The notes beneath the pieces are model-generated. The model worked only from the letters and a program-made list of their open reading frames with translations, made no database searches and was not told where the DNA came from. The position numbers and the translations under genes were made by a program. 58,540 bases of DNA from Desulfoscipio geothermicus DSM 3669 (GTDB lineage Bacteria; Bacillota; Desulfotomaculia; Desulfotomaculales; Desulfallaceae). The stretch is taken from assembly GCF_900115975.1 (NCBI RefSeq), contig NZ_FOYM01000019.1, positions 1 to 58,540 on the forward strand, read 5' to 3'. Of this stretch, positions 1-58,540 are shown piece after piece. How positions within the stretch are numbered: the stretch's first letter is position 1; every line of letters starts with the position of its first letter.

Positions 1-70
1 TGACATACAGCAAATATTTATTGATATGTTATGGCAGTTAATTCCATTATTTTGCTGCTATTATTGCTAA

Positions 71-796
71 TTATGATATTTTCACGGATTCAGGATTTTT
101 ATTAATTATTAAATCAGATAAGTAACCCAGTATTAAAGCGATAACTGCAAACGATATCCCAAAGTGAAAAAAATGGGGCCAGGAAACGTTTAAATAACCC
201 AGCACCAGTGCAACGGCTACGGTATTGGGTGACCAGAAGAATATGGTCCCCACCCCTCTTGATATGCTTTTGGTGAGAATGCCGGGGTAGTTGAGAACTG
301 AGTCCCTGGCGGTAATTTCATACGTCAAAGGGGCTGCGCCGATATTCATGAAAACACCGAGCACGTGGCTGAAAATAGCTGGAACCCAGTAAATCTGCCA
401 TCTTTTTTTCATATACCGGGCTGTCAAACCATCAAGTACCTTAGTATAACCTCCGGTTTTTAAAGGCATCCCCAGCAAAGGAACTGTTACCAACAGCACC
501 AGAAGGCTTACATTTTTGCCAATGGCTTTAAACCAGTATTCCAAACTGGCGCCGGAATGGTACATTAAATAAGCGCCGACACCCAAAAGCCCCAAACATA
601 CTATTCTTGTACCGCGGTCCGCAAAGGGTATACTATAAAGAATGGCGAAAATAACAATATAACTAACCAGCAATTCAAGCAACGGATGAGGGTAAAACAC
701 AACAATGACACTGCCCAAGGTCATCGATAATAATATAGGTTTTTTTAACTGGCGAACTTTTCTACCAAATAATGATTGAAATTCAGCTATGGCCAA
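71..796 (-). CDS. Polytopic membrane protein, probable transporter, family not recognised
   Basis: The 241-residue product has a basic N-terminus and about six or seven hydrophobic segments (roughly residues 20-55, 65-80, 92-110, 135-160, 185-205, 210-230), so it is an integral membrane protein. The start is TTG at 796: a consensus AGGAGG lies 6 nt upstream (803-808) and no ATG fits better. It is about half the length of usual anion symporters, but both ends look intact. It is on the same strand as and downstream of suyAB, about 290 nt after suyB and beyond a hairpin, so it may be a separate or read-through unit. Transport of sulfolactate, sulfite or another anion is a guess from position only. 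Confidence 0.6.
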   Translation of the reverse strand: MAIAEFQSLFGRKVRQLKKPILLSMTLGSVIVVFYPHPLLELLVSYIVIFAILYSIPFADRGTRIVCLGLLGVGAYLMYHSGASLEYWFKAIGKNVSLLVLLVTVPLLGMPLKTGGYTKVLDGLTARYMKKRWQIYWVPAIFSHVLGVFMNIGAAPLTYEITARDSVLNYPGILTKSISRGVGTIFFWSPNTVAVALVLGYLNVSWPHFFHFGISFAVIALILGYLSDLIINKNPESVKIS

Positions 797-947
797 GGAG
801 AACCTCCTGCTTTGTCAATATGGCAACGGGAAAATGATAGTGCATTAACCTAATACCTGGGTTTAAATCCGCGCCGAGAAAAACCTCAAGGGATCTCTGC
901 TATAATTATAACTATAATTTTTATTTTTTGACATTAATCGACAAAGA

Positions 948-984
948 CCCTTTACCAGCCAGGATTATCTGACTGGTAAAAGGC
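948..984 (-). terminator. Hairpin downstream of suyB
   Basis: TTTACCAG and CTGGTAAA arms flank a short loop between suyB and the membrane-protein gene, followed on the minus strand by a moderately T-rich stretch. A second GGAGG/CCTCC hairpin lies nearer suyB at about 1031-1055. Either could end or attenuate the suyAB transcript. The rest of 797-1085 is AT-rich with no gene. Confidence 0.4.
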
Positions 985-1085
985 CTTATTAATACATAGC
1001 ATATTTATCAAATACAGAAAGAGGAGGATAAGGAGGACGGCAAAAAACCTCCTGTACTTGTTTTAATATAGTTAATTATTTATGC

Positions 1086-2252
1086 TTATGCGCTACGATA
1101 AAGCTTAGTAAAGACAAATTCCCGATGGCCAAGCGTTTCGGCGCAGGTCAGGCGGCCATTGCAAACACGGATCATCATGTCCAACAGAGCATCCGCGGCC
1201 TGATCCAGGTTCATTTCCCGACGCAAAATACCGCTTACGTCAACGTCTATATGTTCTTTCATGTCCACCACGGTGAGGGGGTTGGCGGAAAGCTTGATGA
1301 CCGGCTCAATTGGGTTACCGATAATATTGCCCTGGCCCGTGGGGAAGAAGTGCACCACAGCACCGGAAGCCGCCCACAAAGTTACGGCCTCGGCAGCGGC
1401 GGATGAAGTGTCCATGTACCACAGACCTTTGGAAGTCGGCGCTTCAGCAGGCTTTAATACGCCAACAAACTTTAAGTTACCGATCTTTTGGAGGTTGCCC
1501 AAAGCCTTCTCTTCAATAGTGGTTAAACCACCAGCGATATTGCCCTTGGTGGGCTGGGAGCCGGAAAGATCAACGCCTTGGCTTAAAATGAAATCGTTGT
1601 ATTCTTTCCAAATTTGGTAGTAAGCTTCACCCACTTCGGGGGTAGCGGCATGTTCTTTACAAATATCTTCGGCACCTGTAATTTCGGAAGTTTCACCGAA
1701 ACTGCAGGTGGCGCCGGCAGCCACGAGCTTTTCCAAAGCCCTGCCGACCGTGGGGCAAGAAGCCAGACCGGATGTGGTGTCAGATTCACCGCATTTTACC
1801 GAAACGTACAGTTCGTCAACAGAGCATTCCACTTTTTGAATTTCCGATGCCCACTGGGCGTATTCCTGAGCTTTCCAGGAAGCCCGCTCGATCGTTTTAT
1901 GCTGGCCGTTGCGCTCAATGGCGAAACCACATACGGGCTTACCGGTTTTGGCAATACCTTCCACAACAACATTGGTCCATTCTGGTTCAATTCCAATTAC
2001 GACAACTGCTGCAACGTTGGGGTTGCTGCCGATTCCGATCAAAGTCCGGAAGGTCAATTCCAGGTCTTCACCGAACTGCAGACGGCCGTATGCGTGCGGC
2101 AGGGCTATTGTGCCCTTGACGTTGTGGGCGACAGCTTCACATGCTGCATTGGAAAGGTCGTCCAAAGGCAAAATAGCAACGTAATTGCGAATACCTACTC
2201 TACCGTTTTCACGGCGATAGCCCATGAATGTTGGAAACTTGTATTCTGACAT
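1086..2252 (-). CDS. suyB: Sulfolactate sulfo-lyase, large subunit SuyB (UxaA family)
   Basis: SuyB with SuyA splits (R)-3-sulfolactate into pyruvate and sulfite in the cytoplasm. The 388-residue protein matches the catalytic C-terminal domain of altronate/galactarate dehydratases: the N-terminus [18 protein letters not shown], the segment GIEPEW near residue 95, the Cys-containing segment [10 protein letters not shown] near residue 155 and a C-terminal [10 protein letters not shown] typical of the family. The ATG follows a GAGGTGG site located in the end of suyA, and only 4 nt separate the genes, so they are co-transcribed. The split into a short SAF-domain subunit and a large subunit is the usual SuyAB arrangement. 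A sugar-acid dehydratase is the alternative, but the sulfonate-type neighbours (TSUP exporter, SlcC- and ComC-like dehydrogenases) make SuyB the better call. Confidence 0.85.
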
Positions 2253-2256
2253 AAAA

Positions 2257-2541
2257 TTACCACCTCGCAGTCTTTAAGTTATGGGTATGGACATGTTCAC
2301 CCTTTTTAATCGGCGCGACAACTTTGCCAATGGGCCTGTTGTACTTGATAACCGATGATCCTACTTCAATATCTACCATTGCGATTTTATGACCGATTTT
2401 AATATCGTTCTTAGCTGTTACTGTAACTGTGGCGTCGTTGGACATTACCCAGCCTTCCACGGTTTCCCCGGCCTTGATTTCTTTTACAGCTACGCCCACT
2501 GTATCATTTTCGTCATGAATAATAAAATAAGGTTGATTCAT
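2257..2541 (-). CDS. suyA: Sulfolactate sulfo-lyase, small subunit SuyA (SAF domain)
   Basis: This small subunit partners SuyB. The 94-residue product begins [14 protein letters not shown], the typical start of the SAF domain in SuyA and in the N-terminal part of UxaA, and ends with HVHTHNL, in which the histidines probably contribute to a metal site as in family members. The frame stays open upstream to a TTG at 2577, but the ATG at 2541 matches the family start and has GGGAGG 12 nt upstream, so it is preferred. suyB follows after 4 nt. Transcription probably starts in the 2.55-3.1 kb divergent intergenic region, which carries a pair of inverted operator-like sites. Confidence 0.85.
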
Positions 2542-3159
2542 TATACTGGTTATCCTCCCTTCAAAACTTTGTTTCAAAATTAGGTAGCAAATTAATCAAT
2601 TGAGAAAAAATGACATTGATCACCTCCGTAGTTGGTTTTAACCCAGGAAAGTTTCAATAAACAGTGAACATCATTTGTGTTGCATAAGTATTATTTGGTC
2701 AACTCAAAAGTCCGAATACAACTATGACGTAACCAAATCCTTATGTAATAAGTGAGTTAACCAAAAAACTCAATAACATTTCAAAATAGGTATGTTATCA
2801 GAGGTCTGTGGTTCTACCAATCATTCTACTCTTACTTTTTTTTATTGTCAATGAATATTTGAACTTACATTTTACCAAGCAAGACCGGCCAAGAAGCAAT
2901 CCTGCGCTAAGCTATATTCAGCGCCTGCGCCCCAGGGCTCCGTCAAAGTAGATTTTCAACACAATATATGGTGCAATGAGGGACTATATCTACAATATAT
3001 TACACAAAAGCGCGACTTTGACGATCTCCTGGCCTGCGCCCCAACAGCTGTTGCGCTATTGGTGAAAAGATGCTATATTAGCACTAAATTGGTATGATGT
3101 CAGTGGTATGAATATGAGGGTATTATAATCTTACTTATTACTTAATTTAGGAGACAATT
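2542..3159. promoter_or_regulatory. Divergent intergenic region with an inverted pair of operator-like sites
   Basis: This 620-bp gene-free stretch separates suyAB from the exporter gene. TTTGGTCAACTCA (2694-2706) reappears inverted as TGAGTTAACCAAA (2753-2765), one mismatch in 13, centres about 59 bp apart. A shorter relative, GTAACCAAA, lies between them (2729-2737). The paired spacing suggests binding and possibly looping by one regulator, not encoded here. Towards the exporter, TATTATAAT near 3120 and AGGAGA before the 3160 ATG look like an AT-rich -10 and a ribosome binding site. CCTGCGCCCCA occurs twice (near 2925 and 3032) without obvious meaning. Confidence 0.45.
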
Positions 3160-3897
3160 ATGATAGATTTTTTTTCTGCCGCAGCCGCATTTTTAGCCGG
3201 ATTAATAAAAACAACTTTTGGCGTTGGCGCCGGGGTGTTTCTAACGCCTCTTCTGTCCATAAACATGGACCCTAAAACTGCCGTCGCGTTGATGGCGCCC
3301 ATGATGTTGTTTTCGGACCTGTCCACCATCGGGCTGCACTGGAAAAAATGGGACGCCAGTCATGTTAAGGTGCTCATTCCCGGAGGGGTAATCGGAGTGC
3401 TTATCGGGAGCTATTACCTGGCCTGGGCTTCACCGAGCATAACCCAGGTAACCATCGGTATAGTGGCCATGGCTTTCTCAGCTTTACAAATCGTGCGTCA
3501 ACAAAAATCCGAGTATTTTACCAACCTAAATATGAAACCTGTGCACGGCGCGTTGATCAGCGTTTTTGCAGGTGCTTTTTCAGCAGTCGCTCACTCCGGC
3601 GGTATAGTCATATCCATTTACCTGATCACCCTGGGTATGGCCAAACATGCCTTTGTTGCCACCCTGATCTTGTTCTTGTTTGTCGGTGATATTTTAAAGA
3701 TGGTGCTTTTCACGAAATTTGGCGTCCTAAATTCCGAAATCCTTATTGCCGGCATAATATTAACCCCGGCTTTGTTTTTAGGCAGCTGGTTGGGAAGTAA
3801 GTTAATTAACAAACTTACCGATAAACAGTTTATTTTAATTGTGAACGTTTTTATTTTCCTGAGCGGACTTTTCTTAATTATCAAAAACTACTATTAA
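3160..3897 (+). CDS. TSUP (TauE/SafE) family permease, probable sulfite exporter
   Basis: The 245-residue membrane protein has about seven or eight hydrophobic segments. Its N-terminal sequence AGLIKTTFGVGAGVFLTPLL is the hallmark of the sulfite exporter TauE/SafE family, and a second half-repeat begins near residue 130 (GAFSAVAHSGG). The family exports sulfite, sulfoacetate or related anions; members beside sulfonate lyases usually dispose of released sulfite, which fits the divergent suyAB genes. The ATG at 3160 has an AGGAGA site. In a sulfate or sulfite reducer some sulfite would instead be respired, so import of a sulfonate cannot be excluded. Confidence 0.8.
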   Translation: MIDFFSAAAAFLAGLIKTTFGVGAGVFLTPLLSINMDPKTAVALMAPMMLFSDLSTIGLHWKKWDASHVKVLIPGGVIGVLIGSYYLAWASPSITQVTIGIVAMAFSALQIVRQQKSEYFTNLNMKPVHGALISVFAGAFSAVAHSGGIVISIYLITLGMAKHAFVATLILFLFVGDILKMVLFTKFGVLNSEILIAGIILTPALFLGSWLGSKLINKLTDKQFILIVNVFIFLSGLFLIIKNYY

Positions 3898-3972
3898 ACC
3901 CCAACATTATTTTTTAATATATAAGAATTAATCTCACTATTCGAAAACTTTGAAAAATTTTCAACCAGGTAA

Positions 3973-4001
3973 TTGTCTTTATAACGACAAACTGATATAA
4001 T
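3973..4001 (+). promoter_or_regulatory. Sigma-A-type promoter for the TAXI TRAP operon
   Basis: TTGTCT at 3973-3978 and TATAAT at 3996-4001 are 17 bp apart. The implied leader to the 4294 ATG is about 285 nt, AT-rich and without a recognised riboswitch. No other gene is seen in 3898-4293. Confidence 0.6.
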
Positions 4002-4293
4002 TCTACTAAGCTGTTGTCTGAGGTTGGAGGTATGACCAATATTTTTAAAATTGCGAAATAAGATAATTCGCTAATTATTTAATAAATTAGAAATTTAATT
4101 AAAATAGGTGAGAGTAAATAAGCCAAATTGCTTTTTAAACCAACGTTTCCCAGGTATTGAAGCATTATAAATTTCAGAAGCTGGCTGAATTTCTTATGGG
4201 TATCGATTCTCAAATAATCTAAAATTTAGGAGGTGAATTTCAAAAGTTTATTTCTTTTAACAATTTAAGACATTACTTAAAAGGAGGAGTAAA

Positions 4294-5310
4294 ATGAAAG
4301 TTAAGGCCAAGGGTTTTATGCTTATTGTTTCCCTACTTGTACTCAGCCTTCTTGCAGCCGGTTGCGGCGAAGGCGGAGAACAAAACATGGCAGACAAAAC
4401 CAAGTTCAGCTTTGCCACCGCGGGAACCGGGGGCACTTACTACCCCATGGGAGGCGGCGTTTCCAGCGTCGTCCAGGATGCCACAGATTATGAAGTAGCA
4501 GTGGAGACCAGCGGCGGTTCCGCCGAGAACCTGCGGCTTATTCAAGCTGGTGAAACCGATTTTGCCTGGGCCAACGCTTCTGAAATATACTGGGCCTGGA
4601 ATGGTGAAGAATTTTTTAAAGGACAGGAATTAAAGGATTTCAGAGTTGTAACCTTTGCCTGGAATGCCATCTATCACTGGGCTGTTCATAAAGGAAGCAA
4701 CATCAACAGTTTTGCAGGCCTGGAAGGTAAAAAAGTCGGCATTGGTCCCCAGGGTTCCGGAGCCGCCGTATTTGGTGAAACTTACCTCAGGGCTATCGGT
4801 ATGTGGGACAAGGTTCAACCCATGTTCCTACCTCCCGACGACCAGGCAACATCCTTCAAAGATAATAAAATAGAAGCGTTTGGTTACTTCTCAAGGGTGC
4901 CCATGGCGGCCCTGATGGATATCGCAGCGGTAACTGATATTAAACTACTAGACCCCACCATTGAAGGAGCTAAAGTAAACTTCTCTGAAAAATACCCCTT
5001 TTACAGCCAAACAGTCGTTCCTAAGGGATCTTATACCGGTCAGGATCAAGATGTGAAAATGTACGGCAACCCCGTCTACATGGTCGCGCATAAAAACATT
5101 CCCGAACAAGTCGTGTATGACATTTTAACGGCCGTTTATTCCGAAAAAGGACAAGAACGCCTGCTGCAAACTAACAAGGCCGCAGAAGACATGACGTTGG
5201 AAAATGCTTTGCAAGGCATGACCGAGATGGGTGTGCCCCTGCACCCCGGAGCGGTTAAGTTCTTTAAAGAAAAAGGCCTGGAAATTCCTGAAGAACTGGT
5301 TAAAGATTAA
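4294..5310 (+). CDS. TAXI family TRAP transporter solute-binding lipoprotein
   Basis: This is the extracytoplasmic receptor of a TRAP transporter. The 338-residue precursor has a lipoprotein signal with lipobox LAAGC (Cys near residue 24), then the TAXI-class opening FATAGTGGTYYPMGG and the GKKVGIGPQGSG segment. A GGAGGAG site precedes the ATG at 4294. The fused 4TM/12TM permease follows after a hairpin. Known TAXI ligands include small dicarboxylates and glutamate. Location inside a sulfolactate cluster makes sulfolactate or a similar C3 sulfonate the likely ligand, but this is inferred from context only. Confidence 0.85.
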   Translation: MKVKAKGFMLIVSLLVLSLLAAGCGEGGEQNMADKTKFSFATAGTGGTYYPMGGGVSSVVQDATDYEVAVETSGGSAENLRLIQAGETDFAWANASEIYWAWNGEEFFKGQELKDFRVVTFAWNAIYHWAVHKGSNINSFAGLEGKKVGIGPQGSGAAVFGETYLRAIGMWDKVQPMFLPPDDQATSFKDNKIEAFGYFSRVPMAALMDIAAVTDIKLLDPTIEGAKVNFSEKYPFYSQTVVPKGSYTGQDQDVKMYGNPVYMVAHKNIPEQVVYDILTAVYSEKGQERLLQTNKAAEDMTLENALQGMTEMGVPLHPGAVKFFKEKGLEIPEELVKD

Positions 5311-5344
5311 GTAAATTTTAACATAACCAACATATAAAACTCAT

Positions 5345-5369
5345 AACTGGCACCTTAAAGGTGCCAGTT
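5345..5369 (+). promoter_or_regulatory. Intercistronic hairpin between receptor and permease genes
   Basis: Arms AACTGGCACCTT and AAGGTGCCAGTT form a perfect 12-bp palindrome around one A. No T-run follows, so it is more likely an mRNA-stabilising or attenuating structure that keeps receptor expression above permease expression than a full terminator. Confidence 0.55.
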
Positions 5370-5407
5370 ATGTCAGTATATTCTTTGCAAATTAGGAGGT
5401 GTATTTC

Positions 5408-7372
5408 TTGGACAAAGATCATCTAGAAAGGCAAGGACCGCAAACAGAGCAGGAAATGGAAAAAATGATCGAACAATATGAAGGTGCCTCTGCCAAAAGG
5501 ACCTTTGCCGGCCCACTTGGTAAATTTATTGCTTTTGTCGCCGCCCTGTTCACGCTGTTTTTCTTGTACCAGGCCGCATTCGGTGTCATATCCCCCGAAG
5601 CCAACAGGGGCATATACGTCGGTATAACCATTTTTTTGTGTTTACTTATTTATCCTGCATCTAAAAAATCACCCAGTGACAGAATTACCATATTTGATGC
5701 TTTCCTGGGCTTTCTAACCCTGATCACCACAGGTTATTTCATCTTTATGTATCCCCAGATGGCATATCGCATTGGGTTTGTGACCACAACGGATTTGATC
5801 ATGGCCATCATAGCGGTACTACTGGCGCTTGAAACCGTCAGGCGTGTAACAGGCAATGTGTTATTCTTTATCGCCCTTGGATTCTTATTGTACGGTTACT
5901 TCGGTAATTTATTCCCCGGTATGCTGTCCCACAAAGGATTTAGTATTACCAGGATAGCCAGCTTCATGTACGCATCCCTTTACGGCATTTATGGCGCAGT
6001 GGCTTCGATTTTTGCCTCATTTGTTTTCCTGTTCATTACTTTTGGAACTTTTCTGGAGGCTTCCGGGGCGGGAAGATTTTTCATCGACTTTCCATATTCT
6101 GTGCTCGGAAGAACCCGCGGCGGCCCGGCCAAGGTGGCTGTTCTGGCCAGCGGTTTCATGGGTAGTATTAACGGCAGCGCCACCGCCAACGTGGTTACTA
6201 CAGGCACTTTCACCATCCCCTTGATGAAACGCATCGGTTATAAACCCCACATGGCTGGTGCCATCGAAACCGTAGCATCCACAGGTGGAATGCTGATGCC
6301 TCCGATTATGGGCGCAGGCGCTTTCATTATGTCGGAATTCACCGGAATCGCTTACTGGGATATCGTCAAAGTGTCCATTATTCCGGCCATCCTTTATTAC
6401 ATGTATCTGTACTTGATGGTTGAATTCCAAGCCCTTAACCTGGGTCTGAAGGGTCTTCCCAAAAGCGAATTGCCCAACCCAATGGAAGTTTTAAAATCCG
6501 GCTGGTACTTTATCATTCCGGTTGTCGTCATCGTTTATATGCTTGTTGCCGGATATTCCCCACCCATGGCAGCAGTAATCGGCGTAGTATTAACCATCAT
6601 CTGCAGCTGGTTCAACAAAGAAACGCGCATGTACCCCAAGGATATTTACAACGCCCTGGTTAAGTCGGCTATAGCGTCTTTGACGGTAGGCGCCACCGTG
6701 GGCGCTATCGGCATTATCATTGGCGTTGTTTATCTGACCGGTTTGGGACTTAAATTTTCGGATATTTTGTTATCCCTTTCCGGAGGATTTTTGCCCCTGG
6801 CCATCGTTTTTGTTGCCATTGCTTCCTATGCTCTCGGCATGGGCGTTACGGCTACTACTTCCTATATCATTCTCGGCGTGCTGGCGTCACCGGCGCTGCA
6901 GGAACTGGGCGTCGCCCTGCTACCTGCTCATCTGATCATCTTCTGGGCCACCCAGATCGCCAACGTTAACCCGCCGGTATGCCTGGCGGCATTTGCCGCG
7001 GCGGCCATAGCCAAAGCCGAACCGATGAAAACCGGTATAACGGCCATGATTTTCGCGCAACCGCTGTATATCATGCCCTTCGTGTTCGCTTATGCGCCGG
7101 CCATACTCCTGGTTGGTGACCCGGCGGACATCTACCGTACCATTTTCTCAGTGACCCTGGGCATGATTTTCGCGGCATGCTTCTTCCAAAACTGGATGTT
7201 ACGCAAACTGATGCTGTTTGAACGGTTGATTGTAGCCGTAGGAGCAATATTCCTTTTATTGGCTGGTTCCACCACGGATTACATTGGATTTATCATTGCA
7301 GCGGCAATGTTTGTATTCCAGCTGCTGACCAGAAACAAAAAAGTAGGCAAAACACTGGGTACTACTGCATAA
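5408..7372 (+). CDS. TRAP transporter fused permease (4TM/12TM)
   Basis: The 654-residue polytopic protein is the single-chain TRAP permease that pairs with TAXI receptors: an N-terminal DctQ-like four-helix part (about residues 40-170) fused to a DctM-like part. Transport is normally driven by a cation gradient. Family motifs include GSINGSATANVVTTGTFTIP near residue 260 and PPIMGAGAFIMSEFTG near residue 300. A GTG at 5399 overlaps the AGGAGG itself, so TTG at 5408, 8 nt downstream of AGGAGG, is taken as the start. It forms an operon with the TAXI receptor. Confidence 0.88.
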   Translation: MDKDHLERQGPQTEQEMEKMIEQYEGASAKRTFAGPLGKFIAFVAALFTLFFLYQAAFGVISPEANRGIYVGITIFLCLLIYPASKKSPSDRITIFDAFLGFLTLITTGYFIFMYPQMAYRIGFVTTTDLIMAIIAVLLALETVRRVTGNVLFFIALGFLLYGYFGNLFPGMLSHKGFSITRIASFMYASLYGIYGAVASIFASFVFLFITFGTFLEASGAGRFFIDFPYSVLGRTRGGPAKVAVLASGFMGSINGSATANVVTTGTFTIPLMKRIGYKPHMAGAIETVASTGGMLMPPIMGAGAFIMSEFTGIAYWDIVKVSIIPAILYYMYLYLMVEFQALNLGLKGLPKSELPNPMEVLKSGWYFIIPVVVIVYMLVAGYSPPMAAVIGVVLTIICSWFNKETRMYPKDIYNALVKSAIASLTVGATVGAIGIIIGVVYLTGLGLKFSDILLSLSGGFLPLAIVFVAIASYALGMGVTATTSYIILGVLASPALQELGVALLPAHLIIFWATQIANVNPPVCLAAFAAAAIAKAEPMKTGITAMIFAQPLYIMPFVFAYAPAILLVGDPADIYRTIFSVTLGMIFAACFFQNWMLRKLMLFERLIVAVGAIFLLLAGSTTDYIGFIIAAAMFVFQLLTRNKKVGKTLGTTA

Positions 7373-7996
7373 AAGCAGCCATTAAATTTTAGCATTTAAG
7401 CCGTGTAAAATTCTTTAGTTAGCATTATCGCCTGAACACCGACGATTAAATTACCCAGCTCACCAGGCGGCTGTCAAGGCTACGCCCCCGACAGCCGCGT
7501 GGCTCCGCTTGTAAGGGTTAACAAGCGGTGTTCAAGGGTCTACCCTGAAACTACCCTGAAACTAGTATCTTCCGTTTAGGGCCGGCGGCTCCCCGCTGCG
7601 TTCCGAACTTCCGCGCCGACAGCACCAGCGGCTTTCTTCGGGCGAAACCGGACCGGCTTCAATTCGCCGTCCATGGCTCAGTTTCAGCCTCTCGCAATCA
7701 TCCTGCTTGTGCCCGGAACGGGTAGCCGCTCGTCCGGTTTCGCAGCCTCGCTGCGCCGGGTGCTGTTGCCGGCGCTCCAGGATGTCACTTGCGGGGAGCC
7801 GCCGGCCCTCCATACCGCTTTTCATCCTCTGATGGTGCACGATAGCGGCATGAAAGTCTGTCCCGGTCATCTAATTGAGCGGCTTCATCCATATCACGGT
7901 CAGAGTAACCTTTTTCCAGCAATATTATGATAGCATACGGGGTGGACTTAGCGAGGGCGACCTTTAATGCAAAATATTAAGGTAGGAGGAATTAAG
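7373..7996. other. Gene-free stretch with adjacent hairpins and a GC-rich anonymous segment
   Basis: CGGCTGTC/GACAGCCG (7468-7475, 7490-7497) and CCGCTTGT/ACAAGCGG (7505-7512, 7521-7528) form two neighbouring hairpins, and CTACCCTGAAA is repeated in tandem just after. From about 7575 to 7900 the DNA is much richer in GC than its neighbours and keeps a 102-codon minus-strand reading frame without a ribosome binding site or recognised family. It is probably debris of a mobile element or inserted structured DNA. TGTCAAGGCTAC here (7472-7483) also occurs in the long palindrome near 10.8 kb. Confidence 0.35.
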
Positions 7997-9886
7997 ATGT
8001 CCGATGAAGCAAACTTTAAAAAAGGTTTAAGTTTAAGGTTTAAACTCATAACTTTTTTCGTTTTAGTTGCAGTATTACCACTGCTGGCTGGCGGCATTTG
8101 GTCTATAATAAATGTCAAAAGCGAACTGATAAAAAATACGCATCACAGCAATATGCTAATTACAGATCAAATAGCTAATCAGGTTGACCAATTAATTAAA
8201 AACAGGATCGATCTTGCCGCTTCCTTGGCTAAAACGACAAATGTTAGCAAGATGGACCCCGAGGAACTTAAATCTTTGATTACCCCAATCAAGGATTATT
8301 ACCCAGATATTGATGTAATAGGGATAATAGATAAGTCCGGCAGGCAGATAGTTCGCTCCGACGACAATAAACTTTTGGACTTGCATGATCGTTCATATTT
8401 TACTGAGGTAATGGCGGGTAAAGAATACTCCGTCAGCGATGTTGTAATTTCCCGTTCTAACGGTAAACCCATCGTAGTTATCGGCACTCCAATTAAAAAG
8501 AATGGCGGGATCGAGGGAGTATTCCAGATATCCTTGATCCTGGCCGGCCTAGATAATATTCTGGCAGCGTCAAAAACAGGCCAAACCGACTATTCATTTA
8601 TCACAGATAGCAAGGGAAAAGTAGTAGCGCACCCCGATCACCAGATAGCCGCTAAGCGGACGGATTTTTCCGCTCTGGCCCCTGTAGAAACAGCGATTAA
8701 AGGGCAAAACAAAGGTAGTTTGGAATATCTTATTGATGGTACAAGCTGGCAGTCATATTATTGTGTGACGCCGTTTCTGAAATGGGTTGTGGTAACCCAA
8801 CAAACAACAGCGGAAGCAACGGCGGAGGCAAATATCTTGGCGCAAAACACCCTGTTGGTTTTGGCTCTGGGCGCGCTGGCGGCGGTTTTGGTGGGTGTTT
8901 TATTTAGCACAATGACTATTAGACCACTGAATGCTTTAAAAAAGGAATTGTTATCCCTGGCGGAAGGTGATCTAACCCAAAACGTGCAGGTTAAATCAAG
9001 GGATGAAATCGGGGAATTGGCCCATACCTTTAACAAAACCGTTGTCCAATTGCGTGAGCTTATTGTAGGAATTAAAGCCAGTTCGAACCAACTATCTTCA
9101 CACAGCCAGGAATTAGCCTCCAGCAGCGAAGAAGTAAGCGCTACCATTGAAGAAGTGGCCGGAACTGCCAACGAAGTGGCAGCCATCTCAACGCAAGGAG
9201 CGGAAAATGCCGAAGAATCAGCTAGGGAATCCGAGCAGGTTCTTCAAGTGGCCGTGGAAGGTAACCAGGCCGTGCGGCAAACAATAGAAAAGATGGGCTC
9301 CATTTCTTCCGCTTCTGAGAATGTATCTAGCGCTATTGAAAAACTTAGCAAGCAATCCAATAAAATTGGAGAGATTATCAACACAATCACCAATATAGCT
9401 GACCAGACCAACCTTTTAGCGTTGAACGCAGCCATAGAAGCTGCACGGGCAGGGGAGCATGGCCGCGGATTTTCTGTGGTAGCGGAGGAGGTACGTAATC
9501 TGGCGGAACAATCCGCAACCGCCGCCAATGAAATTACAGACTTAATTAAAGAAATACAATTTGGTGTAGAAGAAGCTATAAGAGCAATGAGATATGGGAA
9601 CGAAGAGGTAAGTGAAGGTGCACAAATTGCCAATAACGCGGGCGCGTCCCTAGAGCAGATTATTAAAGCCATCGAAAAAAATATAGCGGTAATTAAAGAT
9701 GTCGCCGATGGTGCCAAGCAGATTAACGAAGGCACCCAGCAACTTACCGCCGCCAATGAGCAAATAACCTCTACCATCCAGCAAGTATCCGGCGCCGCCC
9801 AGGAACTAGCCAATATCGCATTTGAATTACGCAACAGAACTGAAAGATTTAAAGTTAATAGTTCTGAAAACGATCAAAATGCATAA
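7997..9886 (+). CDS. Methyl-accepting chemotaxis protein with dCache sensor
   Basis: This 629-residue transmembrane chemoreceptor has a first membrane helix at about residues 15-37, a double-Cache-like extracellular sensor (about 40-275, including [14 protein letters not shown]), a second helix near 285-305, a HAMP domain (about 306-360) and a cytoplasmic signalling coil. The conserved hairpin tip reads [20 protein letters not shown]. The ATG at 7997 has AGGAGG 7 nt upstream; an earlier in-frame ATG at 7967 has none. It sits between the transporter operon and the dehydrogenases, so it may sense the sulfonate these genes consume. A terminator follows. Confidence 0.93.
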
Positions 9887-9948
9887 CTAATGAAGAATGT
9901 TGATAGTGAGTTTATAAACAGCATTCCTGCAATCGACATAACCTGTAG

Positions 9949-9985
9949 CCACTCACCCTCAATGGCGGAAGGAGAGTGGTTTTTT
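9949..9985 (+). terminator. Rho-independent terminator of the chemoreceptor gene
   Basis: CCACTC (9949-9954) pairs with GAGTGG (9974-9979), directly followed by a run of T. From here to about 10208 no gene is seen. Confidence 0.7.
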
Positions 9986-10208
9986 CTTGCCTAAAATGGC
10001 ATCCATACTGCATAATGATTGTCAGAAATCGGTAGAATTTGCAGCGACAATAAAATATACAGAAAGGTATGGCGAAAAAAGCGGAAGAGGGAAACCCATA
10101 GGCCCCCACAGCCAGTTTCCCTCTTCCTTATAACTTTCGTCAATATAATCATAATGGGTTGGCAAACCGATGTCCAGACATATATAAAAGTTGTAACTAA
10201 AGATTAAT

Positions 10209-10790
10209 ATCCCGAAGAACTGCGCCCGTTGTTTTGTGAGCATTGTCAGGAAGAAAAATTCTTTCATCATCACGATTACTATGAGCGGGATGTCCATAAC
10301 TGTATCCAGCAATGGAGAATAGTAATCCACCGGTTCCTTTGCCCCACCTGTAGACATACCCAAAGTGTTTTGCCCTCCTTTATCGGGCCGCATAAAACAG
10401 TTATCTGGGACGTCCAATAAGAAGTCATCCGGAAAAACGAAGCAGGCATGCCATTGGAGCAAATCGCCGGGGAAATAAACCCGCCCGCCGGGCCGTATTC
10501 GGCCAAAACCATGTGGCGCTGGAAAAAAGCCTGAAATGTGTAAGGCCTACGAGATACCCGGCAGTCATAGAAGTACGGTTAGCGTGCGGACATTGGAACG
10601 GTATTTATCCCTGTACCGCAAAGGCGGGTGGGATGCGTTAAAGCCCCAGCCCCGCAAAAGCAAGGGAAACTTCAAGATTCCCGCCGCGGTGCTACAAAAA
10701 GCCATCGAACTCAGGCGCCAGAGGCCGGAGAGAAGCGTGGAGCAAATAAACATGTTCTTAGGAGAACCCTTGAGGCTTCTTTCTCAGGCG
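10209..10790 (+). pseudogene. Decayed transposase: DUF6431-type zinc-finger piece plus Mu/IS481-like HTH piece
   Basis: Two remnants lie in tandem. The first (about 10209-10530) reads FCEHCQEEKFFHHHDYYERD and CPTCRHTQSVLPSF, then after a stop continues in the same frame to PYSAKTMWRWKKA. This matches DUF6431 proteins found on Firmicute insertion sequences. The second (from about 10560) reads SVRTLERYLSLYRKGGWDAL followed by RPERSVEQI, the helix-turn-helix of Mu/IS481-type transposases. It stops short of any catalytic domain and runs into a long palindrome. Internal stops and missing domains show it is dead. It splits the sulfolactate locus. Confidence 0.65.
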
Positions 10791-10799
10791 GCGCCGAAG

Positions 10800-10934
10800 G
10801 GTAGCCTTGACAGCCGGGGCCCCCGCGTGTGGTACAATAATAAAACCGGCGGGGTCCTAAATGGTAGCATGTTCCCGGAGCCGCCCCGTCGGTGGTCTTG
10901 CCGAACCACACGCGGGGTGGATGTCAAGGCTACC
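10800..10934. repeat. Long nested palindrome (MITE-like or structured element)
   Basis: GGTAGCCTTGACA (10800-10812) pairs with TGTCAAGGCTACC (10922-10934), and CCCCGCGTGTGGT (10821-10833) with ACCACACGCGGGG (10905-10917). Inside, ACCGGCGGGG pairs imperfectly with CCCCGTCGGT. The whole 135 bp can fold as one long hairpin. It abuts the decayed transposase, so it may be a non-autonomous element or a surviving end of that transposon. Confidence 0.6.
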
Positions 10935-11158
10935 ACCTTTGCGCTAATACAGCTTTACTTTGAGTATTATGTGAAATTCTATGAAATAATCAGCAATTAA
11001 GACTATGTGTCCAATTTTAGGGGGTCAGCCCGCCGCCTGTAACACCTGAAAACACTTCCCTTCCATATTTCCTGTGCAACAAGTTCTCGCTACATTATCA
11101 AACTCCTGCCGACACACAAGCTATCTTATCACATTATTACAAATTTAAAATTACTATT

Positions 11159-11188
11159 TTGTAGTAAAACTATAATTTGTAGTATAAT
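11159..11188 (+). promoter_or_regulatory. Promoter for the slcC-comC operon
   Basis: TTGTAG (11159-11164) and TATAAT (11183-11188) are 18 bp apart; a second TATAAT lies at 11171-11176. Downstream, TATGAT is repeated directly within about 14 bp near 11209-11230, a possible operator. The remainder of 10935-11305 holds no gene. Confidence 0.5.
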
Positions 11189-11305
11189 AAAAGGTAATAC
11201 CACATACTTATGATTTCATACATATGATAACATACCTCCGGGATTTATCTAGAAATATTTCAATAAACAATCTCATTAATTATTAATGAATATCCGAGGT
11301 GGACA

Positions 11306-12250
11306 ATGAAAACAGTAATCACAGAGTTAAATTGGAAACAAGGTAATGAAATATTATCGGAAATGGGCGAAGTGATATATGACCCGGAACTGTGGAGAAA
11401 AAAAGAGTTACCGGACATAATTCATGATGCGGAAGCCCTAATTGTGCGCAACCAAACCAAGGTTTCCCGCACTTTACTGGATTCCGCACCGAAGTTAAGA
11501 GTAATTGGGCGGTTAGGTGTCGGATTGGATAATATCGATTTACAAGCCACAAAAGATAAAGGCATTTCCGTGGTATACGCCAGAAATGCCAACGCTATTT
11601 CGGTGGTGGAATACGTTTTTGCGGTTATGCTAACCTTTGCCAGGCATCCTGTAGAAGCCACCACCGATGTCAAGCGGGGAAATTGGAACCGTAAACTGTT
11701 TACCGGCAGTGAACTATACGGCAAAACACTTGGTCTCATCGGTATAGGTGAAATTGGGACCAGGCTGGCCGCCCGGGCCAAAGCATTTGGTATGCATCTG
11801 CTCGGGTATGATCCTTTCCTGCCCCCTTATGAAATTGCCATTGCCGATTTCGGGGTGGAGCAGGCCAATTTGGAAGGAGTAATTCGCCGCGCTGATTTTA
11901 TCAGCCTCCACGTTCCTTTAAATAAAGCTACCCGGCATCTTATAAATAAGCAAACATTAGAGCTGGTCAAATCAACGGCCTACATTATTAATTCTGCCAG
12001 GGGCGGTGTAATTGACGAGCAAGCCCTATATGAAGCGCTGTCCAACAAAAAAATAGCCGGTGCGGCTTTGGATGTACTGGAGCAGGAACCACCGACAAAC
12101 TCACCGTTGCTTAAATTGGATAACGTTATCCTGACGCCTCACATTGCCGGGCTCACAGAAGAGGCCCAGGTTAAAACTTCGGTGCTAGTAGCCCGGGAAG
12201 TGATAAAAGTTTTCCAAGGACAACAGTCGAGTTGTGTCGTTATATTATAG
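11306..12250 (+). CDS. slcC: D-2-hydroxyacid dehydrogenase family, probable (S)-sulfolactate dehydrogenase SlcC
   Basis: The 314-residue protein is a SerA-like NAD-dependent 2-hydroxyacid dehydrogenase. It has the nucleotide-binding GIGEIG motif at residues 146-151 and the catalytic triad Arg232 (in NSARGG), Glu261 and His279 (in TPHIAG). It lacks the ACT regulatory domain of long phosphoglycerate dehydrogenases. A GAGGTGG site precedes the ATG. Its partner downstream is a ComC-like dehydrogenase, and suyAB lie 9 kb away. In known sulfolactate degraders SlcC oxidises (S)-sulfolactate to sulfopyruvate and ComC reduces that to the (R)-form used by SuyAB. Phosphoglycerate or another 2-hydroxyacid remains possible from sequence alone. 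Confidence 0.72.
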   Translation: MKTVITELNWKQGNEILSEMGEVIYDPELWRKKELPDIIHDAEALIVRNQTKVSRTLLDSAPKLRVIGRLGVGLDNIDLQATKDKGISVVYARNANAISVVEYVFAVMLTFARHPVEATTDVKRGNWNRKLFTGSELYGKTLGLIGIGEIGTRLAARAKAFGMHLLGYDPFLPPYEIAIADFGVEQANLEGVIRRADFISLHVPLNKATRHLINKQTLELVKSTAYIINSARGGVIDEQALYEALSNKKIAGAALDVLEQEPPTNSPLLKLDNVILTPHIAGLTEEAQVKTSVLVAREVIKVFQGQQSSCVVIL

Positions 12251-12289
12251 AACCGGCGATAACAAGTTTAAAAGGAGATGTTACAACTT

Positions 12290-13336
12290 ATGCAACACAA
12301 AATACCCGCCGAATACGTACAAAAGTTTTGTGCGCATCTGCTGGAAGGTACCGGAGTGCCTCGGGAAGATGCTGAAATCGTAGCCACCGTGCTGGTGGAT
12401 ACCAGTTTGGACGGCATCGATACCCATAGCATCAGCCGCCTGCCCGTTTACTTGACCCGTTTACAAAACGGGCGTATTAACGCCCGGCCAAATATTAAAC
12501 CAACACGCACAGCCCCGTCCGTAGTTGTATTGGACGGCGATAACGGCCTTGGCCAGCTGGTTTCAGTGCGAGCCATGGAAAAAGCCATTGAAACAGCCCG
12601 GGAAACGGGTGTAGGCGTAGTGTCCGCCCGGCATAGCAATCATTTTGGCGCGGCCACTTACTACTGTAAGATGGCTGCGGATGCCGGCATGATTGGTATG
12701 GCTTTTACTAATTCCCCACCGGGCATCCCCCCGTGGGGCGGTAAAAAACCTTACTTCGGCACCAACCCAATTTCTTTTGGTTTTCCTAAAAAGGGTGACC
12801 CGGTGGTAGTGGACATGTCCTCCAGCACCGTGGCCAGGGGCAACATCATCCTGGCTGCTAAAGAAGACCGCCCCATACCCGAGGGATGGGCTATTGACGC
12901 TGATGGTCGCCCCACCACTGATGCCCAAGAAGCATTGAAAGGGGCGGTATTGCCGATAGGTGGCCCCAAAGGTTACGCCCTGGCCCTGGCTGTGGAAATA
13001 TTATCCGGTGTGGTCAGCGGCGCCGCCTACGGATCACATGTAGGCTGGATCTATGATGACAGTCTGGAGCCGGTCAATATCGGTCATTTTTTCATAGCCA
13101 TGAACATTGAGCCTCTTATGCCCATGCATGAATACATGGTCCGTATGGAGCAGATGGTTTCGGAAATAAAAGCGGTCCCGAAAGCACAAGGATGCGACCA
13201 CATACTGCTGCCCGGGGAACGAAAACAAATGAAAGCGATCCAGCGGTTACGGGAAGGCATCCCCGTAAATGCCAGGTTGCTAAATGAACTTAATAATATT
13301 GCCACCTCCCTTGGTGTGGAAAAAATTAATCCTTAA
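12290..13336 (+). CDS. comC: Malate/L-lactate dehydrogenase family, probable (R)-sulfolactate dehydrogenase ComC
   Basis: The 348-residue protein belongs to the Ldh_2 family (malate, ureidoglycolate and sulfolactate dehydrogenases), a fold distinct from Rossmann enzymes. Family marks are DTSLDGIDTHSISRLP near residue 40, SRHSNHFGAATYY near residue 115 with the likely catalytic His, and GTNPISFGFP. An ATG at 12278 lies directly against the AAAGGAG site, so the ATG at 12290 is preferred. It starts 40 nt after slcC and must be co-transcribed. With SlcC it would interconvert sulfolactate enantiomers via sulfopyruvate, normally using NADPH. Malate dehydrogenase is the main alternative. Confidence 0.75.
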   Translation: MQHKIPAEYVQKFCAHLLEGTGVPREDAEIVATVLVDTSLDGIDTHSISRLPVYLTRLQNGRINARPNIKPTRTAPSVVVLDGDNGLGQLVSVRAMEKAIETARETGVGVVSARHSNHFGAATYYCKMAADAGMIGMAFTNSPPGIPPWGGKKPYFGTNPISFGFPKKGDPVVVDMSSSTVARGNIILAAKEDRPIPEGWAIDADGRPTTDAQEALKGAVLPIGGPKGYALALAVEILSGVVSGAAYGSHVGWIYDDSLEPVNIGHFFIAMNIEPLMPMHEYMVRMEQMVSEIKAVPKAQGCDHILLPGERKQMKAIQRLREGIPVNARLLNELNNIATSLGVEKINP

Positions 13337-13372
13337 TTAGTCACCAATTATGTGCCACATGGTTTGATGGTT

Positions 13373-13685
13373 TCAAATGGCCCGGTTTTGCGCCGGGTTT
13401 CGTATTTTGCCGCGTTTTTCAGCCAAGTAACTTGTTCCCCATACACCCAGCAAAATAAACGCACCGCCTAAAAACTGCCAGTTACCCAGATACTCGTCAA
13501 AGAATATTACGCCGGCTAGCACTGAAACCACCAGTGTTAGATTCATAAATACCGCTGCCTGGGAAGCGGGTAGGTGGGACAGGGCGTAATTCAGGGGAAA
13601 AAAACAACCATTGAGGACAGCAGACCCAGGTATAAAAGGCCGATAAGTACCGGCGGGTATTGTAGGGCAGTGATGTAATTGGTTA
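13373..13685 (-). pseudogene. EamA/DMT-family transporter, C-terminal remnant with frameshift
   Basis: The minus strand reads PPVLIGLLYLGLLSSMVVFF, then after a one-base shift in a T/C run NYALSHLPASQAAVFMNL, followed by VFFDEYLGNWQF-type sequence up to a TGA at 13373. This is the final part of an EamA (drug/metabolite) exporter. The N-terminal two thirds are missing and the fragment abuts another gene remnant, so it cannot give a working transporter. Confidence 0.7.
13381..13402 (+). terminator. Probable terminator after comC
   Basis: CCCGG and CCGGG arms around a 7-nt loop (13381-13397) are followed by TTTCGTATTTT. The stem is short, so the call is moderate. It overlaps the 3' end of the EamA remnant on the other strand. 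Confidence 0.45.
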
Positions 13686-13689
13686 GCTG

Positions 13690-13810
13690 GCGTAGAGATC
13701 TTTTACCTTGACTTCAGCGCCTTTTTTTCCAATTCTTCTTTAACCGTGCCGAGTATGGCCGCATTAAAACTTTTGGGGTTGGGGTGGCAGTAGATTACTA
13801 ATGCTTTCAT
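13690..13810 (-). pseudogene. NAD(P)H quinone oxidoreductase (flavodoxin-fold) N-terminal remnant
   Basis: An ATG at 13810 with a GGAGG site starts MKALVIYCHPNPKSFNAAI, the N-terminus of the NAD(P)H dehydrogenase (quinone)/Flavodoxin_2 family. A single-base loss after about 30 codons shifts the frame; sequence resembling AEVKVKDLYA continues in the next frame. It then joins the EamA remnant directly, so about 85% of the gene is gone. Confidence 0.65.
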
Positions 13811-13872
13811 ATAAATAACCTCCACTTCCATTTTTTACTTAATAATAACATAACAGGTTGCCCAAGTACATT

Positions 13873-14487
13873 TTAGTTTGATATTTGTCTGATATTTTTA
13901 TTTACCTGGAAATTGCCAACGCTGCCGGATTTGGCCACCAGTTCGGCGTCGGTGAACAGGGTGATGTTTTCCCGGCGCTTAACTTCGTCAACCAGTTGTT
14001 TGATTAAAAGCCGGCCGGTTTTGTCGTGGGGGTACATTTTGTTGAATCCCGCCACCCAACCGCCGGGAGCAGCGGATTTTTCGGCCAGCAGCACGGATAT
14101 GCCCAGGTCCGCCAGGCCGATGGCAGCCCGCAGGCCCGCAATACCCGCGCCCACCACCAATACTTTGGGCACGGTATCAATTACGATCGGTTCCAGCGGT
14201 TCGGTCAGGGCGGTGCGGGCCACGCCGGCCCTGACCAAACGCACGGCCTTTTCCGTCGCCCCGGCCCGGTCATCGGTATGGGTCCATGAGCACTGTTCCC
14301 GCACATTGACCTGGTTGTACCGGTAAGGGTTCAATCCCGCCCGTTTGGCCACTTCCCGAAAAGTAAACAAGTGCAGTTTGGGCGAACAGGAGGCCACCAC
14401 CAGGCCGTCCAGGTTTTGCTCCCGGATATCCTCGATCATCTCCTGCTGCGTGGCATCCGAGCAGGTGAACATGGCCGTTTTCAGCTA
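13873..14487 (-). pseudogene. Heterodisulfide reductase subunit A (HdrA) fragment
   Basis: About 200 residues of HdrA survive: FTCSDATQQEMIEDI, VVASCSPKLHLFTFREV, VNVREQCSWTH and the FAD-binding VLVVGAGIAGLRAA. Full HdrA proteins are 400-1000 residues and carry several CxxCxxC iron-sulfur motifs, which are absent here. Homology begins abruptly after a TAG about 15 nt upstream of the ATG at 14472, and ends in unrelated AT-rich sequence near 13905. Both ends are therefore truncated. It is the last of three broken minus-strand genes in a row. Confidence 0.75.
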
Positions 14488-14660
14488 ACGGCACGGCTAC
14501 ACAAACTAACCCCGTTCTGATAAAATAAACGGAGCTTTTTGTTATCAAATTCTATATTAGATTTTGAAAATACAAACTTTGTGCATATTGTATACATAAT
14601 ACTTGTATTGCAAAGTCCTTTGTGCTACTATTACCTCAGATCAAGTCAAGAGGTGATACC

Positions 14661-14879
14661 ATGCAAACCAAGATCGTTAAAACTCCTTGCGAAACCTGCG
14701 CAAACAAAAACAGTGTCAGATGTTTTAGCGCTCTTGCCATGTCCAAAACCGCATGTTCCATGGAAATGGAAATGTTTAATCACGGTGTGGAAAATTTAAT
14801 TTCCGAAATAGTAATTCCATGCAAAAACTATGTATGCAATAACAAGTTATTAAAGCAACAATACAAGAAAATTGTATAA
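14661..14879 (+). CDS. Small cysteine-rich protein, possible metal binder
   Basis: The 72-residue product starts at an ATG with a GAGGTG site 5 nt upstream; a longer in-frame start at 14622 lacks one. It has six Cys in the pattern TPCETCANKNSVRC, ACSMEME and IPCKNYVCNN, which suggests zinc or iron-sulfur binding or disulfides. I do not recognise a family. Its last 50 bp overlap the convergent end of the glycosyltransferase gene. Confidence 0.55.
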   Translation: MQTKIVKTPCETCANKNSVRCFSALAMSKTACSMEMEMFNHGVENLISEIVIPCKNYVCNNKLLKQQYKKIV

Positions 14880-16012
14880 AAAAGAGAGTATACTTTAAGA
14901 ATATTTAAAGCATAATTTCGGGCAGAAAATTTGTTGGCATTTTGCAGGGCATTTCTGCCCATTTCTTCCCTGAGTTTTTCATTTTGTAAAAGTAATTTAA
15001 TTTTTTCACTAAAAATCTCCTTGGACAGGTCGGTTAAAAATCCATCAACCCCATCCTGCACCATTTCTGAAACCCCGTTTGCCCTTACCGCCACTACCGG
15101 CAGGCCTGCAAATTTGGCTTCCGGTATAACCAGACCCTGGGTTTCAGAGATGGATGCAAATACAAATATATCGGCATCCAGATAGCATTTATAAACCTCT
15201 GCCCGGGTTAATAACCCGGTAAATGTAACTTTGTCCTGCACCGTCAATTGTTGCGCCAGCCTTTTTAACTCCTTTTCTTGTGGTCCTTTACCTACCAGCA
15301 CCAGGCGGGTTTCCGGAAAATCATTAACAATTTCGGCAAAACATTCCAAAAGAAATGCTATGTTTTTCTCCGGGCCCAACCTACCAACACACAGCAGTAT
15401 TTTTTCCCTTGGTTTTATATCATAACGCCTGCGCAGCCAACCCGTTTCCCCGGTCATAAATTCCTCTGTTTTAATCCCGGTGGGAATTACCTGAAGAGGC
15501 TTGGTAACTCCCAGTTGCCTCATGTACTCTGCAGTGGCAGTTGTCGGGGCTATAATAACATTACACCGGTTGCTGAAGTTTGCGCATATTTTTCGTATTA
15601 ATAACCTGGCCATCCTTCGGGGGATGGGAAGATAATGACTGTAATATTCATAAAGGGTATGAAACGTGTAAACAAGTGGTATGCCCAATTGCCGGGCTGC
15701 AGATAAGCCCAGCCATCCCAGACCGAAGGGATGATGAACGTGAATCACATCAGGTTGTATCTCCTTGAGAGTGGCCTTCAGATGCCGGGAAAAGGGGATG
15801 GCTAAATAATAATCCGGGTTTGTGGGCGGAGGAACAGAGATAAATCGAAATACATTTTCTTCATTATCAATGTAATTCGGGTATCTCGGAGCAAAAATAA
15901 AGACTTGGTGGCCCATCAAGGAAACTTCTCTATGTAAAACCTCTATGGAATGCACAACACCACTATTATACGGCAAATAACTGTCAGTAAATATGGCTAT
16001 TCTCAAACCCAT
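14828..16012 (-). CDS. Glycosyltransferase family 4, possible diacylglycerol glucosyltransferase
   Basis: The 394-residue GT-B enzyme has an N-terminal acceptor domain starting RIAIFTDSYLPYNSGV, HVHHPFGLGW near residue 90, the donor-domain start GRLGPEKN near residue 215 and the nucleotide-sugar motif SETQGLVIPEAKFAGLPVVA near residue 300. The order and the N-terminus resemble 1,2-diacylglycerol 3-alpha-glucosyltransferases, but the acceptor cannot be fixed from sequence. The C-terminus has an unusual hydrophobic tail (LFYTIFLYCCF) that overlaps the convergent small gene. The ATG at 16012 has GAGAGG about 8 nt upstream. Confidence 0.85.
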   Translation of the reverse strand: MGLRIAIFTDSYLPYNSGVVHSIEVLHREVSLMGHQVFIFAPRYPNYIDNEENVFRFISVPPPTNPDYYLAIPFSRHLKATLKEIQPDVIHVHHPFGLGWLGLSAARQLGIPLVYTFHTLYEYYSHYLPIPRRMARLLIRKICANFSNRCNVIIAPTTATAEYMRQLGVTKPLQVIPTGIKTEEFMTGETGWLRRRYDIKPREKILLCVGRLGPEKNIAFLLECFAEIVNDFPETRLVLVGKGPQEKELKRLAQQLTVQDKVTFTGLLTRAEVYKCYLDADIFVFASISETQGLVIPEAKFAGLPVVAVRANGVSEMVQDGVDGFLTDLSKEIFSEKIKLLLQNEKLREEMGRNALQNANKFSARNYALNILKVYSLFYTIFLYCCFNNLLLHT

Positions 16013-16399
16013 TCGCTATAACCTCTCTATATTGTTAGCGCAATACTACCCCGCCTAAGCCATAAAAACCCAACCGGCCCACATAGACTGAAAATATGCA
16101 AATCTTCCTACTTAGTATGCAACCTAACAGGACGTCTTATCCCGCGTTCTACAGCAAATAGGCACATATCGCCGGCTTTAAATATAAGAACCCAGTAACC
16201 ATACGGGTTTGCGGTTATAAAGAATTACATCCTTCCTACGCCGGGACGCATGTATGTTTTTGTAGACCCGCCTTTATTTGGATAAAGGGGACAGGTTACT
16301 TTATATGGTGTATTTTGGAAGACAATACCCCTGCCTTCCTGAATTATTCCAGAAAAATTAAGAATAATAAACTTAAATTTAACTGCGGAGGGGCAAAGC
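16013..16399. other. Intergenic region with half of a GGGGACAG repeat
   Basis: This region separates the divergent glycosyltransferase and permease genes. It holds one unpaired arm of the GGGGACAG repeat family (16284-16301) and otherwise only AT-rich sequence. A purine riboswitch was looked for and not found. Confidence 0.4.
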
Positions 16400-17776
16400 A
16401 TGCTCGAAAACCTGTTCAAACTACGCCGGTACAATACCGACGCCCGTACGGAGATTATCGCCGGCCTGACCACCTTTATGACCATGGCTTACATCCTGTT
16501 CCTGAACCCCAACATCCTGGCCGCCACGGGCATGGACAAAAACGCCGTCTTTTTCGCCACCGCCGTGGCTGCGGGCGTGATAACCATCGCCATGGGGCTG
16601 ATTGTCAATTACCCCATAGCCCTGGCCCCGGGAATGGGGCTGAACGCCTACTTCGCCACCGTGGCCGCCCAGCACGTGGGCATCCCCTGGCCGGCGGCCC
16701 TGGGGGCGGTGTTTATCTCCGGCATTATATTTATTATTCTCACGGTAACTAAAATTCGCCAATTGCTGGTCGTAGCCGTGCCCAATTCCATAAAACGGGC
16801 CATTATCGTGGGCATTGGCCTGTTCATCACCATGCTGGGCCTGAAAATGGCCGAATTTATGGTGATCAAGGCCGGCCCGGTGATCCCCCCCACCATGGAA
16901 ACGCTGCAAAAGCCGGGGGGCGTGGCCACCCTGCGCTTTTTTGAATGGAATATTTTCATGGGGTCCTTTGCCAATAATGTAACATTGTTGGCCCTGATCG
17001 GACTGGTTGTTTCCGCCCTTCTAATGGCTAATAAGGTTAAGGGGGCCCTGCTGTTCGGCATCATCCTCACCACATTGATCGGCCTCCCCCTGGGCGTCAC
17101 CCGGGTGCCGGCCAACTTCCAGCCCCTGGCCCTGCCCGACCTGTCCCGGCTGGCAGTAGGCAAGCTGGATCTGGCCGGAGCCCTGGACATGGGCCTGTGG
17201 ACGGTTATTTTCACCTTCACCTTTGTGGAACTTTTCGATACCTTCGGCACCCTGGTGGGGACCGCCGGGAAGGCCGGACTGCTGGATGAAAACGGGCAGT
17301 CGCCCCGGCTGGGCCGGGCCATGCTGGTGGACGCCGGCGGCGTTTCTTTCGGCGCACTGATGGGCACCAGCACCGTAACCGCTTACATTGAAAGCACCGC
17401 CGGCATTGCCGAGGGCGGCCGCACCGGCCTAACGGCGGTGACCACCGGCGTCTTATTCCTGCTGGCCCTGGTCCTGGCCCCCATCGCCGGATTGATCCCC
17501 GGCGCCGCCACCGCCCCGGCGCTGATCATTGTGGGCCTTTTGATGGCCCAGTCCGTGAAGGATATAGATTTCGAAGACTTTACCGAGGGGCTGCCGGCCT
17601 TTTTAACCATCGTGCTCATGCCTTTCACCGGCAGCATCGCCAACGGCATCGCCGCGGGGATAATTTTTTACGCCCTGCTTAAACTGGCCGGCGGCCGGAC
17701 CCGGGAGGTACACTGGCTAATGTGGGTGCTGGCGGCCATCGTACTGGCCCGCTACCTGTTTCTGGCGGAACATTGA
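16400..17776 (+). CDS. NCS2/AzgA-type purine (guanine/hypoxanthine) permease
   Basis: The 458-residue membrane protein has 12-14 hydrophobic segments and the AzgA/PbuG-type marks: TEIIAGLTTFMTMAYILFLNP at the N-terminus, ALAPGMGLNAYFA near residue 75, the segment FVELFDTFGTLVG near residue 275 and TSTVTAYIESTAGIAEGGRT near residue 325. Such proteins import guanine, hypoxanthine, adenine or xanthine by proton symport. A GGAGGGG site precedes the ATG. It appears to be a single gene, and the substrate among purines is not resolved. Confidence 0.92.
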   Translation: MLENLFKLRRYNTDARTEIIAGLTTFMTMAYILFLNPNILAATGMDKNAVFFATAVAAGVITIAMGLIVNYPIALAPGMGLNAYFATVAAQHVGIPWPAALGAVFISGIIFIILTVTKIRQLLVVAVPNSIKRAIIVGIGLFITMLGLKMAEFMVIKAGPVIPPTMETLQKPGGVATLRFFEWNIFMGSFANNVTLLALIGLVVSALLMANKVKGALLFGIILTTLIGLPLGVTRVPANFQPLALPDLSRLAVGKLDLAGALDMGLWTVIFTFTFVELFDTFGTLVGTAGKAGLLDENGQSPRLGRAMLVDAGGVSFGALMGTSTVTAYIESTAGIAEGGRTGLTAVTTGVLFLLALVLAPIAGLIPGAATAPALIIVGLLMAQSVKDIDFEDFTEGLPAFLTIVLMPFTGSIANGIAAGIIFYALLKLAGGRTREVHWLMWVLAAIVLARYLFLAEH

Positions 17777-17845
17777 TTTAAGCTGCAAGATGTACTCACT
17801 TCAGCCGGAAGCATATCCATATGCAATGAGGGTTTATCCTCATAT

Positions 17846-19125
17846 CTACTGAAAACTCCGGATAAACATGGCCGCTTTTTCGCTGTCCAGAAAATCATGC
17901 ACATCTTCTATGCCAAGCTGCTTCAACAGTTCCATTACATATTTGTTGTCCACCGGGGTCAGGGACAGGGCCTCCTTACCGTACTCATCAACAAACTTCT
18001 GCCCCTCCCCGGGGTCAATCAGCACCCTGGGACCGCCCACGCATCCCCCGGGGCAACCCATGCCCTCCAGAAAATTGGCTTCCATTTTCCCTTCAAGAAC
18101 CTCATTCAGTATTTTTCGGCAGTCCTTGACACCGTCGGCCTGCACCGCCCTGATCTTGATTTCCCTGTCGGGCCGCAGCCTGTCCAGGGTATCGGAGATC
18201 GCTTTACTTACTCCCCCGGTCCGAGCATAAATCCTGCCGGCGGTGGAGGAATGTTCGCTGGGGTCTTCCTCCATTTCTTCCGGCTTGATGCCTACGGCCT
18301 CGAAAATTTGCTTCACTTCCTCAAAAGTCAGCACCGCATCCACCGCGTCCTTGATATCCTCTTCCTTGGCCTCCGCCTTCTTGGCTATACACGGGCCGAC
18401 AAAAACTACTTTGGCCCCGGGGTGCAAATGCTTGATGCCCCTGCCGCAGGCCACCATAGGCGACACCGAGGGTGATATATGGGGCACCAGGTCTTTGTAG
18501 ACCCGCTTGACCATGGAAACCCATATCGGACAACACATGCTGGTGAGCATGAAATCTTTTTCCCGGGTAACATGCCGTTCAAATTCCAACGCCTCTTTTA
18601 AAGTAAGTATGTCGGCAAAAAGGGCTACCTCCACCATGCCGTAAAAACCCAGCCTCTTAAATGCGGCCCGCATTTTCCCCGGCGTTACTCCGGAGCCAAA
18701 CTGACCGATAAAGGCGGGAGCCACAATGGCAAAAACAGGCACTTTGCGGTTTTTTAATAATTCAATAACCGGCACGAATTCTTTTTTATCCACCAAGGAA
18801 TAGTGTTTGCATACTTCCACGCATTTTCCGCACCCGGAGCAATTGTTGTGCTTGATAACAACATTACCCTCCATATCCCGGACAATGGCGTTAAACAAAC
18901 AGGACGCTTCGCAATTATCTTCGTTTTTCAAACTGCAGGAACCGTCACAGTCCTTTATCTTGAACACCACCCGGTTCGGGTCCCCGCCACCGGAAGCATA
19001 GCGAATATATTCATCCGTAAACCTGTCGCCTTCCCGCCGCATTTTATCAACTTCATCATCCATGTTCCCCCGGTAGGCCGATTTAACCAATTTTTTAAAA
19101 ACCTCATCATAACCTGGCTTGCTCA
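17846..19125 (-). CDS. [FeFe] hydrogenase, monomeric, two 4Fe-4S clusters
   Basis: The 426-residue enzyme has N-terminal Cys-rich clusters (CDGSCSLKNEDNCEASC and CSGCGKCVEVC, residues about 60-110), then the H-cluster domain. The three signature motifs are present: TSMCCPIW, FVGPCIAKKAE and EGMGCPGGCVGG. The variants SMCCP and GPCIAKK resemble the less-studied group B enzymes more than prototypical group A. No 2Fe-2S N-domain or NADH-binding partner is adjacent, so it probably works with ferredoxin as a soluble enzyme. A GTG at 19135 is possible, but the ATG at 19125 has AAGGTGG at the right distance. Confidence 0.87.
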
Positions 19126-19367
19126 TAATTGCCACCTTTGCTATTTGATTTGCTGTATGTACTATTTGCCATTTCCTGATTATTTATAAGTGGGTGGAAC
19201 CGGCCGGAGTCCAATTCAGGCTTTAATTCCCATGACTAATCCGCTGATATCTAATTTATGATTAAAAACGCCGCAAAACTTCTTGACTATTATGAAAACT
19301 AAATAAAGGAAAAACTATACTCAATAAAGAAAAGAATAATTAACGTAAATAAATCGAGGTGACCGTC

Positions 19368-19793
19368 ATGTATATAAACAGGCTTTTTGTCTTCGGTACG
19401 CTGCTGCCCGGACTGGACAACTACAACCACTTCATTAAAAAATGCCGGCCTAAAACTCACAAGGCCAGGGCCAGGGGTATCATGTACTACCTGCCCGAAG
19501 ACGGGTACCCCGTTGTGCTGGAAGGCGACGGGGAAATCAAAGGAGTATTGTTTGAAGCGGATGAATTGCGGGTGATCATGCCGGAAATAGATGAAATTCA
19601 AAAATTTACCGGCATTGAAAGCCAGAGCCACCTGATCCGGGAAATCAGGGACGTGGAAAACCTGGAAACCGGAGAAACAGTAAAAGCCCACATGTATTTG
19701 TGGCCGCCTTCCAGAGCCGAATGGCTGGAGAAAAACGGTGAAGTTATTTACGACGGGGACTGGCTGAGGTTTCTGCGGGATAAAAACAATTAA
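19368..19793 (+). CDS. Gamma-glutamylcyclotransferase-like (AIG2/GGCT fold) protein
   Basis: The 141-residue protein starts YINRLFVFGTLLPG, the typical FVYGTL-type loop of the GGCT fold, and continues with YYLPEDGYPVVLEG and the segment RVIMPEIDEIQKFTGI, where a conserved acidic residue (E/D) is expected to act as catalyst. Members cleave gamma-glutamyl amines or remain uncharacterised. The ATG at 19368 is 5-6 nt after GAGGTGA; the GTG at 19359 lies inside that site. A strong terminator follows, so the gene is probably monocistronic. Confidence 0.8.
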   Translation: MYINRLFVFGTLLPGLDNYNHFIKKCRPKTHKARARGIMYYLPEDGYPVVLEGDGEIKGVLFEADELRVIMPEIDEIQKFTGIESQSHLIREIRDVENLETGETVKAHMYLWPPSRAEWLEKNGEVIYDGDWLRFLRDKNN

Positions 19794-19824
19794 CCCCTGT
19801 GCAACCATCACAGGGGTTTTTTTA
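19794..19824. terminator. Bidirectional terminator between convergent genes
   Basis: CCCCTGTG (19794-19801) and CACAGGGG (19809-19816) form a stem with a 7-nt loop, followed by seven or more T. It ends the GGCT-like gene and lies just beyond the end of the jet operon on the other strand. Confidence 0.85.
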
Positions 19825-19856
19825 TTGTTTGAGCAAGAAATATGGAACAAGATAGA

Positions 19857-21134
19857 TTAAGGGAACAAATCTTCTATCATGCGGTCTACCAGAACTTCCT
19901 GGTACACGACATTACCCACCCGCAACATGGCCTCTATCAAATGCCCATCCCACGGCACTTCAAGAATCGCCAGCTTTTTGGCCTGGTCCGGCGTCAGCTT
20001 GATTCCTTTCGGTGCCTGCAAGTAAGCAGCGGTATCAAAAAACCAGGGCTTAAAGGCCGCGGCATACCTTTCAGCCAGCCGCCGCCCCATCTCCAAGCCG
20101 GGCGGGTCAAAGTCACCCCCGTAGTATATCGTACTCCCGGCATCAACAAGCCGGTCCAGGAGTTTTAATGCCGCCACGCTGGGCTGACCGCTGGTGCAGA
20201 CCATCGCCGGCATTTGTTCCCTGCCGGCGGCACAGTCCAGTATGGCGCTGAAAACGGCGGGGTTCTCCATAACGTAAACCGCTCCCGGCAGCCACCCGGT
20301 AGGCTGTTCCACAAAGCGTAGGGGCAGCAGCAAAGGACTGGCGGCAGCGGCAGAGGCGGTAAAAACTGGTTCCCGGGGATCTCCCGGCCGCGCCCGCAAC
20401 CCGGCCACGATAACGTTGGAGGATATGTCGTCTTCCTCCAGGCCGGCCCGGCTGAACAGCACCTTTTTCCTTTCCGCGCCGTATTCAGTCTCAGGCAGCC
20501 GGTACATGTGATGCAGTGCGAAAAACAACAGCCGGCCCAACGGCCTGTCCCCGTCCAGGGCATGAGGGTCGCCGGTCAGCCGGGCGGCAAAGACGGGCAG
20601 CCGCTGCCGCCGGCCCGGGTACTGCACCAGCCGGTCCATAGCCTCGACACAGGTTTTCAGCAGCTCGGCGGCCTCGCGCTCATTCTGCCTATATATGGCC
20701 TTAACTGTGCGGTACCCCGCGCCCCCGCCTGCGGCCAGTTCGGCCAGCCATTCGCGGGTTACCGTGGTCCGGGCATGCTCCATCAGCCCGTGAAAAAATT
20801 GCGACCATTTCAGGCTTTCCAGCCGGGCCGCCTCTTTATTCGGCAAAATCTCGCAGCCGAAATACACTTCCAGAAAATCAGGCAGGGCCATATTAAAACG
20901 GCTTTGTCGCAAAATATCGTCCACTTCCTGTAACTTGACCATAAGCACGGCGCTATCCCGGCAGTCCCGGCTCAAAAAACCGGACAATATATCCCGGTCC
21001 TCCGGGGAAAGACCGCTCAACTTGACGGTGCCGCCCACCCGGCCCAGTGATTTATACTTTTTGCCGATGGCGGCAAAAAGCTTTTGAAAACAGCCGTGAT
21101 TGAAATAATCCAGCATTTCCCGGTGACTGCTCAT
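19857..21134 (-). CDS. jetD: Wadjet type II JetD (DUF2399/Toprim nuclease subunit)
   Basis: The 425-residue last gene of the operon matches the TIGR02679 family (DUF2399): an N-terminal helical part, then a C-terminal Toprim-like domain with VCTSGQPSVAALKLLDRL and YYGGDFDPPGLEMGRRLAERY, where the DFD acidic residues probably bind metal. In Wadjet systems JetD is the nuclease that cleaves closed circular DNA once the JetABC motor has extruded it. It starts 17 nt after jetC with a GGGGGGA site. Complete length and intact motifs suggest it is functional. Confidence 0.88.
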   Translation of the reverse strand: MSSHREMLDYFNHGCFQKLFAAIGKKYKSLGRVGGTVKLSGLSPEDRDILSGFLSRDCRDSAVLMVKLQEVDDILRQSRFNMALPDFLEVYFGCEILPNKEAARLESLKWSQFFHGLMEHARTTVTREWLAELAAGGGAGYRTVKAIYRQNEREAAELLKTCVEAMDRLVQYPGRRQRLPVFAARLTGDPHALDGDRPLGRLLFFALHHMYRLPETEYGAERKKVLFSRAGLEEDDISSNVIVAGLRARPGDPREPVFTASAAAASPLLLPLRFVEQPTGWLPGAVYVMENPAVFSAILDCAAGREQMPAMVCTSGQPSVAALKLLDRLVDAGSTIYYGGDFDPPGLEMGRRLAERYAAAFKPWFFDTAAYLQAPKGIKLTPDQAKKLAILEVPWDGHLIEAMLRVGNVVYQEVLVDRMIEDLFP

Positions 21135-21151
21135 ATTTGTCCCCCCAGTGC

Positions 21152-24100
21152 CTACCCGGCCTGTTCCACCGCGTCCGGCTGCTCCTCGTCCACCAGCAAC
21201 CGCCGCCTACCGTTCCAGTAATACCGGATCAAAGTTACATAATCAACGTCCTGGGGCCGGTAAACTTCATAAATGGACAACTTGGGCACCGTATCGTAGC
21301 ACCCCCAAAGAACCTGGCTGGTCATCATGTAATCAAACTCCAGGTGCGTCAGCAGTTCAAACATATCCCGCATATTTTCTTCATCCACCCCGGCAAACGC
21401 CTCATCCAGGCAAATTATCCGGGGGGCGTCCGGGCGGGAGTCATTATACCGGGAGTTGGCCGCCGCAAAAAGCGGTATATACATGGACAGCGCCTTTTCG
21501 CCGCCGCTGAGCACGTTGAACCGGGCATCGGTCAATTCCCGGCGGGATTGCCCGCCCTTTTCGTAATACAACGTAAACCGGAACCACTGGCGGTAATCCA
21601 GCAGGCGGAAAATCCACTGGCGCAGGGTGTCCCGCTGGTCGACCTCCAACTTGGCCCGGGCGATGCGGGAACGAAAGTGCTCGATCATCTGCTCAATATG
21701 CTCGTCCCGCAACTGGCGGGGGTCGGTTTTGAGCAGCTGCACCAATTGCGCGGTATCCAGCTCTTTTTCACTGGCCGCCGCCCTCGGCTCCCATTTCAGG
21801 TGCAGGCGCAGACCGCTGGAGGTTTCCCGCTGCTGCATCAAACCGTTCATTTGCCGCACCCATTTTTCGGCCCGGTAAATCTTGTCGCGAATGGCCTTTC
21901 CCACGCTGTGCAGGATAATCTGCTCATACAATTCCCGGTCCTTCCGGCTCAAAAGATGTTTTTGTTCCTCTTCCAGTTCTCTTAGTTCCTGCACCAGCAA
22001 GTGCGGCGGCACCGGGTTGTGCCTGTCCCTGGTAAACAGCACCAGCAAGCGGCCGGTTTCATCTTCCTTGACCGTTTCCGGGGCATAATCGTGCAACGCC
22101 TGGCGGGTATTGTAAAAAGCGTCATATAACTGATCGGAAAGTTCGGTATATGCTTTGCCGGCGTAACGGTCCCGGTAGCGTTGCAGAACCTGCCCGGCAG
22201 CGCGGAAAAGGGCCGGGCTGTCCGCAGGGTCAAACTCAACTGCAGCCCAATCCAACACCAATCTCCTATTCCACTCAACCAGCCACCGGGCGGTTTGCTG
22301 TTCCAGTGCCTCCTGGGCCTGTTCCAGCTGCCGGGCGGCTTCGACAGCGTCTTTTTGCGCCACGGCCAAGTCAATTTTTATCCCGGTAATTTGTTCGTTT
22401 AGTTGTATAATTTGCTTTTCCAATTCTTTTTGTTGCTGTTCAAGTTCGTGCAGCCGCCGGTCAATATCGGCAATGCCCAGTTCCTCCAGCAACCGCCGGT
22501 AAACCTCTATTTTATGCTGCACCGCCCGCAGCCGCTCCTGCAGCCCGGTCAGCTCCGACTCTTCGTGCTCCGCGTTTTCCCCTGCTTCCTCCAGATCCCT
22601 GTCCACCCTCGCCAGGGCGGACAGGGCATTTCTGTATTCCGTCCATAATGACTTCAGTTCCCCCAGGTAGTCCCGGTAGGTGTTCATTTGCTCCCCGGCT
22701 TTTTCCAACGCCCTTTCGGTGCGGGGAATATTCCAGCCCTTCATATGCTCGTGCAAACGGGCGGAGGCCTCCTGCAGCTGTTTAATGACCTCCCGTAAAA
22801 TATTGTTTTTCCTCTGTTCTTCCTCCAAAGCGGTATCCAGGCGCAACCGCGCCTTTTCCAGGCTGCGGCGAGCCTCCTGCAGAACTTCGTCGCCGGGAAA
22901 TGCTTTAATATCTTCCTCCAGCCCGGCAGCGGCGGCATCCAGCAGGTCCAGCTGTTCCCGGCAAGCCGCCATGGCCTTTTCCTCTTCCTCGATCAACTCT
23001 TCCAGCCTGGCCATCTCCGCCAGCCGGGTGCGCTGCCGGGTTTCCTTGCCGATAAACTCAGCCCGTTCTTTAATGGCGGCCTTGCCCCACAGCGCGCCCA
23101 GGCGATAGTAGCCCTGCCTGGTGATTACCGCTTCACCCGGCCCGCCGGCTTCACTGCCCAGGCAAATCGTGCGCAGTATGTCGTCAATCATCTCCGCCGT
23201 GAGACCGCTGTCCTCCGGCGGGGTGGGCACCAGGTAATCCGCCAGGGTGGCCCGCAGCAGTTGGGGGGCGGGTTTCAACCAGGTTTCCTCTTCGTCCGGC
23301 CCCAGCACACCGATGCCCTCGGGCGCCACCCAGGCATCCAAAAGCCCCGCCTGCTGCAGCACCGATTCCAGGGCCGCCCGCTGTTCTTCTGACAGCTCGG
23401 GACGGAACTCGCACAGTGCGTATAGGGGCGCACCCGCTCCGGAACGCTTGTTTCTGGAATATTCCCGGGCGGCGCTGCGGGGCGGTTCGGGTTCTTTGAG
23501 ATCCTTCCACTGCTGCCACTCCCGGGTCAGCCGGTCTTTCTCCCCGGCATGCTGCTCAAACTTGTTACGCCACTGCAGCCTTTCTCCGGTCAGCGCCTCC
23601 CTGGCGGCGTGGTAAGCCTGCATGGCCGGTTTTTTAACATTTTCATAAGGTTCTTCGGGAAACAGGGTCAGAGCCTGCATTATCCGGTGTAGATCTTCAT
23701 CCGCCAGGGACAGCCGGTTCAACTGCCGGCGCCAGTTGAAGATTTTTTCTTCCTGTTCCCGGCGGGCCTGTTCAAACTTATCCTCTTCCCGGCGAATACT
23801 ATCCTCTTCCGCTTCCCTTTTTTCCCTGGCCAGGCTGGCCTCTTTCTCGGCCTGCGCCCGGCGGGATTTCAAGTTGCTTTCCTCCCGGGCCAGCTTAACA
23901 GCCCGGCTGATTTTGGCCTGGTGTTCCCGCACATCCCGCTCCCAGGCCGGCCACAGGGAGCTGTCGCCGGGTACATCCCCGCCCCAGCGCCGGTGATAGG
24001 TGTCATGGTAGCCAAAGTCCACATCCCTGGCCACCTCCTCCATGCCCTGCAACAGATCATGCTGCCCGGCGGCCAGGGTTTCCAGTTGTTCCGTCAAAGT

Positions 24101-25240
24101 GTCCTTTTCCTCACTGGCCCGGGCCAGCTTGTCCCGCCACATCTGCAGGCGCCTTCGGCAATTGTCCCTGTTCCGGCCCAAGTCCTCCTGTTCCGCCCGC
24201 AGGCGGGTGAGTTCCGTCCTTTTTTCCACCGCCTCGCTGGTAATCAGGGTCTGGTATTCGGTTTTGGCCCGTTCCAGGGCCGCACCGGCCTCTTCCCGGA
24301 CAGCGGTTCTCTCCCCCAACTCCCGGTCCAGGGCGGCGGCTTTGTCCCGGCGCTCGCCGGCCTCGCGCATCCGGTCGTCCCGCGCTTTTTTCTGCTGCAG
24401 CAATTCCCGGGATTCATTGTAAAGCAGATACTCGTTGTACCTGTTGTACGCCTGGCGCAGTCTTTCCGCTTCCATCAAATGCACCGCCAGCTCATTGAGC
24501 CGGTCATTGATTTCATCCATGTCTTCCAGCACTTCGGACAGCGGTCGCAGTTCATCTTCCTGCAGGGCGGGCAGCGCCCCGGTTAATATTTCATAAATTG
24601 TCGATGGTTTGAAATCCTTGGACAGCTTGGGGCTGCGCAGTTGGATCAACAGGTCCAGCAATTCCTCAAAGGATTCCAATTTTTCATAACCAAACAGCAC
24701 TTTATTGACCAGCCGCTTGTATTCGCCCTGCTCGGTAACCACCTGCCCCCCGCTGCCGATCACTTCCTCCAACTGGGCGCGGGTCAGGGGAATTTTCGTT
24801 TCCCGACCCTGGCTGTAATCCGTTTCGTAAAGCAAAATATCCCGGCCCACCCGGCGGTTATCGGTGATGACAAAACCCCAGAACCCCGTGCCGGAGCTGT
24901 TTCTCCGCGCCCTTAGACCGATACCCACCGTCAAGTAACGATCCTGGGCCGGGTGATAAAATTCCAGGTACAAATACCCTGTGCGATCGGTATGACCGCT
25001 GTCGGCCTCCAGCAGCAGGTAGTAATCAATGCGCCGGTCCTTGGAGCCGAAAGGATCCAGCCGCCAGGGGCGCTTGTCTCCGTCCAGCACCAGGGGCAAG
25101 AAACTCTGCATCGTCACCGATTTGCCCGAACCGTTGGCCCCGCGTAAAATCAACCTGCCGCCGGCCATGTAAAACTCGGCCTCGTCATAATACCAGAAAT
25201 TGATTATTCCCGCCCGGTTCATCTGCCAGCGATTTACCAT
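21152..25240 (-). CDS. jetC: Wadjet type II JetC (SMC/MukB-like ATPase)
   Basis: The 1362-residue SMC-like motor has Walker A GANGSGKS at residues 34-41, a very long Arg/Glu-rich coiled-coil interior with a central hinge-like region, and at the C-terminus the ABC signature NVLSGGEKALSMYIPL and Walker B PRIICLDEAFAGVDEEN. It matches the TIGR02680 family. JetC with JetA (kleisin) and JetB extrudes DNA loops to recognise small circular plasmids. Its ATG overlaps the jetB stop codon by one base (TAATG), so translation is coupled. GC content is high and uniform across the operon. Confidence 0.92.
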   Translation of the reverse strand: MVNRWQMNRAGIINFWYYDEAEFYMAGGRLILRGANGSGKSVTMQSFLPLVLDGDKRPWRLDPFGSKDRRIDYYLLLEADSGHTDRTGYLYLEFYHPAQDRYLTVGIGLRARRNSSGTGFWGFVITDNRRVGRDILLYETDYSQGRETKIPLTRAQLEEVIGSGGQVVTEQGEYKRLVNKVLFGYEKLESFEELLDLLIQLRSPKLSKDFKPSTIYEILTGALPALQEDELRPLSEVLEDMDEINDRLNELAVHLMEAERLRQAYNRYNEYLLYNESRELLQQKKARDDRMREAGERRDKAAALDRELGERTAVREEAGAALERAKTEYQTLITSEAVEKRTELTRLRAEQEDLGRNRDNCRRRLQMWRDKLARASEEKDTLTEQLETLAAGQHDLLQGMEEVARDVDFGYHDTYHRRWGGDVPGDSSLWPAWERDVREHQAKISRAVKLAREESNLKSRRAQAEKEASLAREKREAEEDSIRREEDKFEQARREQEEKIFNWRRQLNRLSLADEDLHRIMQALTLFPEEPYENVKKPAMQAYHAAREALTGERLQWRNKFEQHAGEKDRLTREWQQWKDLKEPEPPRSAAREYSRNKRSGAGAPLYALCEFRPELSEEQRAALESVLQQAGLLDAWVAPEGIGVLGPDEEETWLKPAPQLLRATLADYLVPTPPEDSGLTAEMIDDILRTICLGSEAGGPGEAVITRQGYYRLGALWGKAAIKERAEFIGKETRQRTRLAEMARLEELIEEEEKAMAACREQLDLLDAAAAGLEEDIKAFPGDEVLQEARRSLEKARLRLDTALEEEQRKNNILREVIKQLQEASARLHEHMKGWNIPRTERALEKAGEQMNTYRDYLGELKSLWTEYRNALSALARVDRDLEEAGENAEHEESELTGLQERLRAVQHKIEVYRRLLEELGIADIDRRLHELEQQQKELEKQIIQLNEQITGIKIDLAVAQKDAVEAARQLEQAQEALEQQTARWLVEWNRRLVLDWAAVEFDPADSPALFRAAGQVLQRYRDRYAGKAYTELSDQLYDAFYNTRQALHDYAPETVKEDETGRLLVLFTRDRHNPVPPHLLVQELRELEEEQKHLLSRKDRELYEQIILHSVGKAIRDKIYRAEKWVRQMNGLMQQRETSSGLRLHLKWEPRAAASEKELDTAQLVQLLKTDPRQLRDEHIEQMIEHFRSRIARAKLEVDQRDTLRQWIFRLLDYRQWFRFTLYYEKGGQSRRELTDARFNVLSGGEKALSMYIPLFAAANSRYNDSRPDAPRIICLDEAFAGVDEENMRDMFELLTHLEFDYMMTSQVLWGCYDTVPKLSIYEVYRPQDVDYVTLIRYYWNGRRRLLVDEEQPDAVEQAG

Positions 25241-26418
25241 TATTCATCCCCACCAAACACATCATAGTCTCCGTTCCAGCGTCCCAGGGCGGCATAAATC
25301 CAGACCCGCCCGTCGCCTTCGCGACCGGCCAGTCCCCACTCTTCCAAGTGGGCCAGCACTTCTTCCGCCAGCTCGCTGCTCCGGGCCTGCCGGTGCTGCC
25401 GGCTCCACAACGATTTATGCTTTTCCTTCAGCTGCAACAAAATGCCCTCCAACTCGGCCATGGCCAGCCCGATGCGCCCGCCTTCCTCAATATACATGTC
25501 GCCTGCCCCGCGGGCCAGCCGTCGCCGCAACTCGCCAGCCAGCAGCAGGCAGATATCCGATACCCCGCGCCCGGTGGGAAAAAGGTACATCTCCCCGGAA
25601 GGTTCGGGGTAAAAAAATAACAGCCCTTCCCGGTAACGCTGTCCTTCGAGGCCCGCAAAACCTGACAGGTTTTCCAGGATGGTATGCCTCTGGGTGCGCA
25701 CGTAATAACGCTCATCTTCGCTCCATTGCCAGTCGTATACCACCGGCTCTTGCAGCAAGCGCCGGTAAACGCGATGCCGGCGCTTTTTCAACTGACCCTC
25801 GGAAGTATCGGAATACGTTCCGTCTTCAAAGGAAGCAATGGAATCGTATGTGGTCAGGTCCCGGGGGAAGCGGCGCAGCACATAGCGGCCCAAATTGGAG
25901 GACTCGTAAAGTACATTGTGTTCATGTCCAGACCTGGCCCACTCGGACTCATCCCCGTCCACCGCCACCAGCACTCCCAGCGCCTTAAGCTGCTTCAACG
26001 CCCGGGCCATGGACAGCCGGTGGGTGTAAATGGTCCAGTCCAGGAAAACATCCTGGCCAGCCAGGTATTCCCGGATTTCCTCCACCATATCGGTCAGCAA
26101 AAACTGATCCATTTCGTTTTTGCCTTCCAGATACCAGAGGCAATAGCAAAACAGGGCGTAATCCCGCGGTTCGGCAAAATTATCAAACCCCATCCAGGCT
26201 CTGGCTTTTCCCGGCGCTTTTTCCAGCTTGGCAAACTGCCTGTTGAGCAATAAAGCAAACCCGCAGTATTCTCTGAACCAATCCCGCAATTCTTCGTAAT
26301 GCACCCGGATATGATTGAAAAGCTCGGGGTCCTCCTGCTTAGTTATCCAGTTTCTATTTAATAATGCCTGCACGCATCTTTTAAGAATGTCCCTGACGTT
26401 CTCATCCGCTTTGCTCAT
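25240..26418 (-). CDS. jetB: Wadjet type II JetB (DUF2398, KITE-like subunit)
   Basis: The 392-residue protein matches the TIGR02678/DUF2398 family. It has the conserved AEPRDYALFCYCLWYLEG near residue 85 and DWTIYTHRLSMARALKQL near residue 135, the latter inside a winged-helix region. In Wadjet complexes JetB is the small winged-helix (KITE-type) partner that binds JetA and JetC. The gene overlaps jetA by 17 bp and jetC by 1 bp, as expected for a tight operon. Confidence 0.9.
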   Translation of the reverse strand: MSKADENVRDILKRCVQALLNRNWITKQEDPELFNHIRVHYEELRDWFREYCGFALLLNRQFAKLEKAPGKARAWMGFDNFAEPRDYALFCYCLWYLEGKNEMDQFLLTDMVEEIREYLAGQDVFLDWTIYTHRLSMARALKQLKALGVLVAVDGDESEWARSGHEHNVLYESSNLGRYVLRRFPRDLTTYDSIASFEDGTYSDTSEGQLKKRRHRVYRRLLQEPVVYDWQWSEDERYYVRTQRHTILENLSGFAGLEGQRYREGLLFFYPEPSGEMYLFPTGRGVSDICLLLAGELRRRLARGAGDMYIEEGGRIGLAMAELEGILLQLKEKHKSLWSRQHRQARSSELAEEVLAHLEEWGLAGREGDGRVWIYAALGRWNGDYDVFGGDE

Positions 26419-27910
26419 GATGATCCCCTATCACAGCACTGAATTTCAACAGGTAATCCGGCATATCCAGTTCCCCGTCCTCACACTCCAGCACGGCCCT
26501 GGCCCGCCCCGCGGGCATTTCCAAACTGATACCGATCCCTTCGGGAGTTAATATCCTTCTGGATTTATTGGCCATGCACCGGCCGATCCAGTACAGCAGG
26601 TAGTAGCGTTCCCGGGCGGAAACCGGCCCCAAGCCGGATATGCGGATTGCCTTCCTGTCCAGGTAATTGCGCAGTAGCGCCATTTCCTCCTGCTGTGCCG
26701 CCAAAAAATCCCGGCGGGCTTTTTGCTGGCTGTCACGCCTGTCCTTAATGGAGCCCGTGCCCGTATCGCGAAGCCGTTTTCTGCTGCGGGAACGCAGTTC
26801 CCTGATATTGGGGCCGGCCTGCCACATGGATACGTCGGCATTGTCTGTGCCCTTTTCATCCACTCCCTGGAAATGACGGCAGCGGTACAGGCCGAATACA
26901 TGGGCCGCCAGCCGGTGGGCCTCGTTTATATCATCCAAGGTGAAAAACCATTTGCCCAGGTAATCCAACTCCCGCCGGCGGCTGACACCCAGGCGGTGCT
27001 TTTCCTGAATGCGTAAGGCGTTGCGCACTATCCGGGCGATGGTGTCCTTGGTGGTCTGCTCCAAGAAATATACATCACTGGGCTCACCAGCGCTGCCCGC
27101 GAACCAGCGCACCATGCTCTGCCACTCCAATTGCAGCCGGGCCAGTTGTTCTTCCGGGGTTACCGGCTCGTCCAGTTGGGGCCGGGCGGCCAGATCCCGC
27201 TGCACATTGGCCAGAAAGGTATTAACCAAACCCGGCTCCACGGTGGCCAGCATCGCTTCTGTTTTATAGGCGTAGCGCTGCAAACCCTGGATAAAGTCCT
27301 GCAGGTAGCGGGTTACGGAGTCCTTGTAGGCCAGAAAGGCTTCGGTCAGCATCAGTTCTTCCACCCTGGCGCTCTGCAGGCTGGCAATATAGTCCGACGC
27401 GTTATCGGTCAGCTTGACAAAATCACCGTACAGGTTGTCCCACAGGGCCACAGCCTCGCCCGGCGCAAATTGCCCGCCGGCCTTTTCCAGCCGGTCCAGA
27501 TGCCCGGCGATATTTTCAAACAAAGACGGTTCCAGCGAACCGCCGTAGCCCCTGATTTTCTCCAACCCCGCCACCAAACGCTCAATCTCTACAGCGTAGG
27601 GGGTCATCTGGTAACGAAATTTTTTGCGCAGGTATTCCTCAACCGTGGCCGAGCGCCCCCCGTCATGGCGGGGCACCAGGTTGCCCCATTCCACCAACTG
27701 GTTCAAATCCTTCTGGCACTGGTCCAGGGTATAATCTTCTTCCAGCAGGCCGAAAGCCATTACCCCGTCAAAAACTTCCCGGGGCTTCAGCCAGTAGCGC
27801 AGCCGCTGGTGCTGTTCATAAAAATAGCGCATTATACAACGATAACGGCCTACATTCTGCGCGTTCAAATAGCTTGTTTCGGCAATTGGTTTAAGCAGAG
27901 ATTTGGTCAT
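26402..27910 (-). CDS. jetA: Wadjet type II JetA (DUF2397, kleisin-like subunit)
   Basis: The 502-residue first gene matches the TIGR02677/DUF2397 family, with YLNAQNVGRYRCIMRYFYEQ near residue 15 and a C-terminal RYYLLYWIGRCM segment. JetA is the kleisin that bridges the JetC ATPase heads. The frame is open to an ATG at 27949, but that codon overlaps an extended -10 element (TGTTATAAT), so the message begins downstream of it. The ATG at 27910, with AAGGA 8 nt upstream, is therefore chosen. The operon jetA-jetB-jetC-jetD is complete. Confidence 0.9.
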   Translation of the reverse strand: MTKSLLKPIAETSYLNAQNVGRYRCIMRYFYEQHQRLRYWLKPREVFDGVMAFGLLEEDYTLDQCQKDLNQLVEWGNLVPRHDGGRSATVEEYLRKKFRYQMTPYAVEIERLVAGLEKIRGYGGSLEPSLFENIAGHLDRLEKAGGQFAPGEAVALWDNLYGDFVKLTDNASDYIASLQSARVEELMLTEAFLAYKDSVTRYLQDFIQGLQRYAYKTEAMLATVEPGLVNTFLANVQRDLAARPQLDEPVTPEEQLARLQLEWQSMVRWFAGSAGEPSDVYFLEQTTKDTIARIVRNALRIQEKHRLGVSRRRELDYLGKWFFTLDDINEAHRLAAHVFGLYRCRHFQGVDEKGTDNADVSMWQAGPNIRELRSRSRKRLRDTGTGSIKDRRDSQQKARRDFLAAQQEEMALLRNYLDRKAIRISGLGPVSARERYYLLYWIGRCMANKSRRILTPEGIGISLEMPAGRARAVLECEDGELDMPDYLLKFSAVIGDHHEQSG

Positions 27911-27947
27911 ATTAACCGTTCCTTCGGCAATGAACTTGTTTTTTTTC

Positions 27948-27956
27948 ATTATAACA
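27948..27956 (-). promoter_or_regulatory. Extended -10 promoter of the jet operon
   Basis: On the minus strand the sequence TGTTATAAT gives a TG-N-TATAAT extended -10. No good -35 is visible at 17 bp, where CTTTTT from the neighbouring palindrome is found, so promoter activity would rest on the extended -10. Confidence 0.5.
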
Positions 27957-27970
27957 CACTGTAAAAAAGA

Positions 27971-28034
27971 AAAAAGGGGACAGGCTACTTTTCATGGTAA
28001 TTATTAACATGAAAAGTAGCCTGTCCCCTTTTTT
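27971..28034. repeat. GGGGACAG palindrome, also a terminator
   Basis: AAAAAGGGGACAGGCTAC... is followed by its near-perfect inverse ending CCTGTCCCCTTTTT; arms are 26 bp (27971-27996 and 28009-28034) around a 12-nt loop. It lies 5 nt beyond the malic enzyme stop, and its T-rich flank would end that transcript before the jet promoter. Confidence 0.8.
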
Positions 28035-28039
28035 GTTCT

Positions 28040-29338
28040 TTAATGCTTGCTTATCAATTGCCTGGTTCTTTCCACTATTTTTTCCGGATCGACAACAACC
28101 CTGGCCACCCCGGTTTCCATGGCGGCCCTGGCCACGGCGCCCGCCACGGCCGGTGCCACCCGCGGGTCGAAAGGCTCGGGAATCACGCAGTTCGCCCGCA
28201 GCTCGTCCTTCGCTATCAACCCGGCGATGGCGTAAGCGGCCGCTACCTTCATCTCCTCATTAATGTCGGTAGCCCGGACATCCAGGGCGCCCCTGAATAT
28301 ACCCGGGAAAGCCAGCACGTTGTTCACCTGGTTGGGGTAGTCCGAGCGGCCGGTGCCCACCACGACCGCCCCCGCCTCCAGGGCATCTTCGGGCCATATT
28401 TCGGGGTCGGGGTTGGCCATGGCGAATATAATTGGTTTCTCGGCCATGGTTTTAACCATTTTTTGAGTGACCAGGCTTCCCCTGGAGAGGCCGATAAAAA
28501 CATCGGCACCCGCCAGCGCTTCCCCGAGCGAACCCTTAATTTTACAGGGGTTGGTATTTTGAGCGATTTCTTGCTTGTACTTGTTCATTCCCTCGGTGCG
28601 CCCGTGCCAAAGGGTTCCCCGGCTGTCACACATGATTATATTCCTCACGCCAAGGCGCATAATCAGCTTGGTGACGGCCATGGCCGAAGCTCCGGCGCCG
28701 TTGACGGCCACTTTTATTTTATCAATCTCTTTGCCAACCAGCTTGAGAGCGTTAATCAAGCCTGCAGCCGTAACAATGGCCGTGCCATGCTGGTCATCAT
28801 GGAATATGGGGATGCCGGTTTCCCTTTTCAACCTCTCTTCAATTTCAAAACAGGCCGGCGCAGCAATATCTTCCAGGTTCACCCCGCCAAAGGTGGGTTC
28901 CAATAATTTAACCGTCTCCACTATTTTGTCCACGTCCTTGGTCCGCAAACAAATCGGAAACGCGTCAACCCCCGCAAAGGCCTTGAACAGCACAGCTTTA
29001 CCCTCTATCACCGGCATGGCGGCCTCGGGCCCGATATCCCCCAGCCCCAGGACGGCAGTGCCGTCGGAAACCACCGCTATCAAGTTACCCTTTACCGTGT
29101 AATCATAAGCAGCACCGATATTTTCATGAATTCTTTTACAGGGCTCCGCCACGCCGGGGGAATAAGCCAGACTTAAATCATACCCGTTATTGACCGCTAC
29201 CTTGCTGATCACCTCCAACTTCCCGTGTTTTTGCTTGTGCATCAGCAAAGCATTTTCCTGCAGCGACAGTCTATTGATCAGTTTAAGATTGGTTGCTTTA
29301 TCGTTATTGACCGGTAAATCTCTTCCCTGCACTGACAT
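28040..29338 (-). CDS. NAD(P)-dependent malic enzyme (oxaloacetate-decarboxylating)
   Basis: The 432-residue cytoplasmic enzyme converts malate to pyruvate, CO2 and NAD(P)H. It has the short bacterial form with SLAYSPGVAEPCKRI near residue 55 (catalytic Tyr), GNLIAVVSDGTAVLGLGDIGP near residue 85, the metal-binding FHDDQHGTA and the nucleotide-binding VNGAGASAMA. The ATG at 29338 is 10 nt after GGGAGG; the longer TTG start at 29356 would include that site. It follows the dctM gene but is separated by a repetitive element, so co-transcription with the TRAP operon is uncertain. A malate-related TRAP substrate would fit. Confidence 0.92.
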   Translation of the reverse strand: MSVQGRDLPVNNDKATNLKLINRLSLQENALLMHKQKHGKLEVISKVAVNNGYDLSLAYSPGVAEPCKRIHENIGAAYDYTVKGNLIAVVSDGTAVLGLGDIGPEAAMPVIEGKAVLFKAFAGVDAFPICLRTKDVDKIVETVKLLEPTFGGVNLEDIAAPACFEIEERLKRETGIPIFHDDQHGTAIVTAAGLINALKLVGKEIDKIKVAVNGAGASAMAVTKLIMRLGVRNIIMCDSRGTLWHGRTEGMNKYKQEIAQNTNPCKIKGSLGEALAGADVFIGLSRGSLVTQKMVKTMAEKPIIFAMANPDPEIWPEDALEAGAVVVGTGRSDYPNQVNNVLAFPGIFRGALDVRATDINEEMKVAAAYAIAGLIAKDELRANCVIPEPFDPRVAPAVAGAVARAAMETGVARVVVDPEKIVERTRQLISKH

Positions 29339-29364
29339 ACTGAAGCATCCTCCCAATTTTTCTT

Positions 29365-29735
29365 AAAGAGGTTGTTCGAAAAGTCCGCGCGAGATCCACG
29401 TCGAATTTCTGCGTTGGCTCGGCTTTTACGGTGCTCACGTATTGTTTTAAGTGCCGCGACATAAAAGTCCTGTTTCATAACATGCGGATAATTTCTAAGC
29501 CTACATTGGACTTTTATGTCAAAGCTGCACGCTTTCAATGATACTAGTGCCGAAGGCACTAGTCGCTCCGCTCCTCAAAGCCTTTGCCGCCTTGATAGGT
29601 GCCAGGTGTTGAAAGTTGAAAAATCTTCGATTTTCAACTTTCAACACCTGGCACCAAAGCCGACTACCCCGACTTGGCAAACTTTGCTCAAGTGCTGCAC
29701 TAGTACCTACGTGCTCCTTTTCGAACACAGACTTA
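29365..29735. repeat. MITE-like insertion with terminal and internal palindromes
   Basis: The stretch between dctM and the malic enzyme starts GTTGTTCGAAAAGTCC near 29367 and ends with the inverse of TGTTCGAAAAGGAGC near 29710-29726, giving imperfect terminal inverted repeats. Inside lie ACTAGTGCC/GGCACTAGT (29542-29562) and a 58-bp palindrome with 25-bp arms starting GGTGCCAGGTGTTGAAAG (29598-29655). No coding sequence is credible, and it looks like a non-autonomous mobile element. Confidence 0.55.
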
Positions 29736-29746
29736 AAGTTAAGTGA

Positions 29747-31024
29747 TTACTTGCTGAACAATTCCGGCACAAACAGGGATATTTGCGGTACAAAGGTTAA
29801 AACCAACAACGCCGCTATCATGCACAGGATAAAGGGTACGATAGCCCGGAACAGATTGGCCAGAGGCACTTTGGAAATGTTGCTGGCCACGAAAAGCGTA
29901 ATGCCCAGGGGCGGAGTTACCATGCCGATGGCCAGGTTGACTACCATCAACACGCCGAAATGCACCAGGTTGACGTCGAAAGTTTGCGCCACGGGCACCA
30001 GGATGGGCACCAGCAAAATCAAAGCCGGCGTTGTTTCAAGGAATGTGCCGATAATCAGCAGGAATACCGTCACCAAAAGCAAGAAAATAAATTGATTTGG
30101 CGCAATGGAACTCATCAAGGCGGCGATTTTTTGCGGGATAAGCTCTGAAGCCATGATCCAGGAGAAAGTTGAGGCAAAGGCCAGAAGCATCAGCACCACC
30201 GCGTTGGAAATGACCGCATCTTTCATTGCTTCCATAATGTTGGCCAGGTTAAGTTCCCTGTAAACAAAGATACCGACGATAAAACCGTAAACCACGGCAA
30301 TCACCGCGGCCTCGGTGGGAGTGAACTGCCCCGAAAAAATACCGCCCAAAATAATGGCCGGCATTAAAAGGGCCGGTAAAGCGGCAAAAAAACGCCTGAC
30401 CATTTCTTTAAAGGGCACCCGTTCTTCCAGGGTGGACGGGCCGTTTTTAACCATGAAATAGCTTACCACCATCAGCAATACGGCGATTAAAACACCCGGC
30501 ACAATGCCGGCCAGAAACAATTCCGCAATGGAAACTCCACTCATAAAACCAAACAACACAAAGGGTATGCTGGGCGGAATAACAACCCCCAGAGAACCGG
30601 ACGACGCCTGCAACGCCGAAGCGAATTCCTTGCCGTAACCCTTTTTGATCAGGGCGGGGATCATCATCCCGCCGATAGCCGCCGTCGTGGCGGCACCGGA
30701 CCCGGAAACGGCGGCAAACAACATGGAGGCCATGGCTGTCACGTAAGCCAGCCCGCCCGTTTTATGCCCTACCACCGCGCTGGCAAAGTCAACCAGGCGG
30801 CGGGAAATGCCCCCCGTATTCATCAACGCGCCGGCCATCATGAAGAAAGGAATGGCCATAAGCGGAAATGAATCCGTGCCGGTGAACAGTCTTTGCACGG
30901 AAACAATCAAGGGAATTTGCCCTTGATACAACAGTGCCGCTATGGAGGACAGCCCCAGCGAAAAGGCAACAGGCACACCGATCAGCACCAGGACAAAAAA
31001 CGAAGCAAAAAGGATCAAACTCAC
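29747..31024 (-). CDS. dctM: TRAP transporter large permease DctM
   Basis: The 425-residue protein with about 12 membrane segments is the substrate-translocating subunit of a tripartite TRAP transporter. Family motifs include GVPVAFSLGLSS at the N-terminus, SGSGAATTAAIGGMMIPALI near residue 110 and PPSIPFVLFGFMSGVSIAEL. The start GTG overlaps the dctQ stop (GTGA) and has AAGGGGGT upstream. It forms an operon with dctQ and dctP. Confidence 0.94.
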   Translation of the reverse strand: MSLILFASFFVLVLIGVPVAFSLGLSSIAALLYQGQIPLIVSVQRLFTGTDSFPLMAIPFFMMAGALMNTGGISRRLVDFASAVVGHKTGGLAYVTAMASMLFAAVSGSGAATTAAIGGMMIPALIKKGYGKEFASALQASSGSLGVVIPPSIPFVLFGFMSGVSIAELFLAGIVPGVLIAVLLMVVSYFMVKNGPSTLEERVPFKEMVRRFFAALPALLMPAIILGGIFSGQFTPTEAAVIAVVYGFIVGIFVYRELNLANIMEAMKDAVISNAVVLMLLAFASTFSWIMASELIPQKIAALMSSIAPNQFIFLLLVTVFLLIIGTFLETTPALILLVPILVPVAQTFDVNLVHFGVLMVVNLAIGMVTPPLGITLFVASNISKVPLANLFRAIVPFILCMIAALLVLTFVPQISLFVPELFSK

Positions 31025-31512
31025 GCGCCGTTACCCCCTTCCCCGGCCGCCAGTTCTTTGACCCCGGATATAATTTTGTATATTGTATGCACGATCATTA
31101 GTACCGCAGAGACAGGAATGGCCAGATAAGCCCAGCTCATGGGCATGCGCATGGCCGGCGACCTCTGCATGCCGGTGTGCTCCACCAAAGAAATGCCTTC
31201 CTTGATCATGACCAATAAAAGCAGGAAAATAAATATATAAGTAACCAGGGCAAAAATATTTTGCAGCTTTTTAGGTAATGCTTGCACCAGGGCGTCGATG
31301 CCCAAGTGCGCGCCCCGCTGCAGAGCAACGCTGGCGCCGATAAAGGTCATCCAGACAAATATATACCGGCCCAGTTCCTCGGACCAGGACAAGGAATCCC
31401 CCAGTACGGAACGGCTGAACACCTGGATAAAAATGATGGCAGTCATGGCAAAAGCCAGCACTACCGCAAATATTTCTTCTAACTTTAAGATTATTTCATT
31501 AATTCTGGTCAT
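31021..31512 (-). CDS. dctQ: TRAP transporter small permease DctQ
   Basis: The 163-residue four-helix membrane subunit of the TRAP transporter has the conserved LGRYIFVWMTFIGASVALQRGAHLGID, here read in two parts (about residues 45-72), and overlaps dctM by 4 bp. A GAGGTGA site precedes its ATG. DctQ associates with DctM to form the membrane complex. Confidence 0.92.
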   Translation of the reverse strand: MTRINEIILKLEEIFAVVLAFAMTAIIFIQVFSRSVLGDSLSWSEELGRYIFVWMTFIGASVALQRGAHLGIDALVQALPKKLQNIFALVTYIFIFLLLLVMIKEGISLVEHTGMQRSPAMRMPMSWAYLAIPVSAVLMIVHTIYKIISGVKELAAGEGGNGA

Positions 31513-31540
31513 TATTTCACCTCAGTTTTTAAGCCGGCAG

Positions 31541-31562
31541 GGTAGGGTTTATAAACCCTACC
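31541..31562 (-). promoter_or_regulatory. Intercistronic palindrome between dctP and dctQ
   Basis: GGTAGGGTTTATAAACCCTACC is a perfect 22-bp palindrome in the 74-nt gap. Without a proper T-run it is probably an mRNA-stabilising or partial termination structure that raises receptor over permease expression, as seen at 5345-5369 in the other TRAP operon. Confidence 0.5.
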
Positions 31563-31586
31563 CCGTAATGCTAATCAGCATGGCAA

Positions 31587-32597
31587 TTATTTTGCCGCAT
31601 CCTGTACTTTTTGAATCAACTCTTTGCCGCCCACCTCACCGGCGTACTTGTCATATAAAGGTTGCACCGCCTGCCGGAAGGGTGCGAGGTCCGGTTCGTT
31701 GAAGGTTACACCGGCATCCTTGAGTTTTTGAATAAATTCCTTTTCCCTTTCCCGGATGATCCGGCGCTCGTAATCCCGAGCCTCAACGGCCGCTGCTTGC
31801 ACAGCTTTTTGCTGCTCCGGGGACAGTTTCTGAAACACGGGCTCGGCAATCAACAGCGGTACGGCAGAATAAAACTGCTTGGTGAGCGAACCGTATTTGG
31901 TTACATCGCCAAAGCCGCCGGTATAGGCAGTTTCAGCGGCGCCTTCCGCCCCGTCAATAGTACCCTGCTGCAGGGCGGTGAACACTTCACCCCAGGCCAT
32001 CGGTGTGGCGTTGCCGCCCATAATATTGAAGGTATCCACCATCAAGGGGTTTTCCATAACCCTGATTTTAATGCCGTTCATATCCTCGGGCTTCTCAATG
32101 GGACGGGTGTTGTTATAAACGCTTCTGAATCCCTGCTCCCACCAGGCCAGGTTTCTGATCCCGGCATCCAGAAGCTTTTTGTCGATCAATTGGCCGACTT
32201 CGCCATCGAGCACCTTTTCGGCGTGTTCCGTACTTTCAAAAATGTAAGGCAAGTCAAACAGCATCACTTCAGGCACAAAACCGCTGATGGGTCCGGTAGA
32301 AATCAAGCCCATTTCCACAGTACCGAGCTGCATGCCTTCCACCAGGTCCCTTTCGTTACCCAGCTGGGAACTGGGAAAAATCTGCACTTCCACTGTTCCG
32401 CCAGTCTTTTCCGCCACGAGTTCAGCGAATTTCTCCAGACCCAATTGGTAGCTATGCTCAGGTGACAACACATGGCCCACCCTTAAAGTTACTTTGCCCG
32501 AGGCCCCACTTTGGTCTTTATCACCTTGACCGCCGCAACCGGCCAGCAAAGAAACGCTCAACAGCAATATTAGTCCCATTAAAAAATATTTTCTCAT
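31587..32597 (-). CDS. dctP: TRAP transporter solute-binding lipoprotein DctP
   Basis: The 336-residue receptor has a lipoprotein signal with lipobox LLAGC, then the DctP fold: RVGHVLSPEHSYQLGLEKFAE, VEVQIFPSSQLGNERDLVEGM and the segment EDMNGIKIRVMENPL with the conserved Arg that binds the substrate carboxylate. The ligand is therefore probably an organic acid (carboxylate or similar sulfonate). The ATG has AGGGGG 10 nt upstream. It follows the iron alcohol dehydrogenase gene by about 40 nt. Confidence 0.93.
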   Translation of the reverse strand: MRKYFLMGLILLLSVSLLAGCGGQGDKDQSGASGKVTLRVGHVLSPEHSYQLGLEKFAELVAEKTGGTVEVQIFPSSQLGNERDLVEGMQLGTVEMGLISTGPISGFVPEVMLFDLPYIFESTEHAEKVLDGEVGQLIDKKLLDAGIRNLAWWEQGFRSVYNNTRPIEKPEDMNGIKIRVMENPLMVDTFNIMGGNATPMAWGEVFTALQQGTIDGAEGAAETAYTGGFGDVTKYGSLTKQFYSAVPLLIAEPVFQKLSPEQQKAVQAAAVEARDYERRIIREREKEFIQKLKDAGVTFNEPDLAPFRQAVQPLYDKYAGEVGGKELIQKVQDAAK

Positions 32598-32639
32598 TTT
32601 TTAGATACCCCCTAAAGTATTTTTTGGGTTAAAACTTAT

Positions 32640-33791
32640 CTACAAAGCCTTGGTAAAGATATTACGTGCATCCTCCAAAGTAACTTTCCGCGGGTTGTTG
32701 CCCAGCAGCCTGGTTACGTTCATAGTTGCCGTGGCCAAGCCTTCAATGTCGCTTTCAGTAACCCCGACTTCGGATAATTTTTGCGGAATACCAACATCCT
32801 GCGACAACTCCCGGACCGCCTTCAAAGCCAGGAAGGCCGCTTCTCTCTTGGATTTGCCCGCCACATTTTCGCCCATCGCTTCAGCTATTCCGGCGAATTT
32901 AGCGACGTGGCCAACAATGTTGAATTCCATAACATAGGGCAGTAGAAGCGCATTGGCCACCCCGTGCGGCACGCCGAACTGCCCGCCCAGCGGATAGGCC
33001 AGCGCATGCACTGCGCCGACCCCGGCGTTGGCCAGGGAAATGCCGGCGAAAACGCTGCCCAGGGCCATATTCTCCCGGGCTTCACTGTCGGCGCCATAGG
33101 CCACCGCCCGCCGCAAGCTTTTGGCAATCAGCCGGATGGCTTCCAGGGCATACAGGTCCGTTTGCGGCGTGGCCTTGGGAGCGGTATACGATTCTATGGC
33201 GTGGGTCAGGGCATCCATACCGGTGGCGGCGGTAATTTTGGGCGGCGCCGACATAGTCAGGTCGGAATCGACAATGGCCGCCTTGGGCAGGAAATATTCA
33301 GTCACCACGCCTTTTTTCAGCTGTTCTTGCTTGTCCGTAAATATGGCGTTTTGGGTCACTTCCGAACCGGTGCCCGAAGTAGTGGGGATCAAAATGAAGG
33401 GTACGCCGGGTTTGGGCACCAGCCCGATGCCCACGTAATCAAGGATGCTGCCCCCGTTAACGGCCACAACGGATACCGCCTTGGAGACATCCATCGGGCT
33501 ACCGCCGCCCAGACCAACGATGAAATCACAACCGGCTTCCTGGAAGGTCTTTACGGCCAGTTCCACGTTTTCCACGCTGGGCTCTGCTTCCACATCCAAA
33601 AACTCGATTACTTCCGCGCCGGCTTCGGTGATTAAATTTTTTATCTTATCAACCAGGCCGGCGCCGGCCACACCCTTATCAGATATTAGAAATACCCGTT
33701 TAGCCCGTTCCTTTTGGATTTCCCCGGCTAAATATTGCACTGCTCCCCGGCCATAATAATTGACTCCCGGAAGTCTAAACGGAAAAACCAT
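32640..33791 (-). CDS. Iron-containing alcohol dehydrogenase (group III)
   Basis: The 383-residue enzyme interconverts an alcohol or hydroxyacid with an aldehyde or ketone using NAD(P). It has the nucleotide motif GGGSPMDVSKAVS near residue 95, TTSGTGSEVTQNA near residue 140, and the metal-binding histidines in HALAYPLGG and PHGVANALLLP. The ATG at 33791 follows GGAGG; the upstream start at 33839 would run into the lacI gene. The neighbours (TRAP importer, aldehyde oxidoreductase, LacI regulator) suggest catabolism of an imported hydroxy compound. Some family members act on sulfoacetaldehyde or similar sulfonates, but the substrate is not readable here. Confidence 0.9.
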   Translation of the reverse strand: MVFPFRLPGVNYYGRGAVQYLAGEIQKERAKRVFLISDKGVAGAGLVDKIKNLITEAGAEVIEFLDVEAEPSVENVELAVKTFQEAGCDFIVGLGGGSPMDVSKAVSVVAVNGGSILDYVGIGLVPKPGVPFILIPTTSGTGSEVTQNAIFTDKQEQLKKGVVTEYFLPKAAIVDSDLTMSAPPKITAATGMDALTHAIESYTAPKATPQTDLYALEAIRLIAKSLRRAVAYGADSEARENMALGSVFAGISLANAGVGAVHALAYPLGGQFGVPHGVANALLLPYVMEFNIVGHVAKFAGIAEAMGENVAGKSKREAAFLALKAVRELSQDVGIPQKLSEVGVTESDIEGLATATMNVTRLLGNNPRKVTLEDARNIFTKAL

Positions 33792-33813
33792 AACCAATCC
33801 TCCATCTAAATAT

Positions 33814-34836
33814 TTATTTTTTTGCAAGACGATAACCACAGGTTTCGCGAATAATTAACTCCGGCTCAAGAAACTTGTGCACCGGTTTTTGCCGGCCGCC
33901 ATCCCTGGAGAGCATTTGTACCAACTCGTCCACCGCCAGGCGTCCCATGGTTTCCATGTGCTGCGCCACGGTGGTCAGTTGAATAAGCTTGTGCCCGCTG
34001 ATTTTTATATCGTCATATCCGACAAGGGCAATATCTTCAGGAACTCGCAGCCCCGCATCCAAAACAGCTTCCATGGCAGCCAGCGCCATCAAATCATTAC
34101 TGACAAAAATAGCGGTAGGTGGATTAGGTATGCTGATTAGTTCTCTGGTTGCGCTGTAGGCATAATCATTGTTAAAATATCCTTGTTTAATTAATTGATT
34201 ATCCACATGTAAACCATGCTCGCGCACAGTCTCGATGTAACCCTCTAATCTCTCTAAAGCAGTTGAATAATTATTGGGGCCGGATATATAACCTATGTGC
34301 TTGTGACCTAGGTTTATCAAGTGCTTGACAGCAATCTTGGCCCCCTTTTTATTATCCGAGCAAATAAAACTGGATGTTTTCAATTTAAGTCTTCTGTTGC
34401 AAAAAACACACGGAAAACCTGCTTTTACCAGCTTTTCAACTTTGCTGTCTTTCAGTTCAACTGATGTAAATATTATTCCGTCCACTCTTCTTTGCTGCAA
34501 AAAATCCAGGTAAGTAGCCTGCACATCTTCGGTATCCGTGTTGTAAATTATTACATTATACCCCAGTTCTTTTGCCCGATTGATGATACTTTTAGCCAGC
34601 TCACTGTAGAACGGGTTGGTCAAATCGGAAACCATCAGGCCCAGGGCATGGGTTTTTTGCAGGGCCATACTCCTGGCGATGATATTCGGCTGGTAACCAA
34701 GTTCCTTAATGGCTTTGAGGACCTTTTGCCTGGTTTCCTCATTGACGTAATGATGGTTATTCAGCACCCGGGATACAGTGGCTTGTGATACTCCCGCTTT
34801 CCGGGCTACATCTTTGGTGGTAACAGGCACTGGCAT
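33814..34836 (-). CDS. LacI family transcriptional regulator
   Basis: The 340-residue repressor has an N-terminal helix-turn-helix, TTKDVARKAGVSQATVSRVL (residues 6-25), with the hinge helix near 50-60, and a periplasmic-binding-protein-like effector domain (YNVIIYNTDTE, FVSNDLMALAAMEA, VGYDDI). It lies within the operon it probably controls, between the aldehyde oxidoreductase and the alcohol dehydrogenase. A LacI-type palindrome stands upstream of the first gene at 37053-37066. The effector is unknown. Confidence 0.92.
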   Translation of the reverse strand: MPVPVTTKDVARKAGVSQATVSRVLNNHHYVNEETRQKVLKAIKELGYQPNIIARSMALQKTHALGLMVSDLTNPFYSELAKSIINRAKELGYNVIIYNTDTEDVQATYLDFLQQRRVDGIIFTSVELKDSKVEKLVKAGFPCVFCNRRLKLKTSSFICSDNKKGAKIAVKHLINLGHKHIGYISGPNNYSTALERLEGYIETVREHGLHVDNQLIKQGYFNNDYAYSATRELISIPNPPTAIFVSNDLMALAAMEAVLDAGLRVPEDIALVGYDDIKISGHKLIQLTTVAQHMETMGRLAVDELVQMLSRDGGRQKPVHKFLEPELIIRETCGYRLAKK

Positions 34837-34862
34837 CTACTCGCTTCCTAATTGTTGATTTG

Positions 34863-36755
34863 TTAATTAATATACTCTAATGCCCAGTCCAAATCCAGTT
34901 CGTACAGCTTGGCGGCGGTCGGCTTGCCGTCCTCATCCCAGCCGGCCATCTGATAATATAACTTAATCAACTCACCAAACAATTGCTCATCAATTTTATT
35001 TTTGCCGCTTAACGGGCCTGTGGGCACAGCCTCCAAAAGCCTTTTCGGCAGGGTGTCATCCCGGCTGGTAAAGCCTTCACGGTTATTAAACAGCCTGAGC
35101 ATTACCGAAGTGCGTTCAGCCGCCTTGAGCAGTCCCCAGGTACTGGCATTCCAGCCGGTTACCGCCCTGGCCATTTCCACTAACTTATCCACTGGCACAA
35201 TGCTTCTGGCAACGTAGCCGAACACGCAAACCCCCAGGCAGTCATACATGACCGTCATCAGGTGGGTGTAGTAGATGAGTCTGACCTTGTCCGCCGAAAG
35301 CGCGGTAGCCGACACCGGCTTAAAAATACCCAGGGGTTCAAGAGCTTGCAGCCCCGGAGAACCTGCTTCCTGGAAAAACGGGTCATGCTGGGCCGTCCAG
35401 TGGTCCGCGCCATGGCTTGACAGAGCGTACTGCAACCCTACGCCGGTCTTAACCCGGGGGTCGTGAGCCGGCACTTCCTGGTTCTTGACCTGCAGCAGAA
35501 ACTGCTCTGAGCCCTGGCCGATTTCCCCGGCCAACCTGGCGGAACCCAGGGCCAGCTTGGCCCCAAAACCTTCTTTGTAAGCGGTTAATTTAATCAGGGG
35601 CAGCAATATCGTCTCATTGCCGAATTTCAGTTCCAACCCACCGGTGTCTTCCGTGGTGATCAGGCCCTTTTCAAAACACTCCATGGCAAAGGAGATAGTC
35701 ATACCCATGGAGATGGTATCCAGGGTATACTTGTTGCATAATTCGTTGGCCTTGGCGATGAGTTCTATATTCCCGATACCCAGGTTGGAACCCAGGCACA
35801 CCAGCGTTTCGTATTCCGGGCCACCCAGCGCCGGGTCAACATTTAAATCTTCTTTTTCTACTTTGACCACCCTTTTGCAGCGGATCGGACAGGAATAGCA
35901 CCCGCCCCTTTGTATTAAAATTTCTTCCAGTTTATCGGAGCCAATCTCCGCAGCCCGGTCAAAGGTATTTTCCTGCCAGTTCCGTGTAGGGAGCGCCCCT
36001 CCGGCATTGACTATCGTCACACCGCCCGGCGTACCCGCTTTGTGCAAGCCGTAGGCGGGCGGGTGATCCTTCATGTTGGCCGCCGCCCAGCGGGTGGTGT
36101 TTTTTACAGTCTCCTCGTCAAAACACGGGACCTTGTTACTGCCCTTAACGGCTATCGCCTTTAAATTTTTGGCGCCCATCACCGCCCCCAGGCCGTTTCT
36201 GCCGTTAAAATGGGCCAGCTCGTTAACAATGTTGGCAAACAATACCATATTTTCTCCGCCGGGCCCGATTTGCACCACCCGGTAGCGGGCCCCCAGTTCT
36301 TCCCTGATCAACCGCTGGCACTCGTCGGTTTCCTTACCCCACAGGTGGCGGGCATCCCTTAATTCATAAGTTCCATCTTCAATCTTCAGGTATACCGGGT
36401 GGTCAGCTTTTCCTTTAACAACCACAGCGTCAAATCCCGCGGCCTTGAGTTCCGGGCCCCACCAACCGCCGGCTTCGGACCTGCCAATGCCGCCGGTAAG
36501 CGGAGACTTGGCGCATACTGTATACCTGGGCACGGCCGGCGCCGGGGTGCCGGTAACTACACCGGCGGCGAAAATCAATACGTTTTCCGGTGCCAGCGGG
36601 TCAATCCCCGGTTTTATCTCCCTCAGCGCGTAATAAGCGCCTATCCCGGGGCCGCCTAGATATTGCCGGTAAAATATTTCATCGTGTTCATCTATACTGA
36701 AATTTCCGGTAGTTAAATTTATTATGAGAATTTTACCGGTGTAACCGTAGGCCAT
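34863..36755 (-). CDS. Tungsten-containing aldehyde:ferredoxin oxidoreductase
   Basis: The 630-residue AOR-family enzyme oxidises aldehydes to acids, or the reverse, with ferredoxin. It has GKILIINLTTG at the N-terminus, pterin-binding segments (AKSPLTGGIGRSEAGGWWG, residues about 85-105), the 4Fe-4S ligands CYSCPIRC near residue 290 with a fourth Cys in CLGVCVFG near residue 500, and the cofactor-binding DTISMG. An AAAGGAGG site precedes the ATG. A MoaD-like protein gene lies 30 nt upstream and a tungstate-binding protein gene follows further up, which supports tungsten as the metal. Confidence 0.92.
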   Translation of the reverse strand: MAYGYTGKILIINLTTGNFSIDEHDEIFYRQYLGGPGIGAYYALREIKPGIDPLAPENVLIFAAGVVTGTPAPAVPRYTVCAKSPLTGGIGRSEAGGWWGPELKAAGFDAVVVKGKADHPVYLKIEDGTYELRDARHLWGKETDECQRLIREELGARYRVVQIGPGGENMVLFANIVNELAHFNGRNGLGAVMGAKNLKAIAVKGSNKVPCFDEETVKNTTRWAAANMKDHPPAYGLHKAGTPGGVTIVNAGGALPTRNWQENTFDRAAEIGSDKLEEILIQRGGCYSCPIRCKRVVKVEKEDLNVDPALGGPEYETLVCLGSNLGIGNIELIAKANELCNKYTLDTISMGMTISFAMECFEKGLITTEDTGGLELKFGNETILLPLIKLTAYKEGFGAKLALGSARLAGEIGQGSEQFLLQVKNQEVPAHDPRVKTGVGLQYALSSHGADHWTAQHDPFFQEAGSPGLQALEPLGIFKPVSATALSADKVRLIYYTHLMTVMYDCLGVCVFGYVARSIVPVDKLVEMARAVTGWNASTWGLLKAAERTSVMLRLFNNREGFTSRDDTLPKRLLEAVPTGPLSGKNKIDEQLFGELIKLYYQMAGWDEDGKPTAAKLYELDLDWALEYIN

Positions 36756-36785
36756 TTATTCTGCCTCCTTTCTTTATTAATTTAA

Positions 36786-37025
36786 TCAACCTCCGCCAAA
36801 TATCGGATAAAATGTCACCACATCACCGTCGCCCAGAACGGTATGTACGTCCGACAAAACATTATTGACGACAATAACTCCTACGACACCTTTGGGAAAC
36901 CCGTAATAATCCATTAACCACTCAACCCTGACGTTGTCCGCGATTTCAACTGATTCCGTTCGGCTGTTGGATTTCGCATATTTCTCCAACCCCGTGAAAA
37001 ACTGTACCGTTATCCTTGCTACCAT
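36786..37025 (-). CDS. MoaD/ThiS-like ubiquitin-fold sulfur carrier
   Basis: The 79-residue beta-grasp protein ends in FGGG, the di-glycine tail that is adenylated and thiocarboxylated in MoaD-type sulfur donors for molybdopterin. It contains VVNNVLSDVHTVLGDGDVVTFYP typical of the family, here quoted in part. Beside aldehyde oxidoreductases such proteins are common and probably help make or insert the tungsten pterin. The ATG at 37025 is very close to AAGGGGG, and the GTG at 37028 is an alternative start. Confidence 0.82.
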   Translation of the reverse strand: MVARITVQFFTGLEKYAKSNSRTESVEIADNVRVEWLMDYYGFPKGVVGVIVVNNVLSDVHTVLGDGDVVTFYPIFGGG

Positions 37026-37052
37026 CACCCCCTTAAATGGTGAAACATTTTA

Positions 37053-37066
37053 TGAAAGCGTATTCA
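37053..37066. promoter_or_regulatory. Candidate LacI-type operator upstream of the tungsten operon
   Basis: TGAAAGCGTATTCA is a near palindrome around a CG centre and fits the LacI/CcpA operator type with one mismatch. It lies 28 bp upstream of the moaD-like start, and the LacI gene is in the same operon, so autoregulation is plausible. Confidence 0.4.
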
Positions 37067-37175
37067 GATATTCATTACTATTTCGACAATGTTTTTGATT
37101 ATCCTGCAATTCAATTTATTGTTTTTTAAAAAAATTTACACTTATTTATGTATGCGATTTCATAGCTTGAGAAGA

Positions 37176-37239
37176 GAAAAGGGGACAGGCTACTTTTTCT
37201 GGTTATAATTGCCAGATAAAGTAGCCTGTCCCCTTTTGG
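37176..37239. repeat. GGGGACAG palindrome between tupA and the moaD-like gene
   Basis: AAAAGGGGACAGGCTACTTT and its inverse frame a TTATAATT-centred loop. It begins 15 nt past the tupA stop and would terminate tupA transcription on the minus strand. Confidence 0.8.
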
Positions 37240-37254
37240 TTCCTTTTTTTGTTA

Positions 37255-38124
37255 TTACAGGCGGTCCGGGAAGAAGAGGGGTTGGCCGAATTTATCCTTG
37301 CCAAAATCCTTGATTATTTGCTGGGTCTCTTTGTCAATCATGAAATCCACAAACGCCTTGCCGCCTTCCCCGTTGATCCTGTCAAATTTCTCCGGGTTGA
37401 CCTGCATGACGTGGTAGATATTTTTGAGGATCTCATCGCCCTCGGATACTATTTGCAAATCAACATTTTGGGAATGGGCCAGGTAGGTGCCGCGGTCGCT
37501 CAAGATATAACCCTGCTTTTCACCGGCCACGGTGATGGAAGCGCCCATACCCTGCCCGGTTTCCTGGTACCATTCCTGTCCCCGGGGGTCAACGGCGGCC
37601 TTTTTCCAGATAGAGAGTTCTTTTTTATGCGTCCCCGAATCATCTCCGCGGGAAATAAACAGAGCGCCGCTGTCAGCCACTTTCTTGAAGGCTTCGGCCA
37701 CATCCGCAGTCCCTTTTACCTGCGCCGGGTCGTTCGGCGGTCCCAGCAAAACAAAATCATTATGCATTACCAGTTCGTAATTTATAGCCACCCCGCTGTC
37801 CACCAGCGGTTTTTCGGCCGCCGGGGCATGCACCAGCAATACGTCGGCGTTACCTTGCTCGCCCATTTTCAATGCGGCGCCGGTTCCCACAGCAACCGTC
37901 TTGACTTTATAACCGGTCTGGTTCTCAAACTCCGGCACCAGTACGTCCAACAGCCCGCTGTCTTGCGTACTGGTGGTGGTAGCCAGGATTATTTCTTTAT
38001 TTTGGGGTTCACCGGCCTGTTTGGGTTGATCCGCCCCCTCTTTTTTATCGGCGCATCCGGCCAGGGCTGCGGCAAGCACCACAGACAGCACCAGTATAAC
38101 TAAAGCCAGTATTCTTTTTCTCAT
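37255..38124 (-). CDS. tupA: Tungstate-binding lipoprotein TupA
   Basis: The 289-residue lipoprotein (lipobox LAGC) has the family signature ATTTSTQDSGLLDVL near residue 48 and FISRGDDSGTHKKEL near residue 150, both in the TupA/WtpA-like oxyanion receptor class. It captures tungstate for an ABC importer; the permease and ATPase genes are not in this window. The ATG at 38124 has GGAGGG 7 nt upstream; the open frame runs further up, through the second riboswitch, but that part is untranslated leader. The two upstream Moco/Tuco riboswitches imply control by the pterin cofactor made from the imported metal. Confidence 0.88.
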   Translation of the reverse strand: MRKRILALVILVLSVVLAAALAGCADKKEGADQPKQAGEPQNKEIILATTTSTQDSGLLDVLVPEFENQTGYKVKTVAVGTGAALKMGEQGNADVLLVHAPAAEKPLVDSGVAINYELVMHNDFVLLGPPNDPAQVKGTADVAEAFKKVADSGALFISRGDDSGTHKKELSIWKKAAVDPRGQEWYQETGQGMGASITVAGEKQGYILSDRGTYLAHSQNVDLQIVSEGDEILKNIYHVMQVNPEKFDRINGEGGKAFVDFMIDKETQQIIKDFGKDKFGQPLFFPDRL

Positions 38125-38248
38125 TTTTTGACCCTCCATGTGTTTAACTGATTTAATATAGCTTACCAAGATGAAAATAATATTATAGTCACGTTTTCGT
38201 TTCTTTGAACCCTTACGCTGAATTTTTCCTGACACAACCACCTCCCCC

Positions 38249-38291
38249 AAAATAATAAGCCGGGCTGCTTGCGAAAAGCGCATAACCCGGC
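38249..38291 (-). terminator. Terminator of the tupA-proximal riboswitch
   Basis: GCCGGG and CCCGGC arms with an inner TGCG/CGCA stem are followed by TTATTATTTT. It lies between the second aptamer and tupA, so it probably is that riboswitch's expression platform. Confidence 0.7.
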
Positions 38292-38311
38292 ATAGAATCA
38301 GCCTGACAAAA

Positions 38312-38410
38312 TACCCCCTTTCCGCACCGGGAGGCGCAGCGGTTTCCCCCCGCACCCTGACGGCCCGGTTGCCATGGCACTGGAGCTTTAGGCAACCGGG
38401 CTCGGAGACT
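38312..38410 (-). ncRNA. Moco/Tuco riboswitch aptamer, proximal copy
   Basis: The minus strand starts TCTCCGAG and ends GCCTCCCGGTGCGGAAAG, the conserved ends of the MOCO RNA motif. A stem CCCGGTTGCC/GGCAACCGGG, the linker CGTCAGGG and a GAAA-capped hairpin lie between. A P3-type extra stem is not evident, which has been associated with tungsten-cofactor sensing. It is followed by a terminator and then tupA, so binding of cofactor presumably switches off tungstate uptake. Confidence 0.82.
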
Positions 38411-38434
38411 TTTTTAATTTACTTAGTTGCAAAA

Positions 38435-38470
38435 TAAAAAAAAACCACCTTGCCGAAAGGAGCAACGCGG
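38435..38470 (-). terminator. Terminator between the two riboswitches
   Basis: CCGCGTTGC pairs with GCAAGGTGG (one mismatch, one wobble), followed by nine T. It follows the distal aptamer and precedes the proximal one, so each aptamer has its own off-switch. Confidence 0.75.
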
Positions 38471-38495
38471 GGTCGTTTAATAATACTGACACGCC

Positions 38496-38594
38496 TTCTC
38501 CTTTCCGCAACGGGAGGCATACCGGTTTCCCAATATACCCTGACGGTTCAAGGCCATAACATTAAAGTCTGCAGGCTTACTGAACTCGGAGAAA
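38496..38594 (-). ncRNA. Moco/Tuco riboswitch aptamer, distal copy
   Basis: The minus strand starts TTCTCCGAGTTCA and ends GCCTCCCGTTGCGGAAAGG, closing with GGAGAA, so P1 is TTCTCC/GGAGAA. A stem GTTCA/TGAAC and a GAAA-tetraloop hairpin of about 10 bp (GGTATATTGG/CCGGTATGCC) match the MOCO RNA motif. CGTCAGGG is shared exactly with the proximal copy. No other gene is seen in 38595-38864, and a promoter for this transcript was not clearly identified. Confidence 0.82.
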
Positions 38595-38864
38595 TATGTA
38601 ATTTTGATTAAAATAACATTCTACTTAAAATAAATGATATCCTCCCTCCAGCCAAAAAAAATCAACGAAAGGCAATCTATTAATAAAATAACCGCAGTGC
38701 CCCGGAATAACCCCGGGCTTTATTTTCTGGTAAATATTAGTTGTCATTTTTGCCGACAGCAAGAGGAAATTTGACGACGCCTGGCGAATCGTTTGTGATA
38801 CAGAGCAAATTTTACGCAATTTGAATATTTGTTTACCTAATTAAGGGAGGAAATCAAAATATCA

Positions 38865-40913
38865 ATGCCCGGAAATATTAAAGGTTTGGCTGTTGCAATC
38901 GTCGTTCTGGCCTTGGCCGTCACCGGTATTTTCGCCTGGCGGTCAATGCCCGACGTACCCTTTACGGCCGGGCCGTCCGGCAGCGGGCCGCAGAACGGCG
39001 GTGCGCCGGATGCCGCCGAAGCCCGGGAGGACCCGGAAAAGCTGCGCCTGGCCGCCAGGGAAGCCGGCGCCAATGAGCTGGGCTTGGTGCCCATCCTGAT
39101 TTACCATTATATCGGGGAAAAGGAAGGCCGCTGGACCCGCACGCCGGAAAATTTCCGGCGGGATCTGCAGGAGCTGTACGACCGCGGTTACGTGCTGGTG
39201 CCGCTGAATGATTATTTGGACGGCGACATGGACGTGCCGGCCGGTGAATCACCGGCAATCATCACCTTTGACGACAGCACCGCCGGGCACTTCCGCCTGC
39301 TGGAAAAGGACGGGGAAACGGTGGTGGACCCGGACTGCGCGGTGGGCATACTCCGGGATTTCGGTGAAAAACATCCCGGTTTCGGCCATACCGCCACCTT
39401 TTTCGTAAACGCTTATCCATTCGGCCAGCCTCAATACTGGCAGAAAAAATTGCAACTGCTGAATGAGTGGGGTTTTGAAATCGGCAACCACACTTACAGT
39501 CACCAAAACCTGCAAGGGCTGCCGCCGGAGCAGGTGGCCAAAGAGATAGTGCGCCTGCAGGAACATGTACAGCAGGCGGTCCCCGGGTACAAGCCCAGGG
39601 CCTTCGCCATAGTGCAGGACGGCCTGCCCGAACCGTACGAGACGGCTTTCAGCGGTGAATCGGGCGGGATAAAATACAAGCATGACGGGGTGCTCATGTG
39701 GGCCTGGAGCGCGGCCCGGTCGCCTTACCACAAAGAATACGACCCGGGGCGCATTCAACGCATCCAGGTTTTCCAGGATCAAGGAAGAAGTTCGCTGGTT
39801 AACTGGCTGGAAAGGATCAGTGCCCAAAGGTATGTCAGCGACGGCAACCGGGAAACCATAGCCATTCCGGACGGCTGGCAGGAGGTACTGAAAGAAAAGC
39901 ACGGCAAAAAGCTGGTGGTATATAAACCGAACGAACCAATGCGCACCCCCGGCCGGGAAAAGCAGGCCACGACGGCCAGGGGTGTGCACGTCACCTTCTC
40001 ATACGCCTCATCCCGGGACAGGTGGAACAAGATACTGGAATTGACGGAAAATGCCCGGCTGAACACGGTGCAGTTGGACGTCAAGGATGAATCCGGCCGC
40101 ATCGGCTACCTTTCGGAAGTTAAAATGGCCAAAGAGATCGGGGCGGGCCGGGACATGATGCCCATACGGGATATGCTGGCCGAACTGCGGGATCGCGAAA
40201 TATACTCCGTGGCGCGGGTTGTAATTTTTCGGGATCCTTTTTTAGCGCAAAAAAAACCGCAGTACATGGTGCGGGACAAAAACGGCAACCCGCTGGCGGG
40301 CGGGGTGTGGGTGGACCCGTATAATAAAGAGGTTTGGGATTACAATGTCGAACTGGCCCGGGAAGCGTACGAACTGGGATTTGACGAGGTGCAGTTTGAT
40401 TATATCCGTTTTCCTGAAGGGATTGCCGCCCACACGGCCATATACGGGGCCAAGGACGATCGGCACCGGGTGGATGTAATTGCCGGTTTCCTGCGTTACG
40501 CCCGCGAAAAGCTCGGCTGGAACAGGGTGCTGTCGGCCACTGTTTTTGGCTTTACCGGCTATGCCGCGGATGACCTGGGCATCGGGCAGCGCCCGGAGCG
40601 CATGGCGCCTTTCGTGGATTATATATCACCCATGGTTTACCCGTCCCATTACAGCCGGGGCAATTACGGCTTCGCCAACCCCAACGCGCACCCGTACGGG
40701 GTGGTAGACGGTTCCCTGAAGGACTTCCGGGAACTGGTCGCATCCACCGGGTGCCGGATCCGCCCCTGGCTGCAGTCCTTCACCATGGGGCCGCCGGCGT
40801 ACGGCAGAAAGGAAATCCGGGCGCAAATCGAGGCCACCGAGGATAACGGCATTGACACCTGGCTGCTGTGGAACCCCGGCGTATATTATAAAATAGATAA
40901 TATCATCACCTAA
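38865..40913 (+). CDS. Polysaccharide deacetylase fused to DUF4015 glycoside-hydrolase-like domain
   Basis: The 682-residue protein has one N-terminal membrane anchor (about residues 7-25), a NodB-type deacetylase domain (about 75-330) with ITFDDS for metal binding and GNHTYSHQNL for the zinc histidines, and a C-terminal DUF4015 TIM-barrel domain (about 370-680) with QLDVKDESGRIGY, WVDPYNKEVW, FDEVQFDYIRFPE and YISPMVYPSHY. It probably acts outside the membrane on an acetylated cell-wall or exopolysaccharide. The architecture is reminiscent of PgaB, which also joins a deacetylase to a hydrolase. It is a single gene with GGGAGG about 14 nt upstream, a rather long spacing. Confidence 0.85.
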   Translation: MPGNIKGLAVAIVVLALAVTGIFAWRSMPDVPFTAGPSGSGPQNGGAPDAAEAREDPEKLRLAAREAGANELGLVPILIYHYIGEKEGRWTRTPENFRRDLQELYDRGYVLVPLNDYLDGDMDVPAGESPAIITFDDSTAGHFRLLEKDGETVVDPDCAVGILRDFGEKHPGFGHTATFFVNAYPFGQPQYWQKKLQLLNEWGFEIGNHTYSHQNLQGLPPEQVAKEIVRLQEHVQQAVPGYKPRAFAIVQDGLPEPYETAFSGESGGIKYKHDGVLMWAWSAARSPYHKEYDPGRIQRIQVFQDQGRSSLVNWLERISAQRYVSDGNRETIAIPDGWQEVLKEKHGKKLVVYKPNEPMRTPGREKQATTARGVHVTFSYASSRDRWNKILELTENARLNTVQLDVKDESGRIGYLSEVKMAKEIGAGRDMMPIRDMLAELRDREIYSVARVVIFRDPFLAQKKPQYMVRDKNGNPLAGGVWVDPYNKEVWDYNVELAREAYELGFDEVQFDYIRFPEGIAAHTAIYGAKDDRHRVDVIAGFLRYAREKLGWNRVLSATVFGFTGYAADDLGIGQRPERMAPFVDYISPMVYPSHYSRGNYGFANPNAHPYGVVDGSLKDFRELVASTGCRIRPWLQSFTMGPPAYGRKEIRAQIEATEDNGIDTWLLWNPGVYYKIDNIIT

Positions 40914-40953
40914 TAACAACTCGACAACTCAGGTGCCCGGCCCCTGAAAAACC

Positions 40954-41009
40954 AAAAAGGGGACAGGCACTTTTTTCAAAAATACGAAAAAAGAGCCAGT
41001 CCCCTTTTT
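40954..41009. repeat. GGGGACAG palindrome
   Basis: AAAAAGGGGACAGGC and GCCAGTCCCCTTTTT arms enclose a TTTTTTC/GAAAAAA inner stem. It lies in the 306-bp gap between two convergent genes and, with its poly-A/T flanks, may terminate both. Confidence 0.8.
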
Positions 41010-41219
41010 GGTATACCAACTCGGATGCCCGGATTTACGAAAAAAATTGCCCTCCCTGCACCGGCAAGGAGGGTAATTTTCTAAAAGCCGGTAATATCTC
41101 AAGCATTTGGAGAGATGGAGCACAAATGCCCTGAAATACGGTTTGTTTGCCGCCGTCCCGGCCCACGCTTCAACCAATGCCGGGGCGTTAATTTGGTTGA
41201 TGATAAACCTGCCCCGGGT

Positions 41220-42824
41220 TTATTGATTTACCGTTACAGTGCGTGAACTCGGGTCCCAGTCGACCACGGCGCCCAAAAACTCGCTCACATAGCGCAGGGG
41301 AACCATGGTACGGTTATTTTTAATTACCGGGCTGGTATCCATGTATTTTTGTTCCCCGTTGACAAAAGCCCGGCTGATGTCAATGGTAAATACCACTTTA
41401 TACCCCTGCTTGGCATAGGTCACCGTCCTGGCCGCCGGGTCCCAGTGCACCTGCGCCCCAAGAGCCTCACCGATGGCTCGCAGCGGCACCATGGTCCGGT
41501 TGTGCTCGTCAATGTACGGAGCGGCATCAAAGTTTAACGCGCGGCCGTCCACCAGCACGGTGATTTGCCCCCGCTGCCACTGCCCCGGAAGGCCGGTATC
41601 CTGTTCAGTTTCATTATCACCAGGCTCCCGCTGTTCCGGCTTATAGCCGTAAATCAAGTATTTTTTCCTTTCTTCCTTAAACCTTTCCAGATCGGCGGCA
41701 TAGCGCGCCTCAATTTGCTGCGGCGTCAATCCCTGCTCCAGGTACTGGCCGATCTTGTCCGTGCCCATGATTTTGTCGAACATAACCACCTTGTCTCCGC
41801 TTTTGGGCACTTGGAAATTAGTCAACGAATGAGCGTACGTCAACGCATAAATGCCGGTTTTGGCCGGGTTGAAAGTGCGCGGGTCTTCTATTTGCAGCCT
41901 GACGCCGCCTGTTTCGCCCCTTTGTTCGGGAATAAAGGCCACCCCGGGCAGCCCTGCCCCGTTAAGCATAGCGGCAAACCTGTTTGCGTCGATACCTTTG
42001 CCGCCGATCCACTTGAATTTATCTGCCTGGAAAATGCCGGTGCCCTCACCCAGGCCGGTGGCCATATAGCCTCGCACCGATGCCAGGTCCGGTATATTGG
42101 GCGAGGTCTGCACCCATTTCAAACCGGTATCCTCAAAGATCATGTCCCGCGTATAGCCTTCCATGGGCACCACTTTCAGATCGGCCCCGATTTTACGGTT
42201 GAAAAAACGCGCCAGTTCACCGGTGGTCATGCCGTGGGCCATGGGCAGATTATCTATGCCCACAAAGGATTGAAAGCGGTCTTCCAGCACCGGGCCTTCC
42301 ACTATTTCGCCCCCCACGGGGTTGGGCCGGTCCAGCACCACTATGGTCTTGTTATACTTTTGAGCGGCGATCATGCAGTAATTCAAGGTGGACTTGTATG
42401 TATAAGACCTGGCTCCAATGTCCTGCACATCAAAAACCAGTACATCCACATTGCGCAGCATTTCCTCCGTGGGCATCCTGGTGGCCCCGTACAGGCTGTA
42501 AACGGGAATGCCCAAATCGGGATGGGTGTAAGACTCCACGTAAGCCCCGGCCCGGGCGGTGCCGTCAATGCCGTGTTCGGGTCCGTATAGCGCCACCAGG
42601 TTGACTGTTTTATCATTGGCCAGCACCTCTATGGTACTTTGCCCCTTGCTGTTAACGCCGCTCTGGTTGGTTATCAATCCAACCCTTTTTCCTTCAATCA
42701 AATAGTGGTACTTAGTCATCAACACTTCATTACCCAGCTTGAAATCCGGCTCCCGGGCACCGGCAAGGCCGGTGCACATGAAAAACGCAGCCAGGGCCGC
42801 CAATATCGCCAGCAATTTTTTCAT
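41220..42824 (-). CDS. NamZ-like exo-beta-N-acetylmuramidase (DUF1343) with C-terminal copper amine oxidase N-like domain
   Basis: The 534-residue protein has a signal peptide (KKLLAILAALAAFF, cleavage after GLAGA). A DUF1343/NamZ domain follows (about residues 30-390), with GKRVGLITNQSGV, GPEHGIDGTARAG, FDVQDIGARSYTY and MAHGMTTGELARFFN. The C-terminal 120 residues form a copper-amine-oxidase-N-like module with the duplicated NRTMVPLR motif, a likely cell-wall-attachment unit in Firmicutes. NamZ removes terminal N-acetylmuramic acid from peptidoglycan fragments. The ATG at 42824 lies after GGAGAGG; the open frame reaches 42869 without a better site. Confidence 0.88.
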   Translation of the reverse strand: MKKLLAILAALAAFFMCTGLAGAREPDFKLGNEVLMTKYHYLIEGKRVGLITNQSGVNSKGQSTIEVLANDKTVNLVALYGPEHGIDGTARAGAYVESYTHPDLGIPVYSLYGATRMPTEEMLRNVDVLVFDVQDIGARSYTYKSTLNYCMIAAQKYNKTIVVLDRPNPVGGEIVEGPVLEDRFQSFVGIDNLPMAHGMTTGELARFFNRKIGADLKVVPMEGYTRDMIFEDTGLKWVQTSPNIPDLASVRGYMATGLGEGTGIFQADKFKWIGGKGIDANRFAAMLNGAGLPGVAFIPEQRGETGGVRLQIEDPRTFNPAKTGIYALTYAHSLTNFQVPKSGDKVVMFDKIMGTDKIGQYLEQGLTPQQIEARYAADLERFKEERKKYLIYGYKPEQREPGDNETEQDTGLPGQWQRGQITVLVDGRALNFDAAPYIDEHNRTMVPLRAIGEALGAQVHWDPAARTVTYAKQGYKVVFTIDISRAFVNGEQKYMDTSPVIKNNRTMVPLRYVSEFLGAVVDWDPSSRTVTVNQ

Positions 42825-42975
42825 TATTCCCTCTCCTTCGCTTTGCATATTCGTCACACGGGGCAGCACAGTGCTCTATGCCATGGGCCGGCAGTTTATT
42901 ATGCTACCTGCATTTAAGACGTTGCCGGAGCTGTAAAAGTTCCGGTCCGCACCGGTAAACCGACCACTCAAAGTA

Positions 42976-43067
42976 AAAAGGGGGGACAGACACAGATTCA
43001 AACATGCCGGGCGCAAAAAGGGGACAGGCACCGATTCACAAAACGAATCGGAGCCAGTCCCCTTTTT
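42976..43067. repeat. GGGGACAG repeat: one half copy and one full palindrome
   Basis: A half unit (42976-42999, AAAAGGGGGGACAGACAC) is followed by a complete palindrome (43015-43067) with inner arms CCGATTC/GAATCGG. The adjacent half and full copies look like a partial duplication. No gene is seen between 42825 and 43130. Confidence 0.75.
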
Positions 43068-43085
43068 GCGCTTTCCTTGACGATA

Positions 43086-43110
43086 GAAAAGCCACCCGCC
43101 TAAACGGGTG
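43086..43110 (-). terminator. Terminator after the small zinc-ribbon gene
   Basis: CACCCG (43093-43098) and CGGGTG (43105-43110) form a short GC stem, and the minus strand continues GGCTTTTCT. It stands just beyond the stop codon at 43131. Confidence 0.55.
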
Positions 43111-43130
43111 ACCGGGTAATTTTAAATATG

Positions 43131-43259
43131 TTATTCTTCACCGGCCGCTATCAACGCGCTCTCGCAAAAAGGACAAAACCTGGGATCATCTTCCTTTTTT
43201 ACCCAAAACGACAGGCCGCAGTCCTTGCACTTATATTGAATAATCCCCGTTTCACACAT
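43131..43259 (-). CDS. Tiny zinc-ribbon protein
   Basis: The 42-residue product has two CxxC knuckles, YKCKDCGLSF and RFCPFCESAL, and nothing else, a rubredoxin-like or zinc-ribbon unit. GGGGAGG is upstream of its ATG and a terminator follows, which supports expression. The function is unknown; such proteins often bind zinc or a single iron. Confidence 0.65.
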   Translation of the reverse strand: MCETGIIQYKCKDCGLSFWVKKEDDPRFCPFCESALIAAGEE

Positions 43260-43415
43260 TCCCGAAAACCTCCCCTGAAATATCCTACAACAAATTAACT
43301 ATTATATTTATTTCGACAGTTATTATTAAATCCCTTGAACCATGGCATTTCATTTCTTAATTCTTTGTCAGTGAGCAGGGGATTGGAGTCCGGCGCCTAT
43401 AAAAAATTCTCTGCA

Positions 43416-43580
43416 CTAATCCCACTCGGTATTATCAATCCAGCGGGCGCACTTTTCACACAGCACCCTGCCCGCATAATCCAGCCGCACGGGCTTGTCC
43501 TGCAGCCAATCTTTTCTGGCCACATTTTCCTCGTTTAATTGCACTTCACAGATGGGACAATGTTCATTTGGCAGCGTCAT
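43416..43580 (-). CDS. Small zinc-ribbon protein
   Basis: The 54-residue protein has CPIC near residue 8 and CEKC near residue 45 around a short basic linker, so it should bind one zinc. The ATG at 43580 follows AGGAGG; the longer frame to 43610 includes the ribosome binding site. No family is recognised. Nothing is seen in the 155 bp between this gene and the previous one. Confidence 0.6.
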   Translation of the reverse strand: MTLPNEHCPICEVQLNEENVARKDWLQDKPVRLDYAGRVLCEKCARWIDNTEWD

Positions 43581-43763
43581 TTGAATATTTTCCTCCTTTT
43601 CAATAAACAATGAATATTCAAACTATAATCCATAGTTATAATTACTCTAGAACCTGAATTTAATTTAAGCATAACATCGCACCGGGTAACAGGCAAGAAA
43701 GAATTTGCAATGTTAAGTATAAGCAGTGGTTATGGAATTGTTGTATATGCAAAACAATAGGGC

Positions 43764-43822
43764 AAAAAAGGGGACAGGCACTTTTTTCAAAAAGCGAAAA
43801 AAGAGCCAGTCCCCTTTTTTAC
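43764..43822. repeat. GGGGACAG palindrome downstream of glnA
   Basis: AAAAAAGGGGACAGGC and GCCAGTCCCCTTTTTT arms with an inner TTTTTTC/GAAAAAA stem, almost identical to the copy at 40954-41009. It begins 27 nt beyond the glnA stop and may terminate it. Confidence 0.8.
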
Positions 43823-43848
43823 CTTTTCGATCCTATGCCGGAAACACA

Positions 43849-45168
43849 TTAAAACTTTCTTAAATACCTGTTTATTTCCCAGTTATGCACGGTTTCGGCA
43901 TATTCGTTCCACTCTTTTTGTTTGACGTCCAAGTACCGCTCGTAAATATGGTCACCAAGGGTTTCCCGGATCAAGGGATCCTTTTTCATTTCCACTATCG
44001 CTTCCTGCAGATCCCTGGGGAAAAGCGGTATTTCCTCATTATGCATTGTGTACATGTTGCCGTTTTGGGGAGCGGGAGGCGATATTTCATTCTTTATACC
44101 GTCCAGGCCGGCCCGCAACATAACGGCAAAAACAAGATACGGATTGGCGGTTGGGTCGGGGTTTCTCAACTCCACACGGGTGGAATTGCCGCGGGCAGCG
44201 GGTATCCTGATCAACGTACTGCGGTTGGAGGTGGACCAGGCTATGTGTATGGGAGCTTCATACCCCGGTTTCAATCTTTTATAACTGTTCACAATGGGAT
44301 TGGTAATGGGTGCCATGCCCCTGGCGTGCTTCAACAACCCGCCGATATAATTTAAAGCAATGTCACTCAAACCGTCCGCCTTATCCGAATCATAAAAGAC
44401 ATCCGTATCTCCCGAGAACAAAGACTGGTTGCAGTGCATGGCATTGCCGTTTTTGCCGGTAAAGGGCTTGGGCATAAAGGTGGCGTAAAGATTAAACTGT
44501 TTGGCCACATTTTTAACCACATCCCTGAAGGTCATCCAGTTATCTGCGGTGGCCAATGCCTCATCATACTTGAAGTCAATTTCATGCTGGCCGGGGGCCA
44601 CTTCATGGTGCGAAGCCTCTATTTTAAAGCCCATTTTTTTAAGAGTCAAAATTATATTTCTCCGGGCGTCCTCCCCCATATCCACCGGGGCCAGGTCAAA
44701 GTACCCGGCGTTGTCGTGAATATCGAAGGTGGGGTAACCCTTTTCATCTGTATAAAAAAGGAAAAACTCACCTTCCGGTCCGATATTCAGTTTGTAGCTC
44801 ATTTCTTCAGCTTCCCGAACGGCCTTTTTCAGTATATAACGCGGGCAACCCTCAAAGGGCTTACCGTCCGGCGCATAAACATCGCAAATCATCCTGGCCA
44901 CTCCCTCTTCCTTGGGCCGCCAGGGCATAATCTTGAATGTTGATGGGTCAGGGACTATCACCTGGTCGGATTCTTCAATACGTGCAAAACCATCTATGGA
45001 AGAACCGTCAAAGAACAACTCCCCCGCGAAGGCTTTGTCCAGTTCATCGACCATTATCGACGTACTTTTGATGATACCGAAAATGTCGGTAAACTGCAGG
45101 CGTATAAACTCAATCCCGTTTTCTTTGACCAGCTTGTAAACATCATCCTTTGACGTACTAATGATCAT
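43849..45168 (-). CDS. glnA: Glutamine synthetase, type I
   Basis: The 439-residue enzyme makes glutamine from glutamate, ammonia and ATP as a cytoplasmic dodecamer. It has FTDIFGIIKSTSI and FDGSSIDGFARIEESD in the beta-grasp domain, GPEGEFFLFY, SHHEVAPGQHEIDFKY and the ATP-binding KPFTGKNGNAMHCNQSLF. The size fits the GSI-alpha type of Firmicutes, which is controlled by feedback rather than adenylylation. The ATG at 45168 follows AAGGGGG; the open frame to 45228 has no better site. A perfect 12-bp palindrome stands about 80 bp upstream. Confidence 0.95.
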   Translation of the reverse strand: MIISTSKDDVYKLVKENGIEFIRLQFTDIFGIIKSTSIMVDELDKAFAGELFFDGSSIDGFARIEESDQVIVPDPSTFKIMPWRPKEEGVARMICDVYAPDGKPFEGCPRYILKKAVREAEEMSYKLNIGPEGEFFLFYTDEKGYPTFDIHDNAGYFDLAPVDMGEDARRNIILTLKKMGFKIEASHHEVAPGQHEIDFKYDEALATADNWMTFRDVVKNVAKQFNLYATFMPKPFTGKNGNAMHCNQSLFSGDTDVFYDSDKADGLSDIALNYIGGLLKHARGMAPITNPIVNSYKRLKPGYEAPIHIAWSTSNRSTLIRIPAARGNSTRVELRNPDPTANPYLVFAVMLRAGLDGIKNEISPPAPQNGNMYTMHNEEIPLFPRDLQEAIVEMKKDPLIRETLGDHIYERYLDVKQKEWNEYAETVHNWEINRYLRKF

Positions 45169-45249
45169 AATCCCCCTTGACAAATTAATAATTAAATTGT
45201 ATATGCGACACCATTTTAGCGCAATCACTCAAATAAGCGTTTTCATGGC

Positions 45250-45261
45250 TTGAGCGCTCAA
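45250..45261. promoter_or_regulatory. Palindrome upstream of glnA
   Basis: TTGAGCGCTCAA is a perfect palindrome 82 bp upstream of the glnA start. It does not match the GlnR/TnrA box. It is a candidate operator only. Confidence 0.3.
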
Positions 45262-45316
45262 ACAATGACCTGCGCATGAATTGTTGTCTAAGACCATTAA
45301 AAAAGACATTTATAAT

Positions 45317-45426
45317 CTAATTTTTGGCAGCTCTTATTATAATTTTGACGAAAAATATTAATAGCCCGATAAATGGCAAAAGTAAAACAATAACAACCCA
45401 AGGGGTTATAACCGTGCTTCTTCTTC
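45317..45426 (-). pseudogene. Truncated copy of a PLDc_N-like small membrane protein
   Basis: The minus strand ends ...LLLPFIGLLIFFVKIIIRAAKN-stop, nearly the same as the 3' part of the intact gene at 48273-48467, including about 40 bp after the stop. The 5' half with the start codon is missing. It is the remnant of a local duplication. Confidence 0.65.
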
Positions 45427-45455
45427 CAGTGAAATGGACTCTAAAAACATCATTT

Positions 45456-45647
45456 TTAACGATAACGGTTATAGAACTCCATTGATATGACACCTAAAAT
45501 ATAACTTATTACAGAAATTATTGTTATAGTATAAGTATCTTTAGTAGGCAATCCAATATCGATAAAGTAAGACCTTACAAATTTTTCTGTAATTAATGTT
45601 ACCAATAATAATATTATTATTGGTATTAACCTTGCGTATTTAGCCAT
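45456..45647 (-). CDS. Small two-helix membrane protein, possible partner or immunity protein
   Basis: The 63-residue product has two hydrophobic helices (about residues 7-22 and 40-55) and a short basic tail. Its ATG is 10 nt beyond the stop of the 255-residue secreted protein gene, with AAGGAGAG between, so the two are translated together. No family is recognised. The pairing of an exported protein with a tiny membrane protein is typical of toxin or bacteriocin and immunity pairs, but this is inference. Confidence 0.6.
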   Translation of the reverse strand: MAKYARLIPIIILLLVTLITEKFVRSYFIDIGLPTKDTYTITIISVISYILGVISMEFYNRYR

Positions 45648-45657
45648 ACAACTCTCC

Positions 45658-46425
45658 TTATAAGCTATAATCGGGTGCATTACTGGGCCAATAGTATGTC
45701 CTCCAATAACCGGTTCCAGCCTGGGCAAGACCAAGGCGTTCTCCTGATTCAACCGTAGTATCATTAATATTCAAGTCTGTGCGTTTTGCATTAATATCTA
45801 ATGAACCATCAGGATTGGTTGCATATTGGAAATAACTAAGTATTGCAATAGTTACTATACCTCCAAGCACAACTCCAACAGGTCCCGTAACAATTCCGGT
45901 GGCTACAAGTACAGCTGACAAGGTATCCGCTATAGCTATCCCAACATTTTGAACATATGCCACATCAGTTGGTGATAAGTGAGTATGATAATTAAGAATG
46001 CCTCCGGAATAGTAGTCTTCAATATAACTGTAGTGCCAAAAGTATTTAATAGATTCCGTTGAAACTTCCCCTGAAGTATTACTATCGGGGGTAGGTGCAT
46101 TGTCAGCCATTTTTTTAGCTTCATCAAGATTTTCGACAAAAGTAAAGTAAGTTCGATTACCTAGTATTTTAGCTTCTTTGTCCTTGTCCGTAATTTCCTT
46201 TATTTTTTTCTTATCTGAAAGGTCATTAATTTTTATTAGATCTGCAACAACTATATAGGTAGTATTAGAACCATATTTTGCCTCTAAAACTTTGCTTTTA
46301 TTTTTACTTATATAAACAATTTTGATATCATTATTTGTTAAGTCTTTTTCCGTAGCAAAAGCCGCCGGTAAAAAGTTCACTAATAATAAGCAAAAAATTA
46401 TGGTAATTGATATACGCTTTTTCAT
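45658..46425 (-). CDS. Secreted protein with glycine-rich hydrophobic segment, unknown
   Basis: The 255-residue precursor has a clear signal peptide (residues 1-24, cleavage after AFA), a Lys/Asp-rich middle, and near residues 165-205 a long hydrophobic, Gly/Val-rich stretch (AVLVATGIVTGPVGVVLGGI). The tail contains a short hydrophilic Tyr/Trp-rich end. A membrane-active or bacteriocin-like role is suggested by the hydrophobic stretch, but no family is recognised. GGAGG precedes the ATG. The upstream leader carries the structured RNA shared with the gene at 50903-51742. A small membrane protein gene follows. Confidence 0.7.
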   Translation of the reverse strand: MKKRISITIIFCLLLVNFLPAAFATEKDLTNNDIKIVYISKNKSKVLEAKYGSNTTYIVVADLIKINDLSDKKKIKEITDKDKEAKILGNRTYFTFVENLDEAKKMADNAPTPDSNTSGEVSTESIKYFWHYSYIEDYYSGGILNYHTHLSPTDVAYVQNVGIAIADTLSAVLVATGIVTGPVGVVLGGIVTIAILSYFQYATNPDGSLDINAKRTDLNINDTTVESGERLGLAQAGTGYWRTYYWPSNAPDYSL

Positions 46426-46530
46426 TAAATATACCTCCTATCTCAATATTTTGTTGTTAAGCTTAAAAAATGGATTCATACTTCGTACATAGCCAGACAA
46501 AATCGTTTTCCACTTCTTCTGTTTTTGGGT

Positions 46531-46674
46531 AACACCTCCTTCTAATTTGCATATTTAGAAGAAGGTGGCAGCCATTGAAAATCACCATCCCCGGTAGTAT
46601 AATAATACCAAGGGTAGGGTGGATTTTCCCTTATCGGCCTGTTGCGAGGGGCTCAATCTGGCAGATGCCACCTT
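46531..46674 (-). ncRNA. Conserved structured leader RNA, copy B
   Basis: The region upstream of the 255-residue secreted protein gene matches 51845-51992 closely in sequence and fold. AAGGTGGC pairs with GCCACCTT as closing stem P1, TGGCATCTGCCA forms a small hairpin, GAAAATC(C)ACC pairs with GGTGATTTTC as a long hairpin, and CTTCTAA/TTAGAAG lies against a GGAGGTG ribosome-binding-like sequence. GAGCCCCTCGCAA is invariant. No known riboswitch class was recognised. The LytTR operator and promoter present in copy A are not found here; similarity stops near 46.76 kb. Confidence 0.6.
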
Positions 46675-46935
46675 ATCCTCATTTATTGAAACTTTCAGGT
46701 GCACCATTATCGTTAATAACCATTCGCACCGCGAGAAATCTGTTATAAATAAATATCCGTATGCACCGAAAATCTCGTTTACATAGAGCTGGCAAGTAAA
46801 AGCCAAGAATTTAGCAATTATAGCTTAGGCGTTGAAAAACAAAGCTTCAGTTCTCTTGTTTTTTAATTAATTACTCTGATACTCAACTAAAATATATACA
46901 ATTCTTTTACCACCTTTTACATAAGGTGAGGGTAG

Positions 46936-46997
46936 TACAACTCCGATTGGGAAAGGGATGAAAAAAAGCCGTAGTTAAACTTTTTTATGCTTGTTAT
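46936..46997. repeat. Direct repeat shared with 57368-57434
   Basis: ACTCCGATTGGGAAAGGGA and AAAAAAAGCCGTAGTTAAAC recur almost unchanged at 57368-57434. Here the unit directly precedes the 5'-truncated transposase, so it may be the left end of that insertion sequence or a site of insertion. 46760-46935 is AT-rich with no gene. Confidence 0.5.
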
Positions 46998-48079
46998 ATA
47001 TATTAAAAGAGCCACAAAACCAAAGTTACCGGAACTTTATTTCTGTCGGTGGTTCACAACGGGTTCCTTCTCATAACAGCATGAGCGACTTTAGAACCAA
47101 AGTAGGCGTCGAACGTTTTTATCAAGTCCTTTTTTACATCATCGCCCAGGCACTAAAACTGGACGGATTTCTTAACCCAGTTATATCTGCCGTCGACTCC
47201 AGGCCGCTATTTGCCAACGTTGGCGGACCCGGCAAAAAGCACTGTGACTGCGCTGCTAAAAAGAACTGTTCTTGCGAAAAAACATTTACCGACCCGGATG
47301 CCGCCGTAGGGACCATGCGCAAAAAGACAAACATGAATAAATACTTCGTTGGCTACCGCAAACATACCATCGTGTGTCATTCCAAGCAGGGGCCGGTACC
47401 GTTAATCTCCATAACCCTGCCGGCCAATGTGCATGACGTAAATGTGCTGCTTCCACTGCTGGAAAAACTAAAGCAAGTGGAAGATCTCAAACTTGAATAC
47501 CTGGTGGCCGACCTTGGTTACTTCGACCAGGTTGTTAATGTACAAGCACTGTCCAAGCATGATGTGATTCTATCAACGGGTGTAAAAAAGAATACAGTGC
47601 TACCGGAAGATATGAATAAAGATTTGCAATTTGTTTGCCCACAGGGCCATCCGCTTATCTGGGACAGCTTTGATAAACAAACTTTGGACGTATGGTTCAA
47701 AGGTGACGAGGATCATTGCCGGAGCTGTCTTTTTAACCCTACCTGCGAGAAGTTCTTTCATAAAAACCACCTTGAAAAACCGTTAATCAACAGTCCTGTG
47801 CCGCATGGTTCGAGGCTGCAAATAGAGCTAAATAAGTTTCGCAAACAAGTAGAGCTTAATTTCGCTATGGAATCAAATGCACTGGACTCAGTAATGCGCC
47901 ATAAAAAACTGCCGGTTAGGGGTCTTCCCAGGGTACAGGTATTTGCTATCATGACGGACATTTTCAGGCTGATCAAAATGATGATAAAGCATAGACGCGC
48001 TACCGTTATTCCCAGGGAAAGGGATAAGTTTTTGAACAAAATGCGAATCAATAGTTTTACACACCCGGTTGGTGTATAA
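46991..48079 (+). pseudogene. IS1182-like transposase, N-terminally truncated
   Basis: About 350 residues of a DDE transposase remain: SHNSMSDFRTKVGVERFYQ, AVDSRPLFANV, NKYFVGYRKHTIVCHS, LVADLGYFDQV and the Cys cluster DHCRSCLFNPTCEKFFH, ending KKLPVRGLPRVQVFAIM. Intact relatives start about 100 residues earlier. No start codon with a ribosome binding site is present, so the copy is probably inactive. It sits between the leader of one secreted protein gene and a small membrane protein gene. Confidence 0.75.
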
Positions 48080-48272
48080 AATTAAATTCATACCTGAAAA
48101 AACATTATCCACAATCCACAGGATATCTCTGTTCAATTTTAAGCACAATTTGCGTTATAAGATTGTTTATCAAAAATAGGCATAAATTTGGTCAGAATAG
48201 CCATGGTGTTTTTGGTAATTATTTCTTTATTTTTCATGATAGAGACGGGCTTTTCGAACAAGCCCTTATAAT

Positions 48273-48467
48273 CTAATTTTTGGCAGCTCTTATTATAATT
48301 TTGATGAAAAATATTAATAGTCCGATAAATGGTAGAAGCAAAACAATAAAAACCCAAGGAAAAGGATTATAACCGTGCTTCTTACTGTCAAAATACATAA
48401 TAATAAAAGTTATTATATATATAAGTACCATTAAATTATTAAACAGTACAGCGGTTTGTGTATTCAT
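48273..48467 (-). CDS. Small membrane protein, PLDc_N-like
   Basis: The 64-residue protein has two membrane helices (about residues 9-26 and 38-58). The second part, WVFIVLLLPFIGLLIFF, resembles the phospholipase D nuclease N-terminal (PLDc_N) module, which in bacteria often occurs alone as a bacteriocin-immunity or unknown membrane protein. GAGGTGA lies about 12 nt before the ATG. A truncated copy occurs at 45317-45426, so the region was duplicated around the insertion sequence. Confidence 0.6.
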   Translation of the reverse strand: MNTQTAVLFNNLMVLIYIITFIIMYFDSKKHGYNPFPWVFIVLLLPFIGLLIFFIKIIIRAAKN

Positions 48468-48686
48468 TTAAAATTTTTCACCTCTTCTACACTATTTAAA
48501 CTTTCGAGCATCAGAATAAACACTCCTTTGGTAAATTTATACTTTTGAGGCTGATTTCCTGGTATCAATTCTTGAGTACGTATACTCTTTCATCTTCTTT
48601 TAAATTATTTTATAGTTTTAGAAATAATAATTTATTACTTTTTATTATACCCGCTCACGCAGAAGTGATGTTTTTGATCCCTTAAC

Positions 48687-48727
48687 TTAAACACAGCCCC
48701 TGGCATTGCACAAGGACTGTGTTTAAA
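48687..48727. terminator. Hairpin, probable terminator or repeat
   Basis: TTAAACACAG and CTGTGTTTAA arms with additional CC/GG pairs form a stable hairpin, without a clear T-run. Nothing else is seen in 48468-48780. Confidence 0.4.
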
Positions 48728-48886
48728 TTGAACGATACTAAATTTTATTTCGTCAATCTTTTGTAACCGCTTATTGCGGCCATATACTAGGTGAGGAAAG
48801 CATGTTGAGAGCTTGTACTACCCCCTCGTATAATAGATCTCAGAAAACACCTTCCCTCCAAACCGGACAATCCACACTGGGTAAAC

Positions 48887-49330
48887 CAGTAAGATGAATT
48901 CTGTGTCCCCCTTGAAAGTGGTGATTTTACCCCTAATACTTGATTAAGTGTGTTTCTCTTTCCCCGACCGGGCTTGATTCTGACGTCTAGCATGTTCGCC
49001 TAATCGGCAGTTCTGATCAAGGTGAGGCTGTTTAAGCCCGGGGGAGTGGTGTTATCGGGCTCTATTGGGCGTTGTCACAATCTTGCCGTAGTATTTATAA
49101 TGGTTCCTGGGTAAGTTGGTAAATTCTCATAAACCCGTGCAGTTTAGACTGCTGTGTTAAGTATGTTTCTTTTCCGCCTGCGTAAGAGCTCTCACACCTA
49201 GCCTGTTCGGCATGGCAGTTGGCCTGGATGGCAGCAGGTCCAGGTGGTCTCCCGCTCCATGTCAGTTCTGATAGCGAGTATGAGTCAGGCGTAGGGAACG
49301 GAAAAGGTAAATCCACTTACCAGAGGTGTA
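48887..49330 (+). repeat. Imperfect tandem duplication in the IS110 leader (bridge RNA candidate)
   Basis: TTAAGTGTGTTTCTCTT (48944-48960) recurs as TTAAGTATGTTTCTTTT (49157-49173), and CTAGCATGTTCG with a following GGCAGTT (48987-49012) as CTAGCCTGTTCGGC (49198-49220). Offsets are 213 and 211 bp, and both units open with GGGTAA. IS110 elements use a non-coding bridge RNA from such an end region to choose target and donor sites, so a doubled or degenerated bridge RNA locus is plausible. Confidence 0.45.
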
Positions 49331-49332
49331 CC

Positions 49333-50558
49333 ATGACAATACCGTTATATGTCGGCGTCGATATTGGCAAAGCTAAGAATGTAGCTTGCTTCATGGGTCC
49401 GGACGGGACGGTACTTATTAAAAAGACCACCTTCGACAACTCCCTGACAGGTGCCCAACAGCTGGTAGCAAAGGCCAAAGAGCTATTAGCCAAGGAAGGT
49501 TGTGACCACCCGGTTTTCGGGGTGGAAGCTACATCCTTTTACCACTTCCATTTGATGAACTTTATCTTGAATGCCGAAGAACTCAAGCCATACCGGCCAA
49601 CGGTCTACCAGCTCAACGCCAGGAACATCAAGAATTTCAAGAAGTCTTATACCCCACGGGGAAAGAACGATGCTTATGACGCCTTTGTTATTGCTGATAA
49701 TTTAAGATTCGGCAGGTTACCCAAACCCTATGAGGTTGATGAAATGTATCTTCCGCTGCAGCGGTTGACCCGCTATAGGTTCCACTTGGTGGGTTCTTTG
49801 ATCCGCGAAAAAAGTTATTTTTTAACCATCTTATTTTTGAAGTTCAGTAATTACGGTGATGTATTCAGTGATGTCTTTGGGGCTACCAGTCGCTCGCTAA
49901 TCACTGATTTTTACAGCCCTGAGGAGATTATCAATACTCCCCTTGAGGATATGGTCCAGTTCCTTGTGGATAAAGGACATAACCATTTTGCTGAACCTGA
50001 ACAGCTGGCCAAGGAACTCAAACGCATTTCCCGGGAATCTTACCGGTTACAACCCAGGCTTACAGATTCAGTGAATCTGATCCTGGAAACCAGCATGAAC
50101 AACATCCGGTTCTTCGAGCAAAGCATTCGCAAGATAGAGATGTGATTAACCGGGATATGGCCAAGCTCGCTAATCCCTTGGAGTCGGTGCGTGGTATTGG
50201 GCCTGTGTACTCTGCCGGTATCATTGCCGAGATTGGTGATATTACCAAGTTTGACAGCCAGGCCAAGTTGGCCAAATATGCCGGCCTTACCTGGAATAGT
50301 AATCAATCCGGTGATTTTGAGGGTGAAGATGAGCCCCTCAATAGAGCCGGCAACCGTTACCTTAGATATTATCTGATAGAAGCCGCGGACAGCTTAAGGA
50401 GACACAATGATGAGTACCGGGCTTATTATCAGAAAAAGTACCTTGAGGCCGCTAAACACGCCCACAAAAGAGCATTGGTACTCACGGCCAGAAAGTTGGT
50501 GAGGCTGGTGTTTGCCTTACTTTCAAAAAACCAGCTTTACCGACCGGACAAGGGTTAA
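49333..50558 (+). pseudogene. IS110 transposase split by a frameshift
   Basis: The ATG at 49333 has AGAGGTG upstream. The N-terminal DEDD RuvC-like domain is intact (YVGVDIGKAKNVACF, FGVEATSFYHFH, RGKNDAYDAFVIADNL). At about 50140 the frame hits TGA after SIRKIEM. The C-terminal Transposase_20 domain continues one frame away from 50142 (LESVRGIGPVYSAGIIAEIG, YAGLTWNSNQSG, NRAGNRYLRYYLIEAA). A single indel separates the halves, so unless frameshifting occurs, active recombinase is not made. Confidence 0.85.
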
Positions 50559-50902
50559 GGTGTTTTCCCACAAACTGTGGTAATTATGCTGGGTAATATG
50601 GCCACAGTTGCCTGCTGCCTGCTGTATTGGGTATATTAGCCATCATGGTTATCTACAGTACAGGTAAAAGAAAGGTGATGGCATGGAGTATATCATGTTT
50701 ACCGGGATTGGTTTTCCCTGGACTTTTCCCGGTACCGGGAAAAGCTAAATGGTTTTCCCAGCTGCTCAGGGACCCTAAATTTAGTACCACGGCAGGGATA
50801 TGGGCAAATCCCTACGGCGGTCTGGCTTTTTGCGCCCAAATTGAAGGGGAAGTGTTTCCTCTTGACATATTACCCTAGCACTTTAATCAATTAATTAGAA
50901 TT
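50559..50902. other. IS110 right tail and short gap
   Basis: An 83-codon frame (50627-50878) crosses this stretch but lacks a ribosome binding site and recognisable domain. It reads through the conserved-looking end of the insertion sequence, so it is taken as non-coding tail. Confidence 0.4.
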
Positions 50903-51742
50903 CTAGACAAAATCAATTTTTATTGATGAATATTGGATCATGTGATCAGAATCGCCATAAAAATCGCTGTTAGATATTTGGGTGCCATATTCAGCAGCCG
51001 CAGTTACAATATGAATGTAAGGAAAATATTCATGGTTGGGTTGTAAGGTTGCAGTTATTACGTGATTAATATTGCCATTTAGAGTTTTGCTAATATTGTT
51101 AGTAGATGATGCGCTAGCTACTGTTTTGGAATCAATCCAAACTCCATCTGTAGCATCCCACAATTTAATCTTAACTTCGGCAGAGGCACTTCCATTAATA
51201 CCCCCAACCATATCACCTTTGTAAATACCAGAAAATATAATTTGGGCCGTTTTAGAAGTTGTTCCTTGAGTTATGAATCTTTGACCAACAAAAGCATAAG
51301 CATCAGCAGTACCCCAACCTCCTGCCCATGAATTAGCTTCTGCTTTCCTGCTTGAAACCGTATATCTGTGCCATACAGCTCCAGCACCACTTGTTGAACC
51401 ACCATCATCGCCATCGTCGGCTGTGGTTAATGTTTTATCAGTTCCAAGAGTAACGGTCACCGGTGACATGATGATAACTTGACCTTCATCTATATTCTGT
51501 TCATCGTTAAATAATTCTTTAAGTTCAGTTTCTTCTACTGTTTCCAAATTTTTTATACTTAATTTGTTTTGCATATTTGCTTTCTCGATCAATTCTGGAT
51601 TGGGTGTCTCTTGGATAGTGGAATTATATTTTACTATCTCACTTACAGATTTAGGCATGTTATCAATACTTGCGTATGCTATTGAACCCAAGGTTAAGCA
51701 AAAAGCAATAACCAAACTAATAACTAATGGAACTTTTTTCAT
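50903..51742 (-). CDS. Secreted beta-rich protein, unknown, quorum-sensing controlled
   Basis: The 279-residue precursor has a signal peptide (residues 1-25, cleavage after AYA), an acidic Glu/Asp-rich pro-region (about 26-95), a DDGDDGG linker and a Thr/Ser/Gly-rich C-terminal half with aromatic residues (WHRYTVSSRKAEANSWAGG) that looks like a beta-sandwich. No cysteines occur after the signal peptide. No family is recognised. GGGAGG precedes the ATG. Transcription starts about 345 nt upstream, from a LytTR-controlled promoter, and the leader carries structured RNA copy A. It lies directly downstream of the agr-like genes, so it is probably an exported effector. Confidence 0.75.
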   Translation of the reverse strand: MKKVPLVISLVIAFCLTLGSIAYASIDNMPKSVSEIVKYNSTIQETPNPELIEKANMQNKLSIKNLETVEETELKELFNDEQNIDEGQVIIMSPVTVTLGTDKTLTTADDGDDGGSTSGAGAVWHRYTVSSRKAEANSWAGGWGTADAYAFVGQRFITQGTTSKTAQIIFSGIYKGDMVGGINGSASAEVKIKLWDATDGVWIDSKTVASASSTNNISKTLNGNINHVITATLQPNHEYFPYIHIVTAAAEYGTQISNSDFYGDSDHMIQYSSIKIDFV

Positions 51743-51844
51743 TTTTTTCCTCCCTCAATATTTTATAGTTGAGCTTGTAAAAAATAGATTTGACTTCCTA
51801 CTAATAGTCAGACAGACTCGTCCTCCACTTCTTCTGTTTTAAAT

Positions 51845-51992
51845 AACACCTCCTTCTAAGTTGTAGATTTAGAAGAAAGGTGGCAGCCATTGAAAATCAC
51901 CATCCCCGGTAGTATATAATAATTCCAAAGGTAAGGTGGATTTTCCCATATCGGACCTATTGCGAGGGGCTCGATTTGGTGGATACCACCTT
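51845..51992 (-). ncRNA. Conserved structured leader RNA, copy A
   Basis: This lies in the 5' leader of the 279-residue secreted protein. AAGGTGG (51986-51992) pairs with CCACCTT opposite 51877-51883. TGGTATCCACCA (51977-51988) can form a hairpin that overlaps that stem by three bases, so the two may compete. GAAAATCCACC pairs with GGTGATTTTC. CTTCTAA/TTAGAAG (51853-51859, 51869-51875) has conserved arms but a changed loop relative to copy B. The pair T51980-A51985 is C-G in copy B, a compensatory change. A ribosome-binding-like GGAGGTG borders the last hairpin, with no convincing short frame after it. Confidence 0.65.
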
Positions 51993-52093
51993 ATTCTCAT
52001 TTATTTATTTAAACTTTTTGATTAATTGTAGGATAACATTCTCGCAGCGAGAAAAATCGCAGTTGATTTTGTACTAGTTTACGGTGTGCTCTC

Positions 52094-52122
52094 ATTTTAT
52101 CCACCATAAAACACCAAGTCAA
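52094..52122 (-). promoter_or_regulatory. Promoter of the secreted protein gene
   Basis: On the minus strand TTGACT and TAAAAT are 17 bp apart. The last LytTR repeat ends 5 bp upstream of the -35, a usual place for an activator. Transcription would start near 52087. Confidence 0.75.
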
Positions 52123-52127
52123 CCAAT

Positions 52128-52197
52128 CTTGTCTAGAAAGTGGATATCCTTGTCTGAAAACAGCTTTTGGTTGTCTGGATTTTCCGTTGTCTGAAAG
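52128..52197 (-). promoter_or_regulatory. LytTR (AgrA-type) direct-repeat operator
   Basis: On the plus strand the core TTGTCT begins at 52129, 52150 and 52171 (21-bp period), and a fourth lies 16 bp further. On the minus strand these read AGACAAG-type boxes. The 21-bp spacing equals two helical turns and is the known AgrA/LytTR geometry. The same array is found before agrC, the sigma-like gene and the Cys-rich gene. Confidence 0.8.
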
Positions 52198-52206
52198 TAC
52201 TACAAC

Positions 52207-52242
52207 GAAAAAAGAGGGTCGCATTTTAGCGAACCCTCTTTA
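52207..52242 (-). terminator. Terminator of the agr operon
   Basis: GAGGGTTCGC and GCGACCCTC arms are followed on the minus strand by TTTTTTCG. It directly follows the response-regulator stop codon and separates the agr operon from the secreted-protein promoter. Confidence 0.8.
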
Positions 52243-52243
52243 A

Positions 52244-53000
52244 TTAGCTTGGCAGTGCCATTATTTTTTCCAGTTTCCCGGCTTTGTTTGCGGCCAGTAT
52301 TGCCGTTTGCCTTGTGCCGGAAAAAGTTATTTCATAGCCGTTTTTACCCCAGGGGTGGATTTCCCTGATCATATTCAGATTAACAATATAAGCCCGGTGG
52401 GAGCGGAAAAAGGTATTGCCGGTCAGCCTTGCCTCGATGCTGTTCAGGCTTTCATTGATGCTGTATTTTTCTTTGCCGGTAATGATGATGGTTTTGCGCT
52501 TTTCCCTGGTGATAAAGATAATGTCTTGGGTATCCAAAAAGATTAGCTTTTCGTTCTGTTTAACAACAAGCCTGGCGGGGCATGTTTCCCCGGTAGCAGG
52601 TGGAGCAGAGCGGTTTGTTGGAACCGACGACCTTTGCGCCTCCTGTCGCTTTTTTTCTTTCCATGGTCTTTTTTATGCGGTCCAGTTTAAAGGGTTTGAC
52701 CAGGTAGTCGTAAGCATAAACTTCAAAAGCTTCGTGGGTATGGTTATCGTAGGCGGTGGCAAAGATTAGGATGGTTTGGGGATTGATGTCGCCAATTTCC
52801 CTTGCCAGTTCCACGCCGTTTTTCCCCGGCAGGTCAATGTCGATAAAGACTACCCTGGGATTTAGTTTTTCCACCAGTTTTAATGCTGTAATACCGTCGC
52901 TGGCTTCTCCCAACACTTCCACGTCCGGGATTTTTGACAGTGTCTCTTTGAGTACATGGCGCATGGCCGGGTCGTCTTCGGCAATGATGACCGAGAGCAT
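52244..53000 (-). pseudogene. agrA: AgrA-like LytTR response regulator, frameshifted at an A7 run
   Basis: The receiver domain (52560-53000) starts LSVIIAEDDPAMRHVL, has the phospho-acceptor Asp54 in FIDIDLPG and Lys in YLVKPF. After MERKK the frame leaves the linker and stops. The LytTR DNA-binding domain (52244 to about 52560) follows in the next frame: LVVKQNEKLIFL, FFRSHRAYIVNL, IREIHPWGKNGYEI. Removing one A from the seven at 52650-52656 joins them into a 251-residue AgrA-like protein. The break could be a real mutation, a sequencing error or slippage. The ATG at 53000 has AAAGG 12 nt upstream. If restored, it binds the direct repeats described here. Confidence 0.85.
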
Positions 53001-53042
53001 GTCAAAACACAAACCTTTCTATCGGCATATTTTTTTACCGGC

Positions 53043-53168
53043 TTATTTCTTCACGGGCGGCTCCGGCTGGTACAAGGTAAAAAAGCTGGCCTGTTTAATG
53101 CCGATGCCGGCTATGATCAAGGCGGTCAAAATTACCGGGGTGTAAAGCAACTTCTTCAATAAACGCAC
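53043..53168 (-). CDS. agrD: AgrD-like cyclic autoinducer peptide precursor
   Basis: The 41-residue peptide has a basic N-terminus, a hydrophobic amphipathic helix (TPVILTALIIAGIGI), then ASFFTL followed by the conserved recognition tail YQPEPPVKK. The YQP-type tail is typical of clostridial AgrD. The start GTG at 53168 is 6 nt after GGGAGGTG. No Cys is present; Ser28 (in ASFFTL) would therefore form a lactone instead of a thiolactone, with the ring presumably Ser28-Leu32. The gene overlaps the end of agrB by 74 bp. It encodes the signal that AgrB processes and AgrC senses. Confidence 0.82.
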   Translation of the reverse strand: MRLLKKLLYTPVILTALIIAGIGIKQASFFTLYQPEPPVKK

Positions 53169-53808
53169 TTGTTTCACCTCCCTTGCCCGCAAGTTTGGCC
53201 ATTAACCCGTCGGCACGGGCCACCAGCCCGTAACCCCACGGGGTAAAGCTTATGGTTTGCATGGCCAGGGCCAAAAGAGCGGCTAGGTAAAGGGAATAGT
53301 TTGCTTTGTCTACAAAGAATAAAATAAGCCCAGCCCATAAAAACAGGTACAGCAAGGACAATGCTTTAAACGTATTTATTTCCCGGCGTGCCATGGCGCG
53401 GTAAGGTACTTCCCCGGGTGCCCACTTAACGGTGCAGGCGGTCGCCACAAGGATGAGAATTCCGGCCATGGCTTTATACCATTGTAAAGTTATAAGATTG
53501 GCCATGTTTACCGCCGCCAGGCCAATAAATAGGTATACCGTCACCCCCAGGACCAGGCACCGCCAGTAACCGGTGCAGTGGGCGCCGCCGCTCAGCAGGC
53601 GAAACAGGCCGCCGGCGGCCAGCGCCAGGGCTACCTGGGGCAAAACATTGAACAGGTAAGCCAGGGAAAAAAGTAGCGCTCCCTTGATTAATGTCCCCAG
53701 AATTATTTCCAGTCCATAGCGCAATTGGTCTGTTTTATCCTTCTCCAGGCCGGACGCTTGCGTCATATGTGCGGCTATGACACCGGCCAGTTTGTTTAAA
53801 TCGATCAT
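53095..53808 (-). CDS. agrB: AgrB-like peptide processing and export membrane protease
   Basis: The 237-residue polytopic membrane protein has about six hydrophobic segments. The conserved LSGGAHCTGYWRC places the catalytic His77 and Cys84, the same numbering as in S. aureus AgrB. It cyclises and cleaves AgrD. The ATG at 53808 follows GGGAGAGG; the earlier in-frame start at 53874 would extend into agrC. The gene overlaps agrC by 74 bp and agrD by 74 bp. Confidence 0.9.
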   Translation of the reverse strand: MIDLNKLAGVIAAHMTQASGLEKDKTDQLRYGLEIILGTLIKGALLFSLAYLFNVLPQVALALAAGGLFRLLSGGAHCTGYWRCLVLGVTVYLFIGLAAVNMANLITLQWYKAMAGILILVATACTVKWAPGEVPYRAMARREINTFKALSLLYLFLWAGLILFFVDKANYSLYLAALLALAMQTISFTPWGYGLVARADGLMAKLAGKGGETSAFIEEVALHPGNFDRLDHSRHRH

Positions 53809-55171
53809 GCCCTCTCCCGGCTCCTTGATTCGGTATATGCACCGAAAAAATCGTTTCACCGCCGGCATGTTCAACGGTTAACCGGCCCGAGTACTTGTCC
53901 ACGATTTCTTTTACAATGGTCAGTCCCAATCCCTGGTTGCTTTTCTTGGTGCTGTAGTGTAGTTCGCACATGCGGTCCCGTGTTTCAGGCGGGATTGGGT
54001 CACCCGTATTGGCCACGGTGAAAATATATTCCCCCGGTTCTCTGGTAATTTCCAGTCTTACGGAGCGGTGCGCCCCTGTATAAGCAGCCGCTGCCTCGAT
54101 GGCGTTGTCCAGCAGGTTTCCCAACAGTGAGTTGGCCTCCATGGTGCTTAAAGGTACACTTTGCAGGCTGCAGTCCATTGAAACGCTAAAAGGTATGCCC
54201 CGGGCTTCGGCCTGGCCCGCCTTGGCAAACAGCATGGCGCTGATACCGGGATTGTCGGTTTTAACCACTTCCGCCGGGTTGGAAATGTCTAAAAACATTT
54301 GTTTCACGTAATCACGGGCTTTATCGCAGGAGCCGACCTCCAAAAGCCCGTAAACCGCCTGCAGGTGGTGGTTGAAGTCATGTCGCTGCTTTCTAATGGT
54401 TTTGATTAACTTGTCCAGGTGGACGATGGTTTCCCCGGCTTGACGGGCCTCAAGTTCTTTTTCTTTTAAGATGGATATTTTTGTTAACACGCCCATGGAT
54501 AACACTGTTATGGTAATAAGTATCAAGCCAAATGAGGCTGCAAACAGGTGAAAATATTTACTAGGCAAGGCACCGGTTTGAGAAACGAACAGCACAATAT
54601 TTAATACGGCCAACATCAGTACGGGCAATAACACCAGTATATACAAGTTCAAATACGCATTTTCGGTCTTTTTTGCAATGCCATCTTTGGAAGCCCGGTC
54701 TTTTAGTTCACCGGCAAAGTCCAGCAGGTGAAAATTATAGCGCCGGCAGGCAATGATAAACAATAAGATAATAGACGCTTCCGTCAGAAAAGCGCCAATA
54801 CGCATGCCATCCCTGCTCAAAATCTCCGGCAAAGAATAACCGGTAATGCTTAATAGCGGGGGTATAATGGCGGCATCCAGCGTCCCGTATATCACAAGAC
54901 CAAGCAAAGCGATAATGGCAACCCTACGCAAAGGTATGCCGGTGACGAACCGGATAATCAGTATATAAATGGCAATCTGTACCAGGCTGTGCAGCCCGAA
55001 AGGTATGGAAGACAGCCTGATGAAATACGAAGATGCCGTTTGGGCCATACCGGTTATTATTAACTGGCGTGGCGTTATGCCAAGGCCCGCCAGTTGAAAC
55101 CCCAGCATGGTCACCAGCAGCGCTTCGGGCAACGAGACCAAAAGCAACGTAAGCAACGACATTCTGTCCAA
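53735..55171 (-). CDS. agrC: AgrC-like sensor histidine kinase
   Basis: The 478-residue protein has seven or so membrane segments in its first 230 residues, then a cytoplasmic kinase with the H-box KQRHDFNHHLQAVYGL near residue 265 and an ATPase domain with NLLDNAIEAA and STKKSNQGLGLTIVKEI (GHKL/HATPase_c_5). It presumably binds the cyclic peptide and phosphorylates the AgrA-like regulator. TTG at 55171, with GGGAGG 9 nt upstream, is the start; the ATG four codons later is too far. A LytTR array lies 49 bp upstream, consistent with autoactivation, although no good -35/-10 follows it. Confidence 0.9.
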   Translation of the reverse strand: MDRMSLLTLLLVSLPEALLVTMLGFQLAGLGITPRQLIITGMAQTASSYFIRLSSIPFGLHSLVQIAIYILIIRFVTGIPLRRVAIIALLGLVIYGTLDAAIIPPLLSITGYSLPEILSRDGMRIGAFLTEASIILLFIIACRRYNFHLLDFAGELKDRASKDGIAKKTENAYLNLYILVLLPVLMLAVLNIVLFVSQTGALPSKYFHLFAASFGLILITITVLSMGVLTKISILKEKELEARQAGETIVHLDKLIKTIRKQRHDFNHHLQAVYGLLEVGSCDKARDYVKQMFLDISNPAEVVKTDNPGISAMLFAKAGQAEARGIPFSVSMDCSLQSVPLSTMEANSLLGNLLDNAIEAAAAYTGAHRSVRLEITREPGEYIFTVANTGDPIPPETRDRMCELHYSTKKSNQGLGLTIVKEIVDKYSGRLTVEHAGGETIFSVHIPNQGAGRGHDRFKQTGRCHSRTYDASVRPGEG

Positions 55172-55219
55172 GGCGTTTTACCTCCCGGTTCTTGCAAGAG
55201 AACCAATATTCCTTTCCAG

Positions 55220-55273
55220 CTTGTCCGAAAAGTGCTTTTGGTTGTCTGAAAAGTGGATATGCTTGTTTGAAAA
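55220..55273 (-). promoter_or_regulatory. LytTR direct-repeat operator upstream of agrC
   Basis: Three boxes, CTTGTCCGAAAA (55220), GTTGTCTGAAAA (55241) and CTTGTTTGAAAA (55262), have an exact 21-bp period and the same orientation relative to agrC as the operator before the secreted-protein gene. A canonical -35 is missing at the expected place, so expression may rely on the activator. Confidence 0.78.
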
Positions 55274-55371
55274 TTCGACCCCTTAAATGAACGGTTGCAC
55301 TGGTAAATTTTTAACATATTTCAACATAAATGCCAACAATCCTTTTTTTATTGCGTTATAACTTGATTGTG

Positions 55372-55458
55372 TTCAGACATGCAAATACCGGTTTTAGACA
55401 ACGATATACCCTTTTCAGACAAGAATAATGGACATATAGCAATTATTAGTAATATAAT
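55372..55458 (+). promoter_or_regulatory. LytTR operator and promoter of the sigma-factor-like gene
   Basis: AGACA-type boxes at 55374 (CAGACATG), 55395 (TAGACAAC) and 55416 (CAGACAAG) have a 21-bp period. Five bp after the last box is TGGACA (55429-55434), then 18 bp, then TATAAT (55453-55458). The box-to--35 distance of 5 bp is the same as in the secreted-protein promoter. The leader to the ATG at 55559 is about 93 nt. Confidence 0.78.
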
Positions 55459-55558
55459 AGGTATATTGGGGGACATTAACAAGATTCAAAATAAATGCAG
55501 GAAATGGTTTTCCAGTTTAACATCCGTTTTGGAGAAAGCATTGAAAGGATTAATAGGA

Positions 55559-56008
55559 ATGATTATGCCGGAAAAGGGAAGTTTGGTAGGCGACCTGGAC
55601 CAGTTAATCATTCAAGTTTATACCGCCGGTTATTATCTGACCGGGTGCCGGGAGAAGGCGGAACGTTTATGCGCCCTGGTTTTCGATAAATATGACCGGC
55701 CTGGTTTGGGGACGCATGAAAACCTGGTGTGGCCTTTATTTTGCCACATTTTCCTGCAGTGTTGCGATGAGCAAGAGGAAATTGGTGGGAATACCGGTTC
55801 CCAGTCGGACTTGTTGCCTGGTGCGGAAGCGATACAGAGAGCTTTACTGGAGTTGCCACCCGGGGAAAGGATGGCGGTGATTCTCAAGTATAAGGCGGGT
55901 ATGGATGGCGAGACCATCGCTAGGTGCATGGATTGCTCGATAAGCCGCGTTTCACGGTTGCTGGCGGCGAGGAAGGAAAAATTGCGCAGGAAATGCTTTG
56001 GCCAATGA
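55559..56008 (+). CDS. ECF-type sigma-factor-like protein
   Basis: The 149-residue protein has a degenerate region-2-like helix (QVYTAGYYLTGCREKAERLC, residues about 17-36) and a clearer region-4 helix-turn-helix: ALLELPPGERMAVILKYKAG followed by IARCMDCSISRVSRLLAARK. It is shorter than usual ECF factors (170-190 residues) and may be a sigma-related regulator or atypical sigma factor. The frame is open back to 55367, but that part is operator and promoter. The ATG at 55559 is preceded by AAAGGA; a second ATG is at 55565. It is divergent from agrC and has its own LytTR-controlled promoter, so it probably relays the quorum signal. Confidence 0.7.
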   Translation: MIMPEKGSLVGDLDQLIIQVYTAGYYLTGCREKAERLCALVFDKYDRPGLGTHENLVWPLFCHIFLQCCDEQEEIGGNTGSQSDLLPGAEAIQRALLELPPGERMAVILKYKAGMDGETIARCMDCSISRVSRLLAARKEKLRRKCFGQ

Positions 56009-56117
56009 ACCTCCTCCTAGACAAGCCCGGGGGGTTCCAAGGTGGTCGAGTAGAGGTATGCCTCGCGGCACACCCCTATCACAGAACCGTACTTGCGCAA
56101 TTAACGCATACGGCTCC

Positions 56118-56822
56118 TCACCGAAGCATTACCGAAATGTACCCTGAAGGCAGCCGAACAGTTTCGTTGACAATTCGTTCCACCTGATTTCTTTTATCAA
56201 AAAGTTGGGGCAGGTTTTCGAGCACTTCTTTTTTCCAATTCTTTAACTGATTTGCAATGCTCTTTGTATTACCGGTGATCCCTGTGGCGGTGTGTATCTT
56301 TAGCTCGGCCTTGCCCCTTGCTCCCGGGAATTTTTCGGCTAATTTATCATGCAGCCTGATAATTGTGCCATCCGCCACTATCAGGTCCTTGAAACCTTTC
56401 AGTTTATCTGAAAGCGTAAGACTGGTGTGGCTGGAAAGCTCTGCTATCCCGTGCGCCAGACACTCTTTAAGAAAGGCGACCAGCTCGTTATTGAAGCGAT
56501 CGTAAAATGATGATGTCACAAGTGTTTCAGCCGATGCGGTCTTGTAAGCCCTTCTTAATGAGGCGAGGGTGCGCTGCATTCCAACTCCAAAGCCGAGCAC
56601 TACGACCCAGAAAAAGATGACCGGGTCGATCTTCCGGTTGCGCTGGACGTAACCGACTTTGGCTGCTGTACCTCTCAGCCACTCCGGGGCAAACATCTTG
56701 TTTAAAACGTTTTCAATCTCATTCGGATTAATTTTCTGGTAACCGGAGCCAATGTGGAACCTCCTCGTAAACATTATTTGGAGAAGAGTTCCACAATCAA
56801 TGGGGTTCATTCCTTCTTCCAT
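56118..56822 (-). pseudogene. IS4-like transposase remnant with internal deletion
   Basis: The 234-codon frame retains the N-terminus of an IS4-type DDE transposase (FVVLGFGVGMQRTLASLRRA-like, VADGTIIRLHDKLAEKFPGARG, LKIHTATGITGN). The DDE core after residue 180 is missing and the frame passes directly into a C-terminal tail. Intact members are about 400 residues. The start at 56822 lacks a good ribosome binding site. It lies 110 bp downstream of, and convergent to, the sigma-like gene. Confidence 0.7.
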
Positions 56823-56989
56823 AGAGCAATTTCAACAATTTTCGTTAGCCATTTTCCAGGAGGGAAATGCTACTCCTGGTTGATTATGGTATATTTAGTG
56901 CTTAACCGAACACCAATGCAGCCTTTCTAGACCACCATTATGGTGTTTCAATTGATATAAGGATCGGTTAAGCAAGCCCTAACTAAGTT

Positions 56990-57202
56990 CTAAACTTTTC
57001 GAAGAAACTCTTTTATTAAAACTAATATCTCGTTAAATTTTGCTTCTATGTTATCCAGTTTTTTAATAATTTCCTTTCTTTGTAAGGTAGCATTATAATG
57101 ATTATTAATCCAAGCCTTAACAAGTCTATATATTAAAAATATGATCAGTAATAAAACTAAAACATTTAACAGTTGAGCCAATAATGTGGCATTAAATTCC
57201 AT
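56990..57202 (-). CDS. Small membrane protein with coiled coil, DUF4083-like
   Basis: The 70-residue protein has one strongly hydrophobic helix (LLNVLVLLLIIFLIYRLV, residues about 11-28) and a charged C-terminal coiled coil (IKKLDNIEAKFNEILVLIKE). GGGGTGA precedes the ATG. The layout resembles DUF4083-type Firmicute proteins. It may belong to the minus-strand group downstream of the Cys-rich gene. Confidence 0.6.
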   Translation of the reverse strand: MEFNATLLAQLLNVLVLLLIIFLIYRLVKAWINNHYNATLQRKEIIKKLDNIEAKFNEILVLIKEFLRKV

Positions 57203-57367
57203 ATCTTCACCCCTAAATGTTATTTTACCTTAAATTGATGAGTTTTTTTATTAAAATGAGCTACAAGGAATCACCTTGCAGCTCATTGCATAGGTTTAAT
57301 GGAATACTGTTGTATAGCCCTCTAAGTTAATTTCTTGAATATAGTACCTCATTAGTTCACTGTTAAC

Positions 57368-57434
57368 AAGCAACAACTCCGATTGGGGAAGGGATGAAAA
57401 AAAGCCGTAGTTAAACTTTTTTTATACTTGTTAT
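57368..57434. repeat. Direct repeat shared with 46936-46997
   Basis: ACTCCGATTGGGGAAGGGA and AAAAAAAGCCGTAGTTAAAC match the segment before the truncated transposase at 47 kb with only a few changes. Here no transposase follows, so it is a solo copy, possibly an insertion-sequence end. Confidence 0.5.
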
Positions 57435-57475
57435 TGTGCGTTCATTTTATACACTATAAGCGTTGCTTTATTTTT

Positions 57476-57613
57476 TTAACCCCTTATCTTTTTCAATAAA
57501 TCTTGAAAAAAATCCACAAAATTTATGCCATAACGATTTATAATATTTGTGATAATTCTTATAATTATTATATTGATAAACATAATAATTATAATTTTAA
57601 ATATTAAATCCAT
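57476..57613 (-). CDS. Tiny hydrophobic membrane peptide
   Basis: The 45-residue peptide has an Ile-rich helix (IFKIIIIMFINIIIIRII, residues about 4-21) and a short polar tail. AAGGAC lies 8 nt upstream of the ATG. It begins 104 bp beyond the Cys-rich gene's stop on the same strand, so it may be its immunity or export accessory protein. No family is recognised, and the low complexity makes the call tentative. Confidence 0.45.
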   Translation of the reverse strand: MDLIFKIIIIMFINIIIIRIITNIINRYGINFVDFFQDLLKKIRG

Positions 57614-57717
57614 ATCTTTTGTCCTTAAATTTTATTTGTAAAAGATTACTTACACATTGTTACGATGCAAAATCCAGATCAACCATTGAACTAATTCAAG
57701 CTTATTCAATTTATCCA

Positions 57718-58320
57718 TTATATTCGATAATACTTCCTTTGACGGTGGGAGTGATGTTCCACATAACCTATCAAACATCCAAGACATACCGAGCAACCAT
57801 AGGGGTTACCTCCAAACAAACAGGCACCACATCCTGCATCACACAAAAATTGAAGCCAACCTGGCAGATCTTCAAAATTGATTGTAATACAATCTTGAAC
57901 ACAATCCCAGTCGCAATCAAATGCTTGTATTTGAACACTATCATCGTTTTCAACTTGTTTAATTTGACCTTTAATAACATCAACTAATTTGCCTTTATCA
58001 TAAGAAGCCTTTGCAAGAAGATTACCATTTTTATCGTAATAAGCCAAAGTACCAGCTAATTTCTTTTCTGTATCTTTCTGAACATAATGAAGTTCAGATT
58101 TTATATAAAAACTGCAAAAAATATCCTTATCAGGTTTATAGTAAATCGCGTATTTAACGTAAGGGTCTTTGGTTGAAAGCACAACCCCTTTTACTTCAAG
58201 ATCCTTATAAGAAAAAATATCTACTTGATTCCAAATTATATCTTTATCTTTAAAAATTTTAGTTTGTTTTAAATTTTTTATAATTGATTTTGTATTATTG
58301 TGCTTTATTTTATCCACCAT
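57718..58320 (-). CDS. Cys-rich putative antimicrobial precursor (halocin C8-like tail), 5' end disturbed
   Basis: The product ends in about 65 residues with nine Cys: FDCDWDCVQDC, then LCDAGCGACLFGG and YGCSVCLGC. Before it is a hydrophilic domain with AYYDKNGNLLAKASYDKGK. The pattern resembles the Cys-rich C-terminal part of halocin-C8-type bacteriocins. The only ATG (58320) lies inside the promoter spacer, upstream of the -10 element, so the true start is unclear or the 5' end, perhaps with a signal peptide, was lost when the promoter segment was duplicated. Promoter and LytTR operator are the same as for the secreted protein at 51742, so quorum control is expected. Confidence 0.6.
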   Translation of the reverse strand: MVDKIKHNNTKSIIKNLKQTKIFKDKDIIWNQVDIFSYKDLEVKGVVLSTKDPYVKYAIYYKPDKDIFCSFYIKSELHYVQKDTEKKLAGTLAYYDKNGNLLAKASYDKGKLVDVIKGQIKQVENDDSVQIQAFDCDWDCVQDCITINFEDLPGWLQFLCDAGCGACLFGGNPYGCSVCLGCLIGYVEHHSHRQRKYYRI

Positions 58321-58410
58321 AAAACACCAAGTCAACCAATCTTGTCTAGAAAGTGGATATCCTTGTCTGAAAACAGCTTTTGGTTGCCTGGATTTTCCGT
58401 TGTCTGAAAG
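58307..58410 (-). promoter_or_regulatory. Second copy of the LytTR-controlled promoter
   Basis: TTGACT and TAAAAT (minus strand, 58307-58335) are 17 bp apart. LytTR cores begin at 58342, 58363 and 58384 (21-bp period; the last has one change) plus one 16 bp further. The whole stretch is a near copy of 52094-52197. Confidence 0.75.
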
Positions 58411-58420
58411 TACTACAACG

Positions 58421-58455
58421 AAAAAAGAGGGTTGCATTTTAGCTAACCCTCTTTA
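58421..58455 (-). terminator. Terminator, second copy
   Basis: GAGGGTT...AACCCTC hairpin with a T-run on the minus strand. Arms differ from the 52207-52242 copy at two positions while a stem is retained. Confidence 0.75.
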
Positions 58456-58456
58456 A

Positions 58457-58540
58457 TTACCATGGCAGTGCCATTATTTTTTCCAGTTTCCCGGCTTTGT
58501 TTGCGGCCAGTATTGCCGTTTGCCTTGTGCCGGAAAAAGT
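58457..58540 (-). CDS. LytTR response regulator, C-terminal end of a second copy (partial)
   Basis: The last 27 codons of a LytTR regulator, FSGTRQTAILAANKAGKLEK to MALPW-stop, run off the window edge. They differ from the copy at 52244 almost only in the last residue. A second agr module presumably continues beyond the window. Confidence 0.8.
   Translation of the reverse strand, partial: TFSGTRQTAILAANKAGKLEKIMALPW

Follow-up and report, generated by a model that had tools for sequence, protein, structure and literature searches.

The window analysed here, a stretch of 58,540 nt from Desulfoscipio geothermicus DSM 3669 (GCF_900115975.1, NZ_FOYM01000019.1, positions 1-58,540, forward strand), carries an agr-type locus beside four arrays of short direct repeats. 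This raises the question of which regulator would bind the arrays and which promoters it would serve.

The agr locus and its box arrays

The genome is of Desulfotomaculales type, and the agr genes adjoin the arrays in the order agrCBDA (Table 1). AgrB, AgrD, AgrC and AgrA are all encoded in one stretch, which gives a set of agr type (PF04647, TIGR04223, PF14501/PF14689, PF00072, PF04397). The staphylococcal equivalog models scored far under their cut-offs, with 14.1 of 400 bits for AgrA and 59.7 of 500 bits for AgrC. The ring region of AgrD is of the serine type, ASFFTLYQPEPP; the GTG start of its gene was picked from the sequences of relatives. The LytTR half of AgrA, used as a query against solved structures, retrieved one other LytTR protein only, 3d6w. 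The hairpin and T run between agrA and array A1 are likely the agrA terminator. Rfam models at gathering scores matched Moco riboswitches and nothing else in the whole window.

Table 1. Features of the agr locus and its surroundings (window coordinates)
Feature	Position	Strand	Details and basis
Open frame behind A4	57718..58312	-	Cys-rich C-terminus; sequence, homologue search
A1 target, 279-aa protein	50903..51742	-	signal peptide by eye; no family over cut-off
A1 promoter, sigma-A type	52094..52122	-	TTGACT (52117-52122)-17-TAAAAT (52094-52099); promoter scan, offset scoring
Array A1	52129..52197	-	boxes 52129, 52150, 52171, fourth 52187; box positions, matrix score
Hairpin and T run	52211..52241	-	between agrA and A1; fold -19.1 kcal/mol over 52195-52250
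agrA, LytTR half	52244..52672	-	open frame; PF04397
agrA, receiver half	52560..53012	-	frame other than LytTR half; PF00072; frames compared with relatives
agrD	53043..53168	-	TIGR04223, 24.2 bits (cut-off 19)
agrB	53095..53874	-	true start probably internal; PF04647, 113 bits
agrC, sensor kinase	53735..55171	-	TTG start; PF14689, PF14501, PF02518; comparison with relatives
agrC promoter, sigma-H-like	55188..55215	-	-35 AAAGGAATA (55207-55215), 12 nt, -10 CAAGAAC (55188-55194); offset scoring, published consensus
Array A2, upstream of agrC	55221..55273	-	boxes 55221, 55242, 55263 at 21 bp; box positions, matrix score
Array A3, upstream of sigma-like gene	55370..55422	+	boxes 55370, 55391, 55412 at 21 bp; box positions, matrix score
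A3 promoter, sigma-A type	55429..55458	+	TGGACA-18-TATAAT; promoter scan, offset scoring
Sigma-like gene	55559..56008	+	start by eye (AAAGGA ahead of ATG); PF08281; fold model
A4 promoter, sigma-A type	58307..58335	-	copy of A1's, TTGACT-17-TAAAAT; promoter scan, offset scoring
Array A4, duplicate of A1	58342..58410	-	boxes 58342, 58363, 58384, 58400; box positions, matrix score

Each array contains three boxes of the type TTTYAGACAA at a period of exactly 21 bp. Scored with a matrix made solely from four genomes of other species, the box triples reached 41.4 (A1), 49.6 (A2), 48.2 (A3) and 35.8 bits (A4), whereas the top triple in 100 dinucleotide-shuffled versions of the full window had 18.2 bits. 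The preliminary description had ascribed an exact 21-bp period to all four arrays. They stand far above chance, but the outermost box of A1 and of A4 lies 16 bp, not 21 bp, from its neighbour. The third box of A4 (58384) is degraded relative to A1. Positions 52094-52327 and 58307-58540 are 98% identical over 234 nt, so the two arrays do not count separately: A4 is a copy made recently from A1. With direct repeats of some 9-10 bp recurring every 21 bp ahead of a promoter, the arrays have the layout of LytTR operators. The assignment of the arrays to an agr-linked local LytTR regulon is strongly supported by sequence conservation, although it draws on three independent arrays and one duplicate.

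The agrA gene occupies two frames in this genome, and an intact receiver-LytTR AgrA was not found in the window; in three relatives (G007, G091 and G048) it is a single frame. Therefore the function of the circuit in D. geothermicus is uncertain, and it may be switched off or in decay there. It is a tenable, if somewhat doubtful, possibility that the arrays are relics, the agr lineage decaying throughout the family and the operators being dead here. Besides the split agrA of this assembly, such decay would account for contig C71, where 99 bp of agrC are fused to the agrA 3' end, for a close relative (G001) that lacks the operators between the genes as well as the beginning of agrC, and for another (G007) without agrB between agrC and agrA. 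On the other hand, the boxes and spacings of the window are near the consensus of foreign genomes, the receiver and LytTR halves otherwise match their families well, and a frame change in a single assembly may be a sequencing error.

Distribution of the arrays

The preliminary description had proposed a genome scan with the 21-bp repeat. A strict two-box pattern gave five matches in the whole genome and none in the control: two overlapping in A1, and single matches in A3, in A4 and on contig C71, the last being the one array added by the scan. A2 was missed by this pattern and matched a looser one without mismatch; a very strict box pattern had no match. The loose 21-bp pattern matched 25 times in the genome (control 13), eight times with at most one mismatch; seven of these eight lie at C32 or C71, and the eighth (C28) is not in an obvious promoter. 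A period-20 box pattern, used as a control, produced 14 chance-like matches (its own control 5).

Among 113 genomes of the order, the pattern of the sigma-A class described below, with one mismatch allowed, occurred at 12 sites in 5 genomes (reversed control 0). All but one of the 12 are located in the remnant on C71 or share a contig with agr genes, at most about 13 kb away from them. A database-wide DNA pattern returned 18 stretches, of which three are agr loci (Desulfofundulus thermobenzoicus twice and a Desulfovirgula MAG) and 15 belong to unrelated hosts. In the matrix scan, pairs of at least 14 bits were also present in loci of unrelated hosts (L121, L122, L127, L129 and L130), and two pairs in relatives fell outside both promoter classes (L092 178 and L097 6527). 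A box pair by itself is therefore no proof. A pattern of one box plus AGGA was likewise too weak by itself (24 matches in 113 genomes, control 7). At the sequence level, the layout of array plus promoter recurs in related bacteria.

Genes behind the arrays

The fold model of the A1 target is of low confidence (mean 45.2). The open frame behind A4 had been described as a Cys-rich putative antimicrobial, which was not borne out: neither a signal peptide nor a Shine-Dalgarno sequence could be seen by eye close to its promoter, and the remaining 112 genomes of the order contained no homologue at E <= 0.001. The frame is probably 5'-truncated. The sigma-A arrays G091 14139 and 18327 also have no clear intact downstream gene. 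Tails of agrA adjoin A4, C71 and G091 18327. That each extra array has such a tail was ruled out, as the search of the G048 stretch gave one LytTR only.

The sigma-like gene behind A3 is divergent from agrC. Its product has, according to the model, an ECF-like sigma fold; region 4 matches PF08281, and region 2 is recognized by fold only (SigW, TM 0.72, 15% identity).

Two promoter classes

A -35 element shortly after three arrays, as had been described, was recovered with proper -10 spacing at A1, A3 and A4; it starts 6 nt past ACAA (5 past ACAAG). Across genomes, the best sigma-A -35 upstream of secreted-protein and sigma-like genes was at this offset of 6 nt in 14 of 14 scored sites, three of which came from a pattern that pre-fixes the bases immediately before the -35, and 13 of the 14 reached a shuffle p <= 0.02. 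Nine more sites from the matrix scan also have TNGACA at offset 6 by eye. Site counts span related genomes and ignore kinship, and shuffles were mononucleotide for offset scoring, agrC-upstream pairs and A2. A generic promoter scan of 50800-58540 showed no enrichment (17 observed, 17.0 expected); the evidence is therefore the position of the promoter relative to the box.

The agrC gene had been listed among the targets. Promoter scoring found no sigma-A promoter at A2, which precedes a sigma-H-like one instead. A significant 21-bp box pair was present in 17 of 27 agrC upstream regions and absent from the other ten. AGGA follows the last box by 7 nt in 16 of the 17 significant arrays and by 6 nt in one, with 0.3 expected per offset in this unanchored count over the 27 regions. 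The sigma-H consensus, with scoring anchored on AGGA, fitted best at offset 5 (15 sites) or 4 (two sites) in all 17, with p <= 0.05 in 14. The motif AGGAATWN14-15GAATW occurred 394 times in 16 family genomes and 74 times with the reversed control. In the portion of PMC4754846 that gives the sigma-H consensus, this is RNAGGAWWW, N11-12, RNNGAAT; a consensus is also given in part of PMC11139204. The window promoter matches the former at 9/9 positions of the -35 and 5/7 of the -10, where CAAGAAC deviates from RNNGAAT. From its sequence, the agrC promoter looks sigma-H-like, of a stationary-phase kind, as against the general sigma-A look of the secreted-protein promoters.

Alternatively, the agrC promoter would be of a common sigma-A or ECF type, with the neighbouring, divergently encoded sigma-like factor as its possible reader, and AGGA would be the Shine-Dalgarno sequence of the leader or the site of a second regulator. 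AGGA doubles as a Shine-Dalgarno core, and GGAAT is similar to an ECF -35. However, by eye the start codon follows AGGA at no constant distance, the sigma-A score reached p <= 0.05 at just two of 17 agrC sites, and NAAT is at the place predicted for sigma-H, 21-22 nt past AGGA, in 11 of 17. Three of 113 genomes, D. geothermicus included, have a gene closely related to the sigma-like one, yet the AGGA layout is found in genomes without it, which rules this factor out as the reader. The alternative is thus improbable.

Proposed mechanism

It is likely that the arrays are AgrA LytTR operators shared by a sigma-A and a sigma-H-like promoter class. The AgrD peptide, probably a serine-lactone AIP, would activate AgrC, which would phosphorylate AgrA. 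The three boxes, which follow one another head to tail every 21 bp, would be bound by AgrA on a single helix face, and the last-bound molecule would contact RNA polymerase at the -35 region. In the first class, sigma-A promoters with the -35 six nt past the box would drive genes for secreted proteins and the ECF-like sigma factor; in the second, a sigma-H-like promoter with AGGA seven nt past the box would drive agrC and the signalling operon. The sigma-A -35 behind one set of boxes, set against the AGGA and sigma-H fit behind the other, suggests that autoinduction probably needs AgrA plus sigma-H, and the targets AgrA plus sigma-A.

AgrA would act as an activator; that it blocks these promoters as a repressor is very improbable. 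In favour of repression, S. aureus AgrA can repress one promoter when it is bound downstream, in the part of PMC4227749 concerned. Against it, the scored sites are placed ahead of the -35, with a spacing typical of activators and like that of the LRS and sil sites described within PMC6193735 and PMC2766830.

For the Desulfotomaculales as a whole, we propose, with about even chances of being right, one LytTR operator design serving two holoenzymes, with autoinduction as a transition-phase AND gate and with targets swapped as operator-carrying cassettes, sometimes together with the agrA 3' end. The main novelty is the box-to-promoter geometry; the agr/LytTR kind itself is already known. A literature search found no agr regulon for this group of anaerobic spore formers. 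If the proposal is true, agr regulons could be read from sequence by rule in this large group, one activator would serve two sigma factors through a constant distance to the -35, and peptide signalling would be tied to sporulation entry. Most of the secreted targets that the rule picks out have no known function; these targets become candidates for density-dependent antagonism.

Comparison with known systems

Staphylococcal agr, as covered in part of PMC4227749, is alike in having AgrC, AgrB, AgrD and AgrA, a LytTR regulator and direct repeats before the signalling operon and an effector promoter, the AgrA repeats there preceding P2 and P3. The locus described here differs from it in the gene order CBDA, an AgrD of the serine type, its three TTTCAGACAA-type boxes, targets that comprise secreted proteins and a gene for an ECF-like sigma factor, and the sigma-H-like agrC promoter. 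Streptococcal Sil and ComE/ComX have a peptide-controlled LytTR regulator, as the present locus probably does. In ComE/ComX, a sigma factor is a target, as the sigma-like gene would be here. The 10 bp repeats of sil, with an 11-bp spacer, are located upstream of the promoter in the account within PMC2766830. Compared with Sil and ComE/ComX, the present locus has agr-type cyclic peptide machinery, an ECF-like sigma fold and three boxes. The LRS systems HdrRM and BrsRM resemble it in that the S. mutans repeats are 12 bp apart and 4-11 bp upstream of the -35, with positive feedback, according to a section of PMC6193735. LRS uses a membrane inhibitor protein in place of a kinase, whereas a histidine kinase and a receiver domain are encoded here as a two-component pair. 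The phr pheromone genes of Bacillus subtilis, which to our knowledge lack a LytTR operator and belong to a signal family other than agr, are sigma-H dependent and would be alike in that signal genes are placed under a transition-phase sigma factor.

Arrays of predicted LytTR boxes in the genome

The agrC, agrB, agrD and agrA genes are all located on the minus strand of the window, which spans bases 1-58540 of contig C32. Boxes of the TTTYAGACAA type are arranged head to tail with a 21-bp period at four places: A1 precedes the gene of a 279-aa secreted-looking protein, A2 agrC, A3 a sigma-like gene and A4 a Cys-rich open frame. The exact 21-bp period claimed in the preliminary description was found at each place, but the outer box of A1 and of A4 lies 16 bp from its neighbour. 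A1 and A4 are contained in one 234-nt repeat (98% identical), which takes in the array with its promoter, a hairpin followed by a T run, and a portion of agrA. With a scoring matrix built only from boxes of four other genomes (G007, G048, G071 and G091), the window arrays reached 35.8 to 49.6 bits; when the entire window was shuffled 100 times by dinucleotides, the highest score was 18.2.

The genome scan with the repeat pattern suggested in the preliminary description was run on 3.65 Mb in 83 contigs. A strict two-box pattern matched five times, twice in A1, where the matches overlap, and once each in A3, A4 and on another contig, C71, versus no match with the pattern run backwards (reversed control). 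A2 was recovered by a looser pattern (25 matches genome-wide vs 13 in the control). The C71 array belongs to a 441-bp stretch that abuts 99 bp with 88% likeness to an internal part of agrC. Downstream in the same direction, a gene for a secreted-looking Cys-rich protein is accompanied by those for a bPH_5 protein and a protein whose weak VKOR match is under the cut-off. The very short open frame that precedes the signal-peptide gene is perhaps a truncated target.

Features of the window and of extracted loci (L) with their coordinates
Feature	Location	Strand	Remarks
Tandem Moco riboswitch aptamers	window 38299-38419, 38481-38603	minus	Rfam RF01055
Two neighbouring frames near A1 target	window 49219-50558		split IS110-type transposase look, by eye
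A1 promoter-to-gene leader, ~350 nt	window 51743-52093		repeated GGTGG/CCACC stretches and perhaps a 43-aa frame; nothing matched in Rfam at its gathering scores
Counterpart of the C71 441-bp stretch (L012)	window 52078-52512		84% like; array, promoter, agrA 3' end
Hairpin of seven pairs over agrC -10 and leader	window 55187-55204		
IS4-family transposase fragment between sigma-like gene and A4 target	window 56118-56822		NF033592, 87.2 bits, below cut-off of 115
100 N right after A4 repeat, within duplicated agrA end	L010 1542-1641 (contig C32 past window)		probably a scaffold gap
First frame behind C71 array	L012 4777-4959		short; stops directly past signal-peptide-like stretch (AYAD)
Stand-alone 94-aa LytTR protein near Fur-like gene	L014 8645-8929 (contig C66)		by eye
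agrA directly after agrC, G007	L084 8536-10699		no agrB match between
Five consecutive 21-bp boxes after agrA, G093	L096 2991-3086		TAGACA 6 nt on
Box pair ahead of agrB match, G032	L098 2621 (about 2590-2640)		AGGA 7 nt on, by eye

Arrays in related genomes

Arrays of the same type were found by pattern search in two relatives, Desulfofundulus thermobenzoicus and a Desulfovirgula MAG, which would make the group Desulfotomaculales. A pattern including the approach to the -35, with one mismatch allowed, matched 12 sites in five of 113 genomes of the order (three in the present genome, G000, three in G048, four in G091 and one each in G071 and G070), and its reversed control none. The G070 site and the G070 agr locus are on different contigs. 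When 44 long loci, some of which overlap, were scanned with the matrix (530,540 bases in all), further arrays turned up close to agr genes: two in G036, one each in G038, G034, G003, G093, G032 and G018 and, in G071, a second one; at all nine added sites TNGACA was seen by eye 6 nt past the last box. The scan also yielded pairs in loci of unrelated organisms, plus two in relatives that fit neither promoter class described below.

Two classes of promoters

Fourteen non-agrC sites were scored, 12 of the effector class and two upstream of the sigma-like gene. In every one, the best sigma-A -35 starts 6 nt past the last box; boxes alone had first led to 11 of the sites, and a pattern with TGGT fixed at and ahead of the -35 start to the other three (L101 14139, L133 and L134). 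The spacer to the -10 measures 16 to 18 bp, and shuffling gave p <= 0.02 at 13 sites and 0.124 at the G070 site. The -35 that the preliminary description placed just after the last box is present at these non-agrC sites, and the agrC sites differ from them.

The agrC promoters were collected by a search over 150 genomes. Loci were extracted for 30 of the best matches, and the 27 with the N-terminus were used (L067, L075 and L080 were left out). A significant 21-bp box pair (p <= 0.02) lies upstream of 17 of the 27 genes, which span five families (f1, f5, f8, f9 and f12), include some close pairs and encode AgrC proteins 32-81% identical to that of the window. AGGA follows the last box at exactly 7 nt in 16 of these 17 and at 6 nt in one, where 0.3 would be expected per offset. 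Among the ten others, L061 has AGGA at 7 nt, L070 shows the same layout by eye, though the script picked another pair, and L074 has AGGT at that place; the remaining seven of the 27 have neither the AGGA layout nor the AGGT variant. The G032 pair would, judged by eye, represent the sigma-H-like layout ahead of a different agr gene order.

The consensus used for sigma-H is the listerial one quoted in PMC4754846; PMC11139204 gives a similar one for C. difficile. It was scored on 17 agrC sites (the significant ones minus L082, plus L061), and its best -35 begins at offset 5 in 15 and at offset 4 in two. The fit to sigma-H had p <= 0.05 in 14 of 17 sites, versus two of 17 for sigma-A. Because these 17 rows are anchored on AGGA, the box-pair and AGGA count over the 27 upstream regions serves as the independent test. 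NAAT starts 21 or 22 nt past AGGA, the place predicted by the consensus, in 11 of 17 sites, and the candidate promoter of agrC in the window is AAAGGAATA-12-CAAGAAC.

Across 16 genomes of the family, AGGAATWN14-15GAATW is an enriched motif (394 occurrences vs 74 reversed), and 18 of 30 loci with it yield a gene by a simple rule. Some of these genes look hpf-, minC-, zapA- or sleB-like by eye; others (dnaJ, thiolase, trigger-factor-like, recombinase) give no support to sigma-H. In B. subtilis, hpf and minC are sigma-H targets.

Genes behind the arrays

For the sigma-A class arrays A1, C71, G048, G070, G091 5436, G038, G093 and G032, a signal peptide was recognized by eye on one of the first two genes behind the array. 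G048 has three such arrays, one followed by a thioredoxin-like membrane protein and then a DUF2599 protein, and the G091 5436 target is weakly NlpC/P60-like. Exceptions with a membrane-protein gene behind the array are G034, G003 and G036; small membrane proteins stand behind the second G036 array and at G091 8421, and a radical-SAM-like frame follows the array in G071. No clear gene was seen behind G091 14139 and 18327, and the G071 3030 and G018 arrays run into the contig end. No likeness among the secreted targets was seen in the unaligned sequences.

The product of the sigma-like gene behind A3 matches Pfam in region 4, and its AlphaFold model (mean pLDDT 75.5) resembles SigW (TM 0.72, 15% identity). 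Close relatives occur in three of 113 genomes (this one, G007 and G001), always adjoining agrC, and only distant ones, with 26-32% identity, in five more.

State of the agr locus

The regulon has good support as a design but not as a functioning system in this strain. REC and LytTR of agrA are in separate frames here, which may reflect a genuine lesion or a mistake in the assembly; a single frame runs through both in G007, G091 and G048. The open frame behind A4 extends through its own promoter; neither a Shine-Dalgarno nor a signal peptide was seen by eye near that promoter, and a search of the remaining 112 genomes found no homologue at E <= 0.001. Two matches in G001 both start at about base 1145-1151 of the contig, that of agrC at residue 133-135 and that of the sigma-like protein at its residue 5. 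These coinciding starts indicate that G001 lacks both the operators between the two genes and the beginning of agrC. G007 carries a second, full agr locus (L094), and its agrC-agrA locus is possibly a listener without its own signal.

Comparison with known systems

The arrangement was absent among the best 10-15 literature matches, out of what can be hundreds of papers, on the combination of agr or LytTR with sigma-H and on agr in Desulfotomaculum or Pelotomaculum; passages of PMC12323615 contain nothing on this point. As described in PMC6193735, PMC2766830 and PMC4227749, LytTR activators normally have repeats about 21 bp apart directly ahead of the -35.
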